Assembly (NCBI GenBank): GCA_015178975.1
Contig: WHVD01000086.1
Span: 62,001 to 126,000, forward strand
Source of the DNA: Hysterangium stoloniferum
Taxonomy: Eukaryota > Basidiomycota > Agaricomycetes > Hysterangiales > Hysterangiaceae
DNA: 64,000 nucleotides
Direction: 5' to 3'
The position numbers were made by a program, and so were the translations under genes. Below the pieces are notes generated by a model. The model saw nothing but the letters and a program-made list of their open reading frames with translations, did no database searches and had not been told where the DNA came from. Positions 1-64,000 of the stretch are shown one piece after another. The stretch's first letter is position 1; the number at the start of each line of letters is the position of its first letter.

Positions 1-560
1 ATTGCTATGCTGCACCTACCCTTCGAACCTGGATATTCTGAATTAGAAACCAACATTCATCACACTTGCTGCCACTCATCAATGCAGGATCACATGCACA
101 CTGTCACCTATTTTGACTTGTGATTGGATCTTAATTCCTGGAATTATTCCCCAAGATGGTTGGACATGTTGAAGTCTAGTTTTGGATTTCTCTTATTTGT
201 TTTTTTTTTTCTATTGGTATCAGATTCCATCACCAGTTTTATCCTTGGAAGCAGACCCATCACAGACAGTGCCAAAATTAGATGCCACAATTGCTGAAGA
301 TAACTCTACTCTTATGTGAGGTAAATTGGGGTTGTGGATAAGTTTTTGTTTGGGGAGGAGTGTAAACCTGGTGCCCCAGGCATACCAGTGGACCTTTAGT
401 TACTTATGTAATCATCCTGTTTTTCCCACTGCCCAGCCATGTATTCTGTTCATTAGTTTGTTGAACAATACACCATGGTCCTATCAACCTGTGCAACCTG
501 GACCCAGTGAGCCTATTTGACAACAGGCTTTCACCTATTGGACATTGCAATTTTAGAAGA
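1..560. repeat. Decayed retroelement-like repeat
   Basis: This stretch is CpG-poor, like the transposon DNA further along. Bases 380-480 resemble 46,028-46,130, so it is repetitive. A TGGTATCAGA string at 215-224 resembles the initiator-tRNA primer binding site of copia-type LTR elements, but no convincing LTR end lies before it. No intact reading frame is present. Retroelement origin is an inference from the repeat match and the primer-site-like string. Confidence 0.35.
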
Positions 561-3182
561 TTGCTTCCTCAGGAATTTCCGTCCATGTTTTGAGCCTTTG
601 ATATCCCTAGTGTGAGATTTGTACAAAGTTCTCTCAATGGCCTTTCAGTTTGGTAATCTGGAATTTGCCTTGGACAGCCACGCATGAAAAAGCCCCGAGC
701 AGTTGCAAATGATTTTAAGATAGCCCCTAGACTGCAGACATAACGAGCAGCTCCAGACCTCTCACAGCGCTGGCATTGGCCATTGCAAGGATCACGGCGA
801 TGAGTATAACCTTGAGAGGTGCATGACTCACGGACCATTTTGAAGACATTGTAGGACGTCATCACTTCGTTAAAACTTTAATCCATGCTACACCATCAGA
901 ATCGGCAAGGTTAGGTAAAGGTGACGCCGAATGCAAGCCATGATCCAAGCCAACGGGACTTTTTGGTCACCTCATAATCCACAATTAATTTAGAAAGACA
1001 CATGGGTTGACAAATGTATTATTGAAGGCCGTCAGCACGCTGTCAAAATTCCAAATTCAGAAACGACGGAAAGGAAAGCCAATCGGCCGGCCCGCCGCCC
1101 GCTTCCGAGGCTCTCCACTAAAAATAAACCGCATGCAAATCCTAGAGCGGCGTTGACAATTTCGCATCGTGGTTACATCGCGTTCTGCCAAAGCCCAGAA
1201 GGCTAAATATGTTTTCGATGGAGGGGCTTGCTGTTTGCGGTGCGTACAGGTGGATAGAGGGATAATCCCCTATATGAATGCCTTGACAGTTGTACACGCG
1301 AGAGATCATAGGACTTGGTAAGAACACCGGGGGATAGGCCATGCCGGGAAAATTGCAATTAAGAGCGAAGTCAGGTATGGCCTCAGCGCTCAGTGTACGC
1401 TCAGGCTGATGGATGAAATAAGAGCGCCATGCCCTTGAATGATGTATTTTACTGCTCGTGGAGGGTGGCATGGGGCCAAAGGTGGCACTTGGAAAGCGTT
1501 TATTTAGATATTTTGGTAGCTATGAGCTGTGATTTTCTGTCCTAGTACTGGGAGAAACACGGGACCAACGGCCCAGATGCCAATTTGAATTCCGCAGCTA
1601 ATACCTAAGTTATGACCAAGAGTTTTTTCTTTGCGAATCATGATGAATAAAGAATAATTATGACTTACGATCGTCGTGGGTGGCGGGGTTAACTCACTCT
1701 TACTACTGAATTGGAGCTTGGCTTAGCGACTCCGCACGGCAGTCCGAGTGTATAGCGCATAATCGTCGGCCGGGAATTGGTTGAGAAAAAAAACGTATAT
1801 GCGCCCGGAATGCGGTTTCCAATTTCGGGTGAAGTGGAAGTGCGGGGCTATCATAATATATGCACCCTATGTGTCGCGTACATACCAAGCGTTCAGGTTC
1901 CTCGGATCTGATAATGTAGGGGCTTATTGGGGGACGGAGTCGCTTTGGCTTTAGGTTTGAGACGCCGTATTGTTACCGGTAGATATGCAGTAGCGAGACC
2001 CGTAGTGAGAAGCACGCGTAGCCATGGAGCATGTGCACAGTACAGTACATATTTCCACACGTCAAATTTCCCTGTCCGCTACCATGACGCGCAGGAGACA
2101 GGGAGACAGGGCTCGTTCTATTTTTGCAACGCTTACCCCTGAACCCCTGGTTTGCCAATCATGGGTTTCACTTTGGGACTACGGGGGACAAGATCTTATT
2201 AGGAATGATATTTTAAGGCGTGCTGATCGAGCCAGATAAAAGATGGTACTGTCACCAGGAAAGGGAATAATCTATTCAAGTTTCTGTGTGGCGGTGCGTA
2301 GGTCAAAGGTATACTTAAGAGGTGCGGGGAGTGAAGCACCCTACTAATGAATATGACTGGTTATATTTAGAACATAGAGCTTAATATGACCAATGGCAAG
2401 CAGTAAACGATTCACAGGATCAGTATTTTTATAGGCAACCTCCGGAGAGAATATCTTTGCCGGCAGGATTTGCATCTATCAGATACAGTAATTCGACCCG
2501 GCACTTGTTAGTAGTTATGCTCGTCCAGGGGAAGCGGTGATCCTGTGACCTTGAAGGTTCTGACACAGGTTAGGCACGATACTGAAACGCATTACCAGTG
2601 AAAGAACGGGGTTGATATCAATGTCAGAATTTGGAATTCTGATTTATTGTTGTTGACATTCAGAAGCGACCGTATCTGGTATGGCGTTATATATTAAAAT
2701 CAAAATAATCTGAGCGTTTGTAATGTGGCGAAACGAAGAACAGTCAGGGTCCTGCCTGTCCGATTTCTAGGTCTATTTCGAAAAGGTGTGCTCACCAACT
2801 GGTATGTCTGAAATTGAATACGGGCATCTCCGTATCTGAATAGCCTTGGATGTGGGACATGTCACCCGCGTTCAACATCATAGCGTTTCTTCGATGATCG
2901 TCGAACCCCCGGAGACGTACATGACACACGAGATGGTGTGAGGTGTACTCACGACTGACTAACGAGGAGGATCTTTGGTATTTGATATCAGCAACGAATT
3001 TGGATTAGCTCGGCAATAAGAATAATCGAATTGGCGGTCCGGGGTGCCTGGGGGTAAGCACGTGCTGATATCAGTTTGTAAGACTTTATTATCTGAGTCG
3101 CAAGTTACTTATTCACATCACATGAAGATCTAGTTCACTCTCTAAATGTCATTCTGACCTCGACCTTCGCTGTACGACTATC
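561..3182. other. Intergenic region upstream of the transcription factor gene
   Basis: Ordinary CpG content and no repeat family that I recognise elsewhere in the window. Minus-strand frames of 98 codons (569-865) and 109 codons (1142-1471) are open, but I cannot link them to a family or to plausible splice sites, so they are not called as genes. The last few hundred bases must include the promoter of the gene that starts at 3183; no TATA element stands out. Confidence 0.5.
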
Positions 3183-6100
3183 ATGCAAACGGACGATCGA
3201 GACCGAGAGGAGTCAGGACCAGGACCGGGACCGGGACAGAAAACCAAGAGTAAGCCGAGGCTAGTTGCATGCAGGGAATGTCACAGGTCCAAGTTGAAGT
3301 GTGATAGAACATAGTAAGTCCTGGTTAGATGAATCATAATGTGTACTCACCACCTATAGTCCTTGCAAGTCTTGTATAAAGGTGTGTACTTACTATCAGG
3401 AATCATTGACCTTGACACACATTATATATATATATAGCGTGGCTGGTGAGCAATTAAACATAAATTGACAGACAGACAGACACACCATAATACCTACCGC
3501 AGCGCTGATATATGTCCCGATGGTACCCGCCTTAACGAATCACTCTCCCGTAGCCTATCTAACACAACACGCCTCAGGAACACTCGTCGCAACCAAGCGT
3601 CAAAAATCCGCCATCGAAGCATCCCAACTCCGTGAAAAAACCGCCACTATGGCGGAACGAATCCGCGCCCTCGAGGGCGCTCTCGCCACAGCCCACGCAA
3701 AGACCTCGAACGAAACACACCCCCTCCTTGTCAATACCGATGTGGAGGACCGCATAGATAGGGATATGGGTAGCGGAGGGGACAGCGATGTTATTGATGC
3801 GTTTGGCACTTTGAGTATTGGACAAGACGGGAGATCCAAGTATCATAATCAGAGTGCAGGTGCCGATGTGGGTTTTACTTTGCTGTTGCCTTTCAGCTGC
3901 TCACGTTTACTTACCAACTACAAGTACTTTGCCGAAGCCGAATCACCCGACGTCCCCACTGCTGGCGCCTTAGCCTTCCCGCCCGACGCCTCATACCTCC
4001 CGTCGTCAATCATGCAGCTGGCCGCTCTGTTCCCATTTGGCCCCGCCGAGAACGATGACTCACCCTGTAAGAAGGCAGATCTCGTGGAGCACTTGCCGAC
4101 CGCGGAGGAGGCGTGGAGGATTTCTGGGATATTCTTCGAGCATGGGGAATGGTTGTGAGTAACCCTTTATATATTCGTGTGACACCTGTAACGCGAATCT
4201 TTTGCCCCTTTATTTTCTGCTCCCTTTTCTTTCGCCATCTTATTTCTCGCCTTGCCCACCCCAGATTCGACGCCGTATCCCGCACTGAATTCACACAAGA
4301 AATATTCCCAGTAATATACATTCCCGATCCTGACCTGGATCTAGATCCTGGTCCGAATCCCAGTGATCTGGACGGCTCACACCCGCACCAACAACCATAT
4401 CCCCACTTCGACAACCACAGCCCCTACAACCCACAATTCACGCACGTCCGATTCCCGGAAAATGCCGCCTTCACCACGGCTGCCTTATCTTCGTTAAACA
4501 CATTTCCTCCCCGTTCGACACCTTCGCAACCATTCCCCGCTGCCATCTCCCAACCTTCATCCGCCTCTGCGGCACAATCCCAATTTCCTGCCTATAATCA
4601 ACCGCCGACATTCCCAGGGCAGCATGCCCCGCAATCGAGTTCGAATGCCGCCCCATTCCCTGCCCCCCACGCCACGATGACCAGCTCGACCGAGCTCTCC
4701 CACCTCATTCCCTCGCCCTCCCCGCCACTTGCTACTCTCTCTTTATTTTTTATCATGCTCGCATTGGGGACTTTGTTGGATACCAGTGTGCCGTATGATA
4801 TACGCGCGACGGAGCCGTGGTATCAGCTTGCGAGGGCTGCCTTTTGTTTAGGGGAGGGAAATGGGGGTGGGGGTGGGGGTGGAGGGCATGGTGGTGTTGA
4901 AGGGGGTGCGAGGGGTTGTATGGAGAGTTTGGTGAGTTGAGAATTTTCTTTTCTTTTCTTTTCATTGTTATCCATAAATCAAATCCTTTTTTACGTGAAA
5001 ACTGACCATTTTCTTTTGCCCTTTCCCCCATCTAACCGGCACGATGCCCCAGCACTTCCAAATAATATATCTCTACATGACAGATCGTCAAACCGTCGAA
5101 CATCGGTGGCTTAATATGGGCTTACTTGCCAAGCTGACCTATAGTGTGCGTATTTTTCCCCGGGCCTCCCCCCCTATTCCCATTCATATGCGCAATGTTT
5201 AATGTCGCCTCACACAGACCGGCCTCCGTACGTCTCCATGTTGTATCCCCGTTTCTCAGTACCTGACCAGGAACTTGTTTTATCTGACACCTAATACCCC
5301 GATAACATGTATCGTCGACCCATATACCACATATGCAACCTATATTCCCAACATGTGAACAACGAACGGCATATTTGCATTACTAACAAATAGATCGAGA
5401 CAACAGCCCCTGGATTCGTGATAATCCACAAGAGATCGAGAGGCGGAGAAAACTATTTTGGGAGATATATGCGTATGATGCATGGATTGTGAGTTTAAAC
5501 TTGTTTTCTCATCTTTTTTGTTTATTTCTTATTTCATCGGTATTGACGGCTTTTGGAGTTGATTTGTTATGGTTTACTTCTTGTGGCATGTACCCTTATA
5601 TTTTTTTTCTAATATATTCCTCATAACAGAGCTTCATAATGGGTCGTCCTCCATCCTTCAACCTCACACATATTCAATGTCCACTCCCAAGAGAACAATC
5701 GCCGTACGTCAATGAAAATGGCATAGCCGAGTCGAGTTGTAAGTCTCCCTTACCACTGCCTCACCCATTCATTTAATCGTTCTTTCCCCCTTCCCTTGAA
5801 TTTCTCTACCCCTTTCAAATAATTCTCCATCACACTACGCATAACAAACAAAAAAAAACTATCCCACCGCCCCCATTAGTCCACACAATCTGGAAATACA
5901 CGTACCGGACGCAATGCCTCGTCTCCGTCGTCGAAGAAGCGTTCGGCGCCAAATCACCTAGCTACGCGACGATTCTGAAACTTGATAGGAAGATACGGGA
6001 TTTCGAGATTCCGGCGAGTTTGCAACCTGTTGGCGGGTCCCGTGGTACGGGCGGAGTGGTTGTGGATGGTATGGGCATGAACAGCATGAACATGAACATG

Positions 6101-7763
6101 GGTATGGGTATTGGCGCTGGGATGAGGGTGGGGTTAGGGTTGGAGATGCAGAGGTATATGTTGTTTTGTGAGAGGGAGACAAGTGAGCCCCTTTTTTCTT
6201 CCATTTGCTTGCTTTTTCCTGTCATTTTTCTGTTATACTATACATCGTACTATGAACATGAGCTAACAGCGCCCCCCCAGGTCTCTTATACCTTCACCGT
6301 ACATTCTTCGCGCAAGCTGTATGTGACTGTCCCGACAACCCGCTTGAAAGTAAATACGCGACGTCAGTGAGCGCAACGTATCGAAGTGCGTGTTTGATCG
6401 TCGCAGGGACACATGATGCGACTGTAAGGCACCCCGAGTTGGCCGCGAGATTCTGGTTCTTCTGGAGTAATTTGTTTTCAGCTGCTGTGAGTGATTTTTC
6501 TTATCTTTTATATTTAGTATTATGCAAAAAAATATTATTTTCCTGGAAAATCTATCCTTCTACCTCATTATACAACACGAAATCTTTATAATCTATTTTC
6601 CATATTATTCATAGTCTTAATCATTATCCAGCAGTTGCTCATAATAATTTTTCTTCCAGATCGTTCTAGGATCAATAGTCACCCGAAGTCCAGCTTGTCA
6701 ATTATCCGCCTCGGCAATGACCGAGCTAGACCTAGCCTGCAACCTAATGGAACATCGTGCCGCCCCAGGACGCTCCGCAAAAGCAGTAGTACGTCCCCCT
6801 CCCCCTGTCATCTCAAACAATCTTACTTAATATTAACTAATTCGCCCCCAGCCAATCCTCCGCCGTCTCCGCGACAAAGCCCACAACGCCCTAACCCAAC
6901 TCTCCCAAGGCGGCGGTCCAATGGACAAATCCTCCCCATCAAGCAACAACAGCACCTCTACAAAAGACGAAGAACATGACGAACTCGCCATTTACGCCGG
7001 CCGCACGCGCTTCATCTCCGCCTCTGCGCGGAGTCGCTCGCCGACAAGTTCCCCGCAGGGCGTCAATGCGCGGATTGCGTCCCCGAGGAGACGGGGCTCG
7101 GAGAGTGGGGGCCCGCCGAATATCAGGATGAGGGGGCGCGGTGGTGGTGGTGGTGATAGGAGAGGCAGTGAGCCGTTCGGTACGGTCACGAGTGTTGGAG
7201 GTAGTGCGGGTGGTGCGGGTGCGGGTGCGGGTGCTGGTGTGGGTGCGGGGGGTTATGCGGATATGCAGTTACAAGAGAGTGAGGTGTTCAGACAGGCGCA
7301 CCCTGCTCTTTTGGAGTATATGAAGGGTATACATGGGTATGTCCCTCCTCCGGCGATTTTACGGAGCATTCTAGCGGCGAGGGAGGAGGTGAAGGATGGT
7401 GGGGGTAGCAGTCCCAGTGCGTCGCCTCACGGGAACGGGAGCGGAAGTACGAATGCGAATGGGAACGGAAATGGGAGTGCAGGTGCAAGTGGGGGTGGTG
7501 GTGGAAGCGGCGTGCAACAACATTCCCCCCAGCAACAGCCACAACAGCCATATACATGGCCCGATGCATCAACGGGATACACATCGCAGGTGTTTGACCC
7601 TCAAGCCGGCGGGGGAGGTATGTACCTCCCTGGGATGTTCCCGAACCCACAGGCGGCTATGGCACAGGCAGCGGGGACATTTGTGTACCCTGCTGAGTTG
7701 AATGGCGACAGGACGTGGCAGCAATTGATGGCACAGTTGGGCGTGATGGATGGGGGGCCGTGA
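3183..7763 (+). CDS. Zn2Cys6 fungal transcription factor with Fungal_trans domain, 15 exons
   Basis: A nuclear DNA-binding regulator; its target genes are unknown. My exon model is 3183-3313, 3360-3381, 3438-3445, 3503-3522, 3578-3867, 3925-4154, 4265-4931, 5053-5145, 5218-5227, 5394-5488, 5630-5738, 5880-6182, 6281-6486, 6660-6788 and 6852-7763. It keeps frame throughout and gives 1074 residues. Residues 30-55 form the binuclear zinc cluster (ACRECHRSKLKCDR, then PCKSCIKRGCADICPDG). A short coiled-coil linker follows (REKTATMAERIRALEGALA), ending in NETHPLL. The middle-homology region includes MTDRQTVEHRWLNMGLLAKL, RRRKLFWEIYAYDAW and GRPPSFNLTHIQCPLP, typical of Fungal_trans (PF04082). Ser/Pro/Gln- and Gly-rich low-complexity tracts lie before it and at the C-terminus. 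The ATG at 3183 is the first in frame before the cluster. Family placement is secure; the biological role is not. Confidence 0.9.
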
Positions 7764-8431
7764 AGGTAGAGGTGATGGGTACCTTCCCGCATGTCGTTGT
7801 TGCGTTATTGAATTGTTTGATGTCCAGGTAGTATTCCCCTTTTCCCTGCTCGGTTTTCACTCCTTCCTTGTCTGTGCTTCGCCTCCTCCTTCTTTGACCG
7901 TGTACTCGTCCTTTTCCTCTTAATTGTGGTCGCTCGTTTTCCAAAATTGTAGCTTTGCTTGCATAACGATTTTCTAACTTTTTCCGTTTCGTTTCTTTTT
8001 ATGGATTTTCCCTCCTCTTCCCTTTGCTTTCCCTTCCTTTCACCCCTTCGCATCTTCCCTCGTTTTTATGTCGTGCGATTCATAGAACTACTCTTCACAC
8101 TGCATTTTCCTCATTCAGGTGTTCTTAGCTACTGTTGTATTCTTAATGTGGTGGGATTGGACGTTTTGGGTATTCGTTATGGATTTTTTCAAAGTTCATC
8201 AAGTATATGGGGATATTCTAGTGAATTTAACCACATTATATAGCCTACCTAAGCGAACTGCTCGCCTAGATTTATGGTAAGCTATGGCTCAATAAATGGT
8301 GACTAATAACTAGTGTGCCCGAGATAGCTGAAATAGCGAGGACTCATGATGGTGTTATCATGATGATGTTATAAGGTGTATTTACTGTTATCTCATCTTT
8401 GTTGCCTCACTCGACTCGTAAGAATTTGCTT
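7764..8431. other. 3' flank of the transcription factor gene
   Basis: Pyrimidine-rich sequence after the stop codon, presumably 3' UTR and terminator of the preceding gene, followed by a stretch with no recognisable gene. It ends where the duplicated block beginning near 8432 starts. Open frames here are short and without family resemblance. Confidence 0.5.
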
Positions 8432-8819
8432 ATAGTTACCAATGAGATAGATTCCCGTGCTCCCCTGCTCTTTTTCGACTTTGTGAGTTCATGCAAGCAA
8501 GAGGTCAACCGAGTTCAGCCTTATTGTCTAATTTATAGGGCAATGCCGAGGCTCTAGTTGGAAATCTATGGAAATATGGTTTGCATAATTGGCGGACATA
8601 ATAGACAGGGATCCAGTTTACCAAGTTCCAAATCTTAGTACATTATCACCCATGAATATAGATGGATTATAGTATAATAAAATAATAATGGTTCCCTCAA
8701 TTGATCTGTCAGTCAACACCATGCAGATGATTTTTATTCTAATAATAGTGGAAAGGCAACGACAGCTTTGAATAATGGAGTCACTTATGGTTGACTTTGT
8801 CTCCAAAGTGGTCGTTTAC

Positions 8820-9860
8820 TGGGCCATTTGGCCTCGTTTCGACATATCCATGCCCTTCAAAGAGGGAGTGTGCAGCCTCGACGCATTAAAGGTGTTCAGG
8901 CGATAAAAAATCATCCAGCATGGCAGGCTAAATTCAGCATGCTACATAGCACGAATAAAGGAGGAAACGTTAGAGGATGATGCCTCGGATAAGACCCGAT
9001 CCAAAGTATATTTGGGTGGCTCAGACATACACGGTGGTATTGGAGAAGCGACGGTGATATGTGAGAACGGTCGTGTGCATGCATTGAAGGTTAAATTTGG
9101 AAAGTTAGATGATGACCGCACCGCACCGTGTACGGAGCTGAACTAGTGGGAATCCTACTGTAATTTCACCTCTTACCCCAACTCCCAGGCGTCGTAAGAG
9201 TCACTATATGCGCCGGTAATTAAATGATTATAGTCGCCGTGAAAAAATAGTAATATCTTATTGATGAGATACACACCCGGCGGAAGATATATACATGAAA
9301 CTCCCGGACACCAACATCTCCCTGCGCTTGGTGCCGGGTCACAAGGGGGATAAGTGAATTCCAGCAGCCGATAAATATTCCAAGGTTACAGATGGTGCAA
9401 ATCACAGGCATGACTCATTTACCGTGGTTCCTTAAGGCGCTACTACCTGTCAGGAGGCGATACAACCGTCCAAACCTTCCCCCCTGCGCCACCTAAGGAC
9501 TAGTTTTGAACACATAGGCGTCAGGAAAGCATTCTGGTTAAGCTACGTGCAAGAGGCGTCCAGCTTCAAAGATACCTTTAAGGTATACGCAAAGTAGACT
9601 TGCCGTCATGCCCCTCTTGTCAGTGTGCAGAGGACTTGGAGTCTCTCATCCGCTATAAAATGTTATCTAGCTTATTATACACATCCTGAAAGAAAAATCC
9701 GAGAAGTTCTTCCAAGGCCACTCTTCACCAGCCCCAGGGAGTTTTTCAGGAGGTCTTTTGCAAATGTTTCAAATAGGGCTACTATAGACCGGTTGGGAAC
9801 TTTAGTAACTAGGCAATACTGCCCCTTTTCTCCAAATCCACTTCTCCCTCATTGAAGTCC
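8820..9860 (+). pseudogene. LINE (non-LTR retrotransposon) RNase H / C-terminal relic
   Basis: Broken plus-strand coding sequence of a fungal non-LTR retrotransposon. Recognisable pieces in order are KNHPAWQAKFS near 8905, an RNase H start resembling a YLDGS..IDGGIG motif near 9010-9060, TVYGAELVGIL near 9125-9158, LVPGHKG near 9329-9347 (the usual WVPGHxG segment), and a CPSC zinc-knuckle-like piece near 9607. Stops and frameshifts occur throughout. The reverse transcriptase domain upstream is absent. The family call rests on the order of these motifs. Confidence 0.6.
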
Positions 9861-9934
9861 CAGTAATAAACGCCTGTCGATATTATCAAAAACTCGAATA
9901 GTGCAGTCTCTACTACTCTAGGATACATCCGTCT

Positions 9935-11172
9935 TTAAGGGAATAAACCACCGACAATGCTCTCTTTCAACCACTTATCATCACCTCCGTGAGCCCTTGT
10001 AATGTACTCAATCCCTTCCTTCATCATCTCACGCTGTTTCTCTTCTCCCTTCTTCCAGCTGGGTATTTGAGGCGTCAATACAACCATGTGCGTGCCTGCA
10101 CGGCTCGCAGCAAGCCGGGCAACCTCCACTAAATTAAGTCCGCTCCCGCTCTCTAAAACCGTCTCGCGATAGGCAGCGGTGAAAGAGGAGATGATAGCAG
10201 TTACTGAGTTTTTTGAGGCGGGGTAAAAAAAACGCATCTGATGAAGCTCTGCAAAACATTGTCCGATATCAAGCCCGGCCAATCCAGGCCTTGCGATCTC
10301 CCAGTCAATGATATTTACGTGTACTCCTGCGTCAGAAGAAACGAGGATGTTGCCCGGCCATAAATCCCCCATTACGAGGACCTCGTTGCTTTCGATGATT
10401 CGCTTTCGCATTACCTCTGAGATCTCGTTGATTTGTTGCACTTGTGCAGCGTCTATAATAGGAGTTACAAGGGCTTCAAGTTGAGAACCTGGCGTCGGCG
10501 ATAGTGTACGAACGAGCCATCCATACGAAACCAGTGCAGATATCGTACGAGCCTGGGGATTTCTAGAAAATTCTCCTTTGAGGATAATTCCAGGAGCATC
10601 CAAGGAGTTTTTCGCGTCATGTGTGGCTACATGCATCTCTGCAAGGAACTTCCCCAACGCTCGTCCGAGAGTATGGGAGATTTCAACGCTTGGGGGTGAT
10701 TTAAGAAGAAGATCTTTGAGATTCAAAGAATTTATGCCGGCATCTGACATTATAATGACTCTATTGACTCGATCTTCGTCAAAGATGGTTGGGAGTGAAA
10801 TGATAGGGGACGGAGATGTGATTTCAGGGATACGTCGACAGGCAAGTGTCTCATATTCCTGGTGAAATAAAAAAATATGCATTAGCGGACCTTGAAGCAT
10901 TAATAGCAAAAGTAAAAACCAACCTGTCTTTCAACCTGGAGAGGAAAACTCTTGTTGGTGGCCACATATGATTCTGCGTGTTTCACAATCATGGTACGGA
11001 TGTGGCTTCCATTATGAACATATGGCTCCTGTAGGACAATCCGGTATGTGAAGTTCGCGGTCCCTCCCCCGAGTGATGTTACCGTAGAGGCAACGAATGG
11101 GGTTGAAGAAAGAAAGCCTTTGAGACCTTCTTCAGTTGTGAGATCGTATAGGGGTGGTGATTGTGTGGTCAT
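9935..11172 (-). CDS. APH-fold phosphotransferase (kinase-like) protein, copy 1
   Basis: Two exons, 11172-10924 and 10858-9935, joined by a 65-nt GT-AG intron, give 390 residues. The glycine-rich nucleotide loop GGGTANFTYR lies near residue 35. The catalytic loop GDLWPGNILV and the metal-binding IIDWE segment lie in the second exon, as in the APH family (PF01636). The substrate cannot be told from sequence: fungal members of this group are usually annotated only as kinase-like proteins, and aminoglycoside resistance should not be assumed. The ATG at 11172 is the first methionine codon in frame. A near-identical second copy lies at 16,030-17,267. All key residues are present, so this is probably the functional copy. 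Confidence 0.8.
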
Positions 11173-11437
11173 GTTTTTAAAGTTTCGAGAGCTCTTGGAT
11201 GTATATCCCAGTGTGTAGAATTCTCTAATCAACTAGCCCCTTATAAGTACAAATGATAAATGCTGGTATAATATAAAGAAGATTTGGAGTCACCGTGGAA
11301 TTCATCCCGACTTATGCTTCGGCTCAGTTCGGCTCCGACCGCTTGTGACTCCATTACCACAATAAAGAGACTTCATGTCTAGAAATAGTTACATTACTAA
11401 TAATTCACTCACGATCAATATGCTTTCTTTCAGTCTT

Positions 11438-11530
11438 AGTATTTGCAACTAATATTAGCAAACTGAATGGTGTTCCGGATAATATCAGGAACCAATTCAG
11501 TTTGCTAATATTTCATTAGTTGTAAATACT
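11438..11530. repeat. Foldback (hairpin) element
   Basis: A 93-bp near-palindrome. The left arm AGTATTTGCAACTAAT plus ATTAGCAAACTGAAT is mirrored by ATTCAGTTTGCTAAT and ATTAGTTGTAAATACT. The loop contains GTTCC and GGAAC, which extend the stem. A diverged relative lies at about 41,252-41,352, so this is a mobile foldback or MITE family rather than an accident. Confidence 0.7.
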
Positions 11531-11808
11531 CTCTATTTAAAAATGATGATTGTCACAATGTTGCAACCAAGATTTTTTCTCACTTTTTCGGGAAAGGTGA
11601 GTCCCAATATCCTAGACAGATCCCACCTTGCTCTTAGAATTAGAATCTTGTTAAGTTTTCGGTGAAAACCTCAGAAGTTAACAATGAGTGATATTTCGCG
11701 TTTGCCTGAGCTCTGTTAAAAAAGGTAACTAGATACTTTATATACCCTGATGACTATGCTTCTCGTGCTCACAATACTAATCTTGTGTTGAATTCATTAT
11801 CAGGCATG

Positions 11809-12076
11809 CATTAAAAATAGTATGAGTTGACTCATTGTAATACACAATCTTTAAGGGTTTAATAGACTTGTAATAGAAGTACTTGTGTGTCAATCAATTT
11901 GTCAGTTAGTGAGTCACCTTCTGACATAATATGTTTGGTGCTAGTTTAGGTGTACATGAATAAAATAATGCATTAGTCTCCAAAAACATGGTCCACAATT
12001 TGCATTTTCATATAAAAAGTTGAAGGAATAGGTGAACCGCCCCTAGGAGAAGGGTGTTTCACCATCATTTCCAACA
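11809..12076 (-). mobile_element. Family B solo LTR-like element (B1)
   Basis: A 268-bp element read on the minus strand, beginning with TGTTGG (as CCAACA on plus) and ending in an A/T-rich tail (C/TATTAAAAATAG on plus). It is flanked by a perfect 5-bp duplication GCATG at 11,804-11,808 and 12,077-12,081. Related copies occur at 27,015, 27,581, 36,859 and 39,421. The 5-bp duplication suggests LTR-type integration; no internal genes remain. Confidence 0.7.
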
Positions 12077-12394
12077 GCATGTTTCAAACAATAGCTTTTT
12101 TAAGTTTTGCCTTATTGTTAATGGACCTGTCCCCTCAGAGGCTCTGACGCCATCACAACAAATCGAACACTAGGGCGCTGTATATAGCGTCAATATCTGT
12201 TTTGACTCGGATCCCCTAGAAGCGATAATAGTGCGACACTGCGAACCCTTCCCCCATTAGGCGTTTATCCAATAGCATCACTGACCGCCTGAGCTTCCTC
12301 CGAATTTTGGGTGTGTACATATTAACCATCATTATATTTACGGAATTAAATCCAACAAAAATTACTTAAGTGTTGTCAAATCTCATCAGACCAT

Positions 12395-13070
12395 GTGGTG
12401 TCTATAAAGGGCATCTCAACTGCATCTGCCATGCCTAATCTGTTCACTCTTGAGCTGCGTAGGCACGGTCTGACTGAACCATCATGCCCGTTATACTGTA
12501 TAGTAGTCACACCGTCTGATACGATTTGGGAACACTTACAGATGAATTCACAAGATTACACGCTTAGTAACAACCGCTAGAATATCCTCCAGACCCGAAG
12601 CTCACTCGGAACTTCTTACCACCGTAGCGTAGTTTCGCTGGGGGCCTTTCCACCCCCTAGCCGCAGTTAGCCATTATTGCTTGAAGCGGGATACAAATAT
12701 AACAAAAAAAAAAAAAATCCTCCAGACCTGCCGAACAATCCAACTCGAGGTACCACTCGATAATTGACGCAATAAAGCCGGGGAATGATCCGCGGTGAAA
12801 TGAGAGGACCCGTTGTGTCAGTTGTTTACTGTTCACTTGAACATTTGTGTGTCTAAATCTACGCACTTCAAGAGTAGATAGATTAAGCCAGAGAAATGCA
12901 ATGTTGACGCCAAAACCAGGTGATAGGTGACTCCAACCAGATGAGACCAATTCCAACCTTCCAATTTTAGCTACAGGTCTCTCCAAGTATTTCATTAAAC
13001 GTGTATACTTCCTCAGTGAACAGCTTCTCAAGAGCTTCAACGCAATATCTTGTAGCTTGTTATGGCATTT
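12395..13070 (-). pseudogene. LRR/F-box-like relics
   Basis: The minus frame at 12,657-13,070 includes GRLELVSSGWSHLSPGFG and LNLSTLEVRRF, spaced like leucine-rich repeats of fungal F-box proteins. A related short piece (ASAMPNLFTLELRR) lies in the opposite orientation near 12,425, and a second minus-strand relative occurs near 13,740-13,830. There is no F-box domain that I can confirm and no full-length frame, so the family call is tentative. Its 5' side abuts the transcription-factor fragment at 13,075. Confidence 0.3.
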
Positions 13071-13074
13071 CTGA

Positions 13075-13310
13075 ATGAATGGTCGCTCAGCCCCCCCAAC
13101 TGCGCCTGTTGCCACGTCCTATCACTATTTAACTCGGCAGGGTACTCAAAGATTTTCACCGCCTACGCCATAACTGCCTGTAGATTCGGCAACATTCGGG
13201 AACGCACATCCCTGCTCAGCCCGCTTCGCTCGGAAGGCCAAACGCCTGCGCTGTGCATGATGATGTGCCGGGCCCTGTATATGACTGTTGTGGTTGTCAG
13301 TGCAACTTGA
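13075..13310 (-). pseudogene. Duplicated fragment of the last exon of the Zn2Cys6 factor
   Basis: Read on the minus strand this matches about 7540-7755 of the transcription factor gene. Conserved pieces include YPAELNSDRTWQQ (source gene YPAELNGDRTWQQ), RMLPNLQAVMA (source MFPNPQAAMA) and the final AQLGG-like end. Small deletions and a stop have accumulated. It lies in reverse orientation about 5.3 kb from the source gene. No intron boundary is covered, so I cannot tell a DNA-level copy from an RNA-derived one. Confidence 0.7.
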
Positions 13311-13729
13311 AGCAGTATTGTTGTATGACACTTGGCAAGCTATTTCAAGGTTGGCACCAGCTATTGTTTAAACTCGCGATATGTGGGACTGTTCCAACAC
13401 ACAGGTAGGTGGTTGTGAACCGGGCGTATCTTCGACTTACTTGCCGGGGGTCAAACGAGTGGCTGAGGTGCTAATATCATTTTGAGGACTCCAACCGTGT
13501 TACATAATCTTCATGGTTGGGGCATCCTTCCAATGGTAGTGATTCTTTTCAATGAGAGGGAGCCCATCCAATTAAAATCTGTGTAGAAATCTTTAGGAAT
13601 AATCTTTAGAATCTCTTCGGGACCATTCGACAAACGACTAATAGCAGAGACTTGAGACGAATAACGGGGGAGAAATGAGAACATTTATGCTCCTGCGTGC
13701 CAGTTGATCACCTTTGTGATTATGCAGCT

Positions 13730-14842
13730 CAAGATTAGGCATGGCAGATGCAATGTCGATGTCGGAGTCAGGCGATAGGTAATTACAACCATATGACTCT
13801 AATTCCAACCTTCGGGCGTTAGAAATTTTTTTTTGTGAACCCAGCTATTAATAACGCTGACGGCACGCGCATTTTGTCCTGAATGGGGAAGTGTCCTGAG
13901 ATGTGTAGCGCAATATCTCTGGCTTGTCATAGATCCCGGGCACACAAACCGGTAACAGAGGGGCCGTCCGACTGAAAACTGCCTTGAATACTACAAATGG
14001 GTAACGGCGGCCTGCGAGTCTGTTGAACACCCTATAGGAAAAACTTTGTGAAAGCATCACTTGTAGGAGGGATTAGGATCAATGGGTTCACTCCCGTGCG
14101 AGCCAACTCTTTCACATGCAAATTGATATAAATGCCACGCAAGTTCGTTACTTGGATGCTGAGCAATATAACTTGAAAATATACCAACACTGGCTCATGA
14201 GCTGCAGTGTAAGAGAGCCTCCAAAGCCGCTTCGGTGGTATTTTGGGTATGTTCGTCTAGTTCAGAATTTGGAGTGCATCCGGATGAGATAAAGAGGTAA
14301 GTTCAAGTTCTTCAAGGCCTGGGCGGGTGGCTAGCAAGGTTATGCGTTGCTGACGGGTGGAAGATGTGCGCGGCGTTATCAAGCGTAATCCTGTTAATTG
14401 TCATACCGGGACATCATTCCAAGGCATTTTGATATCTACCAACGCGAGCGACCTTATGAATCAGGAGGTATAAACGTCTTTGGAACCTGTAATGCTTCAA
14501 CATATTCGGGCTCAAGCCTTGGCACGCTTGGACCCATATTGAGGGTATGTAGCTGAAAGATTGCGGCTTTGATTTGCATAATGAAAAACTTTATGTTTTT
14601 AATTGTGAGGGTTAATGATTGAATACGTGGCAATATTCCAATCGCCACCGAGACATATCTGCGGGATGGAACTTGAAGGCTAAATGGAGAACAATACTCC
14701 GAAATAATGAGTGTGATATCGGCCCCCACCTACCCACAACATACCTATTGATCTCCCCATTTTCCTGATGCATATAGTCTGAATTTGTCCAGTGAAGGAT
14801 TTCTCTTTGCCCTCTACCAGCAAAGGTCCGAGAGCATTGCAT
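13730..14842 (-). pseudogene. Second LRR-like relic, fragmented
   Basis: Minus-strand fragments with leucine spacing (RRLELESYGCNYLSP near 13,790-13,830; IQSLTLTIKNI and LEPEYVEALQVP at 14,454-14,660) resemble the relic at 12,657-13,070. Many stops separate them. A decayed LRR or F-box type gene is the most plausible reading, but there is no diagnostic motif. Confidence 0.25.
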
Positions 14843-15184
14843 GTCTCATGCATGTTCCGACATTCAGAATGCCCCGAAAACTTTATATTATATAATTCTG
14901 AAAATGTTCGGAGAATTCTTTAGAGCGTGTAAAATTTTGGCGCATATTCAAAAACTTGAACATTGAAAAACTTTATATTTCCGCAAATTATACAGGATAT
15001 TTTGAAATCAAGAATTTGAGCCTTAGCGTTATGTGTGGGTATCTCAGAATGAACGATCACCCACCTCCTTCACCCCTCCATCATTCCAACTGCGGCGCTG
15101 TCAATTGCAGGACTGCCCAAACTTCCCCATCGCCTAATGCACCAACATCACAAAGACGTACACACCTCCGTCGCCAGCGCGAGG
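14843..15184. other. Spacer before duplication copy 2
   Basis: No gene identified. About 15,050-15,180 contains a plus-strand stretch (THLLHPSIIPTAALSIAGL) that might be a scrap of the LINE reading frame upstream of its RNase H domain, but the resemblance is too weak to call. Confidence 0.3.
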
Positions 15185-15759
15185 TTATAGTTACCAATGA
15201 GATAGATTCCCGTACTCCCCTGCTCTTTTTCGACTTTGTGAGTTCCTGCAAGCAAGAGGTCAACCGAGTTCAGCCCTATTGTCTAATTTATAGGGGAATG
15301 CCGAGGCTCTAGTTGGAAATCTATTGGAAATATGGTTTTCATAAATTGGCGGACATAATAGACAGGGATCCAGTTTTCAAAGTTCCAAATCTTAGTACAT
15401 TATCATCCATGAATATAGATGGATTATAGTATAATAAAACAGTAATGGTCCCTCAATTAGTCTGTTAGTCACACCATGACGTGGAAGGTCAGTCAGTCAG
15501 GAGTATGATGCCACGCCGGCCATGGTATCTCACCCATGTGTCGCCAGGACCAAGAGAATGACACATCACAGATACGACGGATATAATACTTGTGGTTGAA
15601 TCCTATACAGATGATTTTTATTCTAATAATAGCGGAAAGGCAACGACAGCTCTGAATAATGAAGTCGCCTATTGTTGACTTTGTCCCCAGAGTGCTCGTT
15701 TACTGGGCCATTTGGCCTCGTTTCGACCTATCCTTGAAATATCAAGTGTGTAGCCTCGA

Positions 15760-15897
15760 TGCATGAAAGGTGTTCAGGCGATAAAAAATCACCCAGCATG
15801 GCAGGCTAAATTCAGCATGCACATAGCACGAATAGAGGAGGAAGCGTTAGAGGATGATGCCTCGGATAAGACCCGATACAAAGTATATTTGGATGGC
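15760..15897 (+). pseudogene. Truncated LINE RNase H relic
   Basis: Copy 2 of the LINE relic retains only the part before and at the start of RNase H: GVQAIKNHPAWQAKFSMHI, then a run ending TRYKVYLDGD. Here the first catalytic segment reads YLDGD instead of a YxDGSG-type motif, because the deletion joins it directly to downstream sequence. Confidence 0.55.
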
Positions 15898-16029
15898 GAT
15901 ACTGCCTCTTTTTTCCAAATCCACTTCTCCCTCATTGAAGTCACAGTAATAAACGTCTGTCGATATTATCAAAAACTCGAATAATGCAGTCAAGGTGCGT
16001 GTCTCTACTACTCTAGGATGTATCCGTCT

Positions 16030-17267
16030 TTAAGGGAATAAACCACCGACAATGCTCTCTTTCAACCACTTATCATCACCTCCATGAGCCCTTGTAATGT
16101 ACTCAATCCCTTCCTTCATCATCTCACGCTGTTTCTCTTCTCCCTTCTTCCAGCTGGGTATTTGAGGCGTCAATACAACCATGTGCGTGCCTGCACGGCT
16201 CGCAGCAAACCGGGCAACCTCCACTAAATTAAGTCCGCTCCCGCTCTCTAAAACCGTCTCGCGATAGGCAGCGGTGAAAGAGGAGATGATAGCAGTTACT
16301 GAGTTTTTTGAGGCGGGGTAAAAAAAACGCATCTGATGAAGCTCTGCAAAACAGTGTCCGATATCAAGCCCGGCCAATCCAGGCTTTGCGAGCTCCCAGT
16401 CAATGATATTTACGTGTACCCCTGCGTCAGAAGAAACGAGGATGTTGCCCGACCATAAGTCCCCCATTGAGAGGACGTCGTTGCTTTCGATGATTCGCTT
16501 TCGCATTACCTCTGAGATCTCGTTGATTTGTTGAACTTGTGCAGCGTCTATAATAGGAGTTACAAGGGCTTCAAGTTGAGAACCTGGCGTCGGCGATAGT
16601 GTACGAACGAGCCATCCATACGAAACCAGTGCAGATATCGTACGAGCCTGGGGATTTCTAGAAAATTCTCCTTTGAGGATAACTCCAGGAGCATCCAAGG
16701 AGTTTTTCGCGTCATGTGTGGCTACATGCATCTCTGCAAGGAATTTCCCTAACGCTCGTCCGAGAGTATGGGAGATTTCAACGCTTGGGGGTGATTTAAG
16801 AAGAAGATCTTTGAGATTCAAAGAATTTATGCCGGCATCTGACATTATAATGACTCTATTGACTCGATCTTCGTAAAAGATGGTTGGGAGTGAAATGATA
16901 GGGGACGGAGATGTGATTTCAGGGATACGTCGACAGGCAAGTGTCTCATATTCCTGGTGAAATAAAAAAATATACATTAGCGGACCTTGAAGCATTAATA
17001 GCAAAAGTAAAAACCAACCTGTCTTTCAACCTGGAGAGGAAAACTCTTGTTGGTGGCCACATATGATTCTGCGTGTTTCACAATCATGGTACGGATGTGG
17101 CTTCCATTATGAACATATGGCTCCTGGAGGACAATCCGGTATGTGAAGTTCGCGGTCCCTCCCCTGAGTGATGTTACCGTAGAGGCAACGAATGGTGTTG
17201 AAGAAAGAAAGCCTTTGAGACCTTCTTCAGTTGTGAGATCGTATCGGGGTGGTCATTGTGTGGTCAT
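16030..17267 (-). pseudogene. APH-fold phosphotransferase, copy 2 with early stop
   Basis: Same two-exon layout as copy 1 (17267-17019 and 16953-16030). The second exon is fully open and keeps GDLWSGNILV and IIDWE. In exon 1 the fifth codon is TGA at 17,255-17,253 where copy 1 has TCA (Ser), and the glycine loop reads SLRGGTANF instead of SLGGGTANF. The next in-frame ATG lies beyond the loop, so translation from it would lack the nucleotide-binding glycine loop. Otherwise there are no frameshifts, so inactivation looks recent. Confidence 0.75.
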
Positions 17268-17400
17268 TTTTTGAAGTTTCGAGAGTTCTTGGATGTATTT
17301 ACCAGTGTGTAGAATTCTCTAATCAACTAGCCCCTTATAAGTACAAATGATAAATACGTATAATAAAGAAGACTTACGTTTCGGCTCAGTTCGGTTCCGA

Positions 17401-18603
17401 CCGCTTGTGACACACGTCTAGAAGTCGTTCACATTCGACGAACTGCCTTTTACATATGCTGGAGACCCTTGGCAAACTATATCAAGTTCTCACTAGCTAT
17501 TGCACTAAACGGGGAAATCATGGATTTATGATCGCAAGTTGTGGGACTGTCCTAGCGTGCCGGTAAATCGGATGCACCTTGGACTTTCTTGGGCCATATT
17601 GTACTAAAATATCCTTAAATCTGGGGGACACGAGAGAAATTTTAAAGAGAAAAGACAAGTAAAAGGAGGGGTACCTGACACAAGCATATGATCGAGATAT
17701 ACCTGCTGGCGAGCCAGTGTTTCACTTTACAACAAAATCCAACTCGTTTTATTAGTGCTTATTGGTGACGACCTACTTCACATCATGCTCTTAAATTTAT
17801 GAAGACGGGATTCAAGCAGGGGTTGGAATTACGGCGTTGCCTACTCTATACCCGCTCTCCCGAGCCGCCGGAGAGTTCCCTGCAACTGGCCTTACAGCGC
17901 GCCTGACACCACCATTCGGATCATATATTAAGCTGGAATCAACAAACGACTACAGTGCTGACTAATGGAAGTTTCTAAACTTGTTGGTAATAACGCACTA
18001 CTAGTAAGCATAGTAAGCATAGGGTATTATTAGCTAAAGTTGAGGACTCAGGTGACATGAGTAGTGCCAGCTGCCAGTGGCCCACCCGGGGTCACTGGAG
18101 ATCTGGGAGATCCGGGACTCGTTAATTTAATTAAGGTCGGAGGTTTCTCCTGGCATTCACTTTCTCTTCTCTAACCATATCTCCGGACAACCTATTCCAG
18201 TCTACTAGAGTACATTTTGCGGGGCTTATAGCTGGCGTGTTGGAAGTTCAATGAACCCCAAGTTGGACAGCGCAGTAGTGTCAATTTGCATAAAGACTAA
18301 AAATCATAGAGCAAAATCTAATCATACAATGAAAATCGTCTCAGTGATAAACATCTATAAAAAATATAAATGGCATCTATAAGACAACCAAAGTCGTTAC
18401 CAACTAGTTGTATGCTCCATGTCAATAAGGGGATATAATGTAGTCGAAATTTAATATATTCAATCCACATGAGAAAAGGCATGGAACAGTGATAAAGTGT
18501 TGGTGTGGAGTTTGAATGAGGGAATGAAAATCCGCAATAAAGACGAGGCATTGATATATCCACGCACTACAATGTGGCCGACCCAGAGAAGGACTCCAGA
18601 CGC
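17401..18603. other. Intergenic region and 3' flank of the CYS3-type gene
   Basis: No gene or repeat family identified. Open frames are short. The part nearest 18,603 presumably contains the 3' UTR of the minus-strand gene that ends there. Confidence 0.5.
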
Positions 18604-20152
18604 TTAGTAGCCATTTGACTCATGCTTATAGCCGGTAACGGCCCACTCTAAGGCTTGCTCAACATCAGCGATGAGATCATCCCTGTCTTCCACACCGACG
18701 CTAAGTCGGACAAGGTCTGCAGTGATCCCTAATGCTGCCCGTTCTGCAGGAGGTATACTCTGTGACAAAAAGGAAAAAAAAAAAGACAATGGTTAGAATA
18801 GCCTGATAGATGCCGCAGCCGGGTAATGACGTACTCCATGCGTCATCTTCTCGGGAACCTCCGCCAGGCTCTCCACGCCTCCTAAGCTCTCTGCCAGGGT
18901 GAACAGCCTCGTCTTCATCAAAAACCTCTCAGCGGCTCCATCATCGCCCTCAATCCTGAACGAAACCATCCCGCCGAAGGGAAAGTCCCCCGCACGCTCT
19001 ACGTTAGTATCCGCCCGTTCCCACTCCTCGACGAATTTCCGAGCGTGGGTGCTGAGCAACTTGCGCGCAACGGAATTGCCAGGGTGTTCCCGAAGCCCGG
19101 GGTAAATGACGGTCTTGACGTTTTTGTTGCGCTTTAGAGCCCTTGCGAGCTTGACGGCATTCCGAGCGTGCTCTTTCATCCGTAACGCAAGCGTCTTGGC
19201 ACCACGCATGGCGAGCCAAGCATCGAAGGCCCCTGGGACGGCACCGTGCGCATTTTGGATAAATTGCAGCTTTTGGTATAATGAGTCGATGGTGTCGTTG
19301 CCTTCGCTACGGGGGAGAATGAGTGTCCCCATGAGGACGTCTGAGTGACCATTGATGTATTTTGTGACCGAGTGGAGGGCGATGTCGGCGTGGATGGGTG
19401 CTGCGAGGGGGGAGATGAAGAATGGGGAGAGGAATGTTGAGTCTACGGCGATGAGGGGTCGGGTTGCGCGGGGGAATGCGTTCCGGATTAAAGAGGTGAG
19501 GTGGGGGATGTTTGGGAGACGGAGTGTTGGGTTTGTGGGTGTTTCGATCCAGACGAGCTAGGAGGGAAAAGCAACAGGAAACAAGGTTCGAAATTAAATT
19601 AAACAGGTAACAGGGTGAGAAACTTACCTTGGTGTTGGGTCGGATAGCATTAATCACATCATCGTCCGATGCTTTGTCAAAGTCTAGGAAGGTTGCTTCG
19701 ATACCCTGTAGCTGCGAGGCGACCTTGGACAAATAGCGGAATGTCCCGCCATATACGTCGTTGATGCTGAGGACGTGGGCCCCTGACCCTATCGACTGCA
19801 ACATGCTAGCCGTTGCAGCGCTCCCAGAAGCAAAGGCAAGGGCTTTTCCGCCATTATCTTCCAATGCCGCCAACATACGTTCAAACGCTTCCCGATTCGG
19901 ATTCTGAGACCGTGTATATTCGAAGCCCTTGTGCACGCCGACTGCGTCTTGCTTATAAGTGGTGCTTAGACTAATTGGCGGTATAACAGCCCCGGTGTCA
20001 TTTGACGGTTCAGAGCCAACATGTATGGCCCTTGTGCTGAACTCGTCGGCTATAGATTTAATGGGGTGTTGTATGCCGTTGACGCTGGTAAAACGATTTG
20101 AAGTGTGGTGACCATTAAGACCATTTATTCCCTGGATGACATGCGGAGACAT
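18604..20152 (-). CDS. CYS3: Cystathionine gamma-lyase (PLP-dependent, CYS3 type)
   Basis: Cleaves cystathionine to cysteine, 2-oxobutyrate and ammonia in reverse transsulfuration (EC 4.4.1.1), in the cytosol. Three exons (20152-19628, 19557-18835, 18759-18604) with 70- and 75-nt introns, both in phase 0, give 467 residues. Family landmarks in order: [94 protein letters not shown] with the PLP lysine, [18 protein letters not shown], then MTHG joined to [12 protein letters not shown] across intron 2, and [10 protein letters not shown]. The SLGGVESL and MTHGSIP signature fits the Cys/Met metabolism family (PF01053), and the detail matches yeast Cys3 best. A roughly 35-residue N-terminal extension precedes the usual start. 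Cystathionine beta-lyase or gamma-synthase is the alternative. Confidence 0.88.
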
Positions 20153-22412
20153 TGTAGTAATGAAGAGAAAGGTTAACAGATGAGATTAGGATTGCTTTCA
20201 TCCTCAAGGTTATAAGCCATTTTTACTGAGCACGTCATCTTGGGTGAGAATAAGCGTTACGGAGATTAAAAACAGCTTGGTCAGCCTATGAGTCACCTTA
20301 AGACCAACGAAAGACCTCGGTTATACCACAAAATGAGCCTCAAATAATTTACTTAGACCACTCATGACACGCATACCTCACTTATGGAAGCCCTTCTTTC
20401 TCGTTTCTTTTCGTCGGAGTTTTCTCGAATTTCCGTACATAAACCACCGTTTCTCCGGCTAACACTGCCTGAATCAGCAATGACCAACCATTGCCAATAG
20501 GCCAATAGACTGGTTTTTGGAACAGTTTATATGATGTCGTGCTTTCATGATATTTCAAATCATGGCTTAGACTTACATGCATTTACAATTCCCATTTGTC
20601 GATAGGCAAAGTCATTTCAAAGTGCTAGCTCGAACGTGTGACGTGGATATGCTGTGGCAGTGTTATGTTCCGTTGTCGCACGTTAGTTCCCATGTGAGTG
20701 GGCTGCCTTAACGTCTACTGTGATTCATCGTGCCCCCGAGGACAAAATTAGTATACTGTGGGATCGTGATCAAATTTAATTCTTAACTTGAAATCTAACA
20801 ACATTGAATATATATTTTACCTTTGAACTCTGCAAAGACGCCATCTGATTACTTCCTTCTATAAAATATGACAGGTCAGTTAATGTTATGCGGAGGTGTT
20901 CTGACCTTCTTTTCTGAGGAAACTATATTAAACTTATTTATAGACTCAAGGAAGATCCATCATACTCATTATTTTCCTTCCAGAGGAGAAGTCTCGGGAG
21001 AAAAGTCCCAGCCTCACAAGAGTGTTTTACTGAGCCTCTTCAATCATGCCACCGAACTTTCATTCGGCCAGCGTCATCTAGTTATGGTTTTGCTTCCAAC
21101 ATCGTAAAGTTCCAATTAGATCATGACGGCCATATCGAGATGATGTGAGGCACGTATGTGATACGCAGTCCGTAAATGCACATGAACCAGCCTGACCGTC
21201 CAATTCTTCTTATCCTTTTTCAATCCGTCACCGGTTAGGGTATTGGAAAATGGCATAAATTTTATATTATCTCCGAAAACGATGTTTCATCCGAGCTGGG
21301 CCCGAACCCACATTACATGAATTCAGAGTAGAATGTACTATTCGTATCCAATTTACAAAGAAGAAGATACAGAATTTTGATTTATGTAATGACAGCAGTG
21401 GCGTAGAATTTGGGAAGCCTTGCCAGCGTCCGCCATAACAAAGGCTTTTCTCCAACAGAATCTTATCATTTTCTCTTTAAAATGATAACTACTCCAGCAT
21501 CTCTTGTAACGTCCTTGCACAGTTATGCAATCTTTTATCTAACAATTCAGTTCTTGAAAGATCACAAATTTGCGCATATACAAACTCACTCACATGGTCA
21601 CAAGGGTAGAATAGTCATGTTTTGTTCAATGGGTACTTTGTTATCAGAAAGTTAGTTAAGATCCTTCAGAATAAATAAGTGGTTACAAGTTCAACAGTCA
21701 TCGAGACGGTTTCCACGATATGACGACTTTGAAGACCTCGCTCAGAGCCTGGTAGACTGCAGTGACCAATAATGTATAAACCTACTTGGATCACGTCGCA
21801 AGGACCATCATGGCGGGGTTCCAGTATCAAAATCCGGGTTGTGTCCCCTGCTGTGGCTGTTCCTCTACCTGTTAAAAATTGAAAGGATCATGCACGATGG
21901 TGATCATTGGGCTGTAATGCATGGTAGAATAAATATTATTTTCCGGATATTAAGTAAATGCCCTGTGTGGCTGTGGAATAACGTTCTAGCGACGGAGGTG
22001 AAAAGGAATCTAAGAAGGAGTTTTTTTTCAAAAGTAGCTGTAATTAAGTTCTTCGAGGTAGGACTGAATTGGGCACGGTGTAATACAGGTGATTTGGAAT
22101 TGTGATTAAAATGACAATGAAAATAATACTGATTGCTTTTAACCAAGTGAAGCTCTGCTTCAACTTATATGTTGGACCTTCACACAACTGTTGATGTTCT
22201 GGTATTTCACAACAAGTACAGAGAAGACTACAGTACAACATTTAGCTTAACAACCAGAGATTTTCAATACCAAGAGTTACAAGAAGGTAAGTCATAATGA
22301 GGCCAAAGAATTAGAAGTGTGTAATTGTACAAGCAATATTCAGGAGAGCCTGAAGATATTATGACAAGTTTTGAAGAGTAGAGAAGGGGATTATAAGTAA
22401 ATAATAGTAGAG
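20153..22412. other. Intergenic region, repeat-like towards its end
   Basis: Upstream region of the CYS3-type gene. No gene recognised up to about 22,100. From about 22,130 the sequence (GCTTCAACTTATATGTTGGA) resembles the core shared by the LTR families of this window, so the last part is decayed LTR DNA into which the element at 22,418 inserted. Confidence 0.45.
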
Positions 22413-22417
22413 GATAA

Positions 22418-23649
22418 TGTTGACTTTTCTGGGATTTCGGGTTAGCGACGGATTGCGAGCATTTGGGTTCGGGTCGCAGTGTTGGGAATTCACCGCGTAT
22501 TTTGGGTTATATAAGGTCTATTTGTATTTGTTTAGTCCTTATCTGTTTACAACGAGTACCACCATCTCACTCAGACAAACGGAAAGTTATACGGTCTAGG
22601 AGCAGCACCGCGAAAACTTCAACATAAACGGGTCACAGCCAGCCACCGTTAACCAAAGCTAGGTGCTGTGCAGGCAACCTTTGATCTCGTCGCTACAAAT
22701 CGCCGTTCGCGCAATTTCATTTTTTCGAGTGTCGAGTCGTCGCATCTTTTTAGGCGGCCATATAGAAGGGCATAGAAGCTGCAGTATTCACACGGGAAGG
22801 GCTCTGGGGCGATACAGTGAACTTGCAGGAGTGAGCGGCCATATTAAAGCTTAGAAGTTGCAGTACTTGCACAGGAAGGGCTCTGGGGCAGTACATTAAA
22901 TTCTGCAGTCTGTAGATTCTCGTGGGAAGGGCTCCACAGTATCTGTTTGGTGTGTTTTGAACACCGAGAGTGTGCTGACTTTATTGTCTGGCACTAGGCT
23001 TTTTTTTTAGCCACATTTTCCATTTTTCATTCTTTCATTACTCTAAATTGGTGTCGACCACTTATCCAAAATGAGAGATGAGAAATGCTTTTTGTTTGCG
23101 TCCACAGTGTACTGATGTATACCCCCCCCCCTTTGCATCAATGGGTTATCAGCTCTGCAGATTATTGTTCAGATTTCACTCTTCACATACTACCAGCATG
23201 AATGACTGTGCATAGTGCTGAGCCAGGTCAAATTTGTCCCAGATCACTGTTTAGATGTCACATCCACCATCACACTTCTCATAAAGGGCCTTGGGATTGA
23301 TTTGGAATGGGAGTTGCAGTGAGGGAGCTTGGACTGGGAGGCTTTCTATTCACATTTCAGTTCAGATTTGGAGTTGCTGAACTTCAGGGAGTGCTCGGGC
23401 CATGGGGATGGTCACCGTGAGCCCCTTATGCTTGAGGGAGTGTGTTGGCTTTTCTGGGATTTTGGGTTAGTGACAGATTGTGAGCATTTGGGCTTGGGTT
23501 GCAGTGTTGGGAATTCACTGCATATTTTGGGTTATATAAGGTCTATTTGTATTTGTTTAGTCCTTATCCGTTTACAATGAGTACCATCATCTCACTCAGA
23601 CAAATGGAAAGTTATATGGTCTAGGAGCAGCACTGCGAAAACTTCAACA
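22418..23649. mobile_element. Miniature LTR retrotransposon (TRIM) with TSD GATAA
   Basis: Two direct repeats of exactly 207 bp (22,418-22,624 and 23,443-23,649), each beginning TGTTG and ending CAACA, bound an internal region of 818 bp. The whole is flanked by GATAA at 22,413-22,417 and 23,650-23,654. A purine-rich GAGGGAG lies just before the second LTR, where a polypurine tract belongs. No canonical primer binding site follows the first LTR. The interior codes for nothing recognisable, so mobility would need proteins in trans. LTR1 remains CpG-rich while LTR2 has lost most CpGs. Size and lack of genes fit a TRIM. Confidence 0.85.
22755..22940. repeat. Internal tandem repeats of the TRIM
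   Basis: Three imperfect units of about 70 bp, each containing a GGAAGGGCTC core preceded by a GCAGT..TTC-like string and, in the first two, by GGCCATAT. They lie in the non-coding interior of the element. Later units have fewer CpGs than the first. Confidence 0.6.
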
Positions 23650-23654
23650 GATAA

Positions 23655-24538
23655 TTTATACTAAAGACTCAATATCAAACATGCAAGGCAGGGTAAACAC
23701 AGCAAATACAGAATAGGAGACTGTTGCAAAATGGAATGTCTTATTGATGAGAGGTTAGATCAAAGTGGAAAATAATATAAAAGTCATGTGATAGGTATCA
23801 AGGACACCACCAGCAGAGACACCACAATTGGAACCAGGATGCCAAAAAACTAATACTCATCATGTCTGAAACAATACCTACTGTAACAGCATGCTAAAAT
23901 ATTCTCACAAAGTCAACTTTCATCAGCATGTTGTGACCACACAAAATGAGTCATTAAAGCAACATTAAAAGTAAATACTAATTGACAATTAGATAGACTT
24001 TTATGAGGCCAAAAAATATAAGATTTTGTATCCCTTTTAAGAAGTACATAAAATCCCATTCCTAAAATGACCCTTGTATGATTGACTTGAAGAAAACATT
24101 ACAAATTAGATTCTAGGACACAGAAAAATGGGTCATTTAGGAAGCAGATTTGCTGGATTTGCCATAGGAAATGGATTTAAGAAAAATCTGTCCTAAAATG
24201 ATTCATTTTGATAGATCAAAATTCAATTGCTAGTGCACTGTTTAAGTGCCTCAGCAAAGGACACCTTTAGGAATGGGATCTACTATAAGATACATGACAT
24301 CTACACTAAGCTAACAGTAGGTGCTGATGAGTCACCATTTGGGTTAGGGTTTGTAGGTGCTTAGGCTGCGAAAATCATTCAAGGTACCCTTGTCTATTCA
24401 ACTTGTGATTCCATTTTGATTTTTTTAAGTTAAATTAAATTAAATACATCTATGGTCCCAATTATTATGATTTGATGTTGCTGACAGGGCAGTAGTTGGT
24501 GAAAGACCAGGGCTCAAATAGGTGCTTATGGTTAATGG
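23655..24538. other. CpG-poor repeat-derived DNA
   Basis: AT-rich, CpG-depleted sequence with no coding frame. Its start (AATTTATACTAAAGACTCAA) resembles 53,680-53,700, so it is the other side of the LTR-like repeat split by the TRIM. The rest is unassigned. Confidence 0.45.
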
Positions 24539-24543
24539 GATTT

Positions 24544-25378
24544 TGTTAAGGGTGCATACATGGAGGGTTTCCAGAGAAACCCATGGGAAAGCTGGTAGGA
24601 CTTGGCTTCAGCTTATAGGCTGCACCCTTGCAAGATTGTGTTGTCCAATTTCAAACAGGCAGACGGGAATCCTGGGGAGTCCGGGCAGAGTTCGTGGGTC
24701 GAGGGGTTGTAGATCAGAGGTCGTGGGTTGAGAGGTCGGGGAGTTGAGATAAATAAGTCGGAGGTTAAGAGATAGATGTGTTGGAGCCTGTGGGCTCTGA
24801 CTAGCGAGAGTGGTGTAATTCAAAGAGGAGTTTAGAGTGGAAAATGTACTAGATTATTGGGGAGAATCTAAGCTGATTTTCTGACTGGATTGTATGTACA
24901 ACATCTGCCAGACTATATAGACTGTGGAATGAATAACATACAAATCAAGTAATAATGAAATGAAACTAGCAAAACATAAAACGGGATAAGTAAACACCAA
25001 ATTTGGTGTTAGGAATGGGACAGAGCGGAGTGGAGTCCGAATCATGACAAATCATAAACCATAATGGGAAATGGAGTGGGAGTGGAGTCCAAATTGTGAC
25101 AGGTCATTTGACTAAAATGGGAACAGGGCTCAGTTAGAGAGATGACAGGTTTTCCAAGTGGGGTCTGGTGACTGATGTGTGGGATGAGGTCGGACATAGA
25201 CAGGGACAGAGTCTGGCGGGTATTCCAGTGACTGATATGGGACATAATGAAGTCAAATGTGGACAAGTCTGACATGCGGAGTCCGGTGGGAATTCTGGTA
25301 AACTGACAATTGGTGCGTATAGGGCACAGATGCGTATAAGTTAGTGCCCGGAGTCCAGCGGGAATTCTGGTTGTAACA
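24544..25378 (+). mobile_element. Family A solo LTR (A1), TSD GATTT
   Basis: An 835-bp sequence running from TGTTAAGGGTGCATAC to GGTTGTAACA, flanked by perfect GATTT duplications at 24,539-24,543 and 25,379-25,383. It aligns with 39,671-41,154 and, reversed, with 55,195-55,869. It carries the ACTTGGCTTCAGCTTAT core shared with other LTR families here. No internal retrotransposon genes accompany it, so it is a solo LTR left by recombination. Confidence 0.88.
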
Positions 25379-25383
25379 GATTT

Positions 25384-26463
25384 CTTATGTACAGTACTTC
25401 CTAAATAGTTACAAAATTTCATTGGTCTCATGAAACTGCACCTAATTGTCAACTATTATTTCCTTTCAATGCTGGGTTAAATGTTTCAAGGTGTCAAGAT
25501 ACAGAGGGGACTGATCCAGTTCTAAAACAAGTGGAGCTTGGCTTCAATTCATGTGTTGCACTTACCCAAGCTGTCTGGGTGCTCTGGTATTTCAAGCAAA
25601 CAAGAAGTACATATCAAACTATAAGTCAATTAACACTTAGATAATAAATAACTAGAACACCATGTTGGTAATCAATCTGACATCCCTAGAATATTATAAA
25701 ATATCTTGGAATACACTTAACATAGCTTTAGTAATATCTCTGTCATCCCTTCTGGAGCCTTCTTCCCTGTAGATATATATGTATAATCCCCAGTAGTTCA
25801 CTCATGGATAGAAGCCAAGTTATATTCTAATATCTACTGTGGTCTGCACAAGTTCCCAATACACCAGACTCTAAGGTTGGATATAGATTAGGTCTTGGTC
25901 TGGCTGAGGATTAGAGCACTAGTGTTAAACTTGTGCAAATACTAGAACAGGGGAACCTATGTAAGTTGATATTTGAACTGAGGAATAGTAGTATATGGTG
26001 AGAGGACTTTATATTAACTAGGTATGGAGAAATGGAATGATATGGAAATGGCAGAGTTCTGAAATGGAACTACAAGCAGTAGTTGGAAGAGTGGGATGTG
26101 GAAAACAAGCAAGAGATTAAAATGATGCATGTATGGGTTAAAGAAAGCAATAGATATTCAAAGAAAAGTGAATACCACAGGGAAATGATGCAAGGAATAG
26201 TGAAAGGTCATCAGAAGGGAAGCAGAGGAACATGGTGTAAAAGGAAATTGCTCAAAAATGAGTTGTTAGGACACTGTTGTCAGGGATGCCAGTGTCAGAG
26301 CTGCCAAATGGTTGATTGCAGGACAGGTGAATACTACAGATGGGATTCGGAAAAAATGGTTCCTTATAAAAGGCTGATGAAAGGTCATTCTTTGGGTAAC
26401 ATTTTAGCTGTACACAATATTGTAACTAGATGTGATATTTACTGACAAACTAAATTCAACCTA
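25384..26463. other. Decayed LTR-like repeat
   Basis: The start resembles the LTR core again (GGCTTCAATTCATGTGTTGC near 25,541). Parts of 26,160-26,370 resemble 53,440-53,650. An open frame at 26,083-26,445 lies wholly in this repeat and has no family resemblance, so it is not called. Boundaries and target duplication could not be fixed. Confidence 0.45.
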
Positions 26464-26830
26464 GGAGGATAACCAAAAAGTTAATAAAAAATATTTACTC
26501 AATCAAGTATATATATATATTGTTTGACATAAAATTAATATTTCATCAAATCCAATTCATCAGGCAATACTCCGGAGAATGGGGAAATATTTATCCTGCA
26601 TCTGATAAATTTTAGTCAAACAACCTTTTGTAGATTATCTTTTAGAATAAAGTTCACAACATGGATTGATAGGCTGGATATTTCTGGTTAAGTTTCCAAG
26701 CTGACATACTGTATATACAAGAGAATACATCTTATCCCAATGATTAAGTCATAACTCAAATAATCTTGTTTAACCATGACATTTGTGTATATTTTGCAAG
26801 GGCATACATGTCTTAAAGATAAAATTCCCT
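26464..26830 (+). mobile_element. MITE family 2, truncated copy
   Basis: Starts GGAGGATAACC after a TA and follows the copy at 46,279-46,867 for about 370 bp, including an AT microsatellite. It then diverges, so the right terminal repeat is missing or beyond recognition. Non-coding. Confidence 0.65.
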
Positions 26831-27014
26831 TGATTCCACTTGTGTGTGCCTAAAATGTCTATTTAAGTATGATTTAGTACACAATAAAATTCATTTCTTA
26901 AAGTTCATCTTTTTGAGCCAGATTTTGCAGTGACCAAAGTGGTTTATCCAGCAGTCACTGCTATTTCCAATATGGACTCTCGGTCCATATTAGAATTGGT
27001 TATGTGGGGTTTTG

Positions 27015-27283
27015 TGTTAGGATTGGTGATGAAAACACCCTTTTCCTAGGAGCAGTTTATCCATTTCTTCACTTTTTCATATGAAGATGCTAATTGTGGA
27101 CCATGCATTCTGAGGTTAATGCATGCCAGAACCAGTGTACACCTAAACTAGCACCAAACCTATCATGTCAGAAGGTGATTCACTAACTGACACATTGATT
27201 GAAAAACAAGTAGTATTATTACAAGTCTATTACCCCTTTGTAGATTGTGTATTACAATAAATCAACTCATACTATTTTTAATA
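27015..27283 (+). mobile_element. Family B solo LTR-like element (B2)
   Basis: A 269-bp copy starting TGTTAGGATTGG and ending CTATTTTTAATA. Unlike the other copies it shows no matching 5-bp flanks, suggesting flank decay or later rearrangement. CpG sites seen in other copies are already mutated here. Confidence 0.65.
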
Positions 27284-27580
27284 GACCTGCCATTGATCAT
27301 GTCATTCACAACATTGTCACACTTTTGAAGGAGATGAACTACTCCATTTTTTCAAATGGAGTATTGGGCCTGGCCCATTTGACCACAGGTGAATTTTTTC
27401 TGCCATTGATGTCATTCCAAATGTAGTTGCACTTTTGAAGCACACTTCCTACCTCATTGGCTCAGATGGAGTATCAGCCCTGACCAAGCATTCAAAGCAA
27501 GGTGCGGTACATCATAATGGTTTGGAAATCTGGCTGATATTTGATCACAGCTGAATTTCAACCTGCCATTGTGCCCAACA

Positions 27581-27748
27581 TATTAAAAATAGTATGAGTT
27601 GGCTTATTGTAATACACAATTTACAAGTGGGTAATAGACTTGCAATAATAGTACTTGTTTGTCAATCAATTAGCATCCTCCTATGAAAAAGTGAAGAAAT
27701 GGGTGAACCGCCCCTAGGAAAAGGGTGGTTTCATCACCAATTCCAACA
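27581..27748 (-). mobile_element. Family B element (B3), internally deleted, TSD CAACA
   Basis: A 168-bp copy, TATTAAAAATAG to CCAACA on the plus strand, with perfect CAACA flanks at 27,576-27,580 and 27,749-27,753. Compared with B1 it lacks about 100 bp of the middle. The ends are intact, so the deletion happened before or after insertion without touching the termini. Confidence 0.75.
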
Positions 27749-28034
27749 CAACATTGTCATGCTTTTGAGAGACTCCAATGCAACTGTTTAATCAAATGGT
27801 GAATTACCACTGGTCAAGCTTTCGGAACAAGGTACAGTGCCACATAATGGGATGGGATCCAAGTGATATCTGACCACAGTTGAGTTTCGGCTTGTCCTTT
27901 CGACCACGGCTGAATTTTGAACTGCGATTGTGGATACTGTTCCTGAGATCACTACACTTTTGCATCACCGGGACAAATTTTTACCCAGCTTCAACCCTTA
28001 GAGTGCATGAAGGAAAATTGGCTCTCTGAGTTGT

Positions 28035-29088
28035 TGTCAGGAACTGGAAAACCCGCCGGCCTCCGGGCCCCCGGACCCCATCCGACATGCTCCCGACCCT
28101 CTATATTGTATAGTAACAACCGGAGTTCCCACGGGAGCCCACATGTCAACTTGTTTATGCCTGACTCTCTGTACGCACCCCACCTGTCTGCACCTAACCC
28201 TCTGTGTCTCATACACCAGTCCTCGGACTCCACCGGACTCCGGACTCCACTCTATGTACACCCGACACTCTGTGTCTTATGTACCAGTCACCGGACTCCG
28301 ACCGGACTCCTGGAACCCCTCTAACAGAGCATAGAACCCCACTCCTGTTATCTGTCTCTGCATCTCACACACCAGTCATTGGAAAACCCACCGGACTCCA
28401 CCGGACCTCCTGCACATCAAGCCTGTCTATACCCGACACTATCCTGTGCACCAAGTCACCGGACTCTGACCGGACTTCCGGAACCCCTCTAACTGAGCCC
28501 CGCTCCAGTTATGGTTAAATGATCTGTCATGATTCGTTCTCCACTCCCGTTCCGTTCCGTCCCTAATTCCCAGTTTAGTATTTACTTGTTTCATTTTATG
28601 TTTAATAGTTCTGCCTCTCATTAATACCGGATTTGGTATTATTACATTTTACAGTCTATATAAGTCTGCTATATTCATGTACTTAGAATCCAGTTTCAAT
28701 CTCAAACTAATTTTCCCCCGAACAAGTTTGATCCTTGAACAGTCTCTAGTCCTCTTGTCTGTCTGCACACTCGATTCCCGGAACTCCCACGGGAACTCCG
28801 GAATCTATACCTTCCTGTCTGCATTCTGTCAGCTCGAAATATGGACACCCGAATGAGTGTACGAGGGCGCAGCCTATAAGCTGAAGCCAAGTCCATCTCA
28901 GTCGTTCACCATACTTTCTGGTAATTATTCTGATATCACCGTTCCTTGTACTAATAATCCCCGGAACTTTCCCGGGACCTATTACCCGGGGACTCCGTGG
29001 GACTATTCCCGGAAGCCAGTGTGTGTTCAGAATAGTTACCGGAAACCTCCGCGGGACTATCCGTGGAGCTTTGTTCGGGAACTTAACA
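28035..29088 (-). mobile_element. Family C solo LTR (C1), TSD GTTGT
   Basis: A 1054-bp LTR read on the minus strand, from TGTTAAGTTCCCGAAC to CAGTTCCTGACA. Perfect GTTGT duplications lie at 28,030-28,034 and 29,089-29,093. It contains CCGGACTCC-type tandem motifs and, reversed, the shared core GCCTATAAGCTGAAGCCAAG near 28,872. It has kept many CpGs, so it is younger or less methylated than the C fragment at 46,960. Confidence 0.85.
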
Positions 29089-29476
29089 GTTGTACAGGCA
29101 GTAGTTACTCTCCCTGTGTTTGGTAAGTGTGCTGACTTGGGTTTCAGGACAAATTTCGAACTGCCATTACCATTCCCGACATTGTCATACTTTTAAAGGA
29201 CACTGATGACTCCATTCAGCACAATGGAGTATCAGCACTGGTCAGGCTTTCAGAACGAGGTGGGATGTCTCTCAATGGGATTGGAATCCAGCTGACAATT
29301 GATCACAGCTGATTTCACCATATTCGACACACCGTAGGTCTATGAAAAATGCACACACTACATTATGAAGCTTTCTGTTAATCCAAAAAGGCCTGGCACC
29401 ATTACCACCGGCAGCATCACTATTGGCATTGGTGCAGTTACCTAGTAGTACAATGGTTATGTAGTGTTAAGTGCCG

Positions 29477-30009
29477 TGTTGGGAACTTATTCCGGAACTA
29501 TCGGAAAGTCACCGGGAAATCGGGAACTATCGGATAGGGTCAGGACGTCGGCTTCAGCTTATGTGCTGCACCTCTACACAAACACTCAAAGTCCTTAATT
29601 TCAGAAGTGAGACTTACGATGGAAGATACGGATATTCAGAGTTCCGAAGAGTTCCGAATATCGAGCATACAGAAAGACGGGAGAAGGAATAAGAAACTAA
29701 GTCGATATCAGATCTAAGGTAAAGTACAAATTCGCGGAAACTAATATAAGTCTACTCGTTATTGTACTACAAACTAAGACCATAATAAGATGGAAACGGA
29801 AGTGTTCTTAAAATGGAAATACAATAAGACATATTTAGGGAGACAATATTCTGAAACAGGAATACAACAAACAAACGAGTGAATACTTGTCAACGGACAA
29901 ATTACCAAATACAGAACAAGGGAAGAATGTGGATGATACGGTAACTATGATGTTCCGTAGTCAGAGATCGGAAGTCAGATATTGAAACATCCGGGCACGG
30001 GTCGTAACA
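29477..30009 (+). mobile_element. Family D LTR-like element
   Basis: A 533-bp sequence from TGTTGGGAACTTATTCC to GGGTCGTAACA, with the shared GGCTTCAGCTTAT..GCTGCACC core at 29,550-29,573. The flanks TGCCG and TGTAG do not match cleanly, so a target duplication is unproven. It is CpG-containing, unlike most nearby repeats. Probably a solo LTR. Confidence 0.6.
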
Positions 30010-31169
30010 TGTAGGTTGAGTATCACTGGCAGCCACCTCTGAAGTCGTATTTATATTAGGCATGGTTGTAGTGTAATGTGAATGAAAAATAAATTATTAA
30101 ACATCACTAATATACAAGCACTGTTATTCACCTTTTGGCCAGAAGGCATCTTCTTTATGCTCCCTTGGGGGTAAGGTACCTGAAAGGCTGTTGTTATCAG
30201 CCTCACTCAGTCAACATGGACAGGACTAATTTTTCTTTATTTTAATAGCAGTATGATACAAGATGAATATGAGGTTCCCTAGGGAAGAGTGAGAAGGGAT
30301 TTCATGGTCAAAAAGATTGTTCTCTTATCACTGTGGAATGTATACTTATATATCTGCTTGGAACAATAAGATTATGGTAACAAAAGGTGCCTGAAGACAA
30401 GGAAGATGTGGCAGGAAAAGGAGAACAAAGGTTGATGGGAGAACAATGGTCAAGGGTGATTGAGTGGCGACACAAGGAATGCTTGATTAGTCGAGCAAAG
30501 GGAGTGGTAGGGAATGGTGGCATATGTGGTAAGGTGGCCAGGCTTACAGTACCTCTCTTATTCTATCCTTGGCAGTAAGGTATCTTCATTATCCACCCTT
30601 TGGCCATAAGGTATCTTTCTTATACTCCCCTCAGCTGTAAGGTATTTCCTTATGGTGGCACAGATCCACTTAGCAGTAGGAACACTCCTTACATCCACGT
30701 CTATTTCCTTGAGGCAAGTGGCATTCCAGGGCTTTTCAAGAGAGTTTTAAGGTCCAAAGTCCTTGCCGCAAGCCAGGTCAAGCTTACCAATTTTTCCCTT
30801 AAATTCTACTTGAAATTTTTCAAGTGCATTCAAGGTATAAAGGACAGAAAACATTTTCCTGATGTCGAAGCGAAACCGAACTGGTATAACCGTTTTGGGG
30901 TCCAACTGAATGAAACACTAACATTGTACCGCATTCCTCCCCAGCCAGCACGCGTGGTCACCTTTATCGGTTAGAATATATATTAGCAAAATCAATTGCA
31001 CTCCTCATATGACTGTCAGGCACAGGTTTTCCTCAATGCTCATAATTAGCGAGCTTCGTGAATCATCAGGTGTCGTCGCTTACTTACCCCCTTGAACGAA
31101 ATGCGACGTAGTACCTCATTATTATGTAAAGGTTATTGCAGTTAGATGTAAAAGTTGATCCCCCCCGCC
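30010..31169. other. Intergenic, repeat-like
   Basis: Contains several GGTAAGGTA / CAGTAAGGTATCTT phrases between 30,140 and 30,660 and a piece (TTATCAGCCTCACTC near 30,194) that recurs at 60,690. An open frame at 30,600-30,974 overlaps this and has no recognisable family. Not called as a gene. Confidence 0.4.
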
Positions 31170-32993
31170 ATGTCTTTCAACCCATTGGTAACTCATGAGC
31201 TTCCGGCAGGACTACAGCATCTGTACGTCACCTTTCAAACCCTCATGGACAAATCAGTCTTGTTCTGATATACTTCATATTTCAGACAGGCTTCTCGATA
31301 TTACATTGTGGCCCCTGTTGGTGAGATCCATTCAAATACGGCCAGAGATATTATCTCACCACCCGCAGCAATCCTTTACTATGACTGGCTTCTCACACTT
31401 CCAGAGGAAATTGACAGGTATTGGCGACCGAAATGCACAGGACCAACGATCCTTTTCTTTCTGAACCGCTATATACCTTTCATTGTGTTCATTCCCATCA
31501 TGATATCTTATTTTTCAGATATATTCCGTCCTGAGGTGAATCCCCCTCCTTTCCCCCAGACTGCAGAATTGACCTTTAATGCTAGGTGTTAGTACTACCA
31601 CAGTCTGGACTATCAAATATTTCGTTCAAAAGATTGGTCACAGATGCGCGGCCCACGTCGTTCCCTTTGAACTTGCCACAAACATTATCAGCCAGTCCGT
31701 GATTGGACGTATGGTATTTAATGCTTTTATGATTTATATGATATTAATTTTCTTCCAAAGTTATTCTTCTCTTGCGGACTTACGCTATTTATGGACAAAG
31801 CCATGTCATTTTGATTGTTTTATGCATCGCCTGGTGGGTTGAGATCGGTGTCGGGATTGTCAATGACCCATCATCAGCCCGTTATTACCCCACACCTCAT
31901 TTATTACATTATTATAGTGGGGTGCAAGCTCACTTGTTCCCGTATTATTACCACCTGGAGCTAAAGGATGTTTACCTCACGCACCAGATACCTCGTAAGT
32001 CTTGGACTGCCTGTGTGAACGCATTTCTTGGCTTTAATATCAAATTTCACAGGAGGTTCAGTGCGTATTGGAATCATTTGTTCCAGCTGTAATGTCGAAG
32101 TGTGTCATATCTAGGGCTGGCTGCTGCTTATTTTAGTAGCGTTGTTTACGAAGCATTGATCTACACCCTTACGCTTGCGAGAACCTTGCGTCATTGTCGA
32201 TATCGCTCAGGCTCTTACTTCTTGAAGCCCCAAAGCTCACTTATCAGCGTGATTGTCCGAGATGGTACGAGCTTACCAAATAAGGAAAATATCTTTAGCT
32301 GATCATATGGCTATTTAGGAAGTATATATTTTGTGTGAGTGTAGGTCATATAATGCAGTTTTTCATTTATTTATCTTTATTGCCAGGGTGCTTCTCAGTG
32401 CAAACCTTTTGACTATCTTGCTCGTTTGCGTAAGGCTTACCTTTTGATCTGCGAAAACCAAATAACTGATTAGTATATTTAATCTCCCAATATTATAAGC
32501 TGGCTGAGGTGAGTATCTATTGCGTATTTTTCCAATCGAAGTCGATGACGTTTTCCGCTAGCCCGACTTTCGTACATTGAATGTTACTTTCAACCACATG
32601 TGAGCTTATCATTTTACCTTTTCGATTAAAATTGCTCACATATGCTTTTTCAATAAGCATACCAGTTATGTGAGTACTACGTTGAATGTATCTTACCGTG
32701 CTTCTCTTACGCTCTCTCGAAGAATTATTTCTCGCCTACTGCTCAATTTAAGAAGGGACGTCCGCAATGAAAGGGGGAAAACAACGCGCGCCTCGGGGTT
32801 ATATGCCGGGGATTGGCAATTCACTTCATCACCCAAGGGAGAATTTATGACAGTGATTCTTGGAAACATCGGAGAAGATTTCGAAAGTCTTGATTTATCG
32901 GACGTGGATCATTCCTATAAAGACGATGATCACGCAGGCCAGGACGATGTGATGGTTTTAGAACGTAGAGATTTCCAGGGTACAGAGTTATAG
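31170..32993 (+). CDS. DUF6533-type multi-pass membrane protein, multi-exon
   Basis: The likely start is ATG at 31,170 (MSFNPLVTHELPAGLQHL). Exon 1 ends at 31,222 and exon 2 is 31,286-31,320. Exon 3 starts at 31,369 and reads ILYYDWLLTLPEEIDRYW, then GPTILFFLNRYIPFIVFIPI, the signature of the DUF6533 N-terminus of basidiomycetes. Later exons hold LLLRTYAIYGQSHVILIVLC and WWVEIGVGI (transmembrane), YEALIYTLTLARTLRHC, then a VLLSANLLTILLVC segment near 32,390-32,430. The C-terminal exon carries SRRIISRLLLNLRRDVR and an acidic tail, stop at 32,991. Intron borders between 31,520 and 32,700 are not all settled. The function of this family is unknown. No disabling mutation is evident. Confidence 0.75.
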
Positions 32994-33739
32994 GTGGAAT
33001 TTTAGGAGATGCAACGCCAAATTGCATATAGTCTCATTGCTGGTTCAGTTAAACCGAAAGGATGAATGTAAAGTCACCCAGAAACACAAAATTACGTCTA
33101 ATTCCCCTTAATCTCTAAGAGGTTGAACTCGCACAATCATCTTAGAGCGATCTACGCATTTCTATTACGATATAGACGGAGATGTACCAGGATGGCGTAT
33201 CATACAATGTTATATATTTATTGTGCAAACCTTGACTTTAAGTGCAAGCATAGAAGTTAACCAGCGAATAGGCTAATGGCTTGAAGAGCCGAGCAGAGCC
33301 ATTAAAAATAGCTCGACTCCCAGTAATAGTTTCGACTGCAACTGCTTTCAGCTTGGCTCTGGCTTTATCATTGCGTTACTTTTGGTCTGATATTATAGTA
33401 GGCACGTCAGTGCAGAGTTCCTGTTCCGGCGTCATCGGCATGGTTCGTTCTCACTCCTGTCACTCATTACTCGCATCTTTCCCAATTATGAAATCAGTCA
33501 AATTGTACCGTTGCTACTAGGAGAAATTGTGAAGCCACTAATTCATAATCATTTGCTCATGCTGACTCTGACAAGACTGAAATGGGATGCTACTAATCAT
33601 CGTACCAACTCAAAGTGGTTGTAGTAGTACAATTACTCATAGTCAAGTTTGCTCCCTTCAAGTTGTATCCTTCCCCGTATCACATTTTTGTAGAGATATA
33701 TTAGATGGCTGTCATTTGAGTTGAGCAATTGTCTTCAGC
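32994..33739. other. Intergenic region
   Basis: 3' flank of the membrane protein gene. No further gene or repeat recognised before the secreted-peptide block begins at about 33,740. Confidence 0.45.
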
Positions 33740-34288
33740 TATGTCTTCCCTGCAGTTGATTTCAATTTATCTAGTTAGTAGTCCAGAAAAGTGTAATATG
33801 TGTTGGGTACCGAAAATTAGCTACGTATGCACTTCGGATATTTGAATGAGAATACTTATATTATATGTAGATGATATGTAAAATGTTGTTAAAATTGTTT
33901 CCAGAATCCCCTTGGACTAAAGTTTGGTGTTAACACAAGGCTTCACAATTAAGCCATTCGAGGTCCATAGGGTGCCTAGTACTTCCTACATTGACGTCTT
34001 GTGTCCTGATTTGCTGATGTGTACCATCCACATTGGACGGTATCCATGGCTATATGCTATGTGAAAACTACACTACAGCGTATTTCGGGGGATATTTGAA
34101 GAGAAACAAGAGGATTTGTTCCATGGGTTGCCAAACCAGGCGGCCACTTCCTCTGTGCGACTATGGTCGCTCCTACATAGTTCACAGTTATTCGTTTCCC
34201 GTACCCAAAATGCAGTGATATATGGGAGAAGTCAGAGTTTTGGGAGGTTGTTGGGAATTTCACAGGGATATGCGATGCACCTCTGGAT

Positions 34289-34440
34289 TGCACCAGTAAA
34301 ATGGCTGTAAGCGCCCGTCCGCCTCCCAGACCAGATCCCCATTCTAAGGTGCTTAGACGCTCCACAAACGTCCAGGAGCATTATAGAACGGGAAATCTCG
34401 TCCAGAAGCGGCACGGATCGAAAACTAATTCGCTGACATA
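34289..34440. mobile_element. CAGTAAA-type MITE in block 1
   Basis: Begins ACCAGTAAAATGG and shares CCACAAACGTCCAG with the copy at 61,530-61,682. The corresponding point in blocks 2 and 4 has no insert, so it inserted after the blocks diverged. The right end is degraded. Confidence 0.5.
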
Positions 34441-34619
34441 GTTGGACTAATTTGCGTCCTGGTCTTCGGTCTCATCATGAATTCCACTCTCGGGCCCATG
34501 TGACGCTACCGTTTTGGCGGGGTGATGATATATTAACAACAAAGTAACACTACAAATGTTTCGACCTCATCCGACACTACTCCAAAAAATTCTTCCCCTT
34601 TCCCAGCGAGAACCGCCTG

Positions 34620-34725
34620 ATTTCTAGTCTTCATCGTACTCAGTCTGGAAAAACATCAAATTTTCTACTTAGAATTCGGTCTATATGCATATGTGCTTAC
34701 TGCAACGGTTGCAACGAGGGCCAGT
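34620..34725 (-). pseudogene. Secreted cysteine-rich peptide relic, block 1
   Basis: Only the last coding bases and terminal intron remain. On the minus strand the donor GTAAGCACATATGC and an acceptor CCAG followed by ACTGAGTACGATGAAG match the other copies. The cysteine-rich segment has lost its cysteines, and the signal peptide and start are gone. Confidence 0.65.
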
Positions 34726-35142
34726 AACGCACATTTATTATTATGCCATCCGTGACGGACGGACACGGGTCGTCACCGTACCGTCCAGACTGGGGATCTC
34801 AAGCATACGGTTACGACCACATATATGTGCGACTGTCACTGGATATGGTTGTAAAATATACGGCGGGCCATATCCGTATACAGTACGGTGCCGAACTTTA
34901 CTCACGGTATCATTTTGAAATAAGTGAGGAAATATAAACTTGGGTATGGTGTTTTTGCTTATCGCTATCTCAGACAATGACAATGGAGTTTAAAAAATAA
35001 TATCTTTCGAGCTTCCTTGAGCCTCCGCCCGGCATCTGGGGCTTGTGCTCAACGTGACACAATACACAATGCTGAGAGTCGAATAATTGAATTCTTCATT
35101 CCGGGATATCCCTGGAAAATTATAAAGTTTTCCCGTGCGCGG

Positions 35143-35330
35143 AAATTTTTATATATTCTGAAGAATTCTCTGGGCAGTTTCCAGATATAAATGTAGTTCA
35201 ACAAGTTCCGCTTGGAATCTATGAATTTCAATTTGGAAGATGAAATTTGAAACTCTCCATATATACAGTTCAACTTGGAATTCGAAATTACCCAGAGAAT
35301 TCTTCCGAGCACATGAATTTTTACATGAAT
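35143..35330. repeat. Inverted repeat in block 1
   Basis: GAAGAATTCTCTGGG at 35,160-35,174 is perfectly mirrored by CCCAGAGAATTCTTC at 35,291-35,305; weaker pairing continues outside both arms. A foldback element or a hairpin-forming flank. Confidence 0.5.
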
Positions 35331-35640
35331 TTTCGAAAATTTGCAAGATTCTCAAAAAGACTTTATATTTTCCATGAATTTTAGAGGCTATTCTGGGGTC
35401 GATAATTTGAGCCTCAGTGCTCTGATACCGACTAAAATACATCGGTGACACAAGCACCTAAGCGGGGTTCTATGAAACTTGTTTTGTTTCAAAACCCGAC
35501 ACCATTTTCTGAAATAGCAATAATATTTTTGCACATCAATGAAATTTATATTTTAGTTGCATAAAAATAATATTCGAATATATTAGCAAAACAGTTTCAA
35601 TTGGTGGAGAAAGTGTCTCTATTCTAGGATGTTTGACCGC

Positions 35641-36179
35641 TCCAGATGTTCCACATCAAGAAATTGGGAAATGTATGCATACCCTAGCTTGTATCTAAGC
35701 GCGGCCATTTTACTTAGTTTTTTTACAAGGAGTTGGTGTATACTACCTATCTCACATGACTGCTAGCTAGTCTCACCTTGATCTAGGTGCTCCACTAGCT
35801 GTCCTAGGATGATATATCACATCCTGAATAATTTTGATTTAATAATTTTTTTCTCTTTATATCATATTGCAAGCAATAAAACACAACAATATATATTACG
35901 GCTTAGCTACCCAAATACCAATAATAGGTGCACTACGGTATTATAGATAACCTCAACACTGCACCCCCTGACAGGACTGCGACAACACCACAGCCCGAAC
36001 CACGCTCTCTGATATCCTTGCAAACCCAAACCCTCCATCGTGACGATTGAGATACTCTACCTGTTATACAAGCGTCCAGGCGCCTCCCGGAAATGCCTAG
36101 AATGGGGGGGATCTTCTCCGGGAGTCATCCGAATCAAAAACCACTTTACTGATGGAGGACAGATACTATGTCGAAGTCG
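35641..36179. other. Spacer between secreted-peptide blocks
   Basis: AT-rich non-coding sequence. The end (about 36,060-36,160, CTCCGGGAGTCATCCGAATC and CCACTTTACTGATG) is the right half of a CAGTAAA-type MITE whose left half is not recognisable. Confidence 0.4.
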
Positions 36180-36858
36180 TCTCCTTACGTCAGGTGAGGT
36201 TCAGTTACAGGAAAACGTCCCATGCGACTGCTCTTTCCTGACCTTGACACAGTGGCCTGGATATTCAAAAGCTTCAACCAGATGCTGGATGCTGGGAACA
36301 TTTGACTTCGGGTCAGACCTCCCTGATGATGATGTTCTTCTGACCGGTTGATCAAATGCATCCAATTCTTCGACGGGCCGCAATGCGCAGGGTATCTTTG
36401 GTAGACATATAGCGGGAATTGAGGGTGCGAATGCCAAGGGTTCTTTCTGGCCCCGGCACTGCTTAGCCAAGGAAAAGAGCCTCTAGTGGTACGTTTTAAC
36501 TCTACTTCCCGCTGAGGACTGCGGGAGGCCGGGATTGCGTTTAGTATGGCGACTCCAATACTGTAACCAGATTCCCAGAACTAACCAAATCTGTGTCTAC
36601 TCTCTAATACTCCAATTAAGCATCTATATGCCTTTACCGCAGTTGCTTTCAGTTGATCTAGTGACTAGGTCCAGCAAAGTATATTATGTATTGGGCATTT
36701 AGGAAATGAGCTACATATATGCTGCGGATATTTCAACGAAAATATATTTATCTCATGTGTAGATGATATGTAGAATTTCACCAAAATTGCTTCGGGACCT
36801 TCTTTGGACTAGAGATTGGTGTTGTCCTGAGGCTTTCAAAGTGAGAGGTCCATGAGCC

Positions 36859-37136
36859 TGTTGAAATTGGTGATGAAACCACCCTTTTCCTAGGGGCGGT
36901 TCAACCAATTCTTCACTTTTTCATAGGAGGATGCTAATTGTGGACCATGTTTTCTGAGGTTAATGCATGCCATTCATGCCAGAACCAGTGTACACCTAAC
37001 CTAGCACCCTACCTATCATACCAGAAGGTGATTCACTAACTGACACATTGATTGACAAACAAGTACTATTATTACAAGTCTATTACCCACTTGTAGATTG
37101 TGTATTACAATAAGTCAACTCATGCTATTTTTAATA
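36859..37136 (+). mobile_element. Family B solo LTR-like element (B4), TSD GAGCC
   Basis: A 278-bp full-length copy, TGTTGAAATTGG to CTATTTTTAATA, with perfect GAGCC at 36,854-36,858 and 37,137-37,141. Blocks 1 and 4 lack the insertion, so they act as empty sites. This is the best reference copy of the family. Confidence 0.88.
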
Positions 37137-37670
37137 GAGCCACCTGGGGCTTCCTGCATCAGCTTCTTGGGTCCTTTTTCGCTGATGTATAGCATCCACA
37201 TCGAACTGTATCCACGGCTATATGCACACCACACTGCAGCGGATGTCACACAGATATGTGAAGAAAAAACAGAGAATTTGTTCCATGGGGGCCACTTTCT
37301 CTCTGTACAACTTTCCTACATTTTTCATAGTTATTCATTTCCCATAACCAAATGCAGAGATATGGGTCTTATGAGAAGTACAAATTTGTGGAACTTGTTT
37401 GGAATTGAAAGGGACATGTGATCCACCTCTGTATTGATTGGACCCATCCTAAGGGTGTGGTCTTCCGTCTCCTCACGAATTCCGCTCGCCTCATGTGACA
37501 CTACCTTCTGGGCACTACCGTCTGGGCGGGGTGGTGATATATTTAACAACAAAGTAACACGAAATATTTCTGCCACATATAATACTACTGCACACAATTT
37601 TTCCACTTTCCCCACGGAGAAACGCCTGCTTTCCTTCTCCTGCCCACCGCTTGTCTAGTCTTCATCGTAC

Positions 37671-37899
37671 TCAATCTGTGGAAACGTTAATTTTGGACAC
37701 AGACTTCATTATATAAGCATATGTGCTTACTGCAACAGGCGCAACGAGGGCCAAACCAGCAAATATATTGGTCTGAGTTGCATGTTATACGGCACGGCGC
37801 CTTGCCGGGATCGCTTTCATCGTTTGCAATTGCCGTAACAGTCGCCTGTGTCGCAATGAAGGCAATGGTCAAGATAATGAGGGATTTAAATGATTTCAT
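37671..37899 (-). CDS. Small secreted six-cysteine peptide, block 2
   Basis: Start ATG at 37,899. Residues 1-23 (MKSFKSLIILTIAFIATQAT plus VTA) form a clear signal peptide. The mature part has PCRITC, then ICWFGPRCACC, a C-x3-C-x6-C-x5-C-x-C-C pattern. A GTAAG donor right after the last cysteine codon and a CACAG acceptor define a 55-nt intron (37,730-37,676). Splicing gives 57 residues ending CCN and a stop at 37,673-37,671. Unspliced, the frame reads on to 37,687 with two more cysteines (70 residues). TATAAAAGG lies about 60 bp upstream. The function is unknown; an effector-like or signalling peptide is an inference from size, secretion signal and cysteines. Confidence 0.75.
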
Positions 37900-37954
37900 T
37901 GAAGGGGAAGACTGAATCGATTTTTAGTTGAGGGCTTAATCGTGCATCTATTCC

Positions 37955-37963
37955 CCTTTTATA
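37955..37963 (-). promoter_or_regulatory. TATA box of the block 2 peptide gene
   Basis: TATAAAAGG on the minus strand, about 60 bp before the ATG at 37,899. Block 4 has GGATAAAAGG at the equivalent place (57,960-57,969), which supports function. Confidence 0.55.
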
Positions 37964-38404
37964 TGCTAGGGTATGAGTAGCGGCAGCAGGTCCAATGTCA
38001 ATTGAAGAAATTCACACTCCCGGCAGTTCCGGCCATCTTGGAAATCCTGCATCATGCTGAAGTGTATGGATGCATGACTGTTGCAATTGAGTTATCTACT
38101 CCCCAAGTGTTTGTCCTTATCGCAATCTCAGATACTGATGATGAATTTTGAATGACTCCAAATTTCCAAATTTCCTAAGCCCGGCGTCTAGCGGCTATAT
38201 TCAATAGGACACAATACTAACTGAAATATACTGATGTTACATGTTCAGGTATTTATTTCTCTCTGATCTGCCACGTTACATTAGTAGACTTCCAGACAGT
38301 GTATTACTGGCTGTCGGCAATCTAGGCGGAGTTCTATGAAACTCGAAATTTCTTATTTTGTTTCAAAACCAGACATCGTCTTTGAAATAGAAAAAATATG
38401 GCAC

Positions 38405-38548
38405 TACATCAGTAAAAATAGTTTTAAGCGATAGACAAAGTATGGGCATTATGAAGATGTTCAAGGGCTCTCCACAACGTCCAGGACCCTCATGGAATGA
38501 GGGAACGCGCTGCGGGAGCTGTCCAGATGAAAAAAATTTACTGATATA
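38405..38548. mobile_element. CAGTAAA-type MITE, block 2
   Basis: A 144-bp segment with inverted ends TACATCAGTAAA and TTTACTGATATA. The equivalent position in block 4 (58,447-58,556) holds a copy too, so this insertion predates the block duplication. Non-coding. Confidence 0.6.
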
Positions 38549-39670
38549 CCACAGATGACTTTCAGAGGTGAGCATAAATCCCCCAATGATGGGGGCCGCC
38601 TAATTACGCATATACCCACGTTTGTGAAGAATTCGCCGGCGAATTCTCGGCCGAGAGTAAGTCACCGATCAAATGGGAAGTCTATTTCAAAACTCCTCTG
38701 GGCTTTAAATATAGATATCGAATCTCATGTACAAACTCAAGTCCCCACCCCACCCGGGTGTTTTTGATCCTTACACCACCCAACATTTGTGGCCACCCTG
38801 GAAGAATGGCTGGAAAGGGGCGTACGAGGGATTGCAAACCATCATTGAACATTATCAGTGGTACCTTATCAGTGGTACCTTTACCGCTATTTTAGATTCT
38901 CACCATTTGTTTTGTGTTTTCCCTCTCCCTTCACCTCACCATATACAAGTAGTTTCTATTACATAGATAGTTGTCTGCTTTGCTGTTGTTATATGATACA
39001 TGGGTTAGCGTTCAAACGAAGGAAGGGAGGAAAGCGATGGTTGATCGTGCCTGCACAGAGGGCGTATCTTACATGACACTGGAGGTATGTCTGGCACATT
39101 GATATTCCCCTGAAGCGCCACCGTGAAATTGTTGATTTGCCGCACCTCCGACGACGTGAAGACATATTTTATAACAGAATAACGGCGCTTCCGGACCGTT
39201 GAGTACGTCCTGTCCGCAATTCTACGTCTGTATGAAGTTGGAACTACCAGGGGCTGCCTATAAACACTTCTCTCATTATATAAGTAAAACAGGACTCAAA
39301 GTGACAATTTAAAGCTTTTCGGTGAACCACTCTTTGGTTTGGCAACTTAGCAAGGAGTCACAGCACTGACACGAATTTACAATCTCGGAATATGTTCTAA
39401 AGTTGATAGAATATGTAAAGTGTTGGAATTGGTGATGAAACCACCTTTTTCCTAGGGGCAGTTCACCCATTTCTTCACTTTTTCATAGGAGGTTGCTAAT
39501 TGTGGACCATGTTTTCTGAGGTTAATGCATGCCATTCGTGCCAGAACCGGTGTACACCTAAACTAGCACCCTACCTATCATGTCAGAAGGTGATTCACTA
39601 ACTGACACATTGATTGACAAACAAATACTTTTATTACAAGACTATTACCCCCTTGTAGATTGTGTATTAC

Positions 39671-41154
39671 TGTTAAGGAGTGCATGTGGAGCTTATTGGA
39701 GGGTTTCCATAGAAACCCACAGGAAAGCTGGTAGGACTTGGCTTCAGTGTAGGAGGTTGTCCGTAATCATTATAATATCAGATGTTTACTGGTAAAATTT
39801 ATATTTCTACAAAACTCCATCTTGAAATAGTGATGTATCCTCTGAGACTATTATATTGTTAACTACCAACCATAAGAAACAATTCTCCATGTTACATCCT
39901 AAACAATTCAGAGTCAATTGATAGAACCTATTCTATATGGTTTTCCAAGTTATATAAATACTTGCTAATACTCTTGTTGTTAATTTGTTTTTTAAAAGCT
40001 AAACTGTAGTTATTTCCTAGTAAAATATGTGATATATAATTGGAAGTTTTTTGTCCTGTGGCTTTCTTAGTTGGGTGAAATCACCTATATATTCTGGGTA
40101 TGTTGAATCAAGTAGAAATCTGTTCAGATTGACAGATCCATTCTGAAGTAATACATATGTATTTAGAGGTGCCAATGATATACATATGCATGGAATGGAC
40201 TATCTAAAGGTATCTATTTTTTAAAAGTATTAATGTTTTAAACTACTAATTTTTTTATTGTCTACTCATGTCTGGAAAGATTCTTTAGTTTGTAATGTAT
40301 GAGAGAGTTTAAAACTTTTTGAAAGTTTTAAAAACCAAATTATGTTTGAATCACATCCCAGATGTTTAAATGACCTTTAGAGTATATTAGAATTTGGTAT
40401 ATTTAATAGTTTTCAGATATCCTCCTTATATGCCACACCCTTGCGAGATTGTGGTGTCCAATTTCAGATGGGCAGCCAGAAATCCTAGGGAGTCCAGGAG
40501 TAGTTGGTGGCTTGAGAGGTCAGAGGGTTGATTGTGGGAATCCCACAGAGGTTGAGGGGTCAGGCAGTGATGGGTCAGAGCCCATGGGCTCTGATGAGGT
40601 AATTAGCAGTGTGTTTCAGATAGGAATAGAGTGGAAAATGTACTGAGATTACTGGGGGGAATCTAAGCTGATTTTCTGACTGGATTGTATGTACAACATC
40701 TGCCAGACTATATAGACTGTGGAATATATGTTATACCAAATTCAGTAATAATGAAATCCAAACTAGTAATCATGAAATGAGATAAGTAAACACCAAATTT
40801 GGTGTTAAGAATGGAATGGAGCAGAGCGGAGTCGGAAATGTGACAGGTCATTAGACCATAATGGGAATGGGGTGAGAGTGGAGTCTGAAATGTGACAGGT
40901 CATTTGACCATAACAGGAATGGGGCTCAGTTAGAGAGCTGACAGGTTTTCCAAGTGGGGTCTGGTGACTGATGTGTGGGACAGGGTTGGAGATAGACAGG
41001 TATGATGTGCACAGGGTCTGGGTGGGTATTCCAGTGGCTCATACATGAGATAACAAAGGTCAGGCATGGAAAGGTCTGATATCTGGGTTCCAGTGGGTAT
41101 TCTGGTAAACTGTAGGGTAGTTCCTGGAGTCCAGCAGGTTTTCTGGTCATAACA
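39671..41154 (+). mobile_element. Family A solo LTR (A2), nested in B5, TSD ATTAC
   Basis: Runs from TGTTAAGGAGTGCATG to TGGTCATAACA and is flanked by ATTAC at 39,666-39,670 and 41,155-41,159. It contains a MITE family 1 insertion at 39,752-40,426. Without the MITE it is about the size of A1. It is heavily CpG-depleted compared with A3. Confidence 0.85.
39752..40426 (+). mobile_element. MITE family 1, copy a (inside A2)
   Basis: A 675-bp non-coding element, GGAGGTTGTCC to CAGATATCCTCCT, inserted at TA in the conserved core of the A2 LTR. Copies b, c and d lie at 43,688, 50,430 and 63,592. Short inverted ends (GGAGG / CCTCC) and a TA target suggest mobilisation by a TA-targeting transposase supplied in trans. 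Confidence 0.8.
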
Positions 41155-41251
41155 ATTACAATAAGCCAACTCATACTATTTTTAATATAAAGTAATTCAG
41201 AGAATATTCAAAGCTTTGAAAATGTGTGGGGAAATATTGTAAATTCTAAGA

Positions 41252-41352
41252 CTGCATTTTTAACAAATGGAATATTAGCAAACTGAATGAGTTCCTTATA
41301 TTAATACCAGACACACCATTCAGTTTGCTAGTGCATGTTAGTTCCAAATGCA
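41252..41352. repeat. Foldback element, second copy
   Basis: ATTAGCAAACTGAATG and CATTCAGTTTGCTAG form the inner stem; outer arms are diverged. Related to 11,438-11,530. Confidence 0.6.
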
Positions 41353-42319
41353 CTCTAATGAGTTCTTTAAGGACTCTCCGAATTGGATTATACAGCATTT
41401 CAATCATTCATAATACCAGAATATATAGAAGACATATAATGTTTTCAGTCCTGAGAATCATTCCTAAGCCTGCTCATATTACCCATTGTACAAGTCTATC
41501 TGTATTTTTAGAGGCTGCAATAATACTGGAAATCTGCCAGAGGTATGAGATGAGCCGGTATCAGAATGAGATTCATGAGAGTGTTTCTTAGGATTGAAAA
41601 CATTACAGTGGCTTCCAAAACTGTCCCAATGTTTTGGTAATTCTCATTAGCATACTAGCTCAAATATTACATAATATAGATGGATATTAGTGTCACAGTG
41701 AATATTTAAAAATGACCAATCATTGGGACAGTTTTGCAACTGTGATGTATTAGCCTTATTTTAATACTATTTTCCGAAAAAGGAGTCCAATGCTCTATCA
41801 AAATGTGCAAATACTCAATTCACTGCAAGGTAAAATAATTTAAGTATTTGATATTAATCAGTGGCAGCCTAAATAGACTTAGAACCCCTGAAGTCAAGAG
41901 TTTACTTGAATATATGCACCCTACTTCACAAAGAAGGTTTTGAGAGCTGCTTGTGCAAGCTTGTTCTTTTTCTGTAAAAACACTACTAAAATATGAATAA
42001 CAATTCACTGATTCCGAAACTAGATTCAACTTCGATTCTAGCTAGTTTATATATATTTTATACTATTTATCAAACAGTAAAAATATTAATAAACAGGTCA
42101 AAAGATTAGATATAGAATAAAACACTATTTGGCTAATATATGCTGGATTTACACTAACCTACAGGGTCTACTGTGATACTAACTTATCAGGATCTTAATG
42201 TAGTCTTAAGGATTCTGCAAGAATATTCTCAGTATTTATTTATGCCAAAAACCGGGTAGAAATTAGAATATATGTATTTCTAATCTCAATATAACCTAAA
42301 ATATTTATTACTTTAACTG

Positions 42320-42560
42320 ATAACCAACAACTCAACTAGAGGTGGATTAGTAATAAAGGATAGCCAGCTACTCAACTAAGAGGTGGCAAAAAGGGAACAA
42401 GTTGTTTGTCAGAAGCTCAACTAGAGGTGACAAGGGGGTAGGATTATTACCAGAAGCTCAACTAGAGGTGGCAAAGGGATCCTGAGATAGCTTAGGTCAG
42501 CAGCTCAACTAGAGGTGACTAAGTGTTTGTATATATTTATCCAACAGCACAACTAGGGGT
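42320..42560. repeat. Spaced AGCTCAACTAGAGGTG repeats
   Basis: Six imperfect occurrences of a 16-bp AGCTCAACTAGAGGTG motif at intervals of roughly 35-55 bp. Intervening sequence is unrelated from gap to gap. Non-coding; function unknown. Confidence 0.65.
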
Positions 42561-42780
42561 GGAATATAACTGCTGATGCAGTGGCACACTGATGTGGTGT
42601 AGTAAATGGGTTAAAATAAGTTATATTTCAGTGGTGGAGCAGAGCTCCTTATATACAGTAAAATCTGAGACATGGGAGAATGTTCTAGCTACTTGTTTTA
42701 CCTATTTTTAGCTATTTTACCTGGAATCTGCTGGAATATTCCAGGAGTTTCTACTACTTTCCATTGTAGCATATATGCTG

Positions 42781-43020
42781 ATGTAATATTCTCGCGCGTC
42801 GCGAAGTTGCTGATTTCGTGCGCGCGCTGATTACATAATTTTCCCGCGCGTGTCGCGTTTGTGACAAGTCGTCGCATTTTGTAACAATCGCGCGCCTCTG
42901 TGACCGTCGCGCGCCTTTTGTGACAGTCGCGCGCCTCTGTGACCGTCGCGCGCCCTTGTGACAACTGTCACCTATTGTGACGGTTGTCACTCGTTGTGAC
43001 GATTTTCCCGCGCGCCGTGT
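42781..43020. repeat. CpG-rich island with tandem TGTGACNGTCGCGCGCC units
   Basis: 37 CpG dinucleotides in 240 bp, whereas 41,221-41,460 has a single one. From about 42,888 to 43,002 it consists of some six units of 18-20 bp built on GTCGCGCGCCT..TGTGAC. Confidence 0.8.
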
Positions 43021-43136
43021 AATAAACGCCAGGCCGATTTTATATTATTATATAATTATTATATTTACTTTTAGTTAGTTATAAATATAATATTTTATTA
43101 TAATAATATAAAAATATATATATTTCGCCCTGATAA

Positions 43137-43235
43137 TGCGCGAGTATTTCAAATCGCGTTTTGTCAGCGTCGGAGTTTGAAATATCATGTGAATGTCACA
43201 TGATTACTCGCGCGTTGTGAATAAGCGCTGAGTCG
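43137..43235. repeat. Palindrome cluster
   Basis: CGCGAGTA and TACTCGCG enclose ATTTCAAAT / ATTTGAAAT and a perfect ATCATGTGA-ATG-TCACATGAT palindrome. Nested inverted repeats of this kind could form a hairpin or bind a dimeric factor. Confidence 0.55.
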
Positions 43236-43594
43236 CCGACATATTAATCAAAAAAGAATAAAAAGTAGAAATTCAATTACTTGCTCAATTTATTAGATAA
43301 AAATACAAAGTAAATTGTATAAATTCAGGATAAATCAAACAAATATTGTACAATTTAATCGTCGCAATATAATTACATTTGAATATTTGTTTTCACAATT
43401 TGTTAGGGGAAATTGTTTAAAAATTGGAAAAAACTTAGAAATACATAACAGCAACCCTCTCTTTTCACACATTTCATTATATCATATTATATTCTAGAGG
43501 GCTAGGAAAATTACAGGAAAAATCATGTAACATCTATTTGATGTTCTAATTAATATGCGACATGAAATATCACATTTTAACTATCATTCTTATC

Positions 43595-45300
43595 ATGAAA
43601 GTTATTTCCCCTCTCAAAAGAGAACAAGCCATCTCCCTCCTACAAAATGGACTCTCCAATAGGAATGTAGCTCTACAACAGGTCTTAGGAGGTTGTCCAT
43701 AATCATTATAATATCAAATGTTTACTAATAAAAGCCTTATTTTTACAAAACTCCATCTTTAAATAGTGATATCTATTCTGAAACAATTATATTGTCAAAA
43801 AACAATCATCAGAAATAGTTCTCCATATTACATTTTATACAACTCATAGTTTTTAATAAATTCCATTGTATATAATTTCCTTCCTTTTACAGATACCTAC
43901 TAATACTTTTGTTAGTACTTTGTTTTTTAAAAATTGTAATGTAGTTATTTCCATATAAAATATGTAACATATTATTGGAAATTTTTCATACTACAGCTGT
44001 CTTTATTAAGTAAAACCCCCTATATATTCTAGGTATGTTAAATCAAGTAGAAATCTGTTCAGATTGACAGATCCATTCCAAAGTAATACATGTATTTAGA
44101 GGTGCCAATGATATACGTATGCATGGAATGGACTATCTAAAGGTATCTATTTTTTTAAAGTATTAGTGTTTCAAACTATTAATTTTTTTATTGTCTACTC
44201 GTGTCTGGAAAGATTCTTTAGTTTGTAATGTAGGAGAGAGTTTAAAACTTTCAAACAGTTTTAAAAACCAAATTATGTTTGAATCACATCCCAGATGTTT
44301 AAATGACCTTTAGAGTATATTAGAATTTCGTATACTTAATAGTTTTCAGATATCCTCCTTAGCAAGTCTACTATCAGTAGAATTGCTCAGGAGATAGATA
44401 TAGACAAAGAAAACCTGAAAGGAGGATGTCCATCCAAGCTTTCTCCTGCTGACCAAAGGAGGATCATGCATCAAATCACCTCTGGCCAGGTAGATAATGC
44501 TGTCCAAGCCACACATTACATTAACAGTATCAATCAGTATAATGTGTCACCCAGCACAGTCAGGAGGACCTTGAAACAGCATGGTTTCAAAGCAGTAGTC
44601 AAGGCAAAATGGCCCTTGTTGAAGACTCAACATAGAAAGGCCAGGTTAAGCTTTGCCCTCAAAGACCAACACTGGATAGTGGACTGGATAGTGGATGACT
44701 GGAAGAGGGTATTGTGGACTGATGAGACCAAAATAAATAGGTTTGGGTCAGATGGATATCAATATGTGTGGAAGAAAGCTGGATAACCACTTTCTGATAG
44801 GATAACCCAAGCTACTGTCAAGCATGGAGGTGGAAATATCATGGTCTGGGGCTGTATGGGTTGGAATGGAGTGGGAAGGCTTGCAGAGATTGAAGGAAGG
44901 AAGGATTCTGCACAATATGTGGAGATCCTGGATCAGAACTTGTCCCAGAGCATTGGAGATTTAGAGATTCCAAAAGATAAAGTGATTTTCTAGCAAGATA
45001 ATAATCCAAAATATACATACATCCAAGATGGCACAAGAATGGTTTACTAAAAAAAAGATTCAGGTATTAAACTGGCCAGCACAGTCTCCTGATCTAAATC
45101 CCACAGAGCATCTTTGGAATCACCTGAAGAAACAACTACAAAAATATTCCTCACCACCAAAGGGAGTTTGGGAGTTATGGGAGAGGGTGGAAGTGGAATG
45201 GCCAAATATTGAGCCTCAGGAGTTTCAGAAACTGATAGAAAGTATGCCCAGAAGACTTGATGCTGTAATAAAGGCTAAGGGAGGCCATACAAAGTACTAG
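43595..45300 (+). pseudogene. Tc1/mariner transposase, interrupted
   Basis: The N-terminal part starts MKVISPLKREQAISLLQNG. The helix-turn-helix is cut by a MITE at 43,688-44,359; on either side the sequence continues as LSKSTISRIAQEIDIDKE. Catalytic landmarks are DDWKRVLWTDETKINRFGSD, VIF-stop-QDNNP and WPAQSPDLNPTEHLWNHLKK, fitting DD34E. Defects seen are TAA after KKAG (44,784), TAG in place of Gln before DNNP, a four-base insertion near 45,018, a nine-base duplication near 44,680, and a frame offset at the MITE site. Not functional. Confidence 0.85.
43688..44359 (+). mobile_element. MITE family 1, copy b (inside transposase 1)
   Basis: A 672-bp copy between TA at 43,686-43,687 and TA at 44,360-44,361. 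Excising it with one TA rebuilds GGTCTTAGCAAGTCT, coding G-L-S-K-S in the transposase helix-turn-helix. This fixes the element's ends and its TA target. It is non-coding and closely related to copies a and c. Confidence 0.88.
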
Positions 45301-45541
45301 AATAACAAGATATCTGATTCAAAAAGAGTGGTTGCAAAACTGTCCCAATGATTGGTGATTTTTAAATATTCACTGTGACACCAATATCCATCTGTATTAT
45401 GTATTATTCAGGTATATCAAAGAAGTATGCTAACATATACATATGTGAGAATATTCTCAATAGTTTAGAAATTTTATTTGGTAGGTTATAAAGCATTTAT
45501 TGAGAATTACCAAAACATTGGGACAGTTTTGGAAGCCACTG

Positions 45542-46278
45542 CACATATCTTAGTATATTCTGGTATTGGGAATGCTGCTGGCCTTATAACGTAACTCAAT
45601 CTGGAAAGCACTCAGAGAATTCATTAGAATATATGATATATTCCATGAATTTTAGAACAAAATCTGAGATTGAAAATATAGGCCTCTGCACTGTAAGTGA
45701 AACTAAAATCAATATACTGGTGAAGTAATTTGAGTCGCTTTAATACAAATTAATATTGGTTAGTTATGGCAATTGATGATTTATGCCTGTGAATACCACA
45801 TCTTTATATGTGTATAAAGAGTGACAGATGAACTCATAGACTGAGCCAAGTACAAAGCTTGAGTGTTTTATTTCCACAACTTTGACAAGTGAGACTAATT
45901 GTCATTCTTGCAGTCATGTTCACTATTACTGGCACCTTCACTTACCTGTACTGCTGATCAATGTACACATTACTTTAGGCATACTAAGATATGGAAAATT
46001 CAAGCTTTTGGGTGCTATTGAAAGCCTGATGCCCCAACAGACCTTATACTTGTTACATAATCATCCTGGTTTCTCCCACTGCAATGTATCCTGTTCACTA
46101 GTTCCTTGGACAATACATACATGATTGTCCTTCCTATTGTTAGATTTGGAGTCCAAATCATCTCTTCAGCTGATGCACAGTAGTCATCTCCTTAGTTGGA
46201 AGAATGTCATTATCAAGGTGAAGGGTCTGACATGAGGAATTCCCAGAATTCAGCATCTTGTTCAAACCTTTGAATATA
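45542..46278. repeat. Repeat shared with 60,180-60,470 and 1-560
   Basis: TTAATATTGGTTAGTTATGG near 45,750 and the following 300 bp recur at 60,220-60,470; 46,028-46,130 also matches 380-480. CpGs kept in the 60-kb copy are largely TpG/CpA here. Non-coding. Confidence 0.5.
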
Positions 46279-46867
46279 GGAGGATAACCCAAAACTTTAA
46301 AGATTATTTATCCACTAAAGTATATATATTTATATTGTTTGTTGTAAAATTAATATTTAATCAAATTCAGTTGATTAGGTATCACTCTGAAGAATGCAAA
46401 AATATTAATATTTATCCTATATCTGACAAAATTTAGTCAAACAATCATCTGTAAATTATTCTTTTGGAATAAATTGCACAATGGTAGTTCTGGTTAACTC
46501 TCTAAATCAACTAAATTTAAATTATATGAAATATATTTGAAAGTTTGCTTGTATACAAGAGAATACATCATAAGCCAAAGATTAAGTCATAACCCAAATA
46601 ATCTAGATTAACCCAAATAATCTAGGTTAACCCAAATAATCTAGGTTAACCCAAATAATCTAGGTTAACCCAAATAATCTTGTGCAACTATGTTATTTGT
46701 GCATATTTTAAAAGGGCATACATACATATTTTAAAGATGAAATTTCAGGTAATTAAGTATAAACTCATAGAATAAGTTGTCATGGCCAGAAGGAATAGTC
46801 TCACTTAAAAAATATGAGGATTATCCAGTAAAACTTTGTATATTCAATAAAGTGTGACCATCCTCCA
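46279..46867 (+). mobile_element. MITE family 2, full copy
   Basis: A 589-bp element, GGAGGATAACCC to GACCATCCTCCA, flanked by TA on both sides (46,277-46,278 and 46,868-46,869). Its ends share GGAGGAT with family 1. It carries a 19-bp tandem repeat at 46,591-46,681. Other copies are at 26,464, 55,014 (reversed) and 63,438. Confidence 0.82.
46591..46681. repeat. 19-bp tandem repeat inside MITE family 2
   Basis: About five units of AACCCAAATAATCTAGGTT. The reversed copy at 55,014-55,189 retains only one unit before it is interrupted, so the array expanded in this copy. Confidence 0.8.
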
Positions 46868-46959
46868 TACCAGGCCATTCCAATTATGTTTTGAGTTAAG
46901 AAACAGAAATCACATGGTACTCTGTGTTGTAACTGAACTTGATCTCATGTAACCTGAGT

Positions 46960-47284
46960 ACGTCCTGATCCAGTCTCTACTCCTCTTGTCTGTCTGCATG
47001 CTCGATTCCTGGAACTCCCATGGGAACTCCAGAACCTACATCTTCCTGGTAGGCATTCTGTCAGCTTGAAATATGGACACCCAAATGAGTGTATGAGGGC
47101 ACAGCACATAAGCTGAAGCCAAGTCCATCCCACTACTCTGGTAATTATTCTGACACTGCCTGTACTAATCCCTGGAAATTCCCCAGACTATTACCTGGGG
47201 ACTCCATGGGACATTCCCAGAAAGTGTTCAGAATAATTACTGGAACCCTCTGCAGGGCTTGAGAGATCCTTGTTTCAGAACTTA
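46960..47284 (-). mobile_element. Family C LTR fragment
   Basis: Matches 28,750-29,088 of C1 in the same orientation but is truncated on the low-coordinate side. CpGs of C1 are replaced by TG or CA here (for example CCTCCGCGGG has become CCTCTGCAGG). Confidence 0.75.
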
Positions 47285-48072
47285 ACACAATGCCAAGTCT
47301 GCCCTAACCCAAGTCTGCTACTGTTACACATGGGCAGAGTGGCCAGCACTGAGAGAGATGATACCAGCTTTCATGCAGTAGAGATTGGGTGCATGGTGAG
47401 TTACAAGTATTGTTATGGTGTGTTTGGCATACATTCAACATGTTCAACATAGTCACATGACAACAAAACAAGTCACATGACTCCTAGACACCAGTTTTGG
47501 AATCACATTATTCAGCTGCAAAACCATTGCAATGATACTCACTCAGAATACATTTTATATCTCATGAATAATACAACCAAATATGATTTTTTTATGTACT
47601 CAAAATAACATCCAGATAGTACTCTATCACACAGTAATTGTTAAGTTCTGAGGTTTCCAGTAATTATTCCAAACACTTTCTGGGAATGTCCCATGGAGTC
47701 CTCAGGTAACAGTCCAGGGAGTTTCTGGGGATTAGTACAGAATAATTACCAGAGGTACCGAGATGGACTTGGCTTCAGCTTATGTGCTGCACCCTCGTAC
47801 ACTCATTTGGGTGTTCATATTTCAAGCTGACAGAATGTCTACGAGGGAAGATGTAGATTCCGGAGTTCCTGTGGGAGTTCTGGGAATCGAGCATGCAGAT
47901 AGATGAGAGGAGCAGAGGGTGGACCAGGATGTATTCAGGGTGTAACTAGTTCGAGATTCAAACTAGAGAGTAAGTACATGAGTATGGAAGACTTATCTAG
48001 ACTTTGAAATGTAATAATACCAAATCTGGTAATTATGAGGGGCAGAACAATTAAACATAATGGAAGTGGGGT

Positions 48073-48600
48073 TCTATGCTCTGTTAGAGGGGTTCCAGGA
48101 GTCTGGTCAGAGTCCAGTGATGGGTATGTGAGACAGTGTCAGATATAGACAGATTTGACATGTGCAGGTCCCAGCAGGTATTCTGATGACTGGTGCATGA
48201 GATGCAGAGAAAGACCATAACAGGAGCAGGGTTCTATGCTCTGTTACAGGGGTTCCGGGAGTCCGGTCGGAGTCCTGTGATGGGAACAGAGAGTTGGGTA
48301 TAAACAGGTTGACATGTGGGTCTGGTGGAGTCTGGTGACTGGTACATGAGACACAGTGTCACATATAGACAGGTTTGACATGCATGGGTCCATAATGGGA
48401 GTGGGGTCCTATGCTCTGTTAGAGGGGTTCCAGGAGTCCAGTCAGAGTCCAGTGAGGGGCACAGAGAGTCAGGTATAAACAGGTTGACATGTGGGTCCAG
48501 CAGAGTCTGATGACTGGTACATGACACACAGTGTCATATATAGACAGGTTGATGTGCAGGTCTGGTGGTGTCTGATAACTGGTACATATAGGGTGATGTG
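48073..48600. repeat. Tandem units of 160-180 bp within LTR C2
   Basis: Three units, each starting around TCTATGCTCTGTTA (near 48,073, 48,233 and 48,409) and continuing with GGGGTTCC..GAGTC and GACAGGTT phrases. C1 has the same region in a less regular form. Confidence 0.65.
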
Positions 48601-48665
48601 CAGATCCTGGCAGGTACTCTGGTTGTAACTGTACCTTGGGTACCATATAGAGGGTTGAGTGCATA

Positions 48666-50272
48666 CAGTGGCTCAAAAAACTGTCCCAATTTTTTCTCAT
48701 TTTTGAAAGATTAATTTAGTATGGACCACTGATATAAGCAGAAAATCTAAGTAAATTATCAAAGGTACTATAGGATCATGGCTTAAAGGTAAGCCTTGGT
48801 TCATGTGATTTGAATCAAAACCCATTAAATAATAAATAAAAAAATACAGCTACTCATTGGGACAATTTTTTTCACCCTTTATTTTTTGACCTGTGTTCCT
48901 ACTGTTATACACCAGTACAAGGCAGAGGGAGGCTGTGGGGACAATACAACATGTCACATGACTTTATTTGTATTTTTTTGACAAGTTTAAAGTGGTTCAA
49001 CTACATCCTGACTTCTTACCACCATCATGAGATCTATTTCTGCTGCTCAATGCTTTTCTATTGTCTCTCTCCTCAATGAAGGCTATTCCTATTGCCAAAT
49101 CCAGGAAATAACTGGTCTAGGCAAGAGTACTGTGAATAGGATTAGTAGGGAAGTGATGGGAACAAAGAAAACAATCCTGGAGGTCATCCTTCCAAGTTTT
49201 CTGGTTGTGACAAACAATCAATAATCTATCAAATTAGCTCTGGACAGCTTGATAATGCAGTTCAGGCTACCCAATTCATTGATTCTATCATCTCCAACCC
49301 TGTCACTCCCAAAACAATCAGAAATATACTGAAGGAGAATGGTTTTTACTCTGCAACAAAGCAAAAGTGACCATTGCTCAAAGCCATTCATTGTCAGAAG
49401 TGGCTCAAATTTGCCCAATATCATGAAAATTGAACTGTGGAGGACTGGAAGAGGGTGTCATGGTCAGATGAGACAAAGATTAACAGGATTGGGTCAGATG
49501 GAAAGTCGTATGTATGGAAACAAAGAGGAGAACCAGTGTCTGACAGGACTACAATACCAACAGTCAAACATGGAGGAGGAAATAACCTCATGGTATGAGG
49601 TTGTATGGGTTGGAATAGGGTGGGAAAGCTCATAGAAGTGCAGGGGAGCATGGATGCTGAACAATACTGTCAAATTTTGGAGCTGGGAGTAGTGGAAAGT
49701 TTTGAAAAGTTGGAAATGGAGGAGGCCAATTATTACTTTCAGCAGGACAATGATCCTAACCATACATCTCAGCAGGCAACAAAATGGTTTGAGGACAAGG
49801 AAATTCAAGTACTACCCTGACCTCCCCAATCCCCTGATCTTAACCCTATAGAACATCTTTGGAAACACCTCAAATGCCAACTCCAAAAATATAACACATC
49901 ATCCAAGGGAATACATGAATTGTGGGAGAGAGTGGTGGAGGAGTGGAATGCAATCCAACCAGAAGTCTGCCAATATCTAATAGAAAGTATGCCTAGAAGG
50001 ATCAGGGCAGTTATAAAGGAAAAAGGGGGGCATACAAAGTACTAGAAAGTAAAATAATCATAGGTCAAAAAACTGTCCCAATGAGTAGCTGTTTTGTTTT
50101 ATTTATTATTCAATGGGTTTTGATTCAAATCACATGAACCAAGGCTTACCTTCAAGCCATGATCCTATAGTACCTTCGATAATTTACTTAGATCTTCTGC
50201 TTATGTCAGTAATCCATGCCAACCCAACCTTTCAAAAATGAGAAAACATTGGGACAGTTTTTTGAGCCACTG
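48666..50272 (+). mobile_element. Tc1/mariner element 2 (DD34E), complete ends
   Basis: A 1607-bp element with ends CAGTGGCTCAAAAAACTGTC and the reverse complement, between TA at 48,664-48,665 and TA at 50,273-50,274. Terminal regions of about 220 bp are inverted copies of each other, and each contains an inner inverted copy of the tip. It carries one broken transposase gene. Confidence 0.9.
49027..50045 (+). pseudogene. Tc1/mariner transposase 2, decayed
   Basis: Starts MRSISAAQCFSIVSLLNEGY with a helix-turn-helix ending GLGKSTVNRISREV, then a frameshift near 49,190-49,225. Catalytic pieces are WSDETKINRIGSDGKSYVWK, FQQDNDPNHTSQQ and SPDLNPIEHLWKHLK with 34 residues between D and E. Three tryptophan codons have become TGA (before PLLK, before GCMGW, and in LP-stop-PPQ). 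Ends IKEKGGHTKY-stop. Not functional. Confidence 0.87.
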
Positions 50273-50429
50273 TATAAGGTGTGGTCCAGGTCCTAGCAGG
50301 TTTTCCGGTCCTAACAGTAATGCATCTTAATTCTAGCCATTTTTCTACTAGTTCTATTTGCCAGTCTCTGAAAGGTTGAAAAACATTGCAATGGTTTTCA
50401 GGTCACTGTATACGTAACCAACAAGCTTA

Positions 50430-51104
50430 GGAGGGTGTTTATAATCATTATAATATCAAATGTTTACTAATAAAAGCAATATTGCTACAAAACTCCATCT
50501 TTAAATAGCAGTATCAATTCTGAGATTATTATATTGTTAACCACCAACCATAAGAAACAATTCTCCATATTACATTTTAAACAATTCAGAGTCAACTAAT
50601 AGAACCTATTGTATATGGTTTTCCAAGTTATGTAAATACTTCCTAATACTTTCATTGGTAATTTGTTTTTTAAAAGATAAACTGTAGTTATTTCCATGTA
50701 AAATATATGAGATGTCATTGGAGATTTTTCATACCACAGCTTTCTTGATTAAGTGAAACCACCTATATATTCTGGGTATGTTGAATCAAGTAGAAATCTG
50801 TTCAGATTGACAGATCCATTCCGAAGTAATACATATGTATTTAGAGGTACCAATGATATACATATGCATGGAATGGACTATCTAAAGGTATCTATTTTTT
50901 AAAAGTATTAGTGTTTCAAACTACTAATTTTTTTCATTGTCTACTTGTGTCTGGAAAGATTCTTTAGTTTGTAATGTACAACAGAGTTTAAAACTTTTTG
51001 AAAGTTTTAAAAACCAAATTATGTTTGAATCACATCCCAGATGTTTAAATGACCTTTAGAGTTATATTAGAATTTGGTACTTAATAGTTTTCCGATATCC
51101 TCCT
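50430..51104 (+). mobile_element. MITE family 1, copy c
   Basis: A 675-bp copy, GGAGGGTGTTTATAATC to CGATATCCTCCT, with TA on both sides (50,428-50,429 and 51,105-51,106). Internal sequence matches copies a and b throughout. Confidence 0.85.
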
Positions 51105-52719
51105 TATCAAGTCCTAGGGTGTCCTTGGGAAATTGGCCCTAAAGGGAGGGTACTGTTAGGACTGGGAAACCCACCAGGCCCAGGTTTCCACCCTATAAGC
51201 ACTTATCTCTCTGTTTTACAGAATGATCTATCAACCAGACTCCAACCAGATATCCCAGACCTCTTAGAAGCTTGAAGATCTTTTCCCAATCCATTCCTAA
51301 GCCTCTTTGACATCTAGTTTATTATGCATCCTGTGTTTGTCCCTATTCCATCTTGGCCCTTGTTCTTAGTATGGTTGTAATGTATTTAGGGGTTTCTCTC
51401 AGATAGCTCAATATATGCTATAGTGTTACAGAGCTTCAACAATAAAATAAGCAAAGGTCCAGTAATTTAAATACTGAGAGATTAATAAGCTGCGCTATTA
51501 AGCTTAAACAACTAAAATCAATGCTTATTTTGATTATTGAAAGGTTCAAAAGAACAATATGTAACTCTTTTAGCAAATAAACAACTATTCCTTGAGAATA
51601 GGGGCTAGAAGCTGAGTATATGTGCAGTAACTTAGCGGAAACTTTATATAAAGCTTCGGCTTCTTGTATGGCTATTTGTAACTATTAATAGATATTTAAC
51701 CAGGTGTTAAATAATTTATTAATAGAGAAGGTAATTTGGTTTGGATTTCCTGTGTACTTGTACTTGATTAATTCACTAACTTAGGGATGGGCCTTGAATA
51801 ATCTAGTATTGGCAGGGATTTCAGTAAGGATACTTTATTGAAGGTTTACTATGTATTTAGTAAGCCTAAGGGTAGCTGTGAGGCTGGGGGAAACTTAGAT
51901 GATTAGCTAAGTTCAAGAGTTGCTGACAAAGAATTCAAGTGTAGGTGCTTGCAGTTAGTGTATCAGACTAAGGCTATTATTGTGATCAGATAAGCTTCTG
52001 AGCTGTGCTGCAAAATATGTGTGTGATAAGATGATTTATTTTGAAATTTAGCCTACCTTATATACATTTTGATAACTAAATTATTTAACTATTTATTTGT
52101 GTTATGATATCATTAATTAGTCAATAATGATATCATGTCTAACAATTTATTACCCTATTTCTCTCATATGACTCCCAAGTCTGAGACAAGGGTTGCACTC
52201 TAAGCCTGAACTCCAAAGTTTAGAGGCCAAGATCCGGGACGGAAGCAATTGCTGAGTCAGCGGATGACTTGAGTATGTCGTTACAGTCACATTCGTGACT
52301 GTATGATATCCCGGAGGATGTCACATGACTCCAAAAATGCACACATAGGAGCAAGCAATGTGCCAAAAAGCAATAACTAAGTAAATAAAATATAACTAAT
52401 TAGTTAAAAATTATAATAAATTAACTAAGATATAATAGCATTATATGAGCTCATATATGCTATTATTATGCAAAGTTAAAAGGAACTAGGCCTTATATTT
52501 CAATAATAAATATAATAAAAATACAACAAATTCGAAAAAATTTTAAATAATTCAAAGAAAATTAAGAGAACCTTATGAGATAATGCTGATACCTCACAAT
52601 GGTTAACCCTGCCTTGCTTCTTATTCACCTATTTTGTCTTTTTATCCTGCCAGATTAGTAGTACAATAATCTCTAGTTCTAAATTATCTAGCAACTGTTT
52701 GCACTTACAATTTGATCAG
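51105..52719. other. AT-rich non-coding region, possibly a large LTR
   Basis: No coding frame. A TGTTACAGAGCTTCAACA string near 51,424 could be an LTR start, and 52,225-52,330 is a local CpG-containing patch with GTCACATGACT, but I found no matching end or target duplication. Confidence 0.35.
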
Positions 52720-53003
52720 CAAATCAACTTAGCACCAATTTAGTATTTTACCTACCTGTCCTAGTAACTTTGTACCAGTGTATTTCTGGAACCTGTGGGT
52801 CCCCCAACTGAGACATGAGATTTTCACTTGAATAACTCTGTGTATTCTCAGACTCTTCAGGTTCCCTTGTCCTCCCATCTGAAATTGGACTTGACAATCA
52901 TGTGAGAGTGCAGCATATAACCTGAAGTCAAGTGATACATACCTGTCCCCAGAACATCTGCAGGTTTCCCCTGGATACCCACCTGTGAGTCCCAAGCTTA
53001 ACA
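52720..53003 (-). mobile_element. LTR-like fragment
   Basis: Minus strand begins TGTTAAGCTTGGGACTCACA at 53,003 and contains the shared core in variant form (ACTTGACTTCAGGTTATATG). The other end is not identifiable. A further decayed member of the LTR superfamily of this window. Confidence 0.5.
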
Positions 53004-54689
53004 CTTGCACAAAACTCTCAGATTCTCCAATACTTCAAAACAAGCAAGAAAGTATGTAGCATGATATATAATGGTACTTAGTTATAAACTGGGGATCCAG
53101 AGACAATGGTTGCAAATGTAGCAAGTCTCAGTCTGGCCAGACACTACAAAAGGTTTAAGCAGCAATACTTTAAAACAAATGAAGGTATTATTGCATAAGC
53201 TTCTACAAATGAGAGGGGGATTCTAATTGGGTATTCTGAATCAATATTCAAACTGAAGGGTATTAGTGTACAAGATGAGGTTTGGTACTGAAGTAAATGG
53301 AAGCAAGGAAGGCTGAAATGGAGATTTGATATTAACAGAACAAATGAAATTGGTAAAATGGACCAGGATATCAAGAAAGAAATACAAGACAACAGACAAA
53401 AAATAAATGCTCTGAGGTGGCAAATGATGTGGTGAAGTGATACAAGGAATAATGGAATGCCATTGGAAGGAAATGGGATGGAGTGGCTATAAAATGAAGC
53501 CATTAAGTGGGTGTTGTCAGTACACTGTCATCAGAGATACTGCTATCAGGAACATCAATGTCAGGATGCCAGAGGACAATATAGGTTGAAACCACATAGG
53601 AGTCTGAATGACATGGTTCCTATCAAGAAGGTTATAAATCAATATTTGAACTGGAGGGTTAGTAGAATTTAAGCCAATAATTTATACTAAAAGATTCAAT
53701 GACAGATGGATGAGTAGAATGGATGGGACATGGGGTACGAATTTGAATGAGAATAAATGGGGAGCTGGAATGTGCAGACCTCAATATGACATGGTCATGA
53801 AAGGCAATACAAATTTTATGTGATCAAGTATTGAGGCACTGCCAACAAAGATATGTATTACAATCAGGAGGACCAATGTCAGGACGCTGGATGAATAATG
53901 ATTGTGGAAGGATGTTTGGAGTGCCTGAAATAATACCTGTCATAGTGGAGCAAGGGTGTGGTTGATACAAATGTGTCACAGAGTACTTTGAGTGAAGATC
54001 ATAGAGCTGGCATTCATCCCTTGAATAACAACTATTCTAACTCTAAAAACACTTGTGATTTAAATTGTATTGTCAGCAGTGTCTAGGTTGGCTCAGGTAA
54101 TATAATTATCATTAAGTTAGAGGTCAAGCACTGAAATTGTCAGATTGGCATCTGCACACTCCTGTCTTCTCACATGTACAGTCTTATGTTGATGCTTCAA
54201 GAGGAAAAAATTGGGGAAGAATGAAAATACTATTCCAAGACAGATGCAACTGCTGATGTAGTGTTTAACAACATTAGTATTGACCTGTAAGTATTCAGGC
54301 CCAATTGCAAAGTGAGACTGACTCATGTATGTACTATATGTTATGGACAATTATTTCAAAAGTAGCCTATAATATGGGCAATATTTCACATAACCTCTTC
54401 AAGTGAATTGTCTTGCTCAATACCTTGGAAATGATTTTTATCATATGTAATCCATGGTTACCCATGACATATGTGTTGACTGTTTTCCAGTCTTTGCATC
54501 TGTCTGATTCTGCTCTTACCTTGAAATGAACAAATGTTGCTCACCTCTGATTCCAAACAGCTTCCTTCCACTGACTAAATTGCTCCATCATACCACAGAA
54601 TACTGTGTTTGGGAGGGGGGAGACCAAAAACCATGCAAGAATTGAAAGGTTGGAAGTGAGTCTTTGATGCCAAAAACAAGCTGGCCATA
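53004..54689. other. CpG-poor repeat-derived DNA
   Basis: Pieces resemble 26,160-26,370 and 23,655-23,800. No protein family is recognisable in any frame. Probably overlapping decayed LTRs. Confidence 0.4.
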
Positions 54690-55013
54690 TCTGCATTTGA
54701 ATGCAAAGTCACAGTTTAATTTCTTGGTACTGATGGTCTCATCATGAATTCCTCTCTCCCAGGCCTATATAATGCTACTGTTTTGGTGGGGTGATGATAT
54801 ATTAACCACAAGCAACACTACAAATGTTTCCACCACATGTAACATTATCCACAAAATTCTTCCACTTTCCTGGCAAGAACCACCTGCTCTTCTTCCCCAC
54901 CCTCCCTTTTCTAGCCTTCATTGTACTCAGTCTGGGGAAACATTAATTTTTGTACTTATGATTCATTCTATATGCATATGTGCTTACTACAACAGTCATA
55001 ATGAGGCCCAGTA
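54690..55013 (-). pseudogene. Secreted cysteine-rich peptide relic, block 3
   Basis: Matches the 3' part of blocks 1, 2 and 4 (GTCTCATCATGAATTCC, GGTGATGATATATTAACC), then the terminal intron: acceptor CCAG before ACTGAGTAC and donor GTAAGCACATATGC near 54,990. CpGs are mutated. A MITE family 2 copy cuts it at 55,014, so signal peptide and start are missing. Confidence 0.65.
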
Positions 55014-55189
55014 AGGAGGATGGTCACACTTTATTGAATATACAAAATTTTACTGAATAATCCTCATATTTTTTAAGTGAGACTATTTCTTCTGGCCATG
55101 ACAACTTATTCTATGAGTTTATATTTAATTACCTGAAATTTCATCTTTAAAATATGCACAAATAACATAGTTACACAAGATTATTTGGG
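55014..55189 (-). mobile_element. MITE family 2, truncated reversed copy
   Basis: Reads GGAGGATGGTCACAC from the left and follows the right end of the copy at 46,279-46,867 in reverse up to TTATTTGGGTT, where the A3 LTR and then gag sequence follow. Confidence 0.7.
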
Positions 55190-55194
55190 TTAAC

Positions 55195-55869
55195 TGTTAC
55201 GACCGGAATTCCCACTGGACTCTGGGCATTAACTTATACACACCCACACCCTATACACACCAATTGTCAATTTACCAGAATTCCCACTGGACTCTGTACG
55301 TCATACTTGTCCACATTCAACTTCATTATGTCGTGTATCAGTCACCGGAATTCCTGCCAGACTCCATCCCTGTCTATGTCTGACCTCATCCCACATGTCA
55401 GTCACTGGACCCTGCTCAGAAAACCTGCCATCCCTCTAACAGAGCCCCATTCCCATTTTAGTCAAATGACCTGTCACGATTCGGACTCCACTCCCACTCC
55501 ATTTCCCATTATGGTTTATAATTTGTCACAATTAGGACTCCACTCCATTCCATCATTCCCCCCTTTAATCTAATACATTTTCCACTCTAAACTCCTCTTT
55601 GAATTACACCACTCATGCTAGTCGGAGGCCATGGGCTCCGACGCATCTATCTCTCTTATTTATCTCAACTCCTGACCTCTCAACCCACGACCTCTGACCT
55701 ATGACCCCTTGACCCACGAACCTTGCCTGGACTCCCCGGGATTCCCATCTGCCTGTCTGAAATTGGACAATATGATCTCGTGAGGGTGCAGCCTATAAGC
55801 TGAAGCCAAGTCCTACCGGATATCCCATGGGTTTCTCTGGAAACCTGCCATGTATGTACCCTAACAACA
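55195..55869 (-). mobile_element. Family A solo LTR (A3), probable TSD TTAAC
   Basis: A 675-bp minus-strand LTR from TGTTGTTAGGGTACATAC to TTCCGGTCGTAACA. TTAAC lies on both sides (55,190-55,194 and 55,870-55,874). It lacks about 170 bp present in A1 and A2 and keeps more CpGs. The first bases are ambiguous (TGTTGTTAGG or TGTTAGG), so the duplication is likely but not certain. Confidence 0.72.
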
Positions 55870-56525
55870 TTAACGAGTTTGCATGGGGTGAGTGGTTGTT
55901 TTGTGATACATGCTGCGGCATTTATTGATGAGAACAGTGGTCTGTAGGATTCGGGTAATGATCCCATTACTATTGCGTAAAAATCCTTATCCTCAATATT
56001 TGCTCCCATGCCTGCTAATAATTCACGAATTTGAAATAGATTTCCGAAATGTACCTTTACATCACCTCCTTCATTGCATCTGGTTTCTTGTAGCCTTCGA
56101 CACAGATCTATTTGTACCAGTTCAGTTTTGCCCTCATGTATGGTACATATCTCTGTCCATATCTTTGAGGCATTGTCCAGTCCTTGGACACGCAACAATA
56201 GCCGATCCGAAATTGTGCTAAACATATGTTGTTTGACGAGTGAGTCCTTCTGATAAAACTCGTCAGTTTTCTTTTCAAGTCTTCTATCTCGCGCAGCGTA
56301 GGTATTGATCCATCAGGATTGATCATTTTTCCCGATGAGTCGATTTCAAATTGGGTTGGTTCCTTCATACGTCCATCAAGATAACGCATCAAACCTCGTG
56401 CGCGTATCACCGTTTTTGCCCCTTTCCTTATAGGTTATCCAGTTCGAGCCATCTTCGGGAAGCTGGGGGATGTTATATAACGATGTCGTACCAGAGAGTG
56501 TCGTATCCATGTTCGTAGGTTCCAT
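55870..56525 (-). pseudogene. Copia-type LTR retrotransposon gag, frameshifted
   Basis: The minus-strand frame opens with ATG at 56,525 (MEPTNMDTTLSGTTSLYNIP), then LPEDGSNWITYKER. A one-base shift follows near 56,412, and it continues as VIRARGLMRYLDGRMKEPTQ, later IHEGKTELVQIDLCRRLQ, VKVHFGNLFQIRELLAGMGA and DKDFYAIVMGSLPESYRPL, the UBN2-like gag of fungal copia elements. No protease, integrase or reverse transcriptase follows; the frame runs into A3. Another frameshift lies near 56,230. CpG content is normal, so decay is recent. Confidence 0.82.
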
Positions 56526-56959
56526 AACCTATTGTAGTTTATATTTGAGTGAGTGAGAACTAGAAAGATAATAATATCTCGGTTTTTCGGACTCATTTAT
56601 TCGTCTGTTGTTTTCTATCCTATATACTATGTACCGGTAATGGTACATTGCCGGTTCCATACTGATTCCTAATCTTTTACTAATGCTATGTTTTATTCTC
56701 TATTATAACTGTGCTCGGACTTATTCTGCGTCCGATTTCCGACCTCAAACTCCGACAATCTCAACAACTGCAACTTTACACACCCGTCACCTGTCCTGCC
56801 ACTAAGGAGTGATAGTACACACCGTACACGGAAAGACCTCACACACGTGCTGATCTTTTGAAATGCCGCACGCGGGGATATGGGCTTTCCCGTCGATTTC
56901 TCACAGATAAACTTGCTTTTCCCCATTTGAGCGGGGGATGGCAGGTAGAGGAAGAGACT
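56526..56959. other. Probable 5' leader and LTR remnant of the copia element
   Basis: Upstream of gag on the minus strand. An ATAGGTTATGGAACC string overlapping the gag start could be a primer binding site, which would put the LTR end at about 56,534. It shows no similarity to family A, so the gag does not belong to the A3 LTR beside it. Confidence 0.35.
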
Positions 56960-57674
56960 ATATCGAAGTCGTCTCCTTACATAAGGTCAGGTTCAGTTAC
57001 AGAGAAAAGTGCCATGCGACTTCTCTTTCTTGACTAGGCACATAATTGGAATCGCCTGGTACATTCAAATGCTTCAACCAGATACTGGATGCTGAGAATA
57101 TTATACCTCGGGTACCCTTCACCTTGATGATGATATTCTTCCGACTAGCTTGCTCAAAGGTTTTCACTTTTCGACAGGCCACAGTGTACCGGTCATCCAC
57201 CTTGAACGGTATCCATAGCTATATGCACCCAACACTGCAGCCGATAACACATGGATATTTGAAGACAAACCAGAAAAGTGACCCATCTGTTGCCAACCTG
57301 GCGGCCACTGTCCCTCTGTGCGTCCATGGCTACTCCGATATTGTTAGCAGATATTCATTTCCCATAACAAAAGGCACGGAATGGGTCGTGCGAGGCCTAC
57401 AAGTTTGCGGAACGTTTTTTGAATTTAAAGGGGGATGCGATGCATCTCTGTATTGATTGGGTCCATGTGGATCTTGGTCTTCCGTCTCATCATGAATTCC
57501 ACTCGCCTCATGTGACGCTACCGTTTTGGCAAGGTGGTGGTATATTTAACAACAAAGTAACGCTCCAAACACGTTTGCCACATATAACACTACTCCACAG
57601 AATTGTTCCACTTTCCCCAAGGAGAACCGCCTGCTCTCCTTCTCCCACATTCCCCTGTCTAATCTTCATCGTAC

Positions 57675-57904
57675 TTAATCTGTGGAGACGTTACGTTTTG
57701 GACTAGTGATTCATTATATATGGATATACACTTACTGCAACAGTCGCAACGAGTCCCAAACCAGCAAATTTGTTGTTTTTCGCCACATTTTTTATGACAC
57801 GGCACCTTACGGGGATTGCTTTCGTCGTCTGCAATTGCCGTAACAGTGCCCTGTGTAGCAATGAAGGCAATGGCCAGGATAATGAGGGCTTTAAACGATT
57901 GCAT
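57675..57904 (-). CDS. Small secreted six-cysteine peptide, block 4
   Basis: Start ATG at 57,904. Signal peptide MQSFKALIILAIAFIATQGT plus VTA, then IADDESNPRKVPCHKKC and ICWFGTRCDCC: the same C-x3-C-x6-C-x5-C-x-C-C spacing as block 2. A 56-nt intron (57,735-57,680; GTAAG to CACAG) follows the last cysteine codon. Splicing gives 57 residues ending CCN, stop at 57,677-57,675. Without splicing the frame runs to 57,659 (81 residues, extra cysteine, NVT glycosylation site). A longer upstream frame exists to 58,045, but the TATA-like GGATAAAAGG and the signal peptide favour 57,904. Secreted; function unknown. Confidence 0.78.
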
Positions 57905-57959
57905 TGAAAGAGAAGACTGCGTCGATTTGTAGTTGAGGGCTTGATCGTGCATCTGTTCG

Positions 57960-57969
57960 CCTTTTATCC
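57960..57969 (-). promoter_or_regulatory. TATA-like element of the block 4 peptide gene
   Basis: GGATAAAAGG on the minus strand about 60 bp before the start codon, at the same place as TATAAAAGG in block 2. Confidence 0.5.
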
Positions 57970-58446
57970 GTTGGCTAGGATATGAATAACGGCAGCACCT
58001 CCATATAATGTTGAAGAAATTCATACTCCCGGTAGTTCCGGCCATCTTGGAAATCCCGCATCATGCTGTTCAAGTGCATAGCTGTATCGCTGCTGCAATT
58101 GACTAATCTCCTGTATTGTTTTTTTTTTCTCCTTATTACTATCTCAGATAATGGTGATGGATTTTGAAAAAATTATCCCGTGAGTCTGGCGTCTAGCGGC
58201 TGCCTTCCATGGGACACAATACCAACTGAAATATATTGGTGTTACATGTTTAGTTATTGATTTCTCTCTCCTATGACAATGTATCATAGTAGACTTCCAG
58301 AGGACTATGTCTCCAAGTACTCTACGCGGAGTTATATGAAACTTGAAAGATTTTATTGTTTCCAAACCAGACCATCGTTTTTTGAAATAGATATAATATT
58401 TTAACGATAAAGTGTATATTGATTTAGTTACATAAGAATATTGCAC

Positions 58447-58556
58447 TACATCAGTAAAAATAGTTTTAAGCGATAGAAAGTGTCATCCGGGACCTTCCTG
58501 TGATGGAGGACCTTGCTCCGGGAGTCGTCCAGATCAAAAAACAATTTACTGATGTA
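58447..58556. mobile_element. CAGTAAA-type MITE, block 4
   Basis: A 110-bp segment with perfect inverted ends TACATCAGTAAA and TTTACTGATGTA, orthologous in position to 38,405-38,548. Confidence 0.65.
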
Positions 58557-59332
58557 CCACAGGTGAGTTTCAGAAGTGAGTTTCAGGTGAGTATAAATCC
58601 CAAATGATCGGGGCGCCTGATTACATATACCCATGTCTTGGCAGAGTAAGTCACCGATCAATGGGGTTTTATTTGAAAACTCATGTGGGCTTCCAAGATA
58701 TCCCTCCGTTGTTTTTTTTCTAAGATATTGACTATCTCCTGTACACGGTCAAATCCTTCCCCACCCTACCCGGTCCTGGTTGTTTTGATCCCTAAACACC
58801 TCCCTAAGAATTGTCGACCCGTTGGGATAGTGTACTCGTTGAGAGTTAATGTCGAGCCTAGTTTCCAATCAACCGGCCTTGTTTATCATTTTTGATCCCT
58901 TAAAGAATCGACTATGAATTACACTAGTATTTGTGAAGCATTTCATCATAAACTAATGGATGATGCAAGTACTACTTTGTTTTCATAAATTAATCGTCTT
59001 TTTTTCCACATTATTATTTGTCACATCAACGTCTTTTTTTTCTTCTTTCATTTACTTTAGGCATTTTTAGGCGTTTTCGCCGGTGCCTTTCTGTGAATTA
59101 CACGAGCGGAGAACACTTTACATAATAGACGCTGCGAAAATCTGGGATCGATGCTTATTTCCCATTAAGTAAAATAAGCCTCTGAACGGAACAGAAGACC
59201 AAGGTATTGACAACTTTTTTTTTACTTATTTTTTATTCATACTGTAAGCTTGATTCGCCGTACCCCTGGCCAACTTGGAGAATGATTTTTGATCCACCAT
59301 CGTCTTGCTGTATGGACATCGACAAATCCGAT

Positions 59333-59352
59333 CCAGCAAGGAAACTTGCTGG
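59333..59352 (+). other. Hairpin with GNRA tetraloop
   Basis: CCAGCAAG-GAAA-CTTGCTGG: a perfect 8-bp stem closed by a GAAA loop, about 150 bp before the hammerhead-like sequence. Confidence 0.7.
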
Positions 59353-59500
59353 CCTCGGTACTCGCTCCCAACCGTATACTACCCACCACTGGGTCACCAA
59401 GATTCTCAGAGTTCGATGCACGCGTAGGTCGGCACGAATCAATTATCTTATCACTCCCTTTGGACCAGGCTCAGTAGTAGACTCCTAATCAGTAATTCTG

Positions 59501-59575
59501 GATGGGCGAAACGGTCGGGGTAGCAGTATCCCCCTGATGAGAGCTCTCGTCGGCTCGAAACCGTTACTATCCCGT
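59501..59575 (+). ncRNA. Type III hammerhead ribozyme candidate
   Basis: Self-cleaving RNA motif. Core, all as required: cleavage triplet GUC at 59,514-59,516, CUGAUGA at 59,534-59,540, GAAA at 59,557-59,560. Stem III is AACGG (59,510-59,514) with CCGTT (59,561-59,565), extended after an internal loop by ATGGG (59,502-59,506) with CCCGT (59,571-59,575). Stem I is GGGG (59,517-59,520) with CCCC (59,530-59,533), closed by a 9-nt loop. Stem II is GAGC (59,541-59,544) with GCTC (59,553-59,556), closed by an 8-nt loop. The open stem is III, hence type III, the form used by viroids, satellite RNAs and plant retrozymes. Predicted cleavage is after C59,516. Activity is an inference; the fit is direct observation. 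Confidence 0.82.
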
Positions 59576-59683
59576 TTCCCCTAGCCACCCTCTACACTAG
59601 CTGACAAAGTTCTATCTTCGGAGACAACTGTTTGCGGCGAGTGATAAGGTGGTGGTCCGCCCAGCGGCGCTCTGGTGGACGCT

Positions 59684-59710
59684 GGTGACCATTGCGTTGT
59701 CATGGTCACC
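59684..59710 (+). other. Strong hairpin downstream of the hammerhead
   Basis: GGTGACCAT and ATGGTCACC form a perfect 9-bp stem around a 9-nt loop. A CTTCGG tetraloop motif lies between this and the hammerhead, near 59,617. Confidence 0.65.
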
Positions 59711-60170
59711 TGGCTAATTTCATGATTTTAACGTCGCTAACAATCTGGGTGCCTCAGGCTTGCTCATACCCACGGCCCACGATCTACGACCTACTCTCAA
59801 TCAAGTATTACAATTTCTTATTATGTCTCCCAACCCGGAGAGTCATACTTTGTCTTTCAATAGCCTCATAATAGGAGCATTTACTTGACTTACTGATATT
59901 CCCCTGAAGCAGAATCGTGATATTGTTGATTTGCCGCACCTCCGAAGCCTGGAAGACTTATTTATTTTATGATGGAATAATGGCGGGGCTTCCGCACTGT
60001 TGGGTAGGTCCCGTCGGGAATTTTAGGTCTGTACGAACCCGGAACTACCGGAGGTTACCTTAAACAACCTCTTTCATTCGGCAAAACACAAATCCGAGGA
60101 GTAATTGAAGCCTTTTCGGTAGAGCAAAATTTACCATGGTGTTTTGGCCACTTGGCAAGGAGTGAATCTT

Positions 60171-61079
60171 AATCAGTGTACTGGTGTATTAATTTGACTC
60201 GTTTCAATACCAATTAATATTGGTTAGTTATGGAAATTAGTTACTTATTCCCGCGAAAGTGACACATGAAATCGTAAGCTGAGTAAAAGCACCCAACTCA
60301 AGTTTTGTTATTTCCAAGACTGTGAGTGACACTCATTGTCATTTTCATGTTTATATTCACTGCCACTCGCTCCTTGATTTATGTTCTCGTCCGGACCGCT
60401 CATCGACGCACTTCTTACATCGGGGATATTAAGATAAGAAAGGTTCAAGGTTTTGGATGCTATCTGTATTGCACAATCACAACCATTTCTGTTTGATTCT
60501 GTACTGCACTTTGAATTTACGCCCCCAAGTCAGCTGTTACATGCTCCGAATACGAAAGAAGACATATTCTGCACCCGTGTATCCTTGATCGATAAAAAGG
60601 AAGTTAATGGTTTTTTGCAATATGCCGTCAGGGAATTTGACGATACTACTTTGTTTCAAATCTTGAACAGCCGGAGTTGTAAGGCTGTGGTATCAGCCTC
60701 ACTCGGTCGGTAACAGACAGGACAAAAGTATTGTGTTGTGAGTGATTTTTCTACTACAAAACAGATGTGACGTCTAACTAATATATATAAAATAGAGAAC
60801 CCTCAAGTATTCGCGACAAGGGGAATTCCGGACAAGCAGGACCGAGAGTCTAGATCGTGGTAGGGAAGGGGAAGGAAAGAGAAAAGAAAAAGGGTTCGAA
60901 TCTTTATTGAGTCTGATCTCGGGTTGGGCTTGATCAGGGGAACTCGGGTTGGGCTCGATCAGGGGAACCATAGGAGTGCGGTCAGTGACCAGGGGTCAGG
61001 ATGCGGCTCTGTATGTGTGGTAAGGCGGCCAGGATTACAGGAGTATACCCATAGGCGTCTAACATGCAGCCATCTTATC
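60171..61079. other. Intergenic, repeat-bearing
   Basis: 60,180-60,470 matches 45,740-46,020. A frame at 60,453-60,713 (86 codons) is open but has no recognisable family. TGGTATCAGCCTCACTC near 60,686 recurs at 30,194. No gene called. Confidence 0.4.
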
Positions 61080-62120
61080 TGTCGAACCATGGCTCATTTT
61101 GACACAGCAGGTCATCTGACAACCTCTCACCCTCTCACCTCCACCCCATAGTCTGTTACTGCTCAAGCCTCCACCCTCGGTATCACCGCTCACCCATCCA
61201 CAGGCTGATGGGAGCCTCCTGGAGGTCTGTCATGGAGAAACTATCGATCACACTCCCTGCCTTAAATGGGTCCCTCCCGGTTGCCACAATTTTTTCAAGC
61301 TCGAAAGTACTTCCACACTATCCATATAGCTTATGGGTGTTCACGGACGGTTCAGGGCATGATGATCGTGCTGGTGCAGTGGCAGTGGAGACAAACATGG
61401 ACTGACAATACGAAGGTTATCTTTGGGTGAGCCCCACCATTACACCACCTTTGAAGCCGAGATAGCCACAACCATACTGGAACTGGACATCATCAGGGCA
61501 GCCCCACGTATTCGCAAGACCACCATTCTTTATCAGTAAAATGGCGTTCAGCGCTAGAACCTACTCCAGGCTGTTCCAGCCCTCCACAACGTCCAGACGT
61601 CTCCAGGCACTTCCTGGAGCTTCCTAGAAGAGGGGGGGATCTCCTCGGGGAGCGGTCCGGGTCAAAATCCACTTTACTAATGTTCTCAACAACCAGGCTG
61701 CTTGGCCGCCGCACAACTTCAGCTGGACGAGCACCTTATTTGGCTGTTTCATTCCTAATCAAGTGCTAACTAGGCATAGGGATACTCTTACCATACGTAT
61801 GGTGTGGGGTCTCTGATCACACAGAGGTGGCAATGAACGAGCAGGCTGACACCCAAACTATGTGTATCATTACTGACAGCTCCACCTCTGTCATCTGCGC
61901 GATCATAAGCCCTACAGAAACTTCCTACGTCACATCACAGTGCCGAAGGCGCAGCATCCCAGGAGTGGAGCACCTCCAGCCGGGCTTGCAAGCTCCTGAA
62001 ATTCGACAAGCCCCCTCAAGTGCAAGAGTGCTTTATCTGAGTCTTCAGAGAAACGTCGCCCGGTTTCAAATGCTCGCAGCATCTCTTGCAAATATTATTC
62101 TCTTGCTGCTCTCACTACTT
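61080..62120 (+). pseudogene. LINE RNase H relic, interrupted by a MITE
   Basis: Plus-strand pieces in order: WVFTDGSGHDDRAGAVAVE (61,340-61,397), HHYTTFEAEIATTILELDII (61,440-61,500), TTIL then the MITE then NNQAAW, TLTIRMVW near 61,780, and HTEVAMNEQADT near 61,812-61,848. These are the TDGS, AEI, NQAA and NEQAD landmarks of a retrotransposon RNase H. Frameshifts and stops separate them. The reverse transcriptase part is not recognisable upstream. Confidence 0.68.
61530..61682. mobile_element. CAGTAAA-type MITE, copy in RNase H, TSD TTCT
   Basis: A 153-bp element, TTATCAGTAAAATGG to CCACTTTACTAATG, with TTCT at 61,526-61,529 and 61,683-61,686. Removing it and one TTCT gives ACCACCATTCTCAACAACC, restoring T-T-I-L-N-N in frame. 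It shares CCACAACGTCCAG with 38,470-38,490. Confidence 0.72.
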
Positions 62121-63437
62121 TAGTCACTCCTCTTGTTTTTATAGTATTTTTAAATAAATATTCATTTAAAAATAAATGCGAAATATTCAAATATAATTTT
62201 GATCCGCCAAGCTGTTATTTGATTCTATGAAGCGGCACGCCGGTACAAATAGTAATGTGCTAACACGATATTATCAAATGTAATGCTTTGGACATCCGGA
62301 CATCGGTTTCCCGGTCAGGGTGTGTTCAATGACTGTGCTCCGAAAACATATCAACACATGTTCTCCATTCAGTTCATTCTTGTACCTGACTTTTAAATTA
62401 ACTGTGTGTCCCCACTCATGACAGCATCATGTTATCCATTTCACTTACTCTGCCACATCACTTGTCATCTAGCAGAGGATATCCAAAGTGTTTTTACAAC
62501 TGTCACAAGACCAGTCCTGACCAATTTCCCAGCAACTTCTTGTTAGAGTGTGATATTACAGCTCTCACATAGTATATGATGTTCCCTATATTTTTCTGAT
62601 ATTTGTAGTATTTTTCCCAGCACTGTAGGTGCAGTATTGAGTGAGTTACCTAGTAAGGTAACTGATGTATAGGTGCTTAGGTAAGCACCCTGTAGCATAC
62701 TCCGCTGTGGGTGTGGGAAAGTCTCCTTAGTGTTTACTTTCCTCACACTCACAGGGTGTTTGTTAAGAGTTATTCAACTGTTTCAACACTTCTCAACTCT
62801 TTGACTCAACTATCTTTTGTCATTTTTTGACTTAACCTTCAACTTGTCTCAGATTGACATCATTTGTTATTTCATACATGATCTCATTCTTAAGTCACAT
62901 AATGGTCATGGTCCTTAATTGATATTCAAAGGCATAAAAGGGCAATGAACAGAGTGAGGGAGGCCAGTCAGAAAATCTGTACCATAGTCCATTTCTTATT
63001 CAGTGTGTTACTAATAATCATCTATTTCCTACTCATTGTTGGAACCCTTTGAGATTACATGTGACATATCTATTCATGAGCTCCTTATGTCCTAGTTAGC
63101 CTGTCACTTCATCTGCAGGATGAATGAATACTTTGTTGAAAGAGGCATTCTGTATTCAACATAGTTGAAGAAATTCAATCTGTGTATTTTCTGACTACTA
63201 CTTTTGATGAAACCTTGGGCACAATCTGAGTCTGTCAAAGAGTCAAGTACTATGGCACTTCAATCTGTGGCCCATATTCCTACATTGAGAGCTGCTAGAC
63301 CATCAAGAATTCCAGTGCCCCCATTAACTAAAATACAAAGAACTATGATAATGACTAGTTCTCAAGTGGCATCACCAATTCATGAATTAATACAGATTAC
63401 AGAAGAGCATATAAAGTCACAAAAATCCCCAACTCTA
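62121..63437. other. CpG-poor non-coding region
   Basis: From about 62,400 CpG drops again. A frame at 63,204-63,446 is truncated by the MITE at 63,438 and has no recognisable family. Probably old transposon DNA. Confidence 0.4.
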
Positions 63438-63593
63438 GGAGGATAACTAAAAGTTATTTATCCACTCAAGTATATATATTTATATTGTTTGCTGTAGAAT
63501 TAACATTTCATCAAATTCAATCCATCAGGTGACATTCTGGAGAATGGGGAAATTTTAATATTTATCTTGCAATCTGATACAAGCTAGTCAAAG
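63438..63593 (+). mobile_element. MITE family 2, cut by a family 1 MITE
   Basis: Starts GGAGGATAACTAAAAG after TA at 63,436-63,437 and follows the 46,279 copy to TAGTCAA, where family 1 copy d begins. Confidence 0.72.
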
Positions 63594-64000
63594 GAGGATA
63601 TCTGAAAACTATTAAGTATACCAAATTCTAATATACTCTAAAGGTCATTTAAACATCTGGGATGTGATTCAAACATAATTTGGTTTTTAAAACTTTTTGA
63701 AAGTTTTAAACTCTCTCATACTTTACAAACTAAAGAATCTTTCTGGACATGAGTAGACAATACAAAAAATTAGTAGTTCGAAACACTAATACTTTTAAAA
63801 AATAGATACCTTTAGATAGTCTATTCCATGCATATGTGTATCATTGGCACCTCTAAATACATATGTATTACTTTGGAATGGATCTGTCAATCTGAACAGA
63901 TTTCTACTTGATTCAACATATCCAGAATATATAGGTGATTTCACCCAACTAAGAAAGCCACAGGACAAAAAAAATTCCAATGACATCTCACATATTCTAC
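63592..64000 (-). mobile_element. MITE family 1, copy d (runs off the window)
   Basis: Reverse-oriented copy starting AGGAGGATATCTGAAAAC and matching copies a-c to the window end. The flank is AA rather than TA on this side; the other end lies outside the window. Confidence 0.75.

Follow-up and report, generated by a model that had tools for sequence, protein, structure and literature searches.

The hammerhead ribozyme motif at 59510-59565 (+) of the window analysed here, a stretch of 64,000 nucleotides from Hysterangium stoloniferum, is in our judgement probably a constant internal component of a short, non-autonomous DNA transposon of the rolling-circle type, similar to Helitron2 and HINE elements. 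The copies of this element have discrete ends, are cleanly inserted, carry a putative asymmetric inverted repeat and a 3' hairpin, and kept the ribozyme core during the divergence of the subfamilies; rolling-circle movement is what we infer. Hammerheads in genomes are tied to retroelements and satellites, where an RNA stage can account for the cut, and we know of no RNA intermediate of a DNA rolling-circle transposon. Retention of a hammerhead through several amplification waves would imply that self-cleavage is put to a new use here, or else that there is an RNA stage nobody has suspected. The question is testable from RNA-Seq data, given about 100 copies whose subfamilies carry GUC or GUA.

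The letters at 59510-59565 agree with the GUC, CUGAUGA and GAAA elements and the stems which a first-pass annotation had described, and U-H, CUGAUGA, GAA and the A15.1-U16.1 pair are all present in order, as in a type III hammerhead. On the forward strand, stem III is formed by 59510-59515 with 59560-59565 (6 bp including A15.1-U16.1), stem I by 59517-59520 with 59530-59533 (two further pairs lie inside) and stem II, as read from the sequence, by 59541-59544 with 59553-59556; all three helices adjoin the core, and it is stem III that is open. The CUGAUGA (59534-59540) and GAAA (59557-59560) core segments are supported by the sequence and by an alignment of 73 copies. The cleavage triplet is GUC at 59514-59516, replaced by GUA in older subfamilies and by GUU in a few copies, and the cut is predicted after this NUH triplet, between C59516 and G59517. 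A search for the core pattern CTGATGAGN{4,30}CGAAAC found it once in the window and in none of 100 shuffles, and the 5' end of the surrounding element also matches only once with up to three mismatches; in these two respects the claim that the window holds no second copy is borne out.

Comparison with the Rfam covariance models, proposed as a check by the same annotation, gave a divided answer. The Hammerhead_3 model (RF00008) matched at 59509-59566 (+) with 32.0 bits and a significant E-value of 1.1e-4 (cmscan of 59001-60100; the value holds for 1.1 kb and the 4227 families are already counted in), but the score is below the curated cut-off of 48.5 bits, which is a cut-off of the Rfam library and not of the chemistry. 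Across the whole window no family reached its gathering cut-off, so that the refuting outcome named by the annotation, no hit above threshold, formally applies to the curated cut-off. A hand rescaling to one family and the 111-Mb genome puts the E-value for RF00008 at about 3e-3, and a chance origin of the motif is therefore unlikely. RF00008 matches were obtained in 12 of 20 loci examined, with 24-34 bits (best 33.8), the other eight having no match at E <= 1, and every score in the window and these loci was below the curated cut-off. A genome-wide RF00008 search, in which 68 of 19387 candidates were scored, yielded none and missed known copies, and is thus uninformative.

The motif sits in the middle of a 425-bp repeat at 59293-59717 (+), which we regard as a subfamily A copy of a non-autonomous Helitron-like element and whose borders are common to copies with unrelated flanks. 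The expectation that the hammerhead marks a mobile element is right, and the search for further genome copies gave about 100 of them. With 301 bases around the motif as query, 40 of 183 candidate places were scored, all 40 at 95-100% identity. Comparison of the first 20 loci showed sharp borders at 59293 and 59717 and flanks that are unrelated apart from L001/L002 and one group of host repeats. Genome-wide, the 5' end TCCACCATCGTCTTGCTGTATGG was matched 47 times and the pattern of the 3' end 56 times, with no match for either reversed control; exact matches to the first 12 bases of the element number 109, versus 9 for the reversed control in 111 Mb. From these counts, about 100 copies can be taken as a reasonable minimum. 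The exact element patterns had 0 matches in viral contigs and 0 in prokaryote genomes. The host had been taken for a fungus from the letters, in line with 19 matches to Pfam Fungal_trans in the genome, presumably a fungal domain; the 14 control genomes without this domain may all be non-fungal.

For the comparison of copies 86 were aligned, of which 13 duplicates with shared flanks were dropped to give 73; the split copies L064 and L085/L093 as well as L108 and L134-L139 were never in this set. The 5' start is TCCACC in 61 of the 73 non-duplicate copies and TCTACC in 4, and the 3' end is CTAA in 34, CTAT in 34 and CTAG in one. The 5' terminus TCCACCA... (59293-59318, +) and the inverted TGGTGGA (59673-59679, +), located 38 bp from the 3' end, form the two arms of a putative asymmetric terminal inverted repeat; 7 bp are perfect and about 25 nt imperfect. 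The duplex of both arms has -28.0 kcal/mol, which 2 of 1000 shuffles equalled, and in 4 rows alignment pair 3-445 has U-A in place of C-G, both arms being changed. Near the 5' end, a short hairpin (CCAGCAAG GAAA CTTGCTGG, 59333-59352, +) includes one A-U pair, mostly G-C elsewhere (alignment pair 47-54: GC in 41 rows, AU in 3, A-U in the window copy). The 3' terminal hairpin, GGTGACCAT and ATGGTCACC separated by 9 nt (59684-59710, +), has a 9-bp stem in which, by eye, one pair is changed on both sides between subfamilies A and B. It stops 7 bp before the 3' end, and the remaining TGGCTAA (59711-59717, +) is the 3' terminus according to the end comparison among copies.

The subfamilies have diverged up to about 20%; C and D, found with L086 and L110 as queries, measure about 460-490 bp and show 79-91% identity to these queries. 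In subfamilies A and B, 33 copies carry 272 substitutions in total. The C>T and G>A changes account for 104 of them, and 85 of these 104 are at CpG, which suggests methylation or RIP-like mutation. The window copy belongs to a duplication in inverted orientation that spans at least 2.6 kb within one contig (L001 and L002, contig C540) with 95.9% identity overall; the 425-bp element is identical in both. Locus L121 has, about 480 bp upstream, an additional incomplete 5' terminus, with part of the left flank repeated and the hairpin there flipped, resembling the multiple 5' termini of FoHelis. L075 and L078 have 83 bp of left flank in common (98.8%) and different right flanks. Two candidates for longer or partner elements were rejected: L093 and L064 proved to be copies split by nested insertions that look LTR-like by eye, and L108 with L133 offers only a 5' end and no frame above 138 aa. 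Elsewhere in the window, a Copia-type gag fragment (Retrotran_gag_2, E 4.5e-23) is located at 55680-56312 (-), about 3 kb off the element, and near-identical 331-aa frames at 9935-10930 (-) and 16030-17025 (-) point to a local duplication; the former matches an APH-type phosphotransferase domain.

Target site duplications (TSDs) of at least 3 nt were found in 0 of 37 flank pairs, a few of them related to each other, which come from 47 of 50 collected copies (the three excluded have no 5' part); a 2-nt duplication was seen once with 2.3 expected. A paralogue without the element, L057, provides the empty site for the copy common to L015, L017, L019, L020 and L065. Its junction reads ...CATTCTCGAT directly followed by TCTCGCCAG..., with no gap, so that nothing but the element was gained and no target base was lost. 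For the flanks of the window copy, the corresponding test found no empty site. The first base of the right flank is T in 18 of the 37 pairs and the last base of the left flank is G in 16; no preference for A and T on either side of the insertion point, for TT or for T-rich targets appears among them. By eye, L018 and L014 are located within palindromes. The canonical Helitron signature (5' TC, 3' CTRR, insertion between A and T) does not describe the element, with CTAA or CTAG in 35 of 73 copies and CTAT in 34.

RepHel-type genes are present in the genome, since it contains 151 matches to Helitron_like_N, many of them in open frames of up to 1923 aa. No RepHel partner with the ends of the element (TCCACCA...GGTCACCTKGCTAW) was detected in 30 Rep loci with 1.5-kb flanks, and these ends are also absent from two 10-kb stretches around Rep matches. 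Within 15 kb of 150 Rep matches, there is no element end on the same strand and one on the opposite strand, as judged from 100 of 109 listed 5' 12-mers and 56 3' ends. A large family of Helitron_like_N frames, L021-L052, is about 84-99% alike in the pairs compared, and several members lie near contig ends; in L051 and L052, CATCCACCGCGC-type tandem repeats adjoin the frame. This family is possibly subtelomeric. The 425-bp element departs from Helitron2 in its short perfect arm, in targets that are neither T-rich nor of the A-T type and in CTRR ends in only 35 of 73 copies. Because the fit is good but incomplete, we name it Helitron-like and not a member of Helitron2.

The first-pass annotation had pointed to a retrozyme or another element producing circular RNA. 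In such a retroelement the hammerhead would cut the RNA and close it into a circle, reverse transcription and integration would follow, and the 425-bp copies would be solo units. Hammerheads of eukaryotic repeats have been described in retroelements, and the element would make a suitably compact RNA. Its 425-nt strand folds with -153.5 kcal/mol (z -3.56), and a common alifold structure of 46 rows, taken from 71 full-length copies by leaving out rows within 3% of one retained, is a rod in which the 5' end pairs with the 3' subterminal arm and the hammerhead region lies inside (z -6.5 against 60 column shuffles). Double changes occur in 18 of its 133 pairs, several of them explicable by CpG decay; 254 of 6005 cells are unpaired. 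This predicted rod fits a structured RNA or a structured single-stranded DNA. Stable structures are likewise formed by the RNAs of retrozyme repeats, and solo units are known from Jatropha, where most hammerheads outside dimers sit in solo LTRs (excerpts of PMC4918200). However, neither a repeat nor an LTR pair surrounds the element within 52000-64000, its 37 flank pairs lack a TSD of 3 nt or more whereas plant retrozymes have 4-bp TSDs (PMC4918200), the empty site in L057 is clean and the element ends are unrelated to the cleavage site. No tandem copies were seen and each unit has one ribozyme: no fetched locus contains two cores, the nearest two 5' ends are 2.3 kb apart among 100 of 109 listed candidate ends, and the extra terminus of L121 has no second ribozyme. 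As LTRs, 4-bp TSDs, tandem units and a second ribozyme are all missing, this origin is unlikely; neither a retrozyme nor another circular-RNA element is supported.

A Helitron-like element might also carry the hammerhead as a functionless captured passenger, conserved by common descent only, since Helitrons capture sequence. The core is complete in 62 of the 73 copies, which supports the type III motif of the first-pass annotation. Position 17 is C in 37, A in 30, T in 4 and a gap in 2, never G, so that the cleavage triplet varies only within NUH. At 12 core positions, counting neither position 17 nor gaps, deviations make up 8 of 873 cells versus 7.5% at positions matched for base and CpG, and 0 of 2000 draws were as low. 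In an earlier test, which used 53 copies and scored both position 17 and gaps as deviating, 17% of draws were as low and significance was not reached, nor was it for subfamily C alone (11%); the tests differ partly because C17 changes freely within C, A and T. Comparing the column majorities of subfamily A (14 copies) with those of subfamily D (13) gives 3 differences among the 61 ribozyme positions and 51 among the 364 others, and D has 63 more columns than A. Several other blocks of the element are equally conserved in the 73 copies. The ribozyme is therefore one of several constrained parts, and its conservation is not special. The equally conserved blocks and the outcome on 53 copies would suit a passenger; the rarity of core deviations, the change of position 17 to A or T only and the joint retention of CUGAUGA and GAAA argue against one, and we hold this reading to be equally unlikely.

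The 16 pairs of the hammerhead stems are formed in 98.1% of 1146 cells, and all 16 in 50 of 73 copies. In a hand-picked alignment of 26 of 54 distinct sequences, which omits several deletion copies, the paired share is 97.3% of 415 cells versus 37-53% for slid partners; 14 of 500 shuffles reached this value. Changes on both sides are seen at 2 of the 16 pairs, and 253 of 500 shuffles do as well. With so few double changes, covariation is little independent proof of the stems, though pairing is kept. In the minimum free energy (MFE) structure of the isolated 78 nt, a competing hairpin of CUGAUGAG and CUCGUCGG at 59534-59553 (+) pairs the core with loop II and would hide it, and the alifold structure again places the core there. 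The hammerhead fold lies 2.4-6.9 kcal/mol above the MFE in five copies, by energies without tertiary contacts. The competing hairpin probably slows or gates the cut.

For the Helitron-like transposon that we favour, a RepHel protein of another element would nick the DNA and peel off one strand, and a circle would form and re-insert. The element would be transcribed alone or by read-through from a neighbour, and its RNA would cut itself after C59516. Most likely, this would benefit the element in one of two ways: its RNA is freed from host transcripts that read through it, or multimers transcribed from the circular DNA intermediate are trimmed to unit length. The best reading of the sequences is that element transcripts self-cleave, perhaps slowly or conditionally. 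A two-stage parasite goes further: the transposition circle would be transcribed repeatedly and the multimer cut to 425-nt rods, maybe to viroid-like circles, and the hairpin that hides the core would act as the switch. We consider this extension quite improbable.

Least probable is that the motif is no ribozyme in practice and that the conserved hairpin of CUGAUGAG and CUCGUCGG, as DNA or RNA, happens to complete a hammerhead. In favour, this hairpin is part of the MFE structure of the isolated window RNA, and across the 73 copies 99.5% of its 580 cells are paired, 68 copies having the full set of 8 pairs, which is more than for the hammerhead stems. Against this reading, the hairpin leaves GAAA, NUH and stem III unexplained, shows no double change and reaches a covariation score equalled by 152 of 500 shuffles, transitions preserve its pairs by themselves, and it has a 3-nt gap in the L088-L092 group, which yet retained the hammerhead; in L092 the hairpin is weaker.

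The hammerheads of plant retrozymes are of type III, as in the element described here. Both are non-autonomous, non-coding and mobile and have a compact RNA fold, whereas our element is without LTR and TSD and has one ribozyme per unit (compared with excerpts of PMC4918200). Hammerhead-bearing interspersed repeats are reported from Yarrowia lipolytica and metazoa (PMC3088659, in part). By its description, the Yarrowia repeat is likewise fungal and multi-copy; the hammerheads of eukaryotic repeats are mostly type I in that account, in contrast to type III here. Penelope-like elements and Terminons also contain hammerheads within a mobile element; they, however, are retroelements (PMC6431247, in part). 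Among titles, openings of abstracts and passages of the open-licence literature, we found no description of a hammerhead within a Helitron, and in the available passages of PMC4918198 Helitrons appear only as an analogy. The pairing of a mobile rolling-circle-type DNA element with a hammerhead has apparently not been described in these sources.

The closest counterparts are the non-autonomous Helitron2/Helentron elements. The element studied here differs from HINE-type elements by its hammerhead, by its perfect arm of 7 bp against published values of 12-16 and by its lack of a T-rich target, and no autonomous partner of it was found near the Rep matches compared. According to the excerpts of PMC4067079, the inverted repeats of HINEs lie 38-60 bp and their palindrome 8-35 bp away from the 3' end, and the targets are unmodified. 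The inverted 3' arm at 38 bp falls within this range, and a palindrome likewise lies near the 3' end, although it stops 7 bp from the end. The fungal FoHelis have asymmetric inverted repeats and yielded joined-end amplicons, and no insertion preference could be set for FoHeli3-5 (PMC5148889, in part). Finally, like HINE, DINE-1 and FoHeliNA1 as portrayed in parts of PMC4067079 and PMC5148889, the element is short and non-coding, makes no TSD and leaves its empty sites unchanged.
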